This document shows, piece by piece, positions 1 to 50,016 of a DNA stretch of 50,016 nt. Within the stretch, counting starts at the first letter, position 1, and each line of letters begins with the position of its first letter. Where the stretch lies: positions 1 through 50,016 of the forward strand of contig JAGGSQ010000040.1 of assembly GCA_021159015.1 (NCBI GenBank), given 5' to 3'. The translations under genes were made by a program, and so were the position numbers. Source of the DNA: Candidatus Omnitrophota bacterium (GTDB lineage: Bacteria; Omnitrophota; Gorgyraeia; Duberdicusellales; Duberdicusellaceae). The notes beneath the pieces are model-generated. The model did no database searches. It worked only from the letters and a program-made list of their open reading frames with translations, and had not been told where the DNA came from.

Positions 1-58
1 ACACGATATACTATATAATGGGGATGCTTTTAGTTAAAAATTAGGAGGAATTAATAAC

Positions 59-391
59 CTAATAATTAACACTAATGGTGACTTTTTTCGTACCGTCTAA
101 AATTGTTCCCGTGCTATTTACATTGCCCACCGTAATATCTGCGCTCAAATTGTTATTTTCTCCGGCAGGAAAAGAGAAATTTGACTCACCACTCCAGGCA
201 ATATTATTTCTCAGCTTATCAAACGCATATACCCAAGCAGCTCTGGCCAGATAGTAAGCCATAGTTCTTTTCACTTTATGTTCCGCAATACGTGCTTCAT
301 TGCCCATAAGGTATATAGAAGCCAACGCTAAGGCAGTAATCATTAAGAGTATACCCCATATAATAACTAATGCTATTGCTCTCTTTTTCAC
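59..391 (-). CDS. Short type IV pilus/type II secretion minor pilin-like protein (PilX/GspK-like N-terminus)
   Basis: N-terminal MKKRAIALVIIWGILLMITALALASIYLMGNEARIAEHKV..AYYLARA resembles the PilX/GspK hydrophobic N-helix; only 110 aa. Confidence 0.5.
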   Translation of the reverse strand: MKKRAIALVIIWGILLMITALALASIYLMGNEARIAEHKVKRTMAYYLARAAWVYAFDKLRNNIAWSGESNFSFPAGENNNLSADITVGNVNSTGTILDGTKKVTISVNY

Positions 392-464
392 AGGAAAAAT
401 TTTAACATAAAATCATAAATAAATCAACTTTTGTTTTCTGAACAAATAAAACTCTCTCTGATAT

Positions 465-536
465 GCCCCCAGCCCGATTCGAACGGGCACCTCCGGCTTA
501 GGAGGCCAGTGCTCTATCCTGCTGAGCTATGGGGGC
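465..536 (-). tRNA. tRNA-Arg (anticodon CCT)
   Basis: Reverse complement GCCCCCATAGCTCAGCAGGATAGAGCACTGGCCTCCTAAGCCGGAGGTGCCCGTTCGAATCGGGCTGGGGGC folds as a cloverleaf: 7-bp acceptor, D-stem GCTC/GAGC, anticodon loop CTCCTAA, T-arm GCCCG-TTCGAAT-CGGGC; CCA not encoded. Confidence 0.95.
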
Positions 537-549
537 AAATATATACATC

Positions 550-1062
550 TTAAAACTCCACCAGTGAATATACTGGCACTTCTCTAATCTTCTCTCTTCC
601 CTTAAGCTCTTTCAACTCCACCACGAAAGCTAAACCTATCACGTCAGCCTGTAATTTTTTCACCAATCTTAAAGCTGCTTTAGCTGTACCACCTGTAGCC
701 AACAAATCATCAACAATAATAAGACGTGCCCCTTGTTTAAAAGCATCTCTATGCATCTGGAGAGAATCCGTTCCGTATTCAAGCCTAAAGCTTTCCTTAA
801 ATACTGGAGCAGGCAGTTTTTCTGGCTTGCGCAAAGGAACAAAACCACACTTAAGTTTATAAGCTAAGGCGGAACCAAAGATAAATCCCCGCGACTCTAT
901 ACCAGCTACCATCTCTACTTTCTCTCCCTTAAATATCTTGGCCATCTTGTTTATACTATAGGAAAAAGCAGCCGCATCATTAAGCAAGGTGGTTATGTCT
1001 CGAAACAGTATACCCTTCTGAGGAAAGTCTTTAATGGCTCGGATATATTTATCTAGACGCAT
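550..1062 (-). CDS. apt: Adenine phosphoribosyltransferase
   Basis: DFPQKGILFRDITTLL, VAGIESRGFIFG and PRPP motif LIIVDDLLATGGTAKAA. Confidence 0.95.
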   Translation of the reverse strand: MRLDKYIRAIKDFPQKGILFRDITTLLNDAAAFSYSINKMAKIFKGEKVEMVAGIESRGFIFGSALAYKLKCGFVPLRKPEKLPAPVFKESFRLEYGTDSLQMHRDAFKQGARLIIVDDLLATGGTAKAALRLVKKLQADVIGLAFVVELKELKGREKIREVPVYSLVEF

Positions 1063-1083
1063 CCTTCCTCCTTTCCCATAATA

Positions 1084-2025
1084 TTAAGCACTATGTTTTA
1101 AATTCCGGAAATATTCTATTGTCTTCTTTAGTCCTTCAGACAAAGAGATTTTCGGCTTCCAACCTAATACTTTTTTAGCCTCTTTTATATCAGGACATCT
1201 TCTTTTAGGATCATCTTGAGGCAGAGGCAAGTATTTTATGGTAGAAGAAGACCTGGTCATTTTGATTATCTTTCTGGCTAAATCAACCACTTTAACTTCA
1301 GAAGGATTACCCAAATTAAGAGGTAGTTGATATTCTACCTCCATAAGCTTAAGGATTCCTCTTACTAAATCATCGATATAGCAGAAACTTCTTGTCTGCT
1401 CCCCCTGTCCATAAATAGTCAAATCTTTTCCTTCTAAAGCTTGATTTATAAAATTAGAGACTACTCTTCCGTCATCCGCGCGCATAAAAGGACCATAGGT
1501 ATTAAAGATTCTAATAATTCTTATATTAACTTTGTGTTGGCGGTGATAAGCAAAAGTAAGAGCTTCTGCCAAACGTTTTGACTCATCGTAACAGGAACGC
1601 AAACCAATAGGATTTACATTACCCCAGTACTCTTCTGGCTGAGGATGAACTTGAGGATCTCCATACACTTCAGAAGTAGAAGCTAAAAAAAACTTAGCTT
1701 TTTTTGCTTTGGCTATCCCTAAACAATTCAACGTCCCCAGTGAACCAACCTTTAAAGTTTTTATGGGATATCTTGAATAATCAGGGGGAGAAGCGGGTGA
1801 GGCAAAATGCATTACCCAATCAATTTTATCGGCAATATATAACTCTTTAGATATATCATGCTCAATAAAGAGAAAATTCTTATTTTTTATAATATCCCTT
1901 AAATTATCCTGGGAAGAAGTAATTAAGTTATCCACTCCTATAACTTTATAACCTCTTTCAATAAAGGCACGACAGAGATGAGAACCAATAAACCCACAAG
2001 CACCGCTAAGGAAAATCTTCATCAC
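1084..2025 (-). CDS. NAD-dependent epimerase, UDP-glucuronate decarboxylase (UXS)-like
   Basis: GACGFIGSHLC, STSEVYGDPQVHPQPEEYWGNVNPIGLRSCYDESKR, IRIFNTYGPFMRADDGRVVSNF typical of UXS. Confidence 0.88.
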   Translation of the reverse strand: MMKIFLSGACGFIGSHLCRAFIERGYKVIGVDNLITSSQDNLRDIIKNKNFLFIEHDISKELYIADKIDWVMHFASPASPPDYSRYPIKTLKVGSLGTLNCLGIAKAKKAKFFLASTSEVYGDPQVHPQPEEYWGNVNPIGLRSCYDESKRLAEALTFAYHRQHKVNIRIIRIFNTYGPFMRADDGRVVSNFINQALEGKDLTIYGQGEQTRSFCYIDDLVRGILKLMEVEYQLPLNLGNPSEVKVVDLARKIIKMTRSSSTIKYLPLPQDDPKRRCPDIKEAKKVLGWKPKISLSEGLKKTIEYFRNLKHSA

Positions 2026-2990
2026 TGGTAACGTTCAATATTGTCGACAAACCACTTCACTGTTTTTTGCAAACCTTCCTCTAAACTTTCCTGGGGAACC
2101 CAGGCAAGTTTTTTTTCTGCTTTAGAAATATCGGCATGAGTCTTTCTTACGTCACCGGGACGAGGAGGAAAAAACTCCGCCTCTATATTCTTTCCCATAA
2201 TCCCTTTTAGAATTTTCAGCAACCTGTTAACTGAACAAGGAGAAGAGGAAGCAATATTGAACACCTCCCCTCCTATACCTTCCTTCAGCAAAGCTGCGAT
2301 ATTAGCTCTCACTACATCGTTTATATAGGTAAAGTCTCTTTCTTGTTCTCCGTCCCCATAAACCGGCGGATGTTCTCCTTTTATCAGAGAAACGATAAAC
2401 TTCGGGACTACTACCGCATATTTTGACTCTAGAGACTGCCGCGGTCCAAATACATTAAAATACCTTAAGGAAACGACCTCCAGTCTATAAAGACGCGAGA
2501 AAACACAGGCGTAATGTTCTCCCATCAACTTGGTAGCGGCATAAGGAGAAAGAGGAGAAGGCAAGTCTGTTTCTTTCTCAGGAAAGTTTTTTCTTTCTCC
2601 ATAAACCGAGCTGGAAGAAGCATATACTATACGTTTTACTTTTTTCTCATGAGCCTTGAGAAATAAAGCAAGTGTGGCGGTTACATTATTATAGTGATAA
2701 TCCAGAGGACGCCCTACAGACTTAGGAACACTTCGCAGTGCTGCTTGATGTAATACATAGTCGGTATTCTCTAATATTCCATCTAAAACTCTCTCATCTC
2801 CTATGTCTCCTTTGACAAATTCTATTTTCCCTTCTGCTTGTTTAAGATTCGCCATATCTCCCGTAACCATATTGTCCACAACTACAACCTTTGCCCCGTA
2901 TTCCAGAAGCCTATCCACTATATGAGAACCAATAAAGCCCGCCCCCCCCGTAACCAAAATTCTTTTTCCTCTCAGCTTACTGCTTTCCAT
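2022..2990 (-). CDS. NAD-dependent epimerase (UDP-glucose/GlcNAc 4-epimerase-like)
   Basis: GGAGFIGSHIVDRLLEYG, SSSSVYGE..YAATK, RYFNVFGPRQ. Confidence 0.85.
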   Translation of the reverse strand: MESSKLRGKRILVTGGAGFIGSHIVDRLLEYGAKVVVVDNMVTGDMANLKQAEGKIEFVKGDIGDERVLDGILENTDYVLHQAALRSVPKSVGRPLDYHYNNVTATLALFLKAHEKKVKRIVYASSSSVYGERKNFPEKETDLPSPLSPYAATKLMGEHYACVFSRLYRLEVVSLRYFNVFGPRQSLESKYAVVVPKFIVSLIKGEHPPVYGDGEQERDFTYINDVVRANIAALLKEGIGGEVFNIASSSPCSVNRLLKILKGIMGKNIEAEFFPPRPGDVRKTHADISKAEKKLAWVPQESLEEGLQKTVKWFVDNIERYQ

Positions 2991-4285
2991 TATAGCCTCC
3001 TTACATTAGAAAAGTTACCAGAGTATACATTGCGCGTATCAAATACCAGTTTAGAATATTGCTGAATTAACTTATAGTCAATATTTGAATGGTCGGTCAC
3101 AATAACTACACAGTCATATCCTTTTAGATTAGCTCTATCCAGTTTTACCGAGTACATCTTTAATCCCTTAATGTTCAGATAAGGAATCAAAGGGTCATAG
3201 TAAGCCACATTAACCTTTTCTTTCTTCAGAATCTCCAGTATATCTAAAGCAGCAGACTCTCTTAAGTCCTTTACATCTTTTTTATAGGCTATTCCTATAA
3301 CTAATATTTTAGCTTTTTTAAAACTAATATTTTTTTTCTTCAGCATTAACTTTATTCTTTGGACAATATACTTTGGCATATATCTATTAAGCTGCAAGGC
3401 TAAATCAATCATCTTAGTCTTAAATCCAGCTCTTTTGGCTCGCCACGCTATATAGAGAGGATCAACCGGAATACAATGTCCTCCAATACCCGGTCCGGGA
3501 TAAAAAGGCATAAAACCAAAGGGCTTAGTTGCTGCCACCTTAATCACTTCCCAAATATTAATCCCTAGCTTATGGGCTAAAAGAGCAAATTCATTAACTA
3601 ACGCAATGTTTATAAGTCTGAAAGTATTTTCTAATATTTTAACCATCTCTGCTGTCTCAAGAGCAGAGACGATATGTACCCTCTTAACTATCTGGCGGTA
3701 AAGTTGAGCTGCTAACCGGGCAGAGATATTATCAATCCCCCCTACCACCTTAGGAATCCTATTGAGAGTGTAGCGTTTATTTCCGGGATCTATTCTCTCT
3801 GGTGAAAAAGCCAGAAAGAACTTCTCCTGCCTGGCCTTTTTTAGTATAGGCAGAATCACCTCACGGCAGGTACCGGGATAGGTAGTACTTTCTAATATCA
3901 CGAGAGTATTTTGCTTCATAACTGATGCTATTTCTTTTGTAGCTATAATTATATAAGAAATATCGGGAATTTTTACTTTGCGCAAAGGCGTAGGAACGCA
4001 AATTATAATTATATCGCTCTTACCCAGTACTTTTTTATCAGTAGTGGGGACAAATCTTCCTCTTTTGATTAGTTGCAAAGCGAATTCCCCTTTGACATCA
4101 CTGATATATTCTACTCCTCTCTTTAACTTACTCACCCTCCTGCTATTATTATCATAACCATAAACCAAAAAACCCTTTCTGGTAAACTCCAAAGCTAAAG
4201 GCAACCCTACATAGCCTAGGCCGATTATCGAAATTACGGCCTTCTTATTTTTGATTTTTTCTCTTATCTTCCTCGCCTCTATCAT
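2990..4285 (-). CDS. UDP-N-acetylglucosamine/mannosamine 6-dehydrogenase (WbpA/WecC-like nucleotide sugar dehydrogenase)
   Basis: GLGYVGLPLALEFTRKGFLVYGYD, ESTTYPGTC, FSPERIDPGN, PGPGIGGHCIPVDPLY. Confidence 0.88.
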   Translation of the reverse strand: MIEARKIREKIKNKKAVISIIGLGYVGLPLALEFTRKGFLVYGYDNNSRRVSKLKRGVEYISDVKGEFALQLIKRGRFVPTTDKKVLGKSDIIIICVPTPLRKVKIPDISYIIIATKEIASVMKQNTLVILESTTYPGTCREVILPILKKARQEKFFLAFSPERIDPGNKRYTLNRIPKVVGGIDNISARLAAQLYRQIVKRVHIVSALETAEMVKILENTFRLINIALVNEFALLAHKLGINIWEVIKVAATKPFGFMPFYPGPGIGGHCIPVDPLYIAWRAKRAGFKTKMIDLALQLNRYMPKYIVQRIKLMLKKKNISFKKAKILVIGIAYKKDVKDLRESAALDILEILKKEKVNVAYYDPLIPYLNIKGLKMYSVKLDRANLKGYDCVVIVTDHSNIDYKLIQQYSKLVFDTRNVYSGNFSNVRRL

Positions 4286-5595
4286 TTTCCAATACCTATG
4301 TATTTAAAACCCAGGCTTCCCAATTGAGAGGAAGAATATAGGTTTCTTCCATCTGCAACAAAAGGGTAACGCATAAGAGTCTTAATCTTTTTAAAGTTGA
4401 GGTTTTTAAATTCCTCCCATGCTGTGGCTAAAATCATGCAGTCTGCACCTTTTACTGCCTCATAACTATCTCTACAGAATTTGACATTCCTGATAAACTT
4501 TTTTGCTTTATTCATAGCTTGAGGATCGTAAACACGCAACTTAGCTTCCTCTTCCAGAAGCTCGTTGATAAGATAAAGCGCAGGTGATTCTCTTAAATCA
4601 TCTGTATTAGGCTTAAAAGCCAAACCCAGTATTGCTATATTTTTCCCTTTTAGTATCCACAGCTCTTCTTTAATCCTCTCTAAGAAATGTCTCCTCTGGA
4701 AAATATTTACGTGCCGTACTTCTTCTAAAAGCCTAAAGTTGTAGCCAGTCTTCTTGGCAATATGAATAAAAGCATCCACATCTTTAGGAAAACAGCTTCC
4801 TCCCCAACCGATACCTGCGGCTAGAAATTCCTTTCCTATTCTCCTGTCCAACCCCATTCCCAAAGCTACCTCTTCAATATTAGCCCCGGTTTTCTCGCAA
4901 ATCATTGAGACAGCATTAATAAAAGATATTTTAGTAGCCAGAAAAGAATTAGAAGCATGCTTAATTAGCTCGGCGGTATTAATGTCTGTAACTACAATAG
5001 GGGCTTTAAGGGGACGATATAAAGCTTTAAGGAGAGACGCGGCGCGTTTTGATTCTACCCCAATAACAATTCTATCGGGCCTGAGAAAATCACTTATGGC
5101 TCTACCTTCTCTTAGAAACTCCGGATTGGATGCCACATCAAACTCAATGTCTCCCTTAGCATATCTTCTTATGGTCTCTTTTACTTTCTCTCCTGTTCTT
5201 ACCGGCACCGTGGACTTCTCTACAATGAGTTTATAAGCATCTAAAACTTGAGAAATGCCAAAAGCTACTCTCTCTACCGCGGACAAATCTGCTTCCCCAT
5301 TCTCTTTGGCCGGAGTGCCCACGGCAATAAAAATAATATCCGATTTCCTTACCGCTCTTTTTAAATCAGAGGAAAACTCTAATTTTCTCCTTCTTACATT
5401 CTCTCTTACCAAGTTTTCTAACCCTGGCTCATAATTAGGTATTTTCATACTTTTTAGAAGTTCTATTTTTTTTCTGTTATTATCTACTGAGATAACTTTA
5501 TTGCCTAATTTAGCCAAACAGGCAGAAACAACTAATCCTACGTAGCCAGCTCCTATTACGGCAACATTAAACTTTGTGTCATTCTTGGCAAGCAT
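4282..5595 (-). CDS. ugd: UDP-glucose 6-dehydrogenase
   Basis: GAGYVGLVVSACLAKLGN, VEKSTVPVRTG, NPEFLREGRAISDFLRPDRIVIG, GIGWGGSCFPKDV. Confidence 0.92.
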   Translation of the reverse strand: MLAKNDTKFNVAVIGAGYVGLVVSACLAKLGNKVISVDNNRKKIELLKSMKIPNYEPGLENLVRENVRRRKLEFSSDLKRAVRKSDIIFIAVGTPAKENGEADLSAVERVAFGISQVLDAYKLIVEKSTVPVRTGEKVKETIRRYAKGDIEFDVASNPEFLREGRAISDFLRPDRIVIGVESKRAASLLKALYRPLKAPIVVTDINTAELIKHASNSFLATKISFINAVSMICEKTGANIEEVALGMGLDRRIGKEFLAAGIGWGGSCFPKDVDAFIHIAKKTGYNFRLLEEVRHVNIFQRRHFLERIKEELWILKGKNIAILGLAFKPNTDDLRESPALYLINELLEEEAKLRVYDPQAMNKAKKFIRNVKFCRDSYEAVKGADCMILATAWEEFKNLNFKKIKTLMRYPFVADGRNLYSSSQLGSLGFKYIGIGK

Positions 5596-5621
5596 AAACT
5601 TATCTCCTTCTAAAAATCGGA

Positions 5622-7706
5622 TTATCTATCTTTAGGACCTTTATAAGACTGACTAAAATTAATGCCTATGCCGGGGAAGGCTTTTATCCTCATTATTACC
5701 CAGAAAGTATATTCTTTGTCCCTGTCCACATCAATACCCACATCCAGCCACCAGCAGTGAAAATCGTGCCGCAAATAGTACTGCTGCTCTTCAAACTTTC
5801 CCGTTTTTGCCTCAAAGCGCGTGTAAATATTCAGTTGCCATTTAGGATTAAACTGATAGGAATAAAAAGCTGTATATTGAGAAGTCTCTTCCCGAATATA
5901 ACGATGACCTAAGGTGAACTGGTAAAGCTTTCCTTTAAAAGTAATATCAGTGGTAGATTCTTTCATATGCCCCCAATCAACACTATAAGTAGAGGTATTC
6001 TCTAAATAAACGCTCCCATCGGCAAAAGGGCGAAATTCTAAATCTATCCCCAAATCAGTAAAATGGCTACCGCGGTTTTCCTCCTTAAAGTCATAGCTTA
6101 AAGAAGGAGCAAAATAAAGAAGATCCCAGATATCGTGCTTATACTTTGCTTTGAAGCGGTTTTCCAAAGTAAACACTATCCTATTTTCTCTATCAATTTC
6201 ATCTATACTGTCAAACTGCAACAGCTCCTCATGCGCTACACTAGGAGGATGGCGATAACTATAGCTAAGAATAGGCGTGATTATATGCCGGATAGCATCA
6301 GTCTTAATTCCTAGAAACTCAATCTTCTTGTCAAACTCCTTATAGAGCTTTGTGCTAAATTGAATCCCTGTTTCAAATATATTGCGCAACAAAGATTCGT
6401 CCCCAAACTTACTTTTGGAATAGAACGTATTCCTTATGCCTATATAAGGTTTAACATTAAGCCAGGCAAATCTCTTTTGGTAAGTAAAAATATTGTGAGT
6501 ATCAAATCTTAGCGCATCACTGTCACTGTGGGAAGGAGATGCGTTTTTGTAAGTAAGATTAGCCAGGTTAGTAGTAGAATCAAAGTAGAAATTAGAACTG
6601 CCGATTTTGCGGCGGAAAACATCTAGTTTAAGACGCGGCAAGTACTCTGTCTGAGAATAAAAACGATTCATTCTCTTTTGAGCTAGAAGAGAAGCGGTAG
6701 CATAGGGAAAGGAATGGCTGAGCAAAATGTAAGAAAGAGGCTGGTTATCTCGCTGGTACTCGTTATAAAAATAGTCCTTCATAAAGTACTTATCAGAGAA
6801 TTTGTGTATTTCCAAGTGCAAATAGTCCCGCGGTGTTATCTGCCAGCGGTGACGCAGCTGTGCCTTATAGCGGTCTGAACCAACGCTTGCCCCTTCATCA
6901 AAAGACAGCTTATCTCTGTCAGCAATATAATAAATTTTAGCTATTCCTTCTCCATACTTATCTGATTTATACTTGTTAGTAATACCTCGTCCGAATCCTT
7001 TTTTGGAGTAATAATCAAGATGAATTCTCCCTTTAAATTCTTCACTGAAATAATAGCGCCACGCAGTAAGCATATACATACCTAAATCATGATCTCTCCC
7101 CGGCACAATTGTTACCCGCGGCAATTTGTCCTTAGCCGGCTGCATATAATAAGGCAGGTAAAGTATGGGCACTTTACCTATTTTTATAACGGTATTTTTA
7201 GCTACCATTTTATCATGAGGATAAAATTCTATTTTTTTAGCATAGATACGATAATCCATAAAGTGGGGGCATTGCGGGTTACAGGTAGTAAACCAGCCGT
7301 TTTTAAGTACATATTTTTTGTCACTTATTTTCTCCGCCGTCTTTCCGCCGGCATAGAAAGGAGAAGATACTAGATACAGATTATCTATAGAGGCAGTCTT
7401 TTGGGCAAAATCATATCTTATTTTATCGCCATAGATTGTGCCTTTAGGATGTTCTATTTTTACTTTGCCTATGAGATTGCCTACTTTAGTATCCATATTA
7501 ACCTCTGCTTTCCCGCAAAAGGCTTTTATATCGCGATAAACTATACACACATTGTCCTCGGCTTTCATAGTATGAGTCTGGGCATCGTAACTTACTTTGT
7601 CTCCCTTAACTACGATAGGAATTTCCTGTTTAGAAAGAGGAACAGCAAAGGTTAGAGATATATTAACAAAAAGCAGAAAGAGAAATATACTTACTCTAGC
7701 TACCAC
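5622..7706 (-). CDS. lptD: LPS-assembly protein LptD/OstA-like outer membrane protein
   Basis: Signal peptide, OstA-like N-terminal repeats, [41 protein letters not shown], long beta-barrel with aromatic-rich strands. Confidence 0.85.
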
Positions 7707-8370
7707 TATTACTCTTATGCTTCAAGAAAGACTCAAGACTCCGCCAATCATCAATAAACCTTTTAATGCCGATATCAGTAAGAGGATGTTTTAGCAATTG
7801 GCTTATTACTTTATAAGGTATAGTAGCAATATCTGCACCCAGCTTAGCTGCTTCTAGAACGTGCAGGGGGTTACGCACCGAAGCCACGATTATCTCCGTA
7901 TTTATATGGTAATTAGCATAAATCTTCTTTATATCACAAACTAAGTCCATTCCCCTATGACTAATATCATCCAGCCTTCCCACAAAAGGAGAAATAAAAC
8001 TTGCCCCCGCTTTGGCCGCCAAAAGCGCCTGCAGCGGTGAGAAACAAAGGGTAAGGTTTGTCTTTATACTCTTGCGGGAGAGAATTTTAGTAACCCTAAG
8101 CCCTGTCTCAGTAAGAGGAATCTTAATTACAATATTAGGAGCAAGCCTCGACAATTCCTCTGCATCTTTTAGCATACCTTCATAATCATAGTGGGTAACT
8201 TCCGCACTCACCGGACCTTTAACTACGGCGCATATTTTCTTTATCTGCGTCTGGGGTTCTGATTTCTCTTTTGCTAAGAGAGTAGGATTCGTAGTAACAC
8301 CATCAAGAATTCCTAAAGAGACTGCCTTATTGATTTCTTCCAAATTAGCCGTATCAATAAAAATTTTCAT
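7696..8370 (-). CDS. Transaldolase / fructose-6-phosphate aldolase (TalC family)
   Basis: [77 protein letters not shown]. Confidence 0.93.
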
Positions 8371-8418
8371 TTCTCCTCCTGCGGAATAATATAGACCAAA
8401 AACCTGTTTTTTGCAATA

Positions 8419-8862
8419 CTATTCAGAAGTTCTACCCAAAACATCGAATTTTTCTTTCCACGCCGGCTCTATTTCCGATAACGGCCCCAGGACAAATTCT
8501 CTTTCCTGCAAACGAGGATGAGGAATCTGAAGATAAGGATAAGCAATCTTCTTTCTCCCATAGATAAGTATATCTAAATCAATAGGACGCGGCCCCCAGC
8601 GTTCCTCCCTCTTTCGTCCTAATCTCTTCTCAATCTCCTGCAAAAAAAGCAACAGCTCATACGGTGCCAGAGAAGTTCTAATCTTTACCACAGCATTGAT
8701 GAACTTTCCCTGCGGTGGTCCTCCTTGAGGCAAGGTCTCTATAAAAGAGGAAATCTTCTCTATTACTATCTGAGGATTACTTCCCAAGAGCTCTAAAGCT
8801 CTCTCAATGTTTTCTTTTCTCTTACCCAGATTTGAACCAACCCCTAAAAAGGCTTCTTCCAT
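8419..8862 (-). CDS. folK: 2-amino-4-hydroxy-6-hydroxymethyldihydropteridine pyrophosphokinase
   Basis: FLGVGSNLGKRKENIERAL..ERWGPRPIDLDILIYG..IPHPRLQEREFVLGPLSEI. Confidence 0.93.
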   Translation of the reverse strand: MEEAFLGVGSNLGKRKENIERALELLGSNPQIVIEKISSFIETLPQGGPPQGKFINAVVKIRTSLAPYELLLFLQEIEKRLGRKREERWGPRPIDLDILIYGRKKIAYPYLQIPHPRLQEREFVLGPLSEIEPAWKEKFDVLGRTSE

Positions 8863-10022
8863 TAAATTCTCCCCATTAGGGCTGTAGCCTGCTTAAGTTG
8901 ACGGAAATCTACCGTTAAAGCAAAACGCACAAATCTATCTGAATTACTTCCAAAACCAATACCCGGAGTAGAAACTACACCTTTTCTTAATAATAGCTGG
9001 CAAAAAGACAATGAAGAATGAAATTTAGAAGGAAGTTTAGACCAAACATAAAAAGTGCTTTCTGCCCATATTTTCTCAAAGCCTAATTTCTTTATACCTT
9101 CCAAAAATATATCTCTCCGACGTTTAATTGTCTTGCGTAAATTAGCCACATATTGCTCCTCCTTATCTAAACTATAGGCGGCAGCATCCTGAAGAGCAGA
9201 AAAAACACCTGAATCAACGTTAGTCTTCACTTTAAGCAAACCATCTATAAGCTTTTTGTTACCACAAGCCCAGCCAATACGGAATCCGGTCATAGAAAAG
9301 GTTTTGGAAAAGGAATGAAACTCACAGGCAATTTCTTTTGCTCCTTTTATTTCTAAAATACTAAGGGGCTTGCGGCCAAAATATATCTCAGAATAAGCAT
9401 TATCATAAACCACAATTATGCCATACCTAGCACAAAAACTTACCACTCTCTTAAGAAAGTCAGGGGGTGCTAAGACTGTGGTGGGATTATTGGGATAATT
9501 AAGGTAGATAATTTTAGCCTTATTCCTAATACGTAGGGGAATCCTCTCTAAATCAGGCAGAAAATTATTTTCTTCTTTAAGCGACAGGTGATATATCCTT
9601 GCACCCGCCAAAATAGCGGCGCCTTGATAACCAGGATAAGCAGGAGAAGGAAGGATAATATAATCCTGAGGATTAACAAAAGCTAAGGGAAAATGAACCA
9701 ATCCCTCTTTAGAACCAATCAAAGGCAATATTTCTCTTTCTTCCGAAAGCAGTACGCCAAATCTCTTCCTGAACCATCTCTTTATTGCCCCTCTCAAAGA
9801 ATATTTGCCTCTATCTAAAGCATAACGCTGGTTTTCTTTCAGGCGGGCAGAGCGGCAAAGAACTTTAAGCATACCCCGGGGCGCCAATATATCAGGATCT
9901 CCAATACTCAAATCAATAAGCGCCTTTCCCTGCTGGCGCAAACGTTGTTTTTGGTTGTCTATTTCCGCAAATAAATAAGGGGACAATTTATTTAGGCGAA
10001 GCGACAGCTTAAATCTCTTCAT
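8862..10022 (-). CDS. LL-diaminopimelate aminotransferase-like class I aminotransferase
   Basis: DLSIGDPD, GSKEGLVHFPLAFVNPQDYIILPSPAYPGYQG, NYPNNPT, YDNAYSEIYF, EFHSFSKTFSMTGFRIGWACGN; downstream of dapA-dapB. Confidence 0.85.
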   Translation of the reverse strand: MKRFKLSLRLNKLSPYLFAEIDNQKQRLRQQGKALIDLSIGDPDILAPRGMLKVLCRSARLKENQRYALDRGKYSLRGAIKRWFRKRFGVLLSEEREILPLIGSKEGLVHFPLAFVNPQDYIILPSPAYPGYQGAAILAGARIYHLSLKEENNFLPDLERIPLRIRNKAKIIYLNYPNNPTTVLAPPDFLKRVVSFCARYGIIVVYDNAYSEIYFGRKPLSILEIKGAKEIACEFHSFSKTFSMTGFRIGWACGNKKLIDGLLKVKTNVDSGVFSALQDAAAYSLDKEEQYVANLRKTIKRRRDIFLEGIKKLGFEKIWAESTFYVWSKLPSKFHSSLSFCQLLLRKGVVSTPGIGFGSNSDRFVRFALTVDFRQLKQATALMGRI

Positions 10023-10732
10023 GTATCAAACAATACATTATCCATAGAATAAAGACCCGCTGGCTTATTTACCAGCCATTTTGCCGCCTGCAGGGCTCCC
10101 TGAGCAAATATATCCCGCGTTTTAGCCGAGTGAAGAAGCTCAATCTTATCAGAATCGCTCTCAAAAATTATACGGTGGTCGCCTACAATCTCATCTTCGC
10201 GGATTGACTTAATATCTTTCACCTCGCCGCCGCCAGAGTTGATAAGAGACGCTATTTTCTTGGCCGTGCCGGAAGGAGCATCTTTTTTATGAACATGGTG
10301 CACTTCCACTATATTTATTTTATAGTCAGACAACACTCCTGCTGCCTCTTTCACCAGCCGAAACAATAAGTTAACCCCTATGGACATATTAGGAGAAAGA
10401 AGAATGGGGATATGTTTTGCCGCGGCCTCAATCCGGGAAAACTGCAAAGCATCAAAACCTGTCGTACCCACTACCAAACACCTCTTGGCTCTTTCCGCCG
10501 CATTCACTAAGTCCACAGTAGCCAGAGGTGAAGAAAAGTCTATAATACAATCGGCTTCTTTTATATTATCTCTGTGGGAATTAATGGTTAACTCCCCTAT
10601 TTTCTTTCCTATATCCGGATGTCCCTCTTTTTCCCACAAGGCTACTACTCTAAATCCCTCATCCTCCTGGGCCAGAGTATATATCCTCTGCCCCATTCTC
10701 CCTCTAGCCCCGTTAATCGCCAGCTTTATCAC
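10019..10732 (-). CDS. dapB: 4-hydroxy-tetrahydrodipicolinate reductase
   Basis: GARGRMGQRI; VVGTTGFDA; LLSPNMSIGVNLLF; EVHHVHKKDAPSGTAKKIA. Confidence 0.95.
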   Translation of the reverse strand: MIKLAINGARGRMGQRIYTLAQEDEGFRVVALWEKEGHPDIGKKIGELTINSHRDNIKEADCIIDFSSPLATVDLVNAAERAKRCLVVGTTGFDALQFSRIEAAAKHIPILLSPNMSIGVNLLFRLVKEAAGVLSDYKINIVEVHHVHKKDAPSGTAKKIASLINSGGGEVKDIKSIREDEIVGDHRIIFESDSDKIELLHSAKTRDIFAQGALQAAKWLVNKPAGLYSMDNVLFDT

Positions 10733-11613
10733 TTTACCAATTTGTATTCTTTCAGAATCTTTTTCAATTTTTTAAGATTATCCTGCTGCATTTTACAGAG
10801 CGGCAGACGCAGATAAGGACTAATCAAACCCATAAGAGCCAAGGATGTTTTTACCGGAATAGGATTAGTCTCAATAAACAAGCTCTTGATTAGAGGATAT
10901 AGATAGAGCTGGAGCTTCCTGGCTTTATCCAATTTCCCTTGTAAAAAGCTTTTAACCAGATCATGCGTTTGCTGAGGCATAATATTAGCTACTACTGAAA
11001 CAACTCCTCTGCCTCCTACAGACAAAATAGGCAAAGTAATCTCATCGCTGCCGGAAAGAAGAATAAACTTTCTATCTACCAAGTTCATAAGGCGTGTGAT
11101 TTGGTCTAAAGAGCCGCTGGCCTCTTTAATGCCTATAATATTAGGAAAGTCTCTGTAGAGACGAGCCGTAGTCTGAGGCAGGATATTTATGCCCGTCCGC
11201 GAAGGTACATTGTAAACAATAAGGGGTATTTTTATCTGAGTCGCTATTGTTTTATAGTGAGCATAAAGGCCGGCTTGCGTAGGCTTGTTGTAATAAGGAG
11301 TTATAACTAAAGCCGCATCTACTTTAAGACTATGAGCATAGCGAGTAAGTTCTATCGCTTCCTGAGTGGAATTAGAGCCGCATCCGGCTACCAGAGGAAT
11401 ATGCTGGCGCACTTCCTCTTTAGCAATCTTTATAACTCTTTTATGTTCAGCAAAAGAGAGGGTAGCGCTTTCTCCTGTGGTGCCGCAAACTAAAATGCCG
11501 TCTGTTTTATTTTTTATATGCCAATTAATAAGAAAACGCAGCTTTTCCTCATCCACCCTGCCTCTTCTATCAAAAGGCGTAACCAATGCTACAATACTAC
11601 CCTGAATCATCAT
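10729..11613 (-). CDS. dapA: 4-hydroxy-tetrahydrodipicolinate synthase
   Basis: GSIVALVTPF; GTTGESATLSFAEH; PYYNKPTQAGLYAHY; YNVPSRTGINI; GIKEASGSLDQI. Confidence 0.96.
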   Translation of the reverse strand: MMIQGSIVALVTPFDRRGRVDEEKLRFLINWHIKNKTDGILVCGTTGESATLSFAEHKRVIKIAKEEVRQHIPLVAGCGSNSTQEAIELTRYAHSLKVDAALVITPYYNKPTQAGLYAHYKTIATQIKIPLIVYNVPSRTGINILPQTTARLYRDFPNIIGIKEASGSLDQITRLMNLVDRKFILLSGSDEITLPILSVGGRGVVSVVANIMPQQTHDLVKSFLQGKLDKARKLQLYLYPLIKSLFIETNPIPVKTSLALMGLISPYLRLPLCKMQQDNLKKLKKILKEYKLVK

Positions 11614-12431
11614 ACCTCCTTAATAATAGATTCTTCCTGGCGCGCCTCTGCATACTCGCGTAGCTTTTTAAGCGCCCTTTCTTCAATTTGCCGCACTCTC
11701 TCCCGAGATATTTTGAATTTTTTGGCCACCTCTGCGAGGGTCTCAGGTTTACCTGTAGTAATACCAAAGCGGAGGTTTATCACTTCTTTCTCCCTCTCCT
11801 CCAAGCTATCCAACATATCTTTTACTTTCTCTCTAAGAAAAAATTGATTTATGTCTTCCAAAGAAGAACTCTCATCTTCTATTACATCTACAAGTTCAGC
11901 GTGAGTCTCATCTCCTAGGGGAAGATTAAGCGAAAGTTTCTTATTAAACCACATCTGGATCTGAGCTACCTTCTTTTGTGAAAATTTAAGCTTCTGAGCT
12001 AACTCTTTCCGACTTGGTTTGTAACCTAGTCTCTGAGTAAGCTCGTTTTCAGCCTTTTTATATTTTGAGATCAATTCACTCATATAAACGGGTATCCTGA
12101 TAGTGCGAGACTTATCAATTAAGGCTCGGGTAATAGCTTGCCGTATCCACCAGGCGGCATAGGTAGAAAAACGATAACCTTTGGAAGGATAATATTTTTC
12201 TACCGCCTTAATTAAGCCAATATTCCCCTCTTCTATTAAATCCATAAGAGGCAAGCCAAAATGGGTATAACGTTTAGCTATATTTACTACCAACTTGAGA
12301 TTAGAATTGATAAGCCTCTCCTGTGCTTTCTTGTTGCCGCGTCTCGCTAAGCGCGCCAGTTTTTTTTCTTCCTCTGCCGATAATAAAGGTATATCTTTTA
12401 TCTTTTCTATATAGGCTCTAATAGCCTCCAT
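11610..12431 (-). CDS. RNA polymerase sigma-70 factor, region 1.1-less RpoD/RpoS-type
   Basis: GNKKAQERLINSNLKLVVNIAKRYTHFGLPLMDLIEEGNIGLIKAVEKYYPSKGYRFSTYAAWWIRQAITRAL; region 4 REKEVINLRFGI..TLAEVAKKFKISRERVRQIEERALKKLR. Confidence 0.95.
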   Translation of the reverse strand: MEAIRAYIEKIKDIPLLSAEEEKKLARLARRGNKKAQERLINSNLKLVVNIAKRYTHFGLPLMDLIEEGNIGLIKAVEKYYPSKGYRFSTYAAWWIRQAITRALIDKSRTIRIPVYMSELISKYKKAENELTQRLGYKPSRKELAQKLKFSQKKVAQIQMWFNKKLSLNLPLGDETHAELVDVIEDESSSLEDINQFFLREKVKDMLDSLEEREKEVINLRFGITTGKPETLAEVAKKFKISRERVRQIEERALKKLREYAEARQEESIIKEV

Positions 12432-12440
12432 TATGTAAGA

Positions 12441-15236
12441 TTAGCGACTTTTTATATTAGCCCCTGCTGCTGCCAAACGCGCTATAGGTACGCGATAAGG
12501 AGAGCAACTGACATAATTCAAGCCTACCTTGTGGCAAAAAAGAATAGATTTGGGATCTCCCCCGTGCTCTCCGCAAATCCCCAGTTTCAGATTAGGACGC
12601 CCTTTCCTTCCCAGACGACAAGCGGTCTCTATCAACCTTCCCACGCCTTGCGTATCTAAAGATTGGAAAGGATCTGTATCGTAAATTCCCAGGTCTACAT
12701 ATTCCTGCAGGAATTTTCCCGCATCATCTCGCGAGAAACCACAGCCCATTTGAGTTAAGTCATTGGTCCCAAAAGAGAAGAACTCTGCTTCCTGAGCAAT
12801 CTCATCTGCAGTTACCGCGGCGCGGGGAACTTCAATCATTGTCCCCACCGCCACACTAAAGGGAAGCTTCTTAATATGCTTTTCTTTCTTTACTTCTTCT
12901 ATGGTATTTAAAATTACTTCTTTCTGCAACTTTAGTTCCTTCACATTGCCTACGAGAGGAACCATAATTTCAGGTTTTACTTTAACTTTTTTCTTAGCTA
13001 CATTAAGCGCTGCCTCAATTATAGCCCGCGTCTGCATAGCCGTAATTTGAGGATAGCTAATACCTAAGCGACAACCACGATGTCCCAGCATAGGATTAAG
13101 TTCTTTTAAAGAATCAACCGTATCTTTTACTTCTTGCCAAGTTAGACCCATAGATTTAGCCAGTTCTTTCTGCCCTTCTTCGTCATGCGGCAAAAATTCG
13201 TGCAGAGGTGGATCTAACAAACGTATGGTGCAAGGCCTTCCTTTTAAAGCCGTAAAAATACCCTCGAAATCTTCCCTCTGCAAAGGCAAAAGCTCTGCCA
13301 AAGCTTCATCCAACTGTTTCTTTTGCTTTTTGAGTTCTTCTTCCAGCTCTTTTTTCTCTTCAGAATCACCGCCTCTCTTCAGAGTTTCGGAAAGGGCTCT
13401 GAATTTAGGAGCGGCCAAAATCATCTTGCGAAAAGAAACTATGCGTCTACCGCTGAAAAACATATGTTCTGTCCGGCACAGTCCGACACCTTCGGCGCCA
13501 AATTTTACTGCCACTGCCGCATCATAAGGCGTATCGGCATTTGTTCTTACTCCCAACTTCCTAAATTTATCAGCCCATTTCATCACCGTAGCAAAAGGTC
13601 CGCTTAACTGAGGAGGAACAAGACTTATTTTACCTATGTATACTATTCCCCGGCTGCCATTAAGGGAAACCCAATCTCCCTCTTTTACTACTTTATCGCC
13701 ACTCTTCATCATTCTCTTTGCCTCTTCAATCACAATATCTCCTGCCCCAGCCACACAGCATTTGCCCATGCCTCTGGCTACTACGGCAGCATGAGAAGTC
13801 ATACCGCCCCTCACGGTAAGAATACCTTCTGCCGCATTCATGCCTTTTATGTCTTCCGGCGAGGTTTCAATGCGGCACAAAATAACCTGCCTGCCTTTTT
13901 TCTTCCAGGCTTCCGCCTCTTCAGCACTAAATACTACTTGCCCTACGGCTGCTCCGGGCGAAGCGGGAAGTCCGGCGCGAGAAAACACTTTTCCCTCCGA
14001 AGAGGCTCTATTTTCCTCTTTGCTATCAAACATAGGATGCAGAAGCTGGTCTATCTGTTTAGGCTCAATGCGAAGAATAGCCTCCTTTTCATTAATTAAT
14101 TTCTCTTTGACCATATCCACGGCAATTTTTACAGCTGCCTGGGCTGTCCGCTTGCCGGTACGCGTCTGTAACATATATAGCTTGCCTTTCTCAATAGTAA
14201 ACTCAAAATCCTGCATATCACGGTAATGTTTCTCCAACTTTCTCCTTACCTGCTGCAACTGATTATAGACACGTACATTCTCCTTCTTAAGTCTCTCCAG
14301 GGGCAGAGGAGTACGAATTCCTGCCACCACATCTTCACCCTGAGCATTCATCAAAAACTCGCCATAAAGTTTATTTTCGCCTGTGGAAGGATTGCGGGTA
14401 AAACCCACGCCCGTACCAGAATCATCACCCATATTGCCAAAGACCATAGTCTGGACGTTAACTGCCGTCCCCAGAAGACCTTTAATTTCATTAATCTGAC
14501 GGTAGGCGATGGCTCTTTCATTATTCCAGGAGCCAAATACAGCTCCAATTGCCAGCCACAACTGTTCCTGCGGATCCTGAGGAAAACTACGTCCTGTGGC
14601 TTTGTGAAAAATTTTCTTATACCTATTTACCAGATTCTTCAAATCTTCCACGCCTAAATCCGTATCGGGAACTGCCCGGTTCAGCTCTTCCTGTTTAAGT
14701 TTTTGAGCTCTGCTAATGCCGCGGCGGCTGGCAATCTCCCTTTTTATCTCTTCCAGCTCATGTTCAAATTTAGCATGCGGGACATTCATTACTACATCAC
14801 CAAACATCTGAATAAAACGCCGGTAAGAATCCCAGGCAAAGCGCAGATTTTTAGTAAGCGACCCTAGCGCTTCTACGCTTTTGTCATTAAGACCAAGATT
14901 AAGAATAGTATCCATCATTCCGGGCATAGAAATAGCCGCACCAGAACGAACTGAGACCAAAAGGGGATTCTTTATACTTCCCAATTTCTTCCCGGTAAGT
15001 TTCTCTAACTTCCTGAGATTTGCTTCAACTTCTGCCTTAAGTTGAGGAGGATATTTTCTGCCTCTTTTATAATATGCGGCACAAACTTCTGTAGTTATGG
15101 TAAATCCAGGAGGAACGGGAAGACCAATGCGAGACATTTCTGCCAGCCCCGCACCTTTTCCTCCCAGAAGAGATTTCATCTTACCATTACCTTCGGCTTT
15201 GCCTCCGCCAAAAAAGTAAACATATTTCTTCTTCAT
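12441..15236 (-). CDS. ppdK: Pyruvate, phosphate dikinase
   Basis: [78 protein letters not shown]-terminal [24 protein letters not shown]-like AAGGAGGG upstream. Confidence 0.97.
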
Positions 15237-15315
15237 CGCTGCTCCCTCCTTCTTTTTATAGCCAAGATTAATATTGGTATAGTATATACAAAATTATTAA
15301 GATTTCAAACAAAAA

Positions 15316-16665
15316 TCACACCTGGAACTTTCCTGCGAAATACTCTATCAATTGACTACACCCAATCCGTTCCTGCTTCATTGTATCCCGGTCACGTACG
15401 GTTACCTTATCATCACTAAGACTTTCCACATCTACCGTAATACAGAAAGGTGTGCCTATCTCATCCCGCCGGCGGTAGAGACGGCCAATAGAAGCAGTGT
15501 CATCATAAACACATACATATTTATTTTTAAGGAGCTCAAATATTTTTTTAGCCTTAGCCACCAGACCAGGATTATTCTTGAGTAAAGGAAATACTGCTAT
15601 CTTGTAAGGAGCTACATTCTTGTGTAATCTCAATACCACCCTCTTCTTTCCCCTCACTTCCTCTTCCGCATAAGCATCGGACAAAACAGCCAGCACTGTC
15701 CGGTCAACACCGCCGGAAGGCTCAATGACATAAGGAATGATTCTCTTATCTTCCTGGGGCAAAAAACAACTTAGGTCTTTATGGCTATACTCAGAATGCC
15801 GCCTCAAATCATAATCAGTGCGGTTAGCTATGCCTTCCAGTTCCTTCCATCCTTCGGAGGTAGTAGAGAAAGGATAGCGATATTCAATATCTGTACAGGC
15901 TTTGGCATAGTGGGCTAATTCTTCCTTTGTATGCTGGCGCAGGCGCAAATTCTCTTTTCTAATCCCTAATTTCTCCTGGTACCAGCGGAAACGTTCCTCT
16001 ACCCAATAATGATAATACTTGTCTGAGTGTTGGGGCCGCACAAAATATTCAATCTCCATCTGTTCAAATTCCCGCATACGAAAAATAAAGGTCTTAGTAG
16101 TAACTTCATTACGAAACGACTTACCAATTTGAGCAATACCAAAAGGAAGAGATTTATGAGTAGTATTAAGGACATTAAGAAAATTTACGAATATCCCTTG
16201 CGCCGTCTCGGGACGTAAATATGCCTCTTGCTGTTTATTTTCAACCACGCCTAAAAAAGTTTTAAGCATAAGATTGAAAGAACGCGGCATATTTTTTTCC
16301 AAGTTTATTTCGCTGCCGCACTCAGGACAAAGAGAAACCTCCCCCTTCTTTTTTAACTCTTCCAGTTTGAAGCGCCTCTGACAAGCAGGACAATCCACCA
16401 GGACATCATTAAACCCCTCCAAATGTCCTGAAGCCATAAATACAGGCGGACTCATAATAACAGCTGCATCCAGCCCTACAATATCGTCGCGGCTTTCTAC
16501 ATAACTCTTCCACCACAAATCCTTAATGTTCTTTTTTAGGTTTGCTCCCAGAGGCCCGTAATCCCAAATACTGGAAAGACCTCCATAAATATCGCAAGCC
16601 GGGAAAATAAATCCTCTCCTTTTAGCTAAAGAAACCAGTTGAGATAAAAAATCAGATTTCTTCAT
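15316..16665 (-). CDS. glyS: Glycine--tRNA ligase (alpha2, class II type)
   Basis: GFIFPACDIYGGLSSIWDYGPLGANLKKNIKDLWW; MRPSFN-like MPRSFNLMLKT; LRPETAQGIFVNF; EPSGGVDRTVLAVL. Confidence 0.95.
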   Translation of the reverse strand: MKKSDFLSQLVSLAKRRGFIFPACDIYGGLSSIWDYGPLGANLKKNIKDLWWKSYVESRDDIVGLDAAVIMSPPVFMASGHLEGFNDVLVDCPACQRRFKLEELKKKGEVSLCPECGSEINLEKNMPRSFNLMLKTFLGVVENKQQEAYLRPETAQGIFVNFLNVLNTTHKSLPFGIAQIGKSFRNEVTTKTFIFRMREFEQMEIEYFVRPQHSDKYYHYWVEERFRWYQEKLGIRKENLRLRQHTKEELAHYAKACTDIEYRYPFSTTSEGWKELEGIANRTDYDLRRHSEYSHKDLSCFLPQEDKRIIPYVIEPSGGVDRTVLAVLSDAYAEEEVRGKKRVVLRLHKNVAPYKIAVFPLLKNNPGLVAKAKKIFELLKNKYVCVYDDTASIGRLYRRRDEIGTPFCITVDVESLSDDKVTVRDRDTMKQERIGCSQLIEYFAGKFQV

Positions 16666-17494
16666 CTTGCCTGATCCTTTCTAAAACTTCTTGTGGCAAA
16701 GAGAAGCTCTCCTGAGTCTGGGGAAAATTTCCCTTCTCGACATCCTCTTTAAAATCAGCCACCGCTTTTTTTACCAAATTATACATATTAATATACTGCC
16801 GCACAAACTTAGGCCGGTACTTTTGAAAAAGGCCGATTAAATCGTAGAGAACCAGAATCTGGCCGTCACAAAAAGGTCCCGCGCCAATACCAATGGTAGG
16901 AATCTTTACCTTTTTAGTTATAATTTCAGATAAGGAAGCAGGAATGCACTCCAGCACTAAGCTAAAACATCCTGCCTCTTCCAATTTCCTGGCCTGATAA
17001 ATAAGCTCTTTTGCCCGCCGGTAATCACGCCCCTGCACCCTAAACCCTCCTAGTTTGTCTGCTGTCTGAGGGGTAAGGCCAATATGGCCTATTACGGGTA
17101 TGCCGGCTTTTACCACTGCTTCTATAAGCTTGAGGCAACCTTCAAACCACTCTATTTTTACGCCGTCGGCGCCGGAAGAAAAGAATCTTTCTGCATTCCT
17201 AAGACCGGAAGCTAAATCTACATGGCAACTCTGATAAGGCATATCCACTATTACCAAGCTGCTTTTAACTGTTTTTATCACCGCTTGGGCAAAAACCATC
17301 ATTTCCTCAGACGCCAGCTCTTTAGTATCCTTGCGACCCAACACTACATTAGCCAGCGAATCACCTACCAGGATTATATCTATTCCTACTTCATCCAGAA
17401 TGAGAGAGAAACAATAGTCATAGGCAGTCAAAGCGGTAATCTTCTTTCCTTCTTCTTTTTTCTGGTAAAGATTTCTTATTTTCTCCTGCCCCAT
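16652..17494 (-). CDS. panB: 3-methyl-2-oxobutanoate hydroxymethyltransferase
   Basis: KITALTAYDYCFSLILDEVGIDIILVGDSLANVVLG; GIPVIGHIGLTPQT; IPTIGIGAGPFCDGQILVLYDLIG. Confidence 0.96.
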   Translation of the reverse strand: MGQEKIRNLYQKKEEGKKITALTAYDYCFSLILDEVGIDIILVGDSLANVVLGRKDTKELASEEMMVFAQAVIKTVKSSLVIVDMPYQSCHVDLASGLRNAERFFSSGADGVKIEWFEGCLKLIEAVVKAGIPVIGHIGLTPQTADKLGGFRVQGRDYRRAKELIYQARKLEEAGCFSLVLECIPASLSEIITKKVKIPTIGIGAGPFCDGQILVLYDLIGLFQKYRPKFVRQYINMYNLVKKAVADFKEDVEKGNFPQTQESFSLPQEVLERIRQDEEI

Positions 17495-17541
17495 CCTATT
17501 TATTATTATACACCAAAGATAAACAATACAAAATTCTACCT

Positions 17542-18282
17542 CTAAACAAAAACTTCCAGAAAAATTTTGCTCCTCAGGCGTGCCTGAAGATGGTAACTAA
17601 TAAAAGCATCTAACATCTTCAAGATGCTATTCATAGTCGAAGGTGAAGGTTTTAAATTGTAAACCTGGGGAAAATCTTTATCACGCATATATCTCAAGGA
17701 AGCTATTATATCCGCAGAAACTTTATCTGCCTGCGGGTCGGCAGAAAAACATTTTAAACAAAGCATCCCCCCTAAGCGGAAACTGAAGTAACCTTCTTTT
17801 TCTACCGCATGGGAGCAACGAAGACAGGTAGTTAAAGAAGGGCGAAAACCAGTAAGGTTAAGTATCTTTATTTGAAATATAGCCAGAGAATTAGCTAAAG
17901 AATAAGTAGAGAAATTGTCAAATATAACTTTAATCAAACCAAATATTTCTTCCTGAGGATAATGAAAGGGCATTATTTTATCTACTAGTTCCATCATATA
18001 ACTGGCGAGATAAAAACGAGAAGGAATATCCCTCAAGTAGCTATAGTTATCTATTAATTCTGCGGCAGAAACCAAATGCAAATTTGAGCGCGAAGGATAA
18101 TAAACAAATTCATTCAGAGAAAATATGTCTAGAGGCGTAGAAAAATGTTGCCGTTTAAGGCGAAACCCTTTAAATAAACCTCCTATTTTTCCTCTCTGGC
18201 GGGTATAAATATAGGCAATCTTACTGGTTTCTCGAAAATTAAAGCTTCTCAATATAAATCCAATATCCTTTTGAACAGCCAT
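17542..18282 (-). CDS. recO: DNA repair protein RecO
   Basis: GFILRSFNFRETSKIAYIYTRQRGKIGGLFKGFR; zinc-finger-like CLRCSHAVEKEGYFSFRLGGMLCLKC. Confidence 0.88.
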   Translation of the reverse strand: MAVQKDIGFILRSFNFRETSKIAYIYTRQRGKIGGLFKGFRLKRQHFSTPLDIFSLNEFVYYPSRSNLHLVSAAELIDNYSYLRDIPSRFYLASYMMELVDKIMPFHYPQEEIFGLIKVIFDNFSTYSLANSLAIFQIKILNLTGFRPSLTTCLRCSHAVEKEGYFSFRLGGMLCLKCFSADPQADKVSADIIASLRYMRDKDFPQVYNLKPSPSTMNSILKMLDAFISYHLQARLRSKIFLEVFV

Positions 18283-18285
18283 GTC

Positions 18286-18813
18286 TTAATAATCAATTCC
18301 TTCTCGCGCCATAATACCTTTTCGGTAAGGATGTTTTATCTCTTCTATCAGGCTTACATAATCTGCCGCCCTCTTAAGTAACAAAGAAGCATCGCGGCCC
18401 GTAAGAATCAATTCTACTTCTTTTGCCTTTGCTTTCTCAATTATCTTCCTGACTTCTAATGCGGTAACCAAATGGCTTTCTACGCAATTTAATAACTCAT
18501 CCAGAACCACTACGTCAAACCTGCTTTTATCTATAAGCTCTCCCATACGGCTTAAGCTTTCTTTTAGAGATCTTTTAAGGCTCTTTATATCTGGCTTGTT
18601 TACAAACATAGGATGCACTTGTCCCCGAAACCTTTCTATCACAAAATTAGAATGCCCTATCTTCCTTGCCGCCATTAACTCGCCACTAGGCCAGTATACA
18701 TCCTTAAGGAACTCTCCTACATACACTTTCTTACCAAACCCCCATGCCCTCAGTGCTAAACCTAAAGCCGCAGTGGTTTTACCTTTTCCCTTTCCGATAT
18801 AGATATGTACCAT
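18286..18813 (-). CDS. cobO: Cob(I)yrinic acid a,c-diamide adenosyltransferase (CobO/BtuR)
   Basis: MVHIYIGKGKGKTTAALGLALRAWGFGKKV; DVVVLDELLNCVE; LILTGRDA. Confidence 0.92.
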   Translation of the reverse strand: MVHIYIGKGKGKTTAALGLALRAWGFGKKVYVGEFLKDVYWPSGELMAARKIGHSNFVIERFRGQVHPMFVNKPDIKSLKRSLKESLSRMGELIDKSRFDVVVLDELLNCVESHLVTALEVRKIIEKAKAKEVELILTGRDASLLLKRAADYVSLIEEIKHPYRKGIMAREGIDY

Positions 18814-18815
18814 TT

Positions 18816-19454
18816 CTATTTCTTAAGACCATACTTGCCCACTAAAGGCACAAATATGCAGCGGCAGACATCTTCCTCTTTCACTATTTCTTTTTCTTTT
18901 CTTACCACTACTAAATTCTGAAAAACCAATCCTCCGCGCGGTATTACCAATTTCCCTCCTTCCTTAAGTTGATCCAGAAGAGGCGGAGGAATGGAAGGTG
19001 CTGCGGCTGTGACGGCAATTTTATCAAAAGGGGACTCCTCTTTCCACCCCAGACTCCCATCGCCTACTTTCACAAAAACTTTGTATCCTGCCTGGGACAA
19101 ATTATCCTGAGCCCTCTCCGCTAATAGCTTCAGTCTTTCTACTGTCCACACTTTAGCTCCCAAACAACTGAGTATAGCTGTTTGATAACCGGAACCGGTG
19201 CCAATTTCCAATATTTTCTCTCCCGGCTGCGGATCCAGTAACTGCGTCATTAACGCCACCATAAAAGGCTGAGAAATTGTCTGGCCCAGACCAATAGAAA
19301 GAGGGAAATCTTCGTAAGCTTGAGCTTTTTTTTCCGGTAAGACAAAAATTTCTCGCGGCACTTGAGTAAAAGCTGCCAACACTCTTGGGGAAGATATTCC
19401 CCGCGGTTTCAGTTGTTCTTCTACCATCTGGTAGCGTTTTCCATCATAATCCAT
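18816..19454 (-). CDS. pcm: Protein-L-isoaspartate O-methyltransferase
   Basis: MVEEQLKPRGISSPRVLAAFTQVPREIFV; GQTISQPFMVALMTQLL; EKILEIGTGSGYQTAIL. Start moved inward to MDYDGKRYQMV (track ORF starts at 19538 and overlaps the upstream GT2 gene by 95 nt). Confidence 0.9.
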   Translation of the reverse strand: MDYDGKRYQMVEEQLKPRGISSPRVLAAFTQVPREIFVLPEKKAQAYEDFPLSIGLGQTISQPFMVALMTQLLDPQPGEKILEIGTGSGYQTAILSCLGAKVWTVERLKLLAERAQDNLSQAGYKVFVKVGDGSLGWKEESPFDKIAVTAAAPSIPPPLLDQLKEGGKLVIPRGGLVFQNLVVVRKEKEIVKEEDVCRCIFVPLVGKYGLKK

Positions 19455-20115
19455 ATCTACTCCGCCAAAGGAACAAAAAGAAGCGCCAGCTATCACGTAT
19501 AGGATTAATCCTGCTATTTTGTTTTCTATGATACACACTGCTAATAGGTACGCTTTCTATCGTATATCCTTGCTTACAAGCTTGAAGAATTATCTCTGAA
19601 TCTACTTCATAACGTCTAGTTTCAAGCTTAATTTTCTCTAAGACCTCTCTCTTTATTGCCTTAAACCCGCACTGACTATCAACAATTTTTTGGCGGCAGA
19701 TGCGGGAGATAAGCAAAGACATAAATTTATTTGTCCACAGGCGCAGAAGAGGCATTCCCATCGGGTTCTGCATGCGGTTGCCTACTATGAAATCACTTCC
19801 TTCTTCCAGCTTTTTAAGAAATACTTCTATCTCTTCTGTCAGATGCTGCAAATCCGCATCCATAATAATGAGGGCTTCAAGGTTTGTATGTCCTAGAAGA
19901 TACCTTATCCCCATATCTAAAGCTGCTCCCTTGCCGCGGTTGGTCTCACTTCTTAGCAATATATCAGCAGCGGCCCTCTCAGCCTCTTTATAAGTAGTAT
20001 CAGAACTACCGTCGTCCACTACCATCACAGGAAGACTAAGAGATTTTATCTCTCTGACCAGCTGATAAATATGCTGGGACTCATTATAAGCCGGAATAAT
20101 AACCCACGTATTCAT
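19444..20115 (-). CDS. Glycosyltransferase family 2 (dolichyl-phosphate-mannose/glucose synthase-like)
   Basis: MNTWVIIPAYNESQHIYQLVREIKSLSLPVMVVDDGSSDTT, NRGKGAALDMGIRYL, IIMDADLQH. Start at 20115 gives an ATGA overlap with the upstream gene. Confidence 0.9.
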   Translation of the reverse strand: MNTWVIIPAYNESQHIYQLVREIKSLSLPVMVVDDGSSDTTYKEAERAAADILLRSETNRGKGAALDMGIRYLLGHTNLEALIIMDADLQHLTEEIEVFLKKLEEGSDFIVGNRMQNPMGMPLLRLWTNKFMSLLISRICRQKIVDSQCGFKAIKREVLEKIKLETRRYEVDSEIILQACKQGYTIESVPISSVYHRKQNSRINPIRDSWRFFLFLWRSRYGL

Positions 20116-20966
20116 ACCTTCTTCCAGAAAGGTTGAAACATATACCACTGTTCAGGATATTTCCTTATATACTTCTCTATAACTCCAAGGTAATTTCTCA
20201 TTATTTCATATTCAGACCGCAGTCTTCCTTCTTTATCTACAGGATAAATGGGCTTCTCAAAAACCAGAAAGAAACTATCATCTTTCTTTCTTATAAAAAA
20301 GCTGGGCACAATGGGTGCAAGGGTGCGATACGAAAAAACGGCCGCCCCCAAGGGTAAATAAGCCTTCTCTCCTAAAAATTCTACTTCTATCCCCCCTCCT
20401 AAAAAATCTCTATCTCCCAAAAAAGCTACCATCTTTTTTTTCTTAAGAAGCGAGAAACATCTCCGTACCGCTACTCCGACAGGAATTATGCCTACGCCAA
20501 AATGTTTTCTCTGCTCATCAAAAAATAAATTCACATTTTTATTTTTATGGGGCAAAGCAATAGCATAAAGAGGATATCCTAAGAGAGCAGCCACAGCTCC
20601 TCCTAATTCCCAATTACCAATATGAGCCGTAACAATAATAATTCCCGTTTTTACCATAAGACTATCTAAAATTTCCCTATTCCTTATTTCCACATAGCGT
20701 TTGACAAAATCAAGATTTAAGTGTTTAAGACGGAAAAAGTCCACTAAATATTTGGCAAAGTTTACAAAAACTTGCTGAGCTTTTCTGTGAATCTCTTCCT
20801 TAGATTTATCTTTGAGAATCACTCTCATATTTTCTAAGACCGCCCTCCGGTCAGAAAAAGAGAACCAGAATTGCAACAGACCCAGGAAAGAAGCTATTCC
20901 GTAAGAGCGGCGACGTGAGAAAATATTAGAGAGAAAAATCCCTATTCTGTAAAGTACCCACTCCAT
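20112..20966 (-). CDS. Lipid A biosynthesis acyltransferase (LpxL/HtrB family)
   Basis: IIIVTAHIGNWELGGAVAALLGYPLYAIALPHKN; KKMVAFLGDRDFLGGGIEVEFLG; PIVPSFFIRK. Confidence 0.88.
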   Translation of the reverse strand: MEWVLYRIGIFLSNIFSRRRSYGIASFLGLLQFWFSFSDRRAVLENMRVILKDKSKEEIHRKAQQVFVNFAKYLVDFFRLKHLNLDFVKRYVEIRNREILDSLMVKTGIIIVTAHIGNWELGGAVAALLGYPLYAIALPHKNKNVNLFFDEQRKHFGVGIIPVGVAVRRCFSLLKKKKMVAFLGDRDFLGGGIEVEFLGEKAYLPLGAAVFSYRTLAPIVPSFFIRKKDDSFFLVFEKPIYPVDKEGRLRSEYEIMRNYLGVIEKYIRKYPEQWYMFQPFWKKV

Positions 20967-20968
20967 TC

Positions 20969-22087
20969 CTATTCTATCAATTTTAAAGATAACTCTGCAA
21001 TCTCTAAAGAAGAAGCAGGATGAGCATAGTTATAGGCTTTCTCCCGAATATGCTCCAACATATCTCTATTCTGCAAGAGGCGTTCTACTTGCAGTTTAAT
21101 CTCTCCGTAATCACAGGCCAAGAAAGCAATCTCTCTCTCTTCCAAATACCGAATATTATTCTCCTCCTGGCCTGGAATTGGCCTGAAAGCTATAATAGCC
21201 ATTTTTTTGGCCAGAGCTTCAGAAATAGTACTTCCTCCTGCTTTAGTGATAATTATCTCTGCAAAATCCATAAATTTATCTACATCTTCTGTATAGGAAA
21301 ACAAAAATAGCTCCTTTCTGGCGGTGCGGCGGTAACTACTAAGACGCCGGTAAAGCTTGCGGTTTCTGCCGCAAACTACAATCATTTGAAAATCAACATA
21401 GGAATTATCCAGCACTTCGACTATTTTCTCTAAAGGCCCTAAGCCGGAGCCTCCTCCCATAAGAAGAATGGTTTTTTTATCGGGAGCAAGGCCAAACTTA
21501 GAAGCTACAGCTTTCCTGTTGTTTTCTTGCACAAATTTGGGCATAATAGGAATACCCAAAATTTTTATTTTCTCCCGGGGTATGTTTTCACTTACCAGTT
21601 TATCTTTAGCTTCCGGCGTAGCCACAGTATAAAAATCGACCTCGCGGTAAGGCCAGAAGCCGTGAGGGAAGAAATCAGTAACAACTCCCACTAAAGGAAT
21701 GCTTAAGTGATAGTATCTTTTATAGAAAGCAACAACGCCGCAGGGAAAAGCTTGTGTAGTAATTATGCAGGCCGGCTGAAATTTCTCCAGGAGATTCCGG
21801 GTTTTTTTTAAATTCAGAAAATGAATCAGGGATTTAAGAGGGTTGAGGTTACGGATAACTGTTTTCTTGTCGTAAATCCTTCCCCAAAGAAAAGGAAATC
21901 TTTTTATACTTAAATAGTAAAAAAAATTTATAACTTTTTCTGAGAGAGGATGGTAATAGCGAAAAGCGTTTACCAGGCTAACCGAAATATCACTATTTTT
22001 TAGAAGTAAGGCTTCTTTAAGAGAAAGGGCAGCCCGATAGTGGCCGGAGGATTCAGTAATATAAAGAATAAGTATGTTCTTTGCCAC
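20969..22087 (-). CDS. GT28/MurG-like glycosyltransferase (MGDG synthase / processive diacylglycerol glucosyltransferase type)
   Basis: ILILYITESSGHYRAALSLKEAL; VTDFFPHGFWPY; ILLMGGGSGLGPLEKI; FAEIIITKAGGSTISEALAKKMAIIAFRPIPGQEENN. Confidence 0.88.
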   Translation of the reverse strand: MAKNILILYITESSGHYRAALSLKEALLLKNSDISVSLVNAFRYYHPLSEKVINFFYYLSIKRFPFLWGRIYDKKTVIRNLNPLKSLIHFLNLKKTRNLLEKFQPACIITTQAFPCGVVAFYKRYYHLSIPLVGVVTDFFPHGFWPYREVDFYTVATPEAKDKLVSENIPREKIKILGIPIMPKFVQENNRKAVASKFGLAPDKKTILLMGGGSGLGPLEKIVEVLDNSYVDFQMIVVCGRNRKLYRRLSSYRRTARKELFLFSYTEDVDKFMDFAEIIITKAGGSTISEALAKKMAIIAFRPIPGQEENNIRYLEEREIAFLACDYGEIKLQVERLLQNRDMLEHIREKAYNYAHPASSLEIAELSLKLIE

Positions 22088-22088
22088 T

Positions 22089-23270
22089 TCAAACTTCCTC
22101 CCTCATTAGCACATTAAGAAATGCCTCTACTATATCCGGACGAAACTGAGTCCCCTTGTTTTTTCTTATCTCTCCTATCGCCCTTTCCTTAGCAAGAGCT
22201 TTTCGGTAAGGACGATCGGAAGTCATAGCATCATAAGCATCCGCCAACCCTATAATCGCTGCTATCAGGGGTATATGGCAGCCCCGCCGGCCCTCGGGAT
22301 AGCCTCGGCCGTCGTACCTTTCGTGATGATGTTTTATCCCTAAAATCGCATCCTTAAATTCTTTACGCAAGGGATAAAGTATGTTTACGCCAATCACAGG
22401 GTGTTGCTCGATAATATGTCTCTCTTCTGGAGTAAGAGGCCCCTGTTTGTTAATAATATGTTCCGGTATGCCAATTTTACCAATATCATGCAGCAAAGCG
22501 GCAATATGAAGCATCTCTTTCATACGTAGTTTCTCCTGGTAATTCTTTTTTTTAACTATACCCCGCCGGCAAAGCTCTTCAAATATCTTAAGCGAAAGCA
22601 CAGCCACACGGGAAGTATGACCAGAGGTATATTTGTCTTTTGCTTCAATGGCACCACCTAACACTTCGATCATCCGCAAGAAGAGTTTTCTATTTTTGTC
22701 TAGTTGAATTCTAATACCTTGAAAGAGCTTAGCATTCTCAATTGCCATTGCTACATCAGAAGCAAGAATAGACAGATAGCCCAATTCTGAAAAAGTAAAG
22801 GTTTTCCTCTTCATTTTTTTGCCTAGAATTACTATCCCTACCAATTTATCTCGAAAAAAACAGGGCAGGCATACTTCAGCTTTATGAAGCTCCATCTGAT
22901 ACTGCAATTCTTTAAGGAGCTGGCGACGCAGGGGATCTTTAAGCATCTTTTTGGATTCTAAAGTTCTCTTAATCCGTGAATGAATAAGAAAATCGTCTCT
23001 CCAGAAACGATAACCATAGGAAAAATATTTCACCATAGGATTCTCCCGCCTCACCCTCGCAAAGCCCTCGGATAGTTTTGTGCCGCTTTTTCCCCCTGAA
23101 ACGGTCAAAGTATAATACCCTTTTTCTTCCTCATAGAGAAGAAAACCTGCATGTTCTAGACCTATAGCTTTAATTACTATTTTTATAATAAGACGAATCA
23201 ATACATCGGGGTCATGAATAAGAATCATCTGGCGGGCAGCCTGTTCTAAGATCTTTCTATACCCTATCAC
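22089..23270 (-). CDS. GAF + HD-GYP domain protein (putative c-di-GMP phosphodiesterase)
   Basis: N-terminal GAF-like region; HTSRVAVLSLKIFEEL..LLHDIGKIGIPEHIINKQGPLTPEERHIIEQHPVIG..IKHHHERYDGRGYPEG. Confidence 0.93.
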   Translation of the reverse strand: MIGYRKILEQAARQMILIHDPDVLIRLIIKIVIKAIGLEHAGFLLYEEEKGYYTLTVSGGKSGTKLSEGFARVRRENPMVKYFSYGYRFWRDDFLIHSRIKRTLESKKMLKDPLRRQLLKELQYQMELHKAEVCLPCFFRDKLVGIVILGKKMKRKTFTFSELGYLSILASDVAMAIENAKLFQGIRIQLDKNRKLFLRMIEVLGGAIEAKDKYTSGHTSRVAVLSLKIFEELCRRGIVKKKNYQEKLRMKEMLHIAALLHDIGKIGIPEHIINKQGPLTPEERHIIEQHPVIGVNILYPLRKEFKDAILGIKHHHERYDGRGYPEGRRGCHIPLIAAIIGLADAYDAMTSDRPYRKALAKERAIGEIRKNKGTQFRPDIVEAFLNVLMREEV

Positions 23271-23628
23271 GGCCTAAGAAACCCTTGATTACTTTGTCAA
23301 TCTCAGAAAGCTCTACCGGCTTGGAGAGAAATACTTCCGCTCCCAATTTTTTGACCTCAGCAATTACGACAGAAGATTTTCTGGAGGTAAGCATTCCGAT
23401 ATGGGGGCCGCTATCAATAGCTTTAAGTCTTTGGAGAAGAGTTAATCCATCCATATCCGGCATAACTATATCCAGGAGTACAACGTTTGGCTTTTCTTTC
23501 TTATAAATCTCTACCGCCGTAGCAGCGGAAGTAGCAGAAAACACCTTGATATTTCTGCGTTTTAAGAAGCTCACAAGAAAATTTGATACCTCTTTCTCAT
23601 TATCTACAACTAAAACTCTCTCTCCCAT
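23257..23628 (-). CDS. Stand-alone response regulator receiver protein
   Basis: ERVLVVDNEKEVSNFLVSFLKRR; PNVVLLDIVMPDMDGLTLLQRLKAID; VFLSKPVELSEID; overlaps the HD-GYP gene by 14 nt. Confidence 0.93.
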   Translation of the reverse strand: MGERVLVVDNEKEVSNFLVSFLKRRNIKVFSATSAATAVEIYKKEKPNVVLLDIVMPDMDGLTLLQRLKAIDSGPHIGMLTSRKSSVVIAEVKKLGAEVFLSKPVELSEIDKVIKGFLGRDRV

Positions 23629-23741
23629 AATTTGTAGTCTTCTGAACTAACCATAACAGATTCTATCAGAATAGGATACATTATCAATATTTTTATTCAG
23701 CCAGTAAGAAAAGATAATAATTAAAATTACTTTTATTTCTA

Positions 23742-25136
23742 TTAATAACTGTCAAACCTCTCGATATCGTCTTCTTCGAGATAATTACCAATCTGAACTT
23801 CAATTATTCTAAGCCGGCAAGAAGAAGGGTTGCAGAGTTTATGCTTCTGCCCCTTTTTCACAAATATACTTCTATTCTTACGCAGAATAATCGTTTTTCT
23901 TCCCAGGATTATTTTTGCTGTCCCCTCTACTATATTCCAATGTTCGCTGCGATATTTATGGCGCTGAAGAGATAAACACTTATGGGGATACAAAAAAATC
24001 TCCTTTACCTTATATCCCTCTCCTTTTTGTAATAACATATAATATCCCCACGGACGCCAGACCTTAATATTATTGTCAACTTCGGGATATTTTTTTTCTC
24101 CTAAATATCTAACAATCTCTTTCACATAAGAACTTTTGCCTTTTTTAAGTAAAAGTAGCGCATCTGTACTATCCACAACCAGAAGATCTTTAACCCCCGC
24201 GGCTACCACTAACTTATCTGCCCATACCTCACAGTTATGAGCATTGAGAAAACTTAAGATTTGTGTTTTATATTTACCTCTTCGATGGCGGGAAAAAAAA
24301 GAGAAGAAGCTTTCCCACGTTCCTAAATCAGACCATTTCCCCTCCAGTCTTACTCCCCATCCTAAGCTAGTCTTTTCCATAAGGCCATAATCTAAAGATT
24401 GGACGGGAAGAGAAGAAAACTCCCGGTTAAAAACACTCTTATCTTTTTGATAAATTTTGAAGAACAGAGGATTAACTTTCTCCAGCTCATTTTCAAATAC
24501 ATCTTTCCGGAAACAAAATATACCACAGTTCCACAAAGCTCCTTCTTTAATTAGGGCCCGCGCTTTAGCAACCGAAGGTTTCTCAACAAATGTCTTAATG
24601 GCGAAAATACCCTCCCGGGAAGATTGAGACTGAGGCAGAATATAGCCATAATCGGACATAGCTCCAGAAGGTCGTACTCCTAATACCACAATCTTTTTTT
24701 CTCTTGCCAGTTTTATGCCTTTCTTTACGCTAAGCCGAAAAGAGGCCAAAGGAGAAATGGTATGATCCGAGGGAAATACCACAAAGACTTCTTTTCCCTG
24801 ACATTTTACCTCTAAATTCTTAAGCATAAACAGTACTGCCCCCAGAGTGCTGCGTGGCGCTGGTTCAAAAAGAATGTTTTTCTTAAGAAGAGATTTCTGT
24901 TTTCTGCTTAATCCTTTAACAAAATCGATCTGGTTGAACGTACGAAAACGGTACTCAAAAGAAGTAATAACAAATATATCCTGGGCAGAGAATAGCTGCA
25001 GTGTGCGTTTTAAAGTTCTCTGGAATAATGATTCATGCCCAAAAATCTCAAGAAATTGCTTAGGGGAATTAGAACGAGAAAGAGGCCAGAGGCGACTGCC
25101 ACCTCCTCCTGCTAATATTACCGCCCTTACTTTCAT
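23742..25136 (-). CDS. manC: Mannose-1-phosphate guanylyltransferase / mannose-6-phosphate isomerase (type II)
   Basis: AVILAGGGGSRLWPLSRSNSPKQFLEIFG; VFPSDHTI; VEKPSVAKA; C-terminal cupin RPWGYYMLLQKGEGYKVKEIFLYPHKCLSLQRHKYRSEHWNIVEGTAKI. Confidence 0.95.
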   Translation of the reverse strand: MKVRAVILAGGGGSRLWPLSRSNSPKQFLEIFGHESLFQRTLKRTLQLFSAQDIFVITSFEYRFRTFNQIDFVKGLSRKQKSLLKKNILFEPAPRSTLGAVLFMLKNLEVKCQGKEVFVVFPSDHTISPLASFRLSVKKGIKLAREKKIVVLGVRPSGAMSDYGYILPQSQSSREGIFAIKTFVEKPSVAKARALIKEGALWNCGIFCFRKDVFENELEKVNPLFFKIYQKDKSVFNREFSSLPVQSLDYGLMEKTSLGWGVRLEGKWSDLGTWESFFSFFSRHRRGKYKTQILSFLNAHNCEVWADKLVVAAGVKDLLVVDSTDALLLLKKGKSSYVKEIVRYLGEKKYPEVDNNIKVWRPWGYYMLLQKGEGYKVKEIFLYPHKCLSLQRHKYRSEHWNIVEGTAKIILGRKTIILRKNRSIFVKKGQKHKLCNPSSCRLRIIEVQIGNYLEEDDIERFDSY

Positions 25137-25143
25137 CTATCGA

Positions 25144-26649
25144 CTAATCCTTCTTCTCATATCGCAATTCTTTCAGGCGGCGGGAGAAAAAACCGCCGGT
25201 ATAGCCATCCAGTGTGGCCGTAAGTTCCTCTATCCTCATCTTAGTCTTACGCAAATCCTCAGTGTTAAAAGAACCTCCTTCTTCTTTTAGCTTCAGTGCT
25301 AACCTTTTCCTCTCAAAATATATCCGATTCACATCATCCAATATGTCCAGGCGCAACTGAGTATCAAGGCGGGCCCGCGTATCAATATCGTCTTCGTAGG
25401 CATTCCATACTAAGTCTCCTATATCCCAGGAAAGAGAGACGCTCCAATCGCGCGGACCTACAAATGCTCTACTATTATAATTATTAGTTCCGGCCGTACC
25501 GTAAATAGTTTTATCATAACTCAAATTTAGCGTAGGCATAAGAGCGCGGTACCTAAGAGCCCTCCTCCACTTTTTTATTTTCTCAGGATGGACTGCATTA
25601 TACCTCAGAGCTGCTTCCTGAACCTCACGGATATCAGGCTGAGGCAGAAGAGAAAAGGCAACATCTTCTCTTTTATTATTCAAGCCCAATTTTGAACTCA
25701 CAAAAACTCCTTTAGCGGTAGCTACCCATAACCTCCCGTAGCTATCTTCTACTACATCCCTTATTTTAATACTACTAATTCCCCGGTAAAGACATTCTGT
25801 TTTGTTATTTCTGATATTAAAAGAATATAGGCCTTTCTCGGAAGCGACATAAAGGCAGGAACTATTTTTATCATACCAAAGAGAATTTATTTTGACTTGA
25901 GGCAGAAAATCTACTATCTTTTCTAACTTTCCTTTTTCTTCCCACCGGTAAAGCCCACTGGAAGTTCCCAGGTAAACTTTGCCTCCTCCTAAAACCAAAC
26001 ACGTAGGTTGGCGGCGAGAATAGCTGTCTTCGGCAGGTGAGTTAGGAACAACAAATAATCGCCTGAAGCCTTCTTCTTCCTTGTATTTATACCCCCCCCT
26101 GCCAGTGGCCAGAAATATTGCCTTGTGGTCTGCGGCGGAAGGAAGAATATAATAAACTTCCGTCTCCGGCATACCCGATATCCTGCGCCACTTGTATATT
26201 TCTGCATCGCAAGAGTAAAGCCCGCGGGAAGTGCCTAAATAGAGAGCTCTGCCTTGCTGAGCTAAACAAAGAAGCTTTTCTGTGTCTTCGCCTGCTGCTG
26301 CGGGACGATATATCTTCAGAAAATCGTTACCTTTATCCCGGCTTAAATATAGACCGCCAGCTGTTACTAAAAATACACCTCCTTCTTTAGCACTATCTAA
26401 GACAATATAGTTGATAGGGTTTGATTTAGTAACAAAAATTCTTTCCCAGCTTTTTCCTTTATCTTCACTTCGAAATAATTCTGACTGAGAAGAGACAAAA
26501 ATAGTGTTTTTATCTAGAGACGAAATAGCAATATGAAAGATATTGCTGCTGAGTGCGGATATTTTATCAAACTGCCAAGAAGCAAAAGCAGAGAAAGAAA
26601 AAATACTCGCCAGCGAGACAAAAATAACATACCTCATTCTTATAAACAA
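25144..26649 (-). CDS. Secreted/periplasmic beta-propeller (Ycf48/two-component-regulator-propeller-like) with a C-terminal TolC-like/outer-membrane-associated tail
   Basis: Signal peptide; repeats such as LFRSEDKGKSWERIFV, GGLYLSRDKGNDFLKIY, GLYSCDAEIYKWRRIS, GLYRWEEKGKLEKI; tail WSVSLSWDIGDLVWNAYEDDIDTRARLDTQLRLDILDDVNRIYFERKRLALKL..RIEELTATLDGYTGGFFSRRL. Confidence 0.7.
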   Translation of the reverse strand: MFIRMRYVIFVSLASIFSFSAFASWQFDKISALSSNIFHIAISSLDKNTIFVSSQSELFRSEDKGKSWERIFVTKSNPINYIVLDSAKEGGVFLVTAGGLYLSRDKGNDFLKIYRPAAAGEDTEKLLCLAQQGRALYLGTSRGLYSCDAEIYKWRRISGMPETEVYYILPSAADHKAIFLATGRGGYKYKEEEGFRRLFVVPNSPAEDSYSRRQPTCLVLGGGKVYLGTSSGLYRWEEKGKLEKIVDFLPQVKINSLWYDKNSSCLYVASEKGLYSFNIRNNKTECLYRGISSIKIRDVVEDSYGRLWVATAKGVFVSSKLGLNNKREDVAFSLLPQPDIREVQEAALRYNAVHPEKIKKWRRALRYRALMPTLNLSYDKTIYGTAGTNNYNSRAFVGPRDWSVSLSWDIGDLVWNAYEDDIDTRARLDTQLRLDILDDVNRIYFERKRLALKLKEEGGSFNTEDLRKTKMRIEELTATLDGYTGGFFSRRLKELRYEKKD

Positions 26650-26728
26650 ATGATATCCAGAGATAAATAATTTTACTCCAGAAATTACAGTTTTAAAGAC
26701 TTTGCTTGGTGATTATAACACATCTGTT

Positions 26729-26757
26729 TTTACTTGTAAAAGCGAATTTTTTATAAT
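26729..26757 (+). promoter_or_regulatory. Putative sigma-70 promoter for the HARP-like gene
   Basis: TTTACT - 17 nt - TATAAT (26752-26757), ATG only 11 nt downstream of the -10 hexamer, implying a very short leader. Confidence 0.45.
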
Positions 26758-26768
26758 AGAATCTTGGC

Positions 26769-27320
26769 ATGAAAAAAGAAGCTGTAGTTATCGATACCAG
26801 TACTTTTGTCAATCCTGCCTCTTACAAATTATTTGCTAAAACTCCTGAGGAAGCTTTTATCAACATTATAGATTTATTAAAAAGACGCGCTAAACTCTAT
26901 ATGCCTCCTTCGGTTATGGAAGAACTGGCTAACTTTATAGATTACACCAAAATCCCTCCTTCTACTTTAACCTCTGTATCCCGCAAGCCCCCTCGCAAAT
27001 ACGAAATAAAACTGCCTGCTTTATTTATCTACGAACTAATCGAAGAAATAAGAGCACGGGTAAATAAAGGCCTGCGTGTGGCGGAGAAATCAGTAAGAAA
27101 GACCAAGAATCTTGACGAAAGAGATATCATTCAATCTCTCCGTCAGGAATATCGCCTGGCTCTACGGGAAGGAATAATCGACAGCAAAGAAGATGCTGAT
27201 TTGATTATTTTGGCTAAAGAATTAAAGGCTAAACTTCTTACCTGCGATAAAGGCCTAATAAAATGGGCTCATAAACTAGGCATAGAATGTCTCCTGCCTC
27301 AGAATATTAAACCTCTCTAA
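26769..27320 (+). CDS. PIN-domain protein of the 'RNA ligase partner'/UPF0278 family, HARP-like RNA-free RNase P candidate
   Basis: VVIDTSTFVNPASYKLFAKTPEEAF..IDLLKRRAKLYMPPSVMEELANFID..PRKYEIKLPALFIYELIEEIRARVNKGLRVAEK..IIDSKEDADLIILAKELKAKLLTCDKGLIKWAHKLGI; PIN acidic residues conserved; family recognised by pattern. Confidence 0.85.
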   Translation: MKKEAVVIDTSTFVNPASYKLFAKTPEEAFINIIDLLKRRAKLYMPPSVMEELANFIDYTKIPPSTLTSVSRKPPRKYEIKLPALFIYELIEEIRARVNKGLRVAEKSVRKTKNLDERDIIQSLRQEYRLALREGIIDSKEDADLIILAKELKAKLLTCDKGLIKWAHKLGIECLLPQNIKPL

Positions 27321-28092
27321 ATCTACGATAAAGCAGCTCAGCAATTCTTATAAAGTCCTTTAAATCAAGCTCCTCGGGGCGCACATCTTGAGAAATTCCC
27401 AGATCAGCCAGAATCTTTTTAGAGTCTATTTTTCCCGCCAAAGACTTGAGACTATTGACTATCTTCTTTCTTCTTTGAGAAAATACAACCTTCAACATAT
27501 GCCAAAGAAAATCCTCGCACCAACATCTCCTGCCGTAAGGCTTCTCAAAATCTATACAAATAAACCGTGAATTAACTTTAGGGGAAGGATAAAAAGCAGA
27601 AGGCGGTATACTAAAAAGAGGCACGACTTGAGCATAATATTGAAGAAAAAAGGTAAGAAAAGAACGTTGACGTCTTCCTATAAGTTTAGAACCAAACTCA
27701 TGCTGAAACATCAAGAAAGCTTGATCAATAAACTGCCGCTGCTCAACCAGATAATACACTAAATTATTACTTAAATAATAAGGGATATTGCCAACTACCG
27801 TAATTTTTCTACCCAGCCGCCTAAAATCAAACTCAAGGATATCCTTATGGTATAACTCAATATGACGACTTTTATCAAATTTTACTTTCAGAAGAGCAAA
27901 AAGCTTTCTGTCAATTTCCACCGCTAAAAGTTTTTTTGCCTGAGGCAGTAAAAACGCGGTAAGTTCTCCTCTGCCCGCTCCTATCTCTAAAATAACATCA
28001 CGCCTGCCTACTGCCTGAGCTATTTTTGCCAGAATCTTAGGTTGCCTGAGAAAATGCTGGCCTAAACTCTTAAGAGAAGAAAGAGAGCTCAT
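27307..28092 (-). CDS. rsmA: 16S rRNA (adenine1518-N6/adenine1519-N6)-dimethyltransferase
   Basis: LGQHFLRQPKILAKIAQAVG..VILEIGAGRGELTAFL; VVGNIPYYLSNNLVYYLVEQ; PSAFYPSPKVNSRF. Confidence 0.94.
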   Translation of the reverse strand: MSSLSSLKSLGQHFLRQPKILAKIAQAVGRRDVILEIGAGRGELTAFLLPQAKKLLAVEIDRKLFALLKVKFDKSRHIELYHKDILEFDFRRLGRKITVVGNIPYYLSNNLVYYLVEQRQFIDQAFLMFQHEFGSKLIGRRQRSFLTFFLQYYAQVVPLFSIPPSAFYPSPKVNSRFICIDFEKPYGRRCWCEDFLWHMLKVVFSQRRKKIVNSLKSLAGKIDSKKILADLGISQDVRPEELDLKDFIRIAELLYRRFREV

Positions 28093-29033
28093 AAATTTTG
28101 CAGAGATAAAAGCCGTGATGCTAAGTTAACAGCTTCCTTCATCGACCCCGGCTTAATTAAATAAGGCGTTCTTACTAATCCTGCTGCTACACCGTGAGCA
28201 GGAGAAGTGCGAACTATAGGAAGGCCTACGGTAAGATTTACTCCTTTCTCAAACTCTAAAAGGCGAAAAGGAATCATAGCCTGATCGTGATAAAGAGAAA
28301 GCACGCAGTCCCATTTCTCTTCTCTGGCCTTTCTAAATACACTGTCGGCAGGATAAGGCCCTATAAAATTTACTCTCTGGTTCTTAAACTTCTTCAGTAT
28401 AGCAAGAATAGCTTTCTCCTCTTCCTTTAAGAAAGTGTCAACTCCCGCATGAGGATTAAAACTACACACTCCCACGCGCGGGCGAGAAATGCCAAACCAT
28501 CCCTTAAGAGCAGAAATCATAAGGCTTATACTCTGAGAGAAATCATGGCGGCGTAAGAAGAAAGAGACTTTTCTCAGAAGAAGATGGCGAGTGAGAAGCG
28601 CTACTCTTAATTTCTTTCCCACCATCATCATCAAAACTTCTGAAGCAGAAAAAGCTCGCGCGAGAAATTCCGTATGCCCCAAGAATCTCTCATTGAGACT
28701 TACAGCTTCTTTAGAAACCGGCCCTGTCACTAACGCAGCAGAAGGATTATCTTTCATCATCTCCACTGCCTTATACAAATATTCCAGAGAAGCCCTACCG
28801 CTCTGCTTGTTAATAACTCCCGGCTTTATATGGCGGGCGTTATTAAGATTAATTATTCTTACTTTTTTCTTAACTAAACGATAGCCAGAAATTTTACTTA
28901 AAATATACTCATCCCCAATCAAAACACACCTGGTATTATAAGGAAGCCTTACTTCGGCTAGTGCTTTAATGCTTACCCACGGTCCGATACCTGCGGGATC
29001 ACCCGAACTAATTATTACTGTTTTCCCTGGCAT
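28089..29033 (-). CDS. pdxA: 4-hydroxythreonine-4-phosphate dehydrogenase
   Basis: SSGDPAGIGPWVSIKAL; ALVTGPVSKEAV; GHTEFLAR; SLYHDQAMIPFRLLEFEKGVNLTVGLPIVRTSPAHGVA. Confidence 0.95.
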   Translation of the reverse strand: MPGKTVIISSGDPAGIGPWVSIKALAEVRLPYNTRCVLIGDEYILSKISGYRLVKKKVRIINLNNARHIKPGVINKQSGRASLEYLYKAVEMMKDNPSAALVTGPVSKEAVSLNERFLGHTEFLARAFSASEVLMMMVGKKLRVALLTRHLLLRKVSFFLRRHDFSQSISLMISALKGWFGISRPRVGVCSFNPHAGVDTFLKEEEKAILAILKKFKNQRVNFIGPYPADSVFRKAREEKWDCVLSLYHDQAMIPFRLLEFEKGVNLTVGLPIVRTSPAHGVAAGLVRTPYLIKPGSMKEAVNLASRLLSLQNL

Positions 29034-29931
29034 ATATTTTTATAACCGCTTTCTTCTTTAATTCCTCAATCAACCCATCTAACTTATGCGCAAACTTATC
29101 CTGGTAAATGATTCCCCAGATTGTAGTCTGAGCTTCTTTTAAACTTATTAATCTTTCCGGCCTAACTTTTTTCACATAAAAAATAAAATAAGAATCCCCT
29201 ACTTCAATAATATCTGAACAATCTCCTTCCTTAAGAGAAAAAAGCGGCAGGAGCTCAGAACGGCACTGGCGCATATTAATGCTTCCGCTAAGAAATTGCT
29301 GCGGATAATCCTGTCTGGCCTTTGCAAATCCTTCCTTCTTTATTTCTGCTAAGGCATTCTCTGCCGAGACTTTAGACTCAAACTTAAGAGACTCATACTC
29401 TATCTCCTCAGGATGCCTAAACTGCTCTTGATGGGTCCGGTAGTAATTAGTTATCTCCGAAGGCTTTATTTCAATCGTCGGTCTTACTTTTCTATTTATA
29501 AATTCCCGGATAAGTAATTGCCTTTTTATTTTCTTCTTGATATCACTTATGCTAGTTCCTGTCTGTCTTAAATAAGCATCGAACTCATCCGGAGATGAGA
29601 AACTCTTGCGAAACTGTAAAAAACGTGTTTCAACCATCTCCTGCGGAATATCTATCTTCTCCTTCTCTGCTTCCTCTACAATTAAGATATCTCCTATGAG
29701 GTCCGCCAAAGCACTTTTTGCCTCTTCCTTATAAACCTTATCTAATTGAGAACCTCGATACTGCTGTGAGAGGCGAAAGCGAAGTCCTTCCAGGTAATTT
29801 CTCATATCTACCTGGGTAATCACGTGTTTATTTACTACCGCCAGTATCCTATCTGCAGTCTCTGCTTCCAGAACCACTGCTCTGGCAAAAAATACTGCCG
29901 TTAAGACTACAAAAATATAAATCTTACTCAT
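29008..29931 (-). CDS. SurA/PpiC-like periplasmic peptidyl-prolyl isomerase/chaperone
   Basis: Signal peptide; ADRILAVVNKHVITQVDMRNYLEGL; RKSFSSPDEFDAYLRQTGTSISDIKKKIKRQLLIREFINRKVRPTIEIKPSEITNYYRTHQEQFRHPEEI. Confidence 0.85.
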   Translation of the reverse strand: MSKIYIFVVLTAVFFARAVVLEAETADRILAVVNKHVITQVDMRNYLEGLRFRLSQQYRGSQLDKVYKEEAKSALADLIGDILIVEEAEKEKIDIPQEMVETRFLQFRKSFSSPDEFDAYLRQTGTSISDIKKKIKRQLLIREFINRKVRPTIEIKPSEITNYYRTHQEQFRHPEEIEYESLKFESKVSAENALAEIKKEGFAKARQDYPQQFLSGSINMRQCRSELLPLFSLKEGDCSDIIEVGDSYFIFYVKKVRPERLISLKEAQTTIWGIIYQDKFAHKLDGLIEELKKKAVIKIYARENSNN

Positions 29932-29947
29932 TTCCGCTCCTCCATCT

Positions 29948-31831
29948 CTAAACCCTGAATTCCTTCCTCATTCTCTCTATTTCTGCCTTCAGCATGCGGC
30001 AGTATAAATCCAGGCCTACGGCCCACACAAAGCCATGTTGCTGTTGCCCCAAAATATTACCCGCACCCCTCAGCTCCAAATCTCTCATAGCGATATCAAA
30101 ACCTGCTCCTAAATAGGACAGTTTTTCTATTGTCTCCAGACGCTGCCGCGCTGCCGGCGACAAACGTTCTTTCTCCCGGAAAAAAAAGTAAGCATAGGCC
30201 TGGCGGTCAAATCTTCCTACCCGCCCCCTCAATTGGTGTAAATCACCCAGACCAAAATTTTCCGCCCTATCAACAACCAAAGTATTAGCTTGCGGAATAT
30301 CTATCCCTGATTCTACTATAGCCGTAGAAATTAAGCAATCTAATTTTCCTCTCATAAATTCTAACATTACTTTCTTCAAACTTGCTGCGGGCAAAGAACC
30401 ATGAGCTACTCCTATTTTAAGACGCCAGGAAAAGAATGATGTTAATAATCTCCTAATCCTCTCGAGGTCTTTAATGTAAGGCTCTATAATATATATTTGT
30501 CCTCCCCGCTCAACTTCTTGCATGATTGCCCTCTTCAAAATTTGAGGATTAAACTCGCCGGCAAAAGTCTTAACTGCCATCCTCTGCGCCGGAGGAGTAT
30601 TTATAATTGATACGGCCTTTATTCCCCCCAGGCTCATATAAAGAGTACGAGGGATAGGGGTAGCTGTCAAAGTAAGTACATCCACACCAATTTTAAGACG
30701 CTTTATATGCTCCTTCTGCTTTACGCCAAACTTCTGTTCCTCATCTACTATCAAAAGCCCTAAATCTTTGAATTCCACATCAGGAGAAAGTAATCGCTGC
30801 GTTCCGATTACAATATCTACTTTTCCTTTCCTTATCTCAGCCACAATTCTTTTCTGCTCCGCCAGCGTCCGAAAACGACATAATAGTTCAACCCGCAGAG
30901 GAAACTTCTCAATCCTCTGGCGGAAATTTTCAAAATGCTGCTGAGCTAAGATAGTAGTAGGAACCAAAAAAGCAACTTGTTTCGAATCTAAAGCAGCCTT
31001 AAAAGCGGCTCGCATGGCTACTTCCGTCTTGCCATAACCTACATCGCCACAAATAAGTCTATCCATAGGAAAAGGTGACTCCATATCCTTCTTTACCTCT
31101 TGCCACGCTTTCTTTTGGTCTTCTGTTTCTTGGTAGGGGAAACTTGCTTCAAATTCCCTTTGCCAATCGCTTTGCGGTGAAAACTTAAATCCTCCCCATA
31201 CCCGTCGTGCGGCTTCCGCCCGCACCAGCTCTAAGGCAAATTTACGTACATATTTCTGGACTCTTTCTTTAGTTCTTTTCCACTCCGAAGTTGAAAGACG
31301 TGAAAGGGGTGGCTTTACTCTATCTAAACTTACATACTTCTGAAGCAAATAAGCTTTCTCCTGAGGAATATAGAGCTTTTCCTTACGGGCATATTCTATT
31401 TCTAAAAAATCGTACTTCCTGCCTCCTTTCTCAATCTCTTTTCTTCCTCTGTAGATACCAATACCGTAATCAACATGAACCACATAATCCGATTCTTTTA
31501 TGTCCAGAAACCCCAATAAAGGCTCAGAAAGAGAGAAACTTTTTCTTTTTTTCCTTAAAAGAGGCAGAATAATAACGCTATTGTGCTTCTCGATAAAAAA
31601 ACCGCTTTTTATATCAAAACTAACTATCTTTCTGACTGTTTCCCACTCCCACTCAATTCTCAGCGGGTAAACAAACCCTGCCGCAAACACATTCAATACA
31701 TCTCCCCGCCGGCTGAAATCTCCTTCTTCCAGAATAGATTTTACCTGGCGGTAGCCGAAAGAAATTAAAGTCTCAACGACATCTCCCAAAGAAACATCTT
31801 GTCCTGCATATAGAACCAAGCGCTCTGTCAT
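29948..31831 (-). CDS. mfd: Short Mfd-type (transcription-repair coupling factor) translocase
   Basis: RID-like ESDYVVHVDYGIGIYRGRKEIEKGGRKYDFLEIEYARKEKLYIPQE; FPYQETEDQKKAWQEVKKDMESPFPMDRLICGDVGYGKTEVAMRAAFKA; RLLSPDVEFKDLGLLIVDEEQKFGVKQKE; LRGAGNILGQQQHGFVWAVG. Start set to MTERLVLYAG (about 627 aa). Confidence 0.9.
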   Translation of the reverse strand: MTERLVLYAGQDVSLGDVVETLISFGYRQVKSILEEGDFSRRGDVLNVFAAGFVYPLRIEWEWETVRKIVSFDIKSGFFIEKHNSVIILPLLRKKRKSFSLSEPLLGFLDIKESDYVVHVDYGIGIYRGRKEIEKGGRKYDFLEIEYARKEKLYIPQEKAYLLQKYVSLDRVKPPLSRLSTSEWKRTKERVQKYVRKFALELVRAEAARRVWGGFKFSPQSDWQREFEASFPYQETEDQKKAWQEVKKDMESPFPMDRLICGDVGYGKTEVAMRAAFKAALDSKQVAFLVPTTILAQQHFENFRQRIEKFPLRVELLCRFRTLAEQKRIVAEIRKGKVDIVIGTQRLLSPDVEFKDLGLLIVDEEQKFGVKQKEHIKRLKIGVDVLTLTATPIPRTLYMSLGGIKAVSIINTPPAQRMAVKTFAGEFNPQILKRAIMQEVERGGQIYIIEPYIKDLERIRRLLTSFFSWRLKIGVAHGSLPAASLKKVMLEFMRGKLDCLISTAIVESGIDIPQANTLVVDRAENFGLGDLHQLRGRVGRFDRQAYAYFFFREKERLSPAARQRLETIEKLSYLGAGFDIAMRDLELRGAGNILGQQQHGFVWAVGLDLYCRMLKAEIERMRKEFRV

Positions 31832-31862
31832 TTTATTTCTACTCTCCAGACACAAATTAAGT

Positions 31863-32780
31863 TTAAAGAGAAGAAGGGGGAAAACACAATTCTTTAAAAA
31901 AACAATGGCGGCACCTGTATTGCTGCCTTTGGGGGACAAAGTTATCAATCACTGCCTGGTTATTATCTACATCTACTAATCTCTCTTTCATCGCTTTCAG
32001 ACTTTTGTCTATATAGTCTGTCAGTTCCTGCGGAGAAATATTCGCTATTGCTTTTAGAGAGAAATCGTCTTGAGTCAGATATACGGGATAAAGCCTGATG
32101 GCGCTATACTCGACACCCCAGGACTTCTGGGCATAAAACGCGTAAGCCTGAAGCTGGAGTCTATCTTGATAAGATTCTCTGCCCGTTTTCCAGTCATAAA
32201 GATAAACAAGGCCGTCTCTTTTTATGGCAAAATCTATCTTAATATAAATCTTAACACCGGAATAATAAAAACTTCTCAATTCTTCCAGACTAAGATAATC
32301 CTCTCCTTCTGCATCTTCTAATTTTTCCAGGATCCCCAAATCATAGAACCTCTTAATACTTTTTGCTATTTTTTCTTCAAACTTTTCCTTTCCTAAATCA
32401 TTAAGAGACTTATTTTCGTAGTAGTGCTCAAAGAGATTAAGACTACCTTTTATATTATACCGCCACATTTGATTGGCTGATTGTTCTATACCTTGATAGA
32501 AAATTTTTTCAGCTTTAGCTAAGGCGGCGGAAAGAGAAATTGATGTATGCTGCTTCTTCCCTCTAATTACCCACTCTATTATCTGATGTGACACATCCCC
32601 TGCCCACAAATCAAGGTTCTTCATATTCTTGAACAAATAGGCTTTCCGAGATAAGAGAGAAGCATTCCTTTCCCAGCCACCCCAGGCGGCGTAATAATAG
32701 TAATAATATTGGCGCAGGCATTCTCTAAATATGCGGTCACGCGAAAAAGACCAGCTGAGTTCGTTTTTAAAATCAGCCAT
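31863..32780 (-). CDS. PD-(D/E)XK nuclease superfamily protein (RecB/Cas4-like) with a putative Fe-S Cys set
   Basis: N-terminal SWSFSRDRIFRECLRQYYYYYYA; KIDFAIKRDGLVYLYDWKTGRESYQDRLQLQAYAFYAQ; C-terminal CRHCFFKELCF. Confidence 0.82.
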   Translation of the reverse strand: MADFKNELSWSFSRDRIFRECLRQYYYYYYAAWGGWERNASLLSRKAYLFKNMKNLDLWAGDVSHQIIEWVIRGKKQHTSISLSAALAKAEKIFYQGIEQSANQMWRYNIKGSLNLFEHYYENKSLNDLGKEKFEEKIAKSIKRFYDLGILEKLEDAEGEDYLSLEELRSFYYSGVKIYIKIDFAIKRDGLVYLYDWKTGRESYQDRLQLQAYAFYAQKSWGVEYSAIRLYPVYLTQDDFSLKAIANISPQELTDYIDKSLKAMKERLVDVDNNQAVIDNFVPQRQQYRCRHCFFKELCFPPSSL

Positions 32781-32792
32781 AGCTATAAAAAT

Positions 32793-34949
32793 TTATTTCT
32801 TGCGACCCTTTCTCCGCAGAAGAATCACAAGAGGCGAGGCAATATAAATAGAAGAGTAAGTACCGCTCACAAATCCTACTAAAAGAGCAAATGAGAAGCT
32901 TTTCAGATTCTGGCTACCGACAAAATAAAGACAAAGAACTACCAAAATTGTAGTAAGAGAAGTAATTACCGTACGTGAAAGTGTCTGATTTATAGCTTGA
33001 TTTATCACTTCCGAAAGCGTCTTCTTGTATAGACGCGGCGAGATCTCTCTAATGCGGTCATAAACAACAATAGTATCATTAATTGAATAACCGGCAATTG
33101 TCAATAAAGCCGTCACTATCAATAAGTCTATCTGGTGAGAGAAGAAAAGCAGAAATCCTAAAGCAATAAGTATATCATGGAAAAGTGCTACTACGGCAGA
33201 AAGAGCAAAATCAAAATGTTTGAATCTCAAGGTAATATAAAATAAAATGCCTATAATGGCAAAGAAAATAGCCCCCCAGGCTTTCTTCTTAAGAAGCCTG
33301 CCTACTACCGGCCCTACTTTTTCCATTCTTAAAATATGGTAAGGAGCAAAATTGCTATCAAGGACTCTTTTAACTTGAGCAAAAGTATCTTCGGAACTTT
33401 TTATGCCCAGAGTATTCTTCTGCGACTTAAAATCATAAAGAGTAATATCTTTCAATCCAGCCTGCAAGAGAAGCTTGCGCACTTTAGCCAGGTCAATATT
33501 TTTGTCAAATTTATATTCCTGAATCTGACCACCGGTAAAATCTATACCGTATATGCTCTGGCCGCGCATGCCAAATAGATATATTCCTACGGCTATAATA
33601 ATTGTAGAAGCAAACAAACAAAATTTTACCTTGGAAATAAAATCAAAATGGGGATTTTTTAAGAGAGTCATCATTGCCAGATTCTTAGAATGCCTCTTTT
33701 TCGCAATGAATTCCAGCATCATGCGGCTAAATACTAAAGCTGTAAACATACTGGCTACAATTCCCAAGCTCAAAGTTATACCAAAACCTTTAATCGGGCC
33801 GGTGCCGAAAATAAAAAGACACAAAGCCGCAATTAAGGTAGTAACATTGGAATCAAATATTGTCTTAAAAGCCCTTTCATACCCCAGCTTAAGGGCAAAA
33901 GATAAAGGCCTCCCCAACGAAAGCTCTTCTCTAATCCTTTCATATATCAGCACATTGGCATCTACAGCCATACCTAAAGTAAGAATAATACCGGCAATTC
34001 CCGGCAAAGTAAGTGTAGCATGCAAAAAAGAAAGGCCGGCTAAAATAAGAAGTAGATTAAAACCTAAGGCCAATACTGCTACCACACCGGCGAGAAAATA
34101 ATATATCACCATAAAAGTGCTTACCGCTATAACTCCTAAGACTGTCGCCTTAATTCCTCTTCGTATAGAATCTTCTCCCAGTAAAGGCCCCACCGTTCTT
34201 TCCTCTTCTACCCGCAGGGGACAGGGCAAAGCACCCGAACGCAAAACCAAACTTAAATCATTAGCCTCTTCCAGAGAATAGTTACCCGTGATCTGAGCGT
34301 TACCAGAAAGAATAGGTTCCTTTATTACCGGCGCCGTCTTCACCTTGCCATCTAAAATTATAGCCAGCCTTCTTCCTACATTTTCCTCAGTAATCTTGGC
34401 AAATTTCTTGCTGCCTTGCGCATTAAACTTCAAGCTTACATAAGGCATACCTAAAGAACCAAAACCAACTTGGGCATCTTCTAAATCCGCGCCGGTGATT
34501 AAAGCTTTTTTCTTAAGAAGAATCTTTTCACCCTGATAAGGAGCCCAAATATGCTCAGAATCCAGCTTCTTCTTGTTAGCCTCAATAACTTTTTCATCAT
34601 CCTCTACCAGCTTAAACTCTAAAAGGGCCGTCTGGCCGATTATCTTTAAAGCCCTCTCTCTGTCTACTACTCCCGGCAGTTGAATGAGAAGCTCATCTTC
34701 TCCCTGAGGCTGAATTACCGGTTCTTTCACTCCCAGTTCATCAATACGGTTTCTGATAATCTCCAAGGCCCGCTCCGAGGCACCTCTTTTTTCTTTAGCA
34801 GTAAGACCGCTGGTATCCACCTTCATTACCAGATGCATACCACCCTTCAAATCAAGGCCTAAATTTATTTTCTCCTGGAGAGGGTAAACTAACAGAAAAC
34901 TTGCTACTAAAAGGAAAGATACAATTATAAGACGGTGGGGCTGTTTCAC
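32793..34949 (-). CDS. secDF: SecD-SecF fusion preprotein translocase subunit
   Basis: INLGLDLKGGMHLVMKVD; GIAGIILTLGMAVDANVLIYERIREEL; second half YGIDFTGGQIQEYKF..LTIAGYSINDTIVVYDRIREI. Confidence 0.96.
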   Translation of the reverse strand: MKQPHRLIIVSFLLVASFLLVYPLQEKINLGLDLKGGMHLVMKVDTSGLTAKEKRGASERALEIIRNRIDELGVKEPVIQPQGEDELLIQLPGVVDRERALKIIGQTALLEFKLVEDDEKVIEANKKKLDSEHIWAPYQGEKILLKKKALITGADLEDAQVGFGSLGMPYVSLKFNAQGSKKFAKITEENVGRRLAIILDGKVKTAPVIKEPILSGNAQITGNYSLEEANDLSLVLRSGALPCPLRVEEERTVGPLLGEDSIRRGIKATVLGVIAVSTFMVIYYFLAGVVAVLALGFNLLLILAGLSFLHATLTLPGIAGIILTLGMAVDANVLIYERIREELSLGRPLSFALKLGYERAFKTIFDSNVTTLIAALCLFIFGTGPIKGFGITLSLGIVASMFTALVFSRMMLEFIAKKRHSKNLAMMTLLKNPHFDFISKVKFCLFASTIIIAVGIYLFGMRGQSIYGIDFTGGQIQEYKFDKNIDLAKVRKLLLQAGLKDITLYDFKSQKNTLGIKSSEDTFAQVKRVLDSNFAPYHILRMEKVGPVVGRLLKKKAWGAIFFAIIGILFYITLRFKHFDFALSAVVALFHDILIALGFLLFFSHQIDLLIVTALLTIAGYSINDTIVVYDRIREISPRLYKKTLSEVINQAINQTLSRTVITSLTTILVVLCLYFVGSQNLKSFSFALLVGFVSGTYSSIYIASPLVILLRRKGRKK

Positions 34950-34950
34950 T

Positions 34951-35217
34951 TTAAACTACAGAAGCTACAGCAGTTTTATCTATCTCTATCTTAATATTGT
35001 CGTCCACTCTTATCACAAAAGTTTTTTCTTTAATATTAACTACGGTACCATGAATACCGCCGATGGTCACAACTTCATCATTTTTTTTAATGTTTTTTAT
35101 CATCTCGGCGTGTTTACGTTGCTGCTTTTTCTGCGGCATAATTACTAAAAAGTAGAAAACTATAAAAATCAGCAGCAAAGGCATTATGCCAATTATACCC
35201 GGGGTTTGAGTTTGCAT
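34951..35217 (-). CDS. yajC: Preprotein translocase subunit YajC
   Basis: LLLIFIVFYFLVIMPQKKQQRKHAEMIKNIKKNDEVVTIGGIHGTVVNIKEKTFVIRV. Confidence 0.93.
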   Translation of the reverse strand: MQTQTPGIIGIMPLLLIFIVFYFLVIMPQKKQQRKHAEMIKNIKKNDEVVTIGGIHGTVVNIKEKTFVIRVDDNIKIEIDKTAVASVV

Positions 35218-35218
35218 G

Positions 35219-35485
35219 TTATTTCTCCTCTTTTTTATTCTTTCTCTGATAGTTCCTGAAGAGAGAAACTACTGTTTCAGATGGCTCTGCTCCTTTTTTA
35301 ACCCAATCTTGGTATTTGTCTACATCAACTTTAAGCAAAACCGGATTTTGCGAAGGGTCGTAATAACCTAAAGAATCAACAAATTTACCATCTCGCTTGC
35401 GGCTTCTCTCTATAACTACTATTTTAAAATGGTGCCTGCGCTTAATGGATTTCCCTGCTCTCTGCAATCTTATCCTCAAACTCAT
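35219..35485 (-). CDS. rpsP: 30S ribosomal protein S16
   Basis: LRIRLQRAGKSIKRRHHFKIVVIERSRKRDGKFVDSLGYYDP. Confidence 0.96.
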   Translation of the reverse strand: MSLRIRLQRAGKSIKRRHHFKIVVIERSRKRDGKFVDSLGYYDPSQNPVLLKVDVDKYQDWVKKGAEPSETVVSLFRNYQRKNKKEEK

Positions 35486-35571
35486 ACTTTCCTCCGCTTA
35501 TCTTTCCTCTGACATCTATGCCACAATATTTAACCAGTTTAGCGAAAAAACATTCAAAATCAAGAAAAAAA

Positions 35572-37053
35572 TTAAGCACCTTCTGCTAAACTTACCGCTT
35601 TCAGTAAAGCCTTAGCTTTATGGAAAGTTTCATAGTATTCACGCCGGGGTTTAGAATTCAGGACTATACCTGCTCCTGCCTGTACAAAAGCTACATTTTT
35701 CCTGGCAACAATTGTTCTGATAACAATGGCCGTATCTATGTTGCCCGAGAAAGAAAAATAACCTATGCACCCGGCATAAATCCCCCGCGGCTGCGGCTCA
35801 AGCTCCTCAATTATCTGCATAGCCCGAATCTTGGGGGCGCCGCTTACGGTCCCGGCCGGGAAACAAGCCCGCAAGGCATCAAAAGCTGTTTTCCCTTTAG
35901 CAAGCCTTGCTCTTACTTCACTTACAATGTGCATAACTGCAGAGAAGCGCTCAATCTTCATAAACTCAGAAACTCTGACGGTATTTTTCTCCGCTACCCT
36001 CCCTAAATCATTTCGCCCTAAATCCAGAAGCATAATATGTTCCGCCCGCTCCTTTTCATCCTGGAGAAGTTCGGATGCTAACTGTCTGTCTTCCTCTTCT
36101 GTGCGGCCGCGAGGACGCGTACCGGCAATAGGACGCGTAACGATTTCTCTCTTCTCGCATCTCAAAAGCATCTCGGGAGAAGAGCCAATTATGTTAAGAC
36201 CCTCAAAGTGCAAAAAATACATATAAGCAGAAGGATTGAGAAAACGCAGATAGCGGTAGACAGTAAAAGGAGTAGCAGAAAACTTAATGCGAAACGCCTG
36301 CGACAAAACTACCTGAATTATATCGCCTCTGCGGATATAAGACTTAGCCTTTTTCACGGCCTTTATGAACTCTTGATAAGAGAAATTAGAAGCAAATCTT
36401 GCGGGTAAAACTTTTCTCAGATAAAGAGGCATAACTCTTCTTGTCTTTTTGCTCAAACTTACTATCTGAAGCAAGTTTTTTCTTTCTCTCTCGTAAACCT
36501 TCCGTCTATTTTTAGAGCTGAGATTTTTCTCAGGCATAACTACAAAGTTAACAAAGCGCAATGTCTTTCTTAAATGGTCAAAAATTATCAAATACTTAGT
36601 AAACACGAGTTGAGAATCAAAGTTTTTTTTCTTTATTTCTTTCTTTTCCAGAACCGGCTCAAAAAGCCTGATGTTCTCATATCCTAAAAATCCTACGAAC
36701 CCTCCACTGAAACGCACTCCCCTTATGCCTTTAACACGGAACTTTCTCATAAATTTCTCCAATTCCTTCAATACATCCGTAGTAGTAATAAAATGGGAAG
36801 TCTCTTTTTGAAGAAAGTCCTTAATAGTAATTTCTCTGCCGCGGTTAGAAAAAAGATAAAGCGGCTCGAACCCTATAAAAGAAAAACGTGAGATTTTTTC
36901 CTCTCCTTCTACTGACTCCAAAAGGAAACTATAATGGCGTTTAGGCAAGCTGAAATACAAATCAACGGGGCCGACAAAGTCCGAAATAACTTCTATACTT
37001 AAAGGTATAACATTATAATCTTTACTTGCTTTTATAAATTCTGCCAAAGTCAA
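35572..37053 (-). CDS. trpE: Anthranilate synthase component I
   Basis: TRPIAGTRPRGRTEEEDRQLASELLQDEKERAEHIMLLDLGRNDLGRVAEKNTVRVSEFMKIERFSAVMHIVSEVRARL..PAGTVSGAPKIRAMQIIEELEP. Start re-set to TTG at 37053 preceded by GGGAGGAAAT; track start (37119) lies inside hisI. Confidence 0.88.
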   Translation of the reverse strand: MTLAEFIKASKDYNVIPLSIEVISDFVGPVDLYFSLPKRHYSFLLESVEGEEKISRFSFIGFEPLYLFSNRGREITIKDFLQKETSHFITTTDVLKELEKFMRKFRVKGIRGVRFSGGFVGFLGYENIRLFEPVLEKKEIKKKNFDSQLVFTKYLIIFDHLRKTLRFVNFVVMPEKNLSSKNRRKVYERERKNLLQIVSLSKKTRRVMPLYLRKVLPARFASNFSYQEFIKAVKKAKSYIRRGDIIQVVLSQAFRIKFSATPFTVYRYLRFLNPSAYMYFLHFEGLNIIGSSPEMLLRCEKREIVTRPIAGTRPRGRTEEEDRQLASELLQDEKERAEHIMLLDLGRNDLGRVAEKNTVRVSEFMKIERFSAVMHIVSEVRARLAKGKTAFDALRACFPAGTVSGAPKIRAMQIIEELEPQPRGIYAGCIGYFSFSGNIDTAIVIRTIVARKNVAFVQAGAGIVLNSKPRREYYETFHKAKALLKAVSLAEGA

Positions 37054-37067
37054 GCTAATTTCCTCCC

Positions 37068-37424
37068 TTACTTCTTCACCATCTCCCGATAGAAGCAGCT
37101 CCAGCTTCCCGTATGGCAAGCCACACCTTTCTGATCTACTACTATTAAAAGGGTATCTCCATCACAATCGTAATAAATATGTTTTATCTTCTGAATATGC
37201 CCGGAAGTCTCTCCTTTACGCCAGAGTTTCTGGCGTGAACGAGAGAAAAAACAGGTTCTCCTCTCTTTGAAGCTAATTTCCAAAGACTCCCGGTTCATGT
37301 AAGCCAGCATAAGCACATCTTTGGTTTTGGCATCCTGGATAATGGCGGGGATTAAACCTCTGCTGTCAAATTTAAGCTCTCCTAAAGCTTGTGAGAAGTT
37401 GTGTCGAGTGATTTCTTTCTTCAT
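37068..37424 (-). CDS. hisI: Phosphoribosyl-AMP cyclohydrolase
   Basis: [89 protein letters not shown]. Confidence 0.96.
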
Positions 37425-38179
37425 AATCTTACTTCCACTCCTTTTCTTTTTAAATAATTTTTAATATATTTTACGCTATATCTTCTATAATGAAAGACCG
37501 AAGCGGCAAGAGCCGCCTGAGCTCCCCCGTAAGTCAAGACTTCATAGAAATGCTCTGGCTTCCCCGCACCGCCAGAGGCAATTACCGGAATTTTTACTGC
37601 CCGCGAAACTCTACGCGTAAGTCCATAATCATAACCGTCCTTAGTCCCATCAAAATCCATACTGGTAAGCAATATTTCTCCTGCCCCTCTCTTCTCTACC
37701 TCTTTTGCCCAGCTTACCGCATCCAGAGAGGTTTTTTTTCTTCCTCCCTCGATAAAAACTCCCCAACGATGAGCGGAAGTTTTTTTGGCGTCAATAGCCA
37801 CTACTATACATTGATTTCCGAAACGGCGTGCCGCCTGAGTAACAAAGTCAGGTTTTCTTACGGCATGCGTATTAATAGAGACTTTATCTGCTCCACTGCG
37901 CAAAATATCGCCTATCTCCTCCAAATTCTTTATACCTCCCCCTACCGTAAAAGGAATAAACAGCTTGCGGCTTACTCTCTTTACCAGATTAATCACTATC
38001 TTTCTCCTCTGCCAGCTGGCGGTAATATCTAAAAATACCAGTTCGTCCGCCAGCTCTTTATCATAAAAAAGAGCATTCTTCAGAGCAGAACCAGCATCTT
38101 TCAAATTACGAAAATTTACTCCTTTAACTACTCTTCCCTTATCTATATCTAAACAGGGAATGATGCGTTTAGCTAACAT
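37421..38179 (-). CDS. hisF: Imidazole glycerol phosphate synthase cyclase subunit
   Basis: [72 protein letters not shown]. Confidence 0.97.
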
Positions 38180-38894
38180 CTTTCTCTAACGCTTTCTTGG
38201 CTTCCGGCAGCTTTATTTTTCCCTCGTACAAAGCCTTACCCAAAATCACGCCAAATATAGAGTCTAGTTCTTTATTTATCTTCCTTATATCCGCCAGCGA
38301 GCTTAATCCTCCTGAAAGAATATAGTGAGGGCCGCGGCAGGAAATTATCTTCTTCATCGTTTCTATATTCGGCCCGCCCAAAGTGCCATCACGGCTTATG
38401 TCAGTATAAATTACCCATTTTACTCCCAGTCTTTTAACAATCTCTGCCATTTCTAAAACATTTACCGGCGTTCTCTCCTGCCAGCCTTCAATCGCCACAT
38501 TCATACCTACCGCATCAATACTCACAGCAACTTTTTCGCCGAATTTCTTAACTGCCTGCTTAAGAAAGTCCTCATCCAAAGCACGCGTTCCAATAATAGC
38601 CCGCCGCGCACCGGCTCTCAAAACCTCTTCTATCTTACTCAGACTTCGCAATCCTCCTCCTACCTCTACATCCAGTGATATCTCTTTTGTAATTTTCTCT
38701 ATTACCCCAAGGTTAGTTCCTCCTCCCCAGGCAGCATCCAAATCAATAATGTGCAGAGCATCTGCCCCTTCTTTCTGCCAACGCCGGGCAAATTCTAAAG
38801 GGCTGCTCCCGTAGACTTTGAAATCTCCTTTCTTTCCCTGACGCAGGCGCACAACTTTCCCTTTTGAAATATCTATAGCCGCAATAAGTTTCAT
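38169..38894 (-). CDS. hisA: Phosphoribosylformimino-5-aminoimidazole carboxamide ribotide isomerase
   Basis: [79 protein letters not shown]. Confidence 0.96.
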
Positions 38895-39496
38895 ACTGCT
38901 TTAAGAAAGTTTTCCAGTAACCTCAAGCCTGCTTTCTGGCTTTTTTCCGGATGAAACTGAACCGCATAAATATTGTCTTTAACTATTACCGAAGAAAATT
39001 TAATACCATAATCAGTAAAGGCTGCTGTAAGCTCTGCCTCTTCAGGCACAACATAATAAGAATGAGCAAAGTAAAAAAAACTATTATCAGGAATCTTACG
39101 AAATATATCCCGCCGCCGCTGGATACTAATCTGATTCCAGCCCATATGGGGAACGGTTAATTTGCGACTACGAAATTTTTTCACTCTCCCTTTAAGTATC
39201 CCCAACCCTCTTATTCTTCCGGATTCTTCGCTCTCCTCAAAAAGAAGCTGCAGGCCTAAACATATCCCTAAAAAGGGACGCCCTCTTTTTATAAAACGTA
39301 CGAGTTCCTCTCGCATCCGGCGCTTGATAATATTCTTCATTCCCCAGGAGAAATCTCCTACGCCGGGAAGAATCAGTTTATCAGCCTTTTTGATATCGGT
39401 GGCGCGGTTTGAGAAACACACCGAGAAACCCAAAAAAGATATGGCCTTCTTGACGCTTTCTAAGTTCCCTGCCCCGTAATCAACAACTACAACCAT
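38891..39496 (-). CDS. hisH: Imidazole glycerol phosphate synthase glutaminase subunit
   Basis: VVVVDYGAGNLESVKKAISFLG; LILPGVGDFSWGM; PFLGICLGLQLLFEESEE; AVQFHPEKSQKAGLRLLENF. Confidence 0.96.
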   Translation of the reverse strand: MVVVVDYGAGNLESVKKAISFLGFSVCFSNRATDIKKADKLILPGVGDFSWGMKNIIKRRMREELVRFIKRGRPFLGICLGLQLLFEESEESGRIRGLGILKGRVKKFRSRKLTVPHMGWNQISIQRRRDIFRKIPDNSFFYFAHSYYVVPEEAELTAAFTDYGIKFSSVIVKDNIYAVQFHPEKSQKAGLRLLENFLKAV

Positions 39497-39499
39497 GGC

Positions 39500-40090
39500 C
39501 TAAGCTTCTATGCGGCCTTTGGTGGAAGGAATTCCTTTTTTTCTTTTGTCTTTCTGGCAGGCCTGACGTAAGGAAAGAGCTAGAGCTTTAAAACAACTTT
39601 CCAGAATATGGTGAAAATCGTCTCCCTTCAGTATATCCACATGCAGACTTATCTGAGCTGTATGTACAAAAGCGCGCAGAAACTGATGAAAATAACTAAA
39701 GCTATAATTTTCACCCTTTAGCCTTTTTTTAAGCGGATTAATATCCAAAAAAGCCCGGCCGGATATATCTACCACACAACGAGCTTCTGCTTCATCGAGT
39801 ATACTATAAGCAAAGCCAAAGCGCACCAGCCTCGCCTTACTACCCAGAGCTTTCTTAAAAGCCTGCCCCAGGGCTATGCCTATATCTTCGTTAGTATGAT
39901 GAATATCTACCTCTAAATCGCCCCTGGCCTTGAGCTGCAGGTCAAAAAGTCCGTGTTTTGCCAGTTGGGCCAGCATATGGTCCAGGAAAGAAATTTTCGT
40001 TTTTATGTCGTATTCGCCCTGGCCATCTAAATTGAGAGCTATTTCAATTTCTGTTTCGTGCGTTTTTCTCTTTACTTTTACTTTTCTCAT
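39500..40090 (-). CDS. hisB: Imidazoleglycerol-phosphate dehydratase
   Basis: KTKISFLDHMLAQLAKHGLFDLQLKARGDLEVDIHHTNEDIGIALGQAF; KGDDFHHILESCFKALALSLRQAC. Confidence 0.96.
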   Translation of the reverse strand: MRKVKVKRKTHETEIEIALNLDGQGEYDIKTKISFLDHMLAQLAKHGLFDLQLKARGDLEVDIHHTNEDIGIALGQAFKKALGSKARLVRFGFAYSILDEAEARCVVDISGRAFLDINPLKKRLKGENYSFSYFHQFLRAFVHTAQISLHVDILKGDDFHHILESCFKALALSLRQACQKDKRKKGIPSTKGRIEA

Positions 40091-40132
40091 CCTAAACTAA
40101 TTTTAACAACAATACCCGCGCTTGCAAGCTTT

Positions 40133-41359
40133 TTAAGATTTCAGCCTTATTTTTACGCTTTCAGCATGCCGGCGTGCTCCTTCCAGCGAGGCTATCTTTT
40201 CTAAAAAACCCGCCTCTTTCAAAAGAGCCCGACGGGAATATTTAACCACATTCACCCTCTTAAAAAAATCATAAACGGACAGTCCTGAGAAAAACCGCGC
40301 ACTGGACGAAGTAGGTAAGATATGGCTGGGCCCTGCGGTATAGTCTCCTAACGCGGTAGGAGAATAGCTGCCAATAAAAACTGTTCCACTATGTCGCAGC
40401 ATCTTCATAAATTTAGCCACATTGCCAATCATCACTTCCAGATGTTCCGGGGCTAAAGCATTAACGACTTGCGCCGCTCCCTCTATATTTTTAGCCGGCA
40501 CAACATAGCCGTTATTAATATTAAGCTGACGTAACTTTTTGGTGAGAGACTTGCTCAGACTCACTACTATTCCCACTGCCCCCTTGCCGTGTTCAATTTG
40601 TGCTTCTAAATCTTTAACAATGTATTCATAATTGCTCTTGCGGCCGGCCACAATCACTACTTCTGTTGGCCCGGCCAGCATATCAATACCCACCCGCCCA
40701 AACACTTGGCGTTTAGCCTCAGTTACATATTCGTTACCAGCCCCTACAATTTTGTCCACAGGCCTTACAGATTCTGTACCGTAAGCCAACGCCGCAATGG
40801 CCTGAGCGCCGCCTATTTTATACACTTCCTTCACCTTAAGCAAAGAAGCCACCGCTAAAATGTAAGAATTTACAAAGCCTTGAGAAGTAGGCGGCGTAGC
40901 TAAAACTATCCTTTTCACCCCTGCTACTTTTGCCGGCACTACAGACATATAAACACTAGAAACCAGAGGCATTTTTCCTGCCGGCACATACACGCCCACG
41001 CTTTCCAGCGGTATAAAACGTTCTTCCAGAACTTTTCCCTCATTAGTCTTAATTTTAATATTACGGGGAATCTGCTTACGGTAAAAACTAGTCACATTTT
41101 CTATAGCCGCCTTCAAGGCATAAATTACTTCAGAATTTATTTCATTGAAAGCAGCACTAATTTCTCGCTCTCTCACCAGAAAAGAATGCGGCGGCACTTT
41201 AACTCTGTCGAACTTCCGCGTATAAAAACTCAGGGCTCTATCGCCGCGCGATTTTACATCCTCGATAATTTTCCTTACAATTTTCTCTCTCTTGCGGCTT
41301 TCAGATTTGCGCCGCGTAAGAAACTCTAAAGCTTTAGATTTAGCCCTGATTAACTTCAT
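40133..41359 (-). CDS. hisD: Histidinol dehydrogenase
   Basis: GVYVPAGKMPLVSSVYMSVVPAKVAGVKRIVLATPP; YKIGGAQAIAALAYGTESVRPVDKIVGAGNEYVTEAKRQVFG; LGDYTAGPSHILPTSSSARFFSGLSVYDF. Confidence 0.97.
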   Translation of the reverse strand: MKLIRAKSKALEFLTRRKSESRKREKIVRKIIEDVKSRGDRALSFYTRKFDRVKVPPHSFLVREREISAAFNEINSEVIYALKAAIENVTSFYRKQIPRNIKIKTNEGKVLEERFIPLESVGVYVPAGKMPLVSSVYMSVVPAKVAGVKRIVLATPPTSQGFVNSYILAVASLLKVKEVYKIGGAQAIAALAYGTESVRPVDKIVGAGNEYVTEAKRQVFGRVGIDMLAGPTEVVIVAGRKSNYEYIVKDLEAQIEHGKGAVGIVVSLSKSLTKKLRQLNINNGYVVPAKNIEGAAQVVNALAPEHLEVMIGNVAKFMKMLRHSGTVFIGSYSPTALGDYTAGPSHILPTSSSARFFSGLSVYDFFKRVNVVKYSRRALLKEAGFLEKIASLEGARRHAESVKIRLKS

Positions 41360-43934
41360 GCAACACTTCCTGCAATATTTGTTTTATCTTATCCAGACTC
41401 AGCTTTTCTTTAATGCCTCCAAAAGCGAAGTCCTTTTTCCCTCCCCCCGAACCTCCCAAAACAGTGCCGATTCTTTTAGCAATATAACCGCAGTCGATTC
41501 TGTTTAAATCAGAAGCAACCGCGATATTAAATAGAATTTTCCCTCTCTGCTCTAATATACCCAGAAATAAAGCCTTCTGCTTTTGTTTTCTTAAGAAATC
41601 TATGGCTTGACGCAAAAAACCACTGTCAGCATCCTTAAGTCTAAAAACAAACACATCAAATCCTTTCACTTTTTGGGGACGAGACAAAATTTGAACCGCG
41701 GTAACTTTTTCAAACACTTCCCATCTTAGAATGTAATTCCGGCGCTGCAATCTTTTATTATCCTCTATCAACCTATTTACTTTTTCAGTGAGTTGAGATA
41801 AATCAGTATGGAGAAGAGAATTTACCTCTTTAAGACTTTCCTGAGATGTTAAAAGCAACCTCTGCGCCCTCTTACCTGCCTGGGCCTCTATGCGGCGTAT
41901 ACCGCTGGCAATAGAGCTTTCCGAAACAACCAAAAATACCAGAGCCTGGGAAGTATTATCCAGGTGCGTACCGCCACAGAGCTCGCAGCTGACATCGCTA
42001 ATACTTACCACTCTTACCTTTTCCCCGTATTTCTCCTCAAAAAAAGCCAAAGCCCCTTTTCTTTTTGCTTCCTCGCGGCTCATTATCTTTTTCTCTACCT
42101 TCCAACCCGAAGCGATATAATCATTAACAAGGAGTTCTACTTCCTTCAATTCTTCCGCAGAGAGTTTCTTAAAATGACTGAAGTCAAATCTAAAATAGTC
42201 CTCATCTACCAGCGAACCCTGCTGTTGAATATGTTCTCCTAAAACCTTCCTCAGGGCCGCCTGTAAAAGATGTGTAGTGGTATGGGCCCGCGCCAACGCC
42301 ATTCTGCGGTGCGAGTCAACTTCCGCCCCTACTTTATCGCCGGCTCTAAAACTACCCTCCTCAAAATACCCTTTATGAAAAATAACCTCGCCATTTTTAA
42401 ATACCTCTTCTACTATAAACACTGCCTTTTCGTTTTTTATCCTGCCTTTATCATGCATCTGGCCGCCGGAGGTAGGATAAAAAGGCGTCTGATCTAAGAC
42501 TACTATGTTTTTTTCTCCTTCTTCTACATCTACAACCTCAGCCTCGGCAGAAAGATTCTCATAACCAACAAAGACTGTTGGCTTTAAGCTTTTGTTGATT
42601 TCCATATCTCCCTTTGCAAAAACTGAATCTTCAAATTTGCTTCCCTGGCGGGAGCGTTCCCTTTGTTGTTCAACTAACCTTTGAAATTCCTCTTCCTGCA
42701 CTAAAAATCCCTCCTCTGCAGCAATAGTCTTAGTAAGCTCAAAAGGGAAGCCGTAAGTGTCATAAAGGCGGAAAACAAATTCACCTTCCAGTTTTTTATG
42801 GGAGTCGGTTTTGTGCCCGGCAAAAAAAGAAAAGAGAATCTTCCTTCCCCTCTCCAGTGTCTCCAGAAACCTTTCTTCCTCCTTAAGGATAACCCCGGCT
42901 ATATATTCTCTCTTCTCTTTTACCTCTCCATAAGCTTCTTTCATAACCTCGGCTACCAGAGGCGGAAGTTTGTAAAGGAAAGGCTTCTTGCGTCCTGCCT
43001 TAAATCCAAACCAAAGTGCTCTTCTAATAAGACGCCTTACTACATAGCCGCGGTCTTCATTAGAAGGGTAAATTCCGTCAAAAATAGAAAACACAATAGC
43101 ACGGATATGATCTACTATAGCATTAATCGAGAAAGTATCAGAATTTTTCAGGAATTTCGCCACTTCTTCTTTAAGGGGAAGGAAACTATCAATATCAAAA
43201 TTGCTGAATTTTCCCTGCGCTACTGCGCTCAGACGTTCCAGCCCCATGCCGGTATCGATATTTTTTGCCGGAAGCGGCACAAGATTATTTTTTCCCTGGC
43301 GGTTAAATTGGGTAAAAACTAAATTCCATATCTCTGTAAAGCGCCCGCAGGAATGCGCCGGTGAACAATCAGGCCGGCCACAGCCGCGGGCTTTGCCCCA
43401 GTCAAAAAATATCTCAGAGCACGGCCCGCAGGGGCCGTCAGGACCGTCTTGGGGTGCATTAGCCGGCCAGAAATTATCTTCCGCCCCCAGGCGGATTATT
43501 CTATCCTTTTTAATTCCTATGGACTTCTGCCATATTTGATAAGCTTCTTCGTCCTCCTTATAAACAGATACCCAGAGTCTTTCTTCATTCAGCCCCAATT
43601 CCTTAGTAAGAAACTCCCAGGCCCAGCTGATAGCCTCTTTTTTGAAGTAATCGCCGAAAGAAAAATTGCCCAGCATTTCAAAGAAAGTATGATGGTAATC
43701 AGTCTTTCCTACTTTCTCTAAATCTCCCGTCCGCAGGCACCTCTGGCAACTTGTAGCTCTTTTGGTATCTTGCAATTTCCCCAGAAAATAATCCTTAAAT
43801 TGGTTCATCCCGGCGGAGGTAAAAAGAAGCGTAGGGTCATTTTTGGGAATAAGCGAATCAGAAGGAAATACTTTGTGTCCGCGCGAGGCAAAAAACTTAA
43901 GAAATTTATTTCTCAAATCATCGGTAATATACAT
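41340..43934 (-). CDS. alaS: Alanine--tRNA ligase
   Basis: LRNKFLKFFASRGHKVFPSDSLIPKNDPTLLFTSAGMNQFKDYFLG; TSCQRCLRTGDLEKVGKTDYHHTFFEMLGNFSFGDYFK; RAHTTTHLLQAALR; CELCGGTHLDNTSQ. Confidence 0.97.
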   Translation of the reverse strand: MYITDDLRNKFLKFFASRGHKVFPSDSLIPKNDPTLLFTSAGMNQFKDYFLGKLQDTKRATSCQRCLRTGDLEKVGKTDYHHTFFEMLGNFSFGDYFKKEAISWAWEFLTKELGLNEERLWVSVYKEDEEAYQIWQKSIGIKKDRIIRLGAEDNFWPANAPQDGPDGPCGPCSEIFFDWGKARGCGRPDCSPAHSCGRFTEIWNLVFTQFNRQGKNNLVPLPAKNIDTGMGLERLSAVAQGKFSNFDIDSFLPLKEEVAKFLKNSDTFSINAIVDHIRAIVFSIFDGIYPSNEDRGYVVRRLIRRALWFGFKAGRKKPFLYKLPPLVAEVMKEAYGEVKEKREYIAGVILKEEERFLETLERGRKILFSFFAGHKTDSHKKLEGEFVFRLYDTYGFPFELTKTIAAEEGFLVQEEEFQRLVEQQRERSRQGSKFEDSVFAKGDMEINKSLKPTVFVGYENLSAEAEVVDVEEGEKNIVVLDQTPFYPTSGGQMHDKGRIKNEKAVFIVEEVFKNGEVIFHKGYFEEGSFRAGDKVGAEVDSHRRMALARAHTTTHLLQAALRKVLGEHIQQQGSLVDEDYFRFDFSHFKKLSAEELKEVELLVNDYIASGWKVEKKIMSREEAKRKGALAFFEEKYGEKVRVVSISDVSCELCGGTHLDNTSQALVFLVVSESSIASGIRRIEAQAGKRAQRLLLTSQESLKEVNSLLHTDLSQLTEKVNRLIEDNKRLQRRNYILRWEVFEKVTAVQILSRPQKVKGFDVFVFRLKDADSGFLRQAIDFLRKQKQKALFLGILEQRGKILFNIAVASDLNRIDCGYIAKRIGTVLGGSGGGKKDFAFGGIKEKLSLDKIKQILQEVLHEVNQG

Positions 43935-44407
43935 TATGAATGTTGCTCCCAGATTCTTTCAATTTCTGAATAGGAAAAACCCCGCCGCAGGAAAAACCCA
44001 AAAATTTTCCTGCGCCGCTTTGCCGCATCTTCTCCCTCAAGCCTTTGCCAGCGGCGCTCAAATAATTCTTTCAGAATATCTTCCTTTCTTATTTCTTTTT
44101 CCAGAATCCTGAAAACTTCCTCTTGTGTTTCTTCATCAATACCTTTCTGCCGCAGCTCTTGTTTTATCCTCAACTCTGCCCATCCCCGTTCCAGGCGGCT
44201 TCTGGCCCAAAAGAGGGCAAAATCTTTATCGTTCAGAAGTCCTTTCCCCTCAAGTTCTTTTATTACCTTGTTTATTAAAGAATCGGGAAACTTGCGCCTT
44301 TTTAGCTTCTGGTACAGTTCTTTTTTTGAACGCAGCCGTAATTTAAGCAAGCGATAAGCGGCTGCGATTATTTTTTCTCTCGCACGGTTATTCTTCTTTG
44401 ATAACAA
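43934..44407 (-). CDS. recX: Regulatory protein RecX
   Basis: AAYRLLKLRLRSKKELYQKLKRRKFPDSLINKVIKELEGKGLLNDKDFALFWARSRL; linked to recA. Confidence 0.88.
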   Translation of the reverse strand: MLSKKNNRAREKIIAAAYRLLKLRLRSKKELYQKLKRRKFPDSLINKVIKELEGKGLLNDKDFALFWARSRLERGWAELRIKQELRQKGIDEETQEEVFRILEKEIRKEDILKELFERRWQRLEGEDAAKRRRKIFGFFLRRGFSYSEIERIWEQHS

Positions 44408-45854
44408 AAAACCCCCGGCTGGTCTTTATTAAGCAGCTCCCTTTCAGATTTTTAACGGCGGCGATAAAATCAGCCTTGTTAGTAATTTGTTTCCCTTCCA
44501 CCGAGAGGATGACATCGCCTATTTCAAGGCCGGCCCTGTCAGCAGGAGAGTCGGGCTTAATATAAACAATAACCACGCCTTCTGTTTCTTTAAGGCGGAA
44601 CCTCTCTGCTAAATCCGGCCTAATATCCTCTACTTGCATACCCCGAAAAGAAGCTCCCTTCACACCCAAATCCTGCACATTCTCCGGACGTTTGCCTAAA
44701 GTAATAACCAAAATTCTGCGCTGTCCCTTTCTTAAGACTACAACTTCTGCTTTGCTTCCCGGCGGCATATCTCCCACAATATTAACTAACTGCGAGACTC
44801 TCTTAATCTTTTTATGGTTAAACTCCAGTATTACGTCTCCTTCTTTAATTCCTGCTTTAGCTGCCGGAGAAGACTTGAATACCTTTACCACAATAACTCC
44901 TTTTCTCTCTTTCAAGCCGAAGTACTCCTGCAAGTTCTGATTTAAGTTCTGTATACTTACTCCCAACCAGCCGTAAGCTATCTTTTCTCCTTTAATCAAA
45001 CGCCGCAAAATACTTTTGGCTTTATTTATAGGAATAGCAAAACCTATCCCCTGATAGCCTCCCGAAGTAGTAATGATAGCGGTATTAATTCCTATAACTT
45101 TCCCTTCCATATCCACCAATGGTCCGCCGGAGTTCCCCGGATTAATGGCTGCATCTGTCTGAATCATACCGGAATAATTACGGCCTTCTCTGGCTCCCAG
45201 CCCCGGCAGGTCTCTGTCTAAAGCGCTAATCACTCCCACAGTAACCGTAGGCTGAGGACTGTCTATGGCAAATCCGAAAGGATTGCCGATTGCCTCTACC
45301 CACTGGCCGGTTTTTAGGGCATCAGAATCTCCCAGCTCAGCTACCGGCAAATTATGGGCATTGATTTTAATTACCGCCAGATCAGAACGCACATCTTTTC
45401 CTACCACTTTGGCCTTAAACTCCCTGCCATCGGAAAGTTTCACTTTTATCTTATCGGCTCTATCAATTACGTGCTCGTTAGTAAGAATGTAGCCTCCCTT
45501 GTCTATTATTACCCCGCTCCCCAAACCCCTTTCTTTATATTGGCGGGGAAAATTGCCAAAAAAGTCCTCAAAAAACTGGCGGAAGAATCTATCTTCCGGC
45601 CCAAAGCCAAAAGGTGATTCCGAAAATCCGCTTACCCTCTGAGTTATCTCCGTACTGATTGAAACTACGGCTTTTCCCACAATGCTGGCTACATTTTCCG
45701 TTTGCTGCTGCAGGTTGTACCCTCCCCCTAAAGGCTTATTTTCTATCTGAGCCTGCGAAACCTGAAAAAGATTAGACTTAAGACTCAAGGTTATGCCTAT
45801 TACCAGGCCTGTAGAAACAAGAACCACGGCCTGAAACAACTTTTTCTTAGACAT
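44388..45854 (-). CDS. DegP/HtrA-family serine protease with two PDZ domains
   Basis: GSGVIIDKGGYILTNEHVIDRADKIKVKLSDGREFKAKVVGKDVRSDLAVIKI; TDAAINPGNSGGPLVDMEGKVIGINTAI; two PDZ modules. Confidence 0.95.
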   Translation of the reverse strand: MSKKKLFQAVVLVSTGLVIGITLSLKSNLFQVSQAQIENKPLGGGYNLQQQTENVASIVGKAVVSISTEITQRVSGFSESPFGFGPEDRFFRQFFEDFFGNFPRQYKERGLGSGVIIDKGGYILTNEHVIDRADKIKVKLSDGREFKAKVVGKDVRSDLAVIKINAHNLPVAELGDSDALKTGQWVEAIGNPFGFAIDSPQPTVTVGVISALDRDLPGLGAREGRNYSGMIQTDAAINPGNSGGPLVDMEGKVIGINTAIITTSGGYQGIGFAIPINKAKSILRRLIKGEKIAYGWLGVSIQNLNQNLQEYFGLKERKGVIVVKVFKSSPAAKAGIKEGDVILEFNHKKIKRVSQLVNIVGDMPPGSKAEVVVLRKGQRRILVITLGKRPENVQDLGVKGASFRGMQVEDIRPDLAERFRLKETEGVVIVYIKPDSPADRAGLEIGDVILSVEGKQITNKADFIAAVKNLKGSCLIKTSRGFFVIKEE

Positions 45855-45875
45855 ACAGCTGCCTCCTGTTTAGAA

Positions 45876-46874
45876 TTACTGGTATATCTTTTCCTCTACT
45901 TCTTTCCTTATTTCTGCAAGAAGTTTCTCATTGGACTTAAGGACTTCTTTCGCCTGCTGAAGGCCCTGGGCAATTTTGCTTTCCTTATAAGAAAACCAGC
46001 TGCCGGATTTTTTGACAATGCCCAAATCAATAGCGCAGTCAATCATATTGCCGATTTTGGAGACGCCTTCCTTGTAGAGAATTTCAAAATGGGCTTCTCT
46101 AAAGGGAGGCGCAACTTTATTTTTCACTACTTTGGCCCTTACTTTGGCGCCAATATTTTTGTCCTGATAGGTAATGTTTCCGGTTTTTCTCAAATCAATT
46201 CTTACTGAGGCATAAAATTTTAAAGCTCTGCCGCCGGGAGTAGTTTCGGGATTGCCAAACATCACGCCGATTTTCATCCTTATCTGATTGATAAAAATCA
46301 CGCAGGTCTTTGACTTGCTGATAGCCGCCGTAAGTTTTCTTAAAGCCTGCGACATAAGGCGCGCCTGCAGGCCTATTTGGGCTTCTCCCATATCGCCTTC
46401 AATTTCCACCCGCGGCACAAGTGCGGCTACGGAATCAATTACGATAATATCAACAGCATTGGAACGCACCAGAGTCTCGGTGATTTCTAAAGCCTGTTCG
46501 CCGGTATCCGGCTGAGAGATAAGTAAATCTTCCAAATTTACGCCGATAACTTTGGCATAAGAAGGGTCAAAGGCATGTTCCGCATCCACAAAAGCCGCCA
46601 CTCCTCCTTTCTTTTGCGCCTCGGCTATAATGCTCAAAGTGAGTGTGGTCTTACCGGAAGACTCCGGTCCGAATATCTCTACCACTCTTCCCCGCGGCAG
46701 CCCCCCTATACCCAAAGCTTTATCCAAGGTGATAATTCCCGTAGGGATAGCTTCTACGTCAAGCTTTACGGAATCTCCCAGGCGCATTATGGCTCCTTTG
46801 CCGAATTCCTTTTCTATCTGGGAAAGCGCCAGCTCCAAAGCTTTTTTACGGTCGGAACTTACTTCTTTTTTCAT
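45876..46874 (-). CDS. recA: Recombinase RecA
   Basis: [115 protein letters not shown]. Confidence 0.98.
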
Positions 46875-46954
46875 AACTCTCCTTTTTTAGCCTTTCGGTT
46901 AGAGCCTCATTATAGCAAAACCTTGCTACTTGTCAATTAAGCATTAAACCTTTT

Positions 46955-46977
46955 TTGTCCACCCGGCGGGTGGACAA
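46955..46977. repeat. Perfect hairpin, 10-bp stem and 3-nt loop (TTGTCCACCC-GGC-GGGTGGACAA), upstream of recA
   Basis: Direct reading of the inverted repeat; preceded by T-tract on + strand. Confidence 0.9.
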
Positions 46978-46992
46978 GGGTCTTCTGCCACC

Positions 46993-47025
46993 TGCAACAT
47001 TTAAGGACGTACCTATTTGGTTGCA
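46993..47025. repeat. Palindromic repeat unit 1: TGCAACATTTAAGGACGTACCTATTTGGTTGCA
   Basis: 30/33 identical to 47028-47060; ends are inverted repeats TGCAAC/GTTGCA (extended CACCTGCAAC/GTTGCAGGTG at 46989-46998/47020-47029). Confidence 0.9.
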
Positions 47026-47027
47026 GG

Positions 47028-47060
47028 TGCAACATATAAGGACGTACCTGTATGGTTGCA
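47028..47060. repeat. Palindromic repeat unit 2: TGCAACATATAAGGACGTACCTGTATGGTTGCA
   Basis: 30/33 match to unit 1, period 35 nt. Confidence 0.9.
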
Positions 47061-47111
47061 GAAGGACTTTGAGGAATGCCGCATTGAAAAATACCGCAGA
47101 AATGATATATA

Positions 47112-47309
47112 ATGGGTTTGGAGATGTGGGTAATAATAGCAATAATTGCGGTTTTGTTTATAGGAAAACTCCTATTCTCTTCTTCCCAAACCAAAGGAAA
47201 CTCTAAAAAAGATAAAGAAGACAAAGAATCTGAAAAGCTGGATGAAGAACTGGAAGATTACGACTATTTAGACGATATTACCGGCAGGGATGATAAGTGG
47301 TGGATATAG
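47112..47309 (+). CDS. Small membrane protein: single N-terminal TM helix and highly charged acidic tail (function unknown)
   Basis: MWVIIAIIAVLFIGKLLFSSSQTKGNSKKDKEDKESEKLDEELEDYDYLDDITGRDDKWWI; alternative ATG at 47124. Confidence 0.55.
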   Translation: MGLEMWVIIAIIAVLFIGKLLFSSSQTKGNSKKDKEDKESEKLDEELEDYDYLDDITGRDDKWWI

Positions 47310-47339
47310 AAAAAGACAAGAAAGCAACCATTTTTTCTC

Positions 47340-47368
47340 TTGGAAAATTATTGTAAAAGGTATATAGA
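47340..47368 (+). promoter_or_regulatory. Weak sigma-70-like promoter for the glycosylase-like/DUF6884 pair
   Basis: TTGGAA (47340-47345) - 17 nt - TATAGA (47363-47368), 38 nt before the ATG at 47407. Confidence 0.3.
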
Positions 47369-47406
47369 TTTAGTTCGGCTAGAACAAAAGTAAAATAGCA
47401 AAATAC

Positions 47407-48321
47407 ATGGATATACCGGTTGTAATTGATGCCAAGAAAGGCAAAGAGGCAGCAAAACTTCTTTACAATTCTTTTTCAACAACAGGAATTCATGGAAAAA
47501 CGGAAATGCCGGAAGACTTAATTCCTGCAGGAATTAAGAAAGGCTCTATTGAACATATAATATTTTTAACTCTTACTGTTGCTATAGATTATCAAAGAGA
47601 TGCTCCCTCACTCTGGGAAAGTTCTAGAAAGACTTTCAATGACCCAAAAACAAATTATTTGTTCAACCCAAAATTACTATCTGAGGCTTCTTTTGAAAAA
47701 GTTGCCAACGATATGCAAAAATATAAACTCTCAAAAAAGCCGGACAAAGATGCCCGTATCTGGCAAACAATCGGAACTACTTTTTACAAGAAATGGAGAG
47801 GTAACCCTATCAATTTTCTTGAGAACTGCCGTTGGGACGCTTTAAATATTCTAAAATGTTTAGAAACCGACTCGCACTTATATAACGAAGAAATAGTTCC
47901 GGATTACCCATACCTACGCGGCCCTAAAATAGGCCCATTGTGGCTAAGAATGCTAAAAGATAATGCCGGTATAACACTATTGAGAAACCTGGATAAAGTC
48001 CCTATTCCTGTAGATATTCATGTAGCAAGGGCAACATTAGCAATCGGCATTGTAAGAGGATCCGTTAAAACTAAACTAGATAAATTATTCGAATACATAA
48101 GAAAAGCCTGGTTCGAGAGTGTAAAAGGGCTAAATATCAGAAATAGACAGATGATCGCCTTAGATTTAGATGAACCTCTTTGGCATTTGTCAAAATATGG
48201 ATGTTCTAAACGGGATAAAACAACAAATTCCTGTCCTGTTTTCAATAAATGTGAAATGAAAGAACTTTGTATTAAAGGAAAAATTTATATAAATAATAAT
48301 ATCGTAGATTTAGAAACATGA
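47407..48321 (+). CDS. HhH-GPD DNA glycosylase-like protein with C-terminal 4-Cys (putative Fe-S) motif
   Basis: HhH-like YLRGPKIGPLWLRML followed by VPIPVDIHVARATLAIGIV (HhH-GPD Asp region); C-terminal YGCSKRDKTTNSCPVFNKCEMKELC = C-x9-C-x5-C-x5-C. Confidence 0.7.
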   Translation: MDIPVVIDAKKGKEAAKLLYNSFSTTGIHGKTEMPEDLIPAGIKKGSIEHIIFLTLTVAIDYQRDAPSLWESSRKTFNDPKTNYLFNPKLLSEASFEKVANDMQKYKLSKKPDKDARIWQTIGTTFYKKWRGNPINFLENCRWDALNILKCLETDSHLYNEEIVPDYPYLRGPKIGPLWLRMLKDNAGITLLRNLDKVPIPVDIHVARATLAIGIVRGSVKTKLDKLFEYIRKAWFESVKGLNIRNRQMIALDLDEPLWHLSKYGCSKRDKTTNSCPVFNKCEMKELCIKGKIYINNNIVDLET

Positions 48322-48770
48322 AAACCCTTTGCATAATCCCTTGTGGCAGTAAAAAAATCTGGGACAAAAATCCAAAGGCTGGCCCCACTAAGGCAAAAGA
48401 CGTATACATCGGACAATTCGCCAAAAAATGTAAAGAATACGCAAGTAAATTCTATCCTTCTTCTTGGTGCATTCTTTCTGCAAAATATGGCTTTTTATTT
48501 CCGGATGATATAATTCCTAGACCTTATAATGTTAGTTTCAATAATAAAGCAACAAATCCCATAACTAAAAAGGAGTTATCTATCCAAGTAAAAGAAAAAA
48601 GATTGTATAATTATGAACAGATAGTAATATTGGGAGGGGAAAATTATGTAAAAGCATTACGTGACACCTTCTCATCGAAAAACATTCTTAGTCCACTAAG
48701 CGGTTGCAAAGGGATAGGATATATGATGAAAAAGCTTAATGATGCGATTCAAAAAGGTATTCCTTTATAG
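48318..48770 (+). CDS. DUF6884-type (YaaA-like) protein
   Basis: LCIIPCGSKKIWDKNPKAGPTKAKDVYIGQFAKKCKEYASKF..WCILSAKYGFLFPDDIIPRPYNVSF..QIVILGGENYVKALRD; ATGA overlap with preceding gene. Confidence 0.78.
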   Translation: MKTLCIIPCGSKKIWDKNPKAGPTKAKDVYIGQFAKKCKEYASKFYPSSWCILSAKYGFLFPDDIIPRPYNVSFNNKATNPITKKELSIQVKEKRLYNYEQIVILGGENYVKALRDTFSSKNILSPLSGCKGIGYMMKKLNDAIQKGIPL

Positions 48771-48804
48771 ATCATTTCCCATTTGTACGAATGCTTGAGT
48801 CTGT

Positions 48805-48852
48805 TTGCAACCAAATTAACGGTAATATTTAAGATATACCTATTTGGTGACA
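48805..48852. repeat. Degenerate third copy of the palindromic repeat
   Basis: Shares TTGCAACCAAAT (reverse complement of unit 1 right half) and ATTTAAG..TACCTATTTGGT (unit 1 forward) with a 1-nt gap; 7-bp inverted repeat ACCAAAT/ATTTGGT. Confidence 0.6.
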
Positions 48853-48888
48853 CAAATTTTGTATATAATAGTTATCTTAACTTTTCTA

Positions 48889-49634
48889 TTACGCCTGCAC
48901 AAATTTATGAGGTTTTACAACATCTTGATAAAATATAGATTCATATCCAAAAACTCTGGCAGTTTCAGCTAATTCACTTCTGGTGGTAGAACCAAAATAT
49001 CCTTTTTCTTTATCAAATTCTTTCGCATTTATAACTATTGTTTTCTTACCTTTCTTAAAATTTTGGAAATATCTCTCCAGTATTCTATACGCCCTTGAAC
49101 CTGACTGTTTTGCTAAATTAGTATGAGGCAACACTTCCCTTAGATAATCAAATTTATTAAAGATTCTCTAGCATATTTTTTATCTATTAACACATTGTTA
49201 TTGTACTTGTGCACAGAATATCCGTATTTTTTATCCCTAATTCCTGACACTCCTTCTGACAACTTATATTTATGTTTACTGACAATTCTTTTTATATCCT
49301 CAGCAGTAATTTCTTTACATCTAATACCTACCTTTTTAAGAAATACTATCTTTTCTTCAGGTATAGAGTTAGCATAAAGAATCAATCTTATCTTTTCCTT
49401 AGGACTAATAGTCTTAATCATCCCATAATATCCAACAATCTGACCAATAACTTTTCTTTTAAGAATACCCCTTTAAACTTCAACAATAATTCCTCTGCCC
49501 TTTCTATCTATAAAAACAATATCAGCAACCAACTTCCCTATCTGCACCTGCTGGCCTTTCAACTTAAACCCTTCATCAGGAAAAAATTCTTCCGGATAAC
49601 GGGCAATTAAATTCTCTATGTCTTTTTCAAGCAT
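48889..49634 (-). pseudogene. Disrupted NucS/DUF91-like PD-(D/E)XK endonuclease
   Basis: Frame from ATG at 49634: MLEKDIENLIARYPEEFFPDEGFKLKGQQVQIGKLVADIVFIDRKGRGIIVEV*RGILKRKVIGQIVGYYGMIKTISPKEK... TAA at 49473-49475; continuation frameshifted near 49159-49162 into FNKFDYLREVLPHTNLAKQSGSRAYRILERYF.. Confidence 0.8.
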
Positions 49635-49652
49635 TGTTAGTCCTCATTCCGT

Positions 49653-50016
49653 TTAACTTAATAGCTCATATCTCTCTTTCCAAAGAGCCTCAATTTCTTT
49701 AAAAATCATAGGAAGGTATTTCTTTTGATGCCTTTTTACTACCATATTATATATTTCGCCAAATCTTCCAATGCGAAAAATCCTATCTTCAAAAGTGAGA
49801 TTTTTTATTTTCCATTTAACATTTATAAAATTAGCATGGGGATTATTTTTATTTCTAGTTCTTTCAAAACCCTGTTCGACAGAGAAATATGCTACTTTTC
49901 CATCTTTAGAAAAAACCCTACCAATAGCCAATACTTTCCGCAAACCCTGTTTAGCGACAATAATATCACCTTCTTTTACTTCTTTTTTTTTTTTTTTAAA
50001 CCCTTTTCCCTTCTCA
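49653..50016 (-). CDS. Partial EVE/McrB-N-like domain protein, runs off the window
   Basis: Frame stays open to the window edge: ..EKGKGFKKKKKEVKEGDIIVAKQGLRKVLAIGRVFSKDGKVAYFSVEQGFERTRNKNNPHANFINVKWKIKN.. The track start at 49943 is an internal TTG. Confidence 0.55.
   Translation of the reverse strand, partial: EKGKGFKKKKKEVKEGDIIVAKQGLRKVLAIGRVFSKDGKVAYFSVEQGFERTRNKNNPHANFINVKWKIKNLTFEDRIFRIGRFGEIYNMVVKRHQKKYLPMIFKEIEALWKERYELLS
49983..49997. repeat. 15-nt T/A homopolymer within a coding frame
   Basis: T15 on + strand (A15 on the coding strand, five Lys codons). Confidence 0.9.

What the first reader, a model, noticed from the sequence alone, without database searches (positions are those of the whole stretch)
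47407..48770. Translationally coupled HhH-glycosylase-like (unusual Fe-S spacing) + DUF6884/YaaA-like pair: candidate undescribed nucleobase-processing or defence module
Seen: two + strand genes overlap by ATGA. The first has a HhH motif (YLRGPKIGPLWLRML), a GPD-like Asp segment (VPIPVDIHVARATLAIGIV) and a C-x9-C-x5-C-x5-C motif, unlike the C-x6-C-x2-C-x5-C of EndoIII/MutY. The second matches the DUF6884 pattern (CGSKKIWDKNP.AGPT..., SAKYGFL.PDD.IP.PYNV). Knowledge: some HhH-GPD relatives act on or install modified bases (the alpha-glutamyl/putrescinyl-thymine pyrophosphorylases of phage hypermodification), and YaaA-type proteins are tied to DNA binding/oxidative damage. Inference: the pair may recognise or process a modified base, as a defence or hypermodification module. 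It sits among nuclease-like and EVE-like remnants.
Basis: partly seen in the sequence, partly recalled or inferred. Interest (0 to 1): 0.78.

Follow-up and report, generated by a model that had tools for sequence, protein, structure and literature searches.

The report
DNA glycosylase plus DUF6884 defence-like pair
Two overlapping genes, one for a new kind of DNA base-cutting enzyme and one for a small partner whose viral cousins often sit among genes for disguised guanine bases, recur as a pair or fused across bacteria and archaea, often beside known virus-defence genes, and may cut altered bases out of viral DNA.

Summary
In detail: two + strand genes (47407-48321, 48318-48770) overlap by ATGA. 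Gene 1 is missing from the 57 nearest relatives and both genes are A+T-rich: a horizontally acquired module. Gene 1 is an HhH-GPD glycosylase homologue forming its own family. It scores below the Pfam cut-offs of AGOG and Q_salvage, but profile comparisons place it between AGOG (E 1.2e-7) and a Q_salvage-like family (E 7e-9); Lys174 and Asp203 are invariant in 15 diverse members. Its C-x9-C-x5-C-x5-C loop is real, but absent from haloarchaeal members. Gene 2 is a true DUF6884 member.

The pairing is not chance: 9 of 11 above-cut-off DUF6884 genes in 18 genomes with gene 1 relatives adjoin or are fused to them, and window-type DUF6884 also pairs with true AGOG. Several copies lie beside BREX, Hma or Gabija genes. 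About half of the related viral DUF6884 loci lie in 7-deazaguanine (QueC/D/E, FolE, DpdA) clusters.

Best explanation: a base-excision module against modified, plausibly 7-deazaguanine, virus DNA; function untested. DNA repair is the main rival. I found no description of the pair in the papers searched. New variant of a known kind (defence glycosylases such as Brig1/Brig3, which are not HhH-GPD).

The parts
47407..48321 (+). Gene 1: HhH-GPD glycosylase homologue, 304 aa, own family between AGOG and Q_salvage
47908..47955 (+). HhH-like motif PYLRGPKIGPLWLRML (res 168-183) with invariant Lys174 (47926-47928)
   Evidence: invariant K174 in 15 sequences
48004..48021 (+). IPVDIH (res 200-205) with invariant Asp203 (48013-48015), aligned to the PVD of AGOG and EndoIII
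48202..48270 (+). Four-cysteine loop C266-x9-C276-x5-C282-x5-C288; possible Fe-S or Zn site; absent in haloarchaeal members
48318..48321 (+). ATGA overlap of the two genes (translational coupling inferred)
   Evidence: same junction in L004 and L006
48318..48770 (+). Gene 2: DUF6884 protein, 150 aa
   Evidence: PF21818 62.4 bits; confident model pLDDT 93.8
48342..48356 (+). CxxxK motif (Cys9-Lys13) of DUF6884
   Evidence: invariant Cys and Lys in A8 and A9
48474..48491 (+). LSAxxG motif (res 53-58) of DUF6884

Best explanation
A horizontally spread two-protein base-excision module. Shown by computation: gene 1 is an HhH-GPD glycosylase homologue with an invariant Lys/Asp pair, gene 2 is a DUF6884 protein, and the two are repeatedly adjacent or fused, with several copies beside established defence systems. 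Inferred: gene 1 flips a modified guanine out of invading DNA, breaks the N-glycosidic bond and, through Lys174, nicks the strand by beta-elimination, as AGOG does. Gene 2 supplies the second base-handling step, either converting or unmasking the 7-substituent of the base (as DpdC does on dPreQ0, and as BapA does for Brig3) or holding the flipped base or abasic site. The most likely target is 7-deazaguanine-hypermodified viral DNA; the outcome would be abasic sites and breaks that stop virus replication.
For: HhH-GPD homology: (weakly 74). Invariant K174/D203; AGOG is bifunctional with an active-site Lys and Asp (PMC8061334). Pairing: adjacent in the window, L004, L006, L029, L037, L008; fused with a linker in L045 and without one in L005; 9 of 11 above-cut-off DUF6884 genes in 18 genomes adjoin it. 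The window-type DUF6884 also adjoins or is fused to true AGOG. Defence setting: HmaB/HmaC at L045, PglX/BrxHI/PglZ at L035, GajA/GajB at L007; IrrE-domain protein and ORFs that look like type III RM and DUF262 at L004; ORFs that look like type I RM at L037. Horizontal transfer: absent from 57 relatives, alone among 286 genomes of its phylum, GC 0.35/0.34 vs 0.43-0.45, clade mixing archaea and bacteria. 7-deazaguanine link: viral DUF6884 with QueC/QueD/QueE/FolE genes in L096, L098, L099 (DpdA-like genes too in L096 and L099); between a DpdA-like gene and a queuosine-precursor transporter in phage phiFN37; overlapping dpdA in HRTV-29. DpdC (DUF328/DUF6884) acts on dPreQ0 in DNA (PMC12839542, PMC11888242). 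Gene 1 is related to the Q_salvage superfamily, which acts on a 7-deazaguanine nucleotide (function from own knowledge and the PDB titles).
Against: No activity has been measured. No preQ0 gene was seen next to the cellular modules. Only about half of the viral DUF6884 loci examined lie in 7-deazaguanine clusters (not L097, L100, HRTV-19, BDU-MI-1 or the Caulobacter phage looked at; L101 is weak). The B. subtilis DUF6884 protein YfjM was reported to bind abasic and ribonucleotide lesions (PMC11701544), which fits repair as well. Pairing with true AGOG, an 8-oxoguanine repair enzyme, also fits repair. The gene 1 model is poor (pLDDT 55). The window's own flanks hold no recognised defence gene. 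Several members lack a neighbouring DUF6884 (L002, L014, L030, L031, L033). Enrichment in defence islands was not tested statistically.
Confidence: 0.45

Rival explanations
1. DNA repair: the pair is a base-excision repair unit for oxidised guanine or a similar lesion, gene 1 being the glycosylase/lyase and DUF6884 an abasic-site or lesion-binding partner.
For: True AGOG genes carry the same DUF6884 partner, adjacent or fused. AGOG repairs 8-oxoG (PMC8061334). YfjM binds abasic and ribonucleotide lesions (PMC11701544). Two relatives have a divergent endonuclease-IV-like gene next door.
Against: Patchy distribution, transfer between archaea and bacteria, frequent pseudogenes and a defence setting are unusual for housekeeping repair. 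Related DUF6884 genes in viruses often sit with 7-deazaguanine genes, not repair genes.
Confidence: 0.27
2. Self-modification or restriction-modification: the pair helps to install, edit or police a modified base in the carrier's own DNA, like a dpd island.
For: DUF6884 is assigned to DpdC and lies beside DpdA in viruses; HmaB methylase and BREX methylase neighbours exist.
Against: No DpdA, DpdB or preQ0 gene was seen beside the cellular pair; a glycosylase would remove rather than install a base.
Confidence: 0.1
3. Salvage: gene 1 is a nucleotide or nucleoside N-glycosidase of the Q_salvage kind that frees a 7-deazaguanine base from nucleotides, with DUF6884 processing it.
For: Relation over 210 columns to a Q_salvage-like family; Foldseek's top matches are DUF2419 enzymes, although not significant.
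Against: IPVDxH and the Cys loop resemble DNA glycosylases; no transporter or tgt neighbour was seen; defence-island setting.
Confidence: 0.1

Closest known systems
AGOG (archaeal GO glycosylase, PF09171)
   Same: IPVD motif and downstream DxxLW element align; a Lys precedes the Asp; some AGOG genes have the same DUF6884 partner, next to or fused with them
   Different: Window gene scores 18.2 bits against a cut-off of 26.1; longer N-terminal half; a 4-Cys loop that the aligned AGOG sequences (A7) do not show; profile similarity limited to about 62 columns
Q_salvage / Qng1 (DUF2419, PF10343)
   Same: Same superfamily; an archaeal branch (L107-L113) aligns over 210 columns with gene 1, and its profile finds human DUF2419 (7ugk) at E 0.0015
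   Different: Window gene is far below the cut-off (12 vs 25 bits); gene 1 carries the AGOG/EndoIII-like IPVDxH and a Cys loop; genomic context is not salvage
Endonuclease III / MutY
   Same: HhH-GPD homology, VDxH motif, C-terminal 4-Cys loop
   Different: Cys spacing x9-x5-x5 instead of x6-x2-x5; sequence similarity very weak
Brig1 and brig3-bapA (PMC11078745, PMC13160076)
   Same: Defence glycosylase; brig3-bapA is likewise an overlapping two-gene operon with a base-processing partner
   Different: Brig1/Brig3 belong to the uracil-DNA-glycosylase superfamily and target (glucosyl-)5hmC; BapA is modelled as a two-beta-barrel protein, not DUF6884
DpdC and phage DUF6884 of 7-deazaguanine clusters
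   Same: DUF6884/DUF328 superfamily; act on, or lie with enzymes for, 7-deazaguanine in DNA
   Different: Gene 2 matches DpdC profiles only weakly (16 bits) and is paired with a glycosylase rather than DpdA/DpdB
R.PabI base-excision restriction enzymes (PMC10273834)
   Same: Immunity by excision of a base followed by AP-lyase cleavage
   Different: HALFPIPE fold, sequence-specific, paired with a methyltransferase
PADLOC candidate PDC-M57
   Same: Gene 2 matches PDC-M57A (E 5e-20)
   Different: Gene 1 matches no PADLOC model (E-value limit 1); no paper naming PDC-M57 was found

Membership tests
DUF6884 (PF21818) | Pfam gathering score of 30 bits | tested here: met
   62.4 bits, E 6.6e-17
DUF6884 (PF21818) | CxxxK and LSAxxG motifs | tested here: met
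   Cys9...Lys13 and LSAKYG; invariant or nearly so in A8 and A9
YaaA (PF03883) | Pfam gathering score of 29.6 bits | tested here: not met
   19.5 bits
DpdC | Strong match to PADLOC DpdC models | tested here: not met
   16.1 bits, partial
DpdC | dpd neighbourhood (dpdA, dpdB) | tested here: inconclusive
   none seen beside the pair, but the contig ends 1.2 kb downstream
HhH-GPD superfamily | Profile similarity to known members and conserved HhH plus GPD Asp | tested here: met
   PDB best hit 1xqo E 0.001, then EndoIII, ROS1; hhalign E 1.2e-7 and 7.3e-9; K174/D203 invariant
HhH-GPD superfamily | HhH-GPD fold in a confident structure | tested here: inconclusive
   pLDDT 55; Foldseek's first 13 hits are HhH-GPD enzymes (DUF2419, EndoIII, MagIII), but none with E below 0.1
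AGOG (PF09171) | Pfam gathering score of 26.1 bits | tested here: not met
   18.2 bits
AGOG (PF09171) | Active-site Asp | tested here: met
   D203 aligned to AGOG PVD
AGOG (PF09171) | Active-site Lys | tested here: inconclusive
   K174 is invariant, but its match to the Lys of FAMKC is by eye, outside the aligned columns
AGOG (PF09171) | 8-oxoguanine glycosylase/lyase activity | not testable with these tools
   -
Q_salvage / Qng1 (PF10343) | Pfam gathering score of 25 bits | tested here: not met
   12 bits
EndoIII/MutY | C-x6-C-x2-C-x5-C cluster loop | tested here: not met
   C-x9-C-x5-C-x5-C; absent in haloarchaeal members
alpha-glutamyl/putrescinyl-thymine pyrophosphorylases | Pfam match | tested here: not met
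   no such family listed at E up to 10
Anti-phage defence systems | Repeated location beside known defence systems | tested here: inconclusive
   Hma, BREX and Gabija neighbours by PADLOC at three loci; RM-like genes read from ORFs at L004 and L037; no statistical test, and none in the window itself
Anti-phage defence systems | Protection in plaque assays | not testable with these tools
   -

The most novel reading that the evidence does not exclude
The pair is an immune system dedicated to 7-deazaguanine-hypermodified virus DNA: DUF6884 recognises or edits the 7-substituent and a new HhH-GPD glycosylase excises the base, making it the first HhH-GPD defence glycosylase and a counter to the preQ0/dpd strategy of phages and archaeal viruses.
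Probability: 0.3. Interest if true: 0.87.

Novelty: new variant of a known kind. Interest (0 to 1): 0.7.

Why it matters
Hypermodified DNA is a main way for viruses to evade restriction and CRISPR. Known glycosylase counter-defences (Brig1, Brig3) target cytosine modifications with the uracil-glycosylase fold. A recurrent HhH-GPD plus DUF6884 pair, shared by bacteria and archaea, would extend this strategy to a second glycosylase fold and probably to guanine modifications. It would also give a testable role to DUF6884, a domain of unknown function that occurs in phage 7-deazaguanine clusters, in DpdC and next to AGOG, and it raises the question whether some archaeal AGOG enzymes are antiviral rather than repair enzymes.

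Tried and rejected
Viral collections for gene 1: no relative in IMG/VR or in the phage records; one distant plasmid relative led to a second. AlphaFold2 of gene 1 from six close sequences gave a weak model, so its Foldseek hits are only supportive. Foldseek of the good gene 2 model gave one hit of high probability, AF0587 (2q07, prob 0.96, TM 0.46, E 0.012), whose function is listed as unknown; a link to archaeosine synthase is from memory and was not confirmed. The ~584-aa archaeal ORFs with a DUF6884-like domain were first taken for archaeosine synthases; Pfam showed the one tested (L073) to be a DUF6884-AAA ATPase fusion. The L005 fusion may be a one-base assembly indel, so the fusion argument rests mainly on L045 and on the AGOG fusions L056 and L064. 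alpha-Glutamyl/putrescinyl-thymine pyrophosphorylase: no match. The adjacency probability (3e-21) assumes independent genomes and is only a rough figure. A look for an EVE domain or nuclease in the downstream ORFs found nothing above cut-off; one translation there was read in the wrong frame, so a nuclease remnant is not excluded.

Full report
The observation. Two ORFs at 47407-48321 (304 aa) and 48318-48770 (150 aa) overlap by ATGA on the + strand. They lie between recA (45876-46874, - strand; named from its sequence) and the end of the contig at 50016. Relatives of gene 1 at 65-69% identity occur in a Nitrospirae MAG, unassigned bacterial MAGs, Methanoliparum and a Methanosarcinales MAG. Purifying selection acts on both genes.

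Horizontal origin. Gene 1 is absent from the 57 nearest relatives searched and found only in the window's own genome among 286 genomes of its phylum. It is present in 12 of 397 genomes of the Methanoliparum phylum and 4 of 246 of the Nitrospirae phylum, fragments included. Both genes are A+T-rich relative to recA, alaS, hisD and degP (GC 0.35/0.34 vs 0.43-0.45; GC3 0.28/0.30 vs 0.41-0.47). The tree puts the window gene in a supported clade that mixes bacteria and archaea. A dispersed repeat with 15 hits in the genome lies just upstream.

What gene 1 is. Single-sequence searches give only sub-threshold hits to AGOG (18.2 bits, cut-off 26.1) and Q_salvage (12 bits, cut-off 25). A 15-sequence profile searched against all PDB sequences returns Pa-AGOG first (E 0.001), then endonuclease III and ROS1. 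Profile comparisons give E 1.2e-7 (prob 94%) against AGOG over 62 columns and E 7.3e-9 (prob 96%) over 210 columns against an archaeal Q_salvage-like family, whose own profile finds human DUF2419. Those E-values are for single comparisons. Lys174 and Asp203 are among the few residues invariant in all 15 members, three haloarchaeal ones included; those three lack the Cys loop. The Asp aligns with AGOG's PVD; the Lys equivalence rests on my reading of the motif. Known AGOG enzymes are bifunctional, with an active-site Lys and Asp (PMC8061334). The structure model is too weak to decide the fold (pLDDT 55), although its best Foldseek matches are HhH-GPD enzymes, none significant.

What gene 2 is. 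A member of DUF6884 (62.4 bits, cut-off 30), with the CxxxK and LSAxxG motifs. Pfam's authors relate DUF6884 to YaaA, note that B. subtilis YfjM was found among binders of abasic and ribonucleotide lesions, and show a model with a flipped nucleotide (PMC11701544). DpdC, which converts dPreQ0 to dADG in DNA, is assigned to DUF6884 or DUF328 (PMC11888242, PMC12839542). The predicted fold of gene 2 is confident (pLDDT 93.8).

The pairing. DUF6884 directly follows gene 1 in the window, L004, L006 and L029; is convergent with it in the haloarchaeal L008 and L037; is a neighbouring pseudogene in L003 and L034; and is fused to it in L045 (with a linker) and L005 (possibly a one-base assembly indel). 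In 18 genomes with gene 1 relatives, 9 of 11 DUF6884 genes above the Pfam cut-off adjoin it. Independently, all four true AGOG genes above cut-off found in 120 genomes are followed by or fused to a DUF6884 gene 54-59% identical to gene 2. In a wider survey of 348 genomes, all ten strongest window-type DUF6884 loci adjoin or are fused to AGOG (eight, four of them the ones just named) or gene 1 relatives (two); in L065 an apparent transposase separates the two. Genomes in these sets are partly related, so the counts are not independent. Some gene 1 relatives lack an adjacent DUF6884; in two of these (L030, L032) the divergent neighbour is an endonuclease-IV-like TIM barrel (tested in L030, below Pfam's cut-off), and in L031 a nearby gene encodes an HNH protein.

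Context. PADLOC models identify HmaB/HmaC beside the L045 fusion, PglX/BrxHI/PglZ beside L035 and GajA/GajB beside the L007 remnant. RM-like genes were read from ORFs at L004 and L037 and a DUF3800 protein was found at L002. I did not test enrichment statistically. The window's own flanks show no recognised defence gene, and its contig ends 1.2 kb downstream.

The 7-deazaguanine clue. Six viral contigs encode relatives of gene 2. In L096, L098 and L099 the gene lies among QueC, QueD, QueE and FolE genes, with DpdA-like genes in L096 and L099; L096 was checked with Pfam and PHROGs, the others partly by reading the ORFs. L101 is similar but its match is weak. In Fusobacterium phage phiFN37 a DUF6884 gene sits between a DpdA-like gene and a queuosine-precursor transporter; in Halorubrum virus HRTV-29 it overlaps dpdA. 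L097, L100, HRTV-19, BDU-MI-1 and the Caulobacter phage looked at show no such genes nearby. 7-Deazaguanines protect phage and archaeal-virus DNA from restriction; in HVTV-1 about 30% of G is dPreQ1 (PMC6884629, PMC8651126). Together with gene 1's relation to the Q_salvage superfamily, this makes a 7-deazaguanine the best candidate substrate. It remains an inference.

Mechanism and rivals. I favour base excision of a modified guanine in viral DNA with DUF6884 as the base-processing or abasic-site partner, parallel to brig3-bapA (PMC13160076), at 0.45. Repair of oxidised guanine with DUF6884 as an abasic-site partner is the main rival (0.27), because the same DUF6884 partners true AGOG and YfjM binds lesions. 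A self-modification role and a nucleotide-salvage role are less likely (0.1 each).

Novelty. The papers searched contain no description that I found of an HhH-GPD defence glycosylase or of AGOG or its relatives paired with DUF6884; the library lacks most subscription papers. PADLOC already lists a DUF6884-like protein as part of a candidate system (PDC-M57A). I rate the pair a new variant of a known kind, the defence or base-excision glycosylases.

Noticed in passing
L053:1055-2649, L054:1486-2704, L056:1093-2742, L064:3-1502: True AGOG genes followed by or fused to DUF6884; two of them (L053, L056) carry an N-terminal DUF7664 (PF24701) domain. I found no description of this in the papers searched.
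   Followed up: partly
L072-L078 (e.g. L073:226-1977, - strand): A DUF6884-like N-terminal domain fused to an AAA_15/AAA_21 ATPase (shown by Pfam for L073; the other ORFs are of similar length), in several archaeal genomes; defence-like architecture.
   Followed up: partly
L030:10404-11267 (+) and L032:8141-9031 (-): A conserved endonuclease-IV-like (AP_endonuc_2) TIM barrel gene divergent from the glycosylase homologue in two genomes where DUF6884 is not adjacent; L032 also has a YaaA/DUF6884-like gene at 6419-7240 (-).
   Followed up: partly
L107-L114: An archaeal Q_salvage-like HhH-GPD family of about 300 aa that bridges DUF2419 and the window family.
   Followed up: partly
window 46993-47061: Two 34-nt tandem repeats between recA and the module; the core has 15 hits in the genome (up to 2 mismatches) and none for the control pattern.
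   Followed up: partly
L096:4989-5465, L098:667-1092, L099:2282-2707, L103:6001-6435 (phiFN37), L105:5986-6387 (HRTV-29): Viral 7-deazaguanine clusters that include a DUF6884 gene, a candidate for the unassigned dPreQ0-converting enzyme of such viruses.
   Followed up: partly
window 48889-50015, - strand: Short ORFs (48889-49134, 49140-49421, 49653-50015) with no Pfam match above cut-off, possibly gene remnants at the contig end.
   Followed up: partly
L003:8909-9130, L034:2207-3563, L036:2305-3373: Broken copies of one or both genes, showing repeated loss.
   Followed up: no
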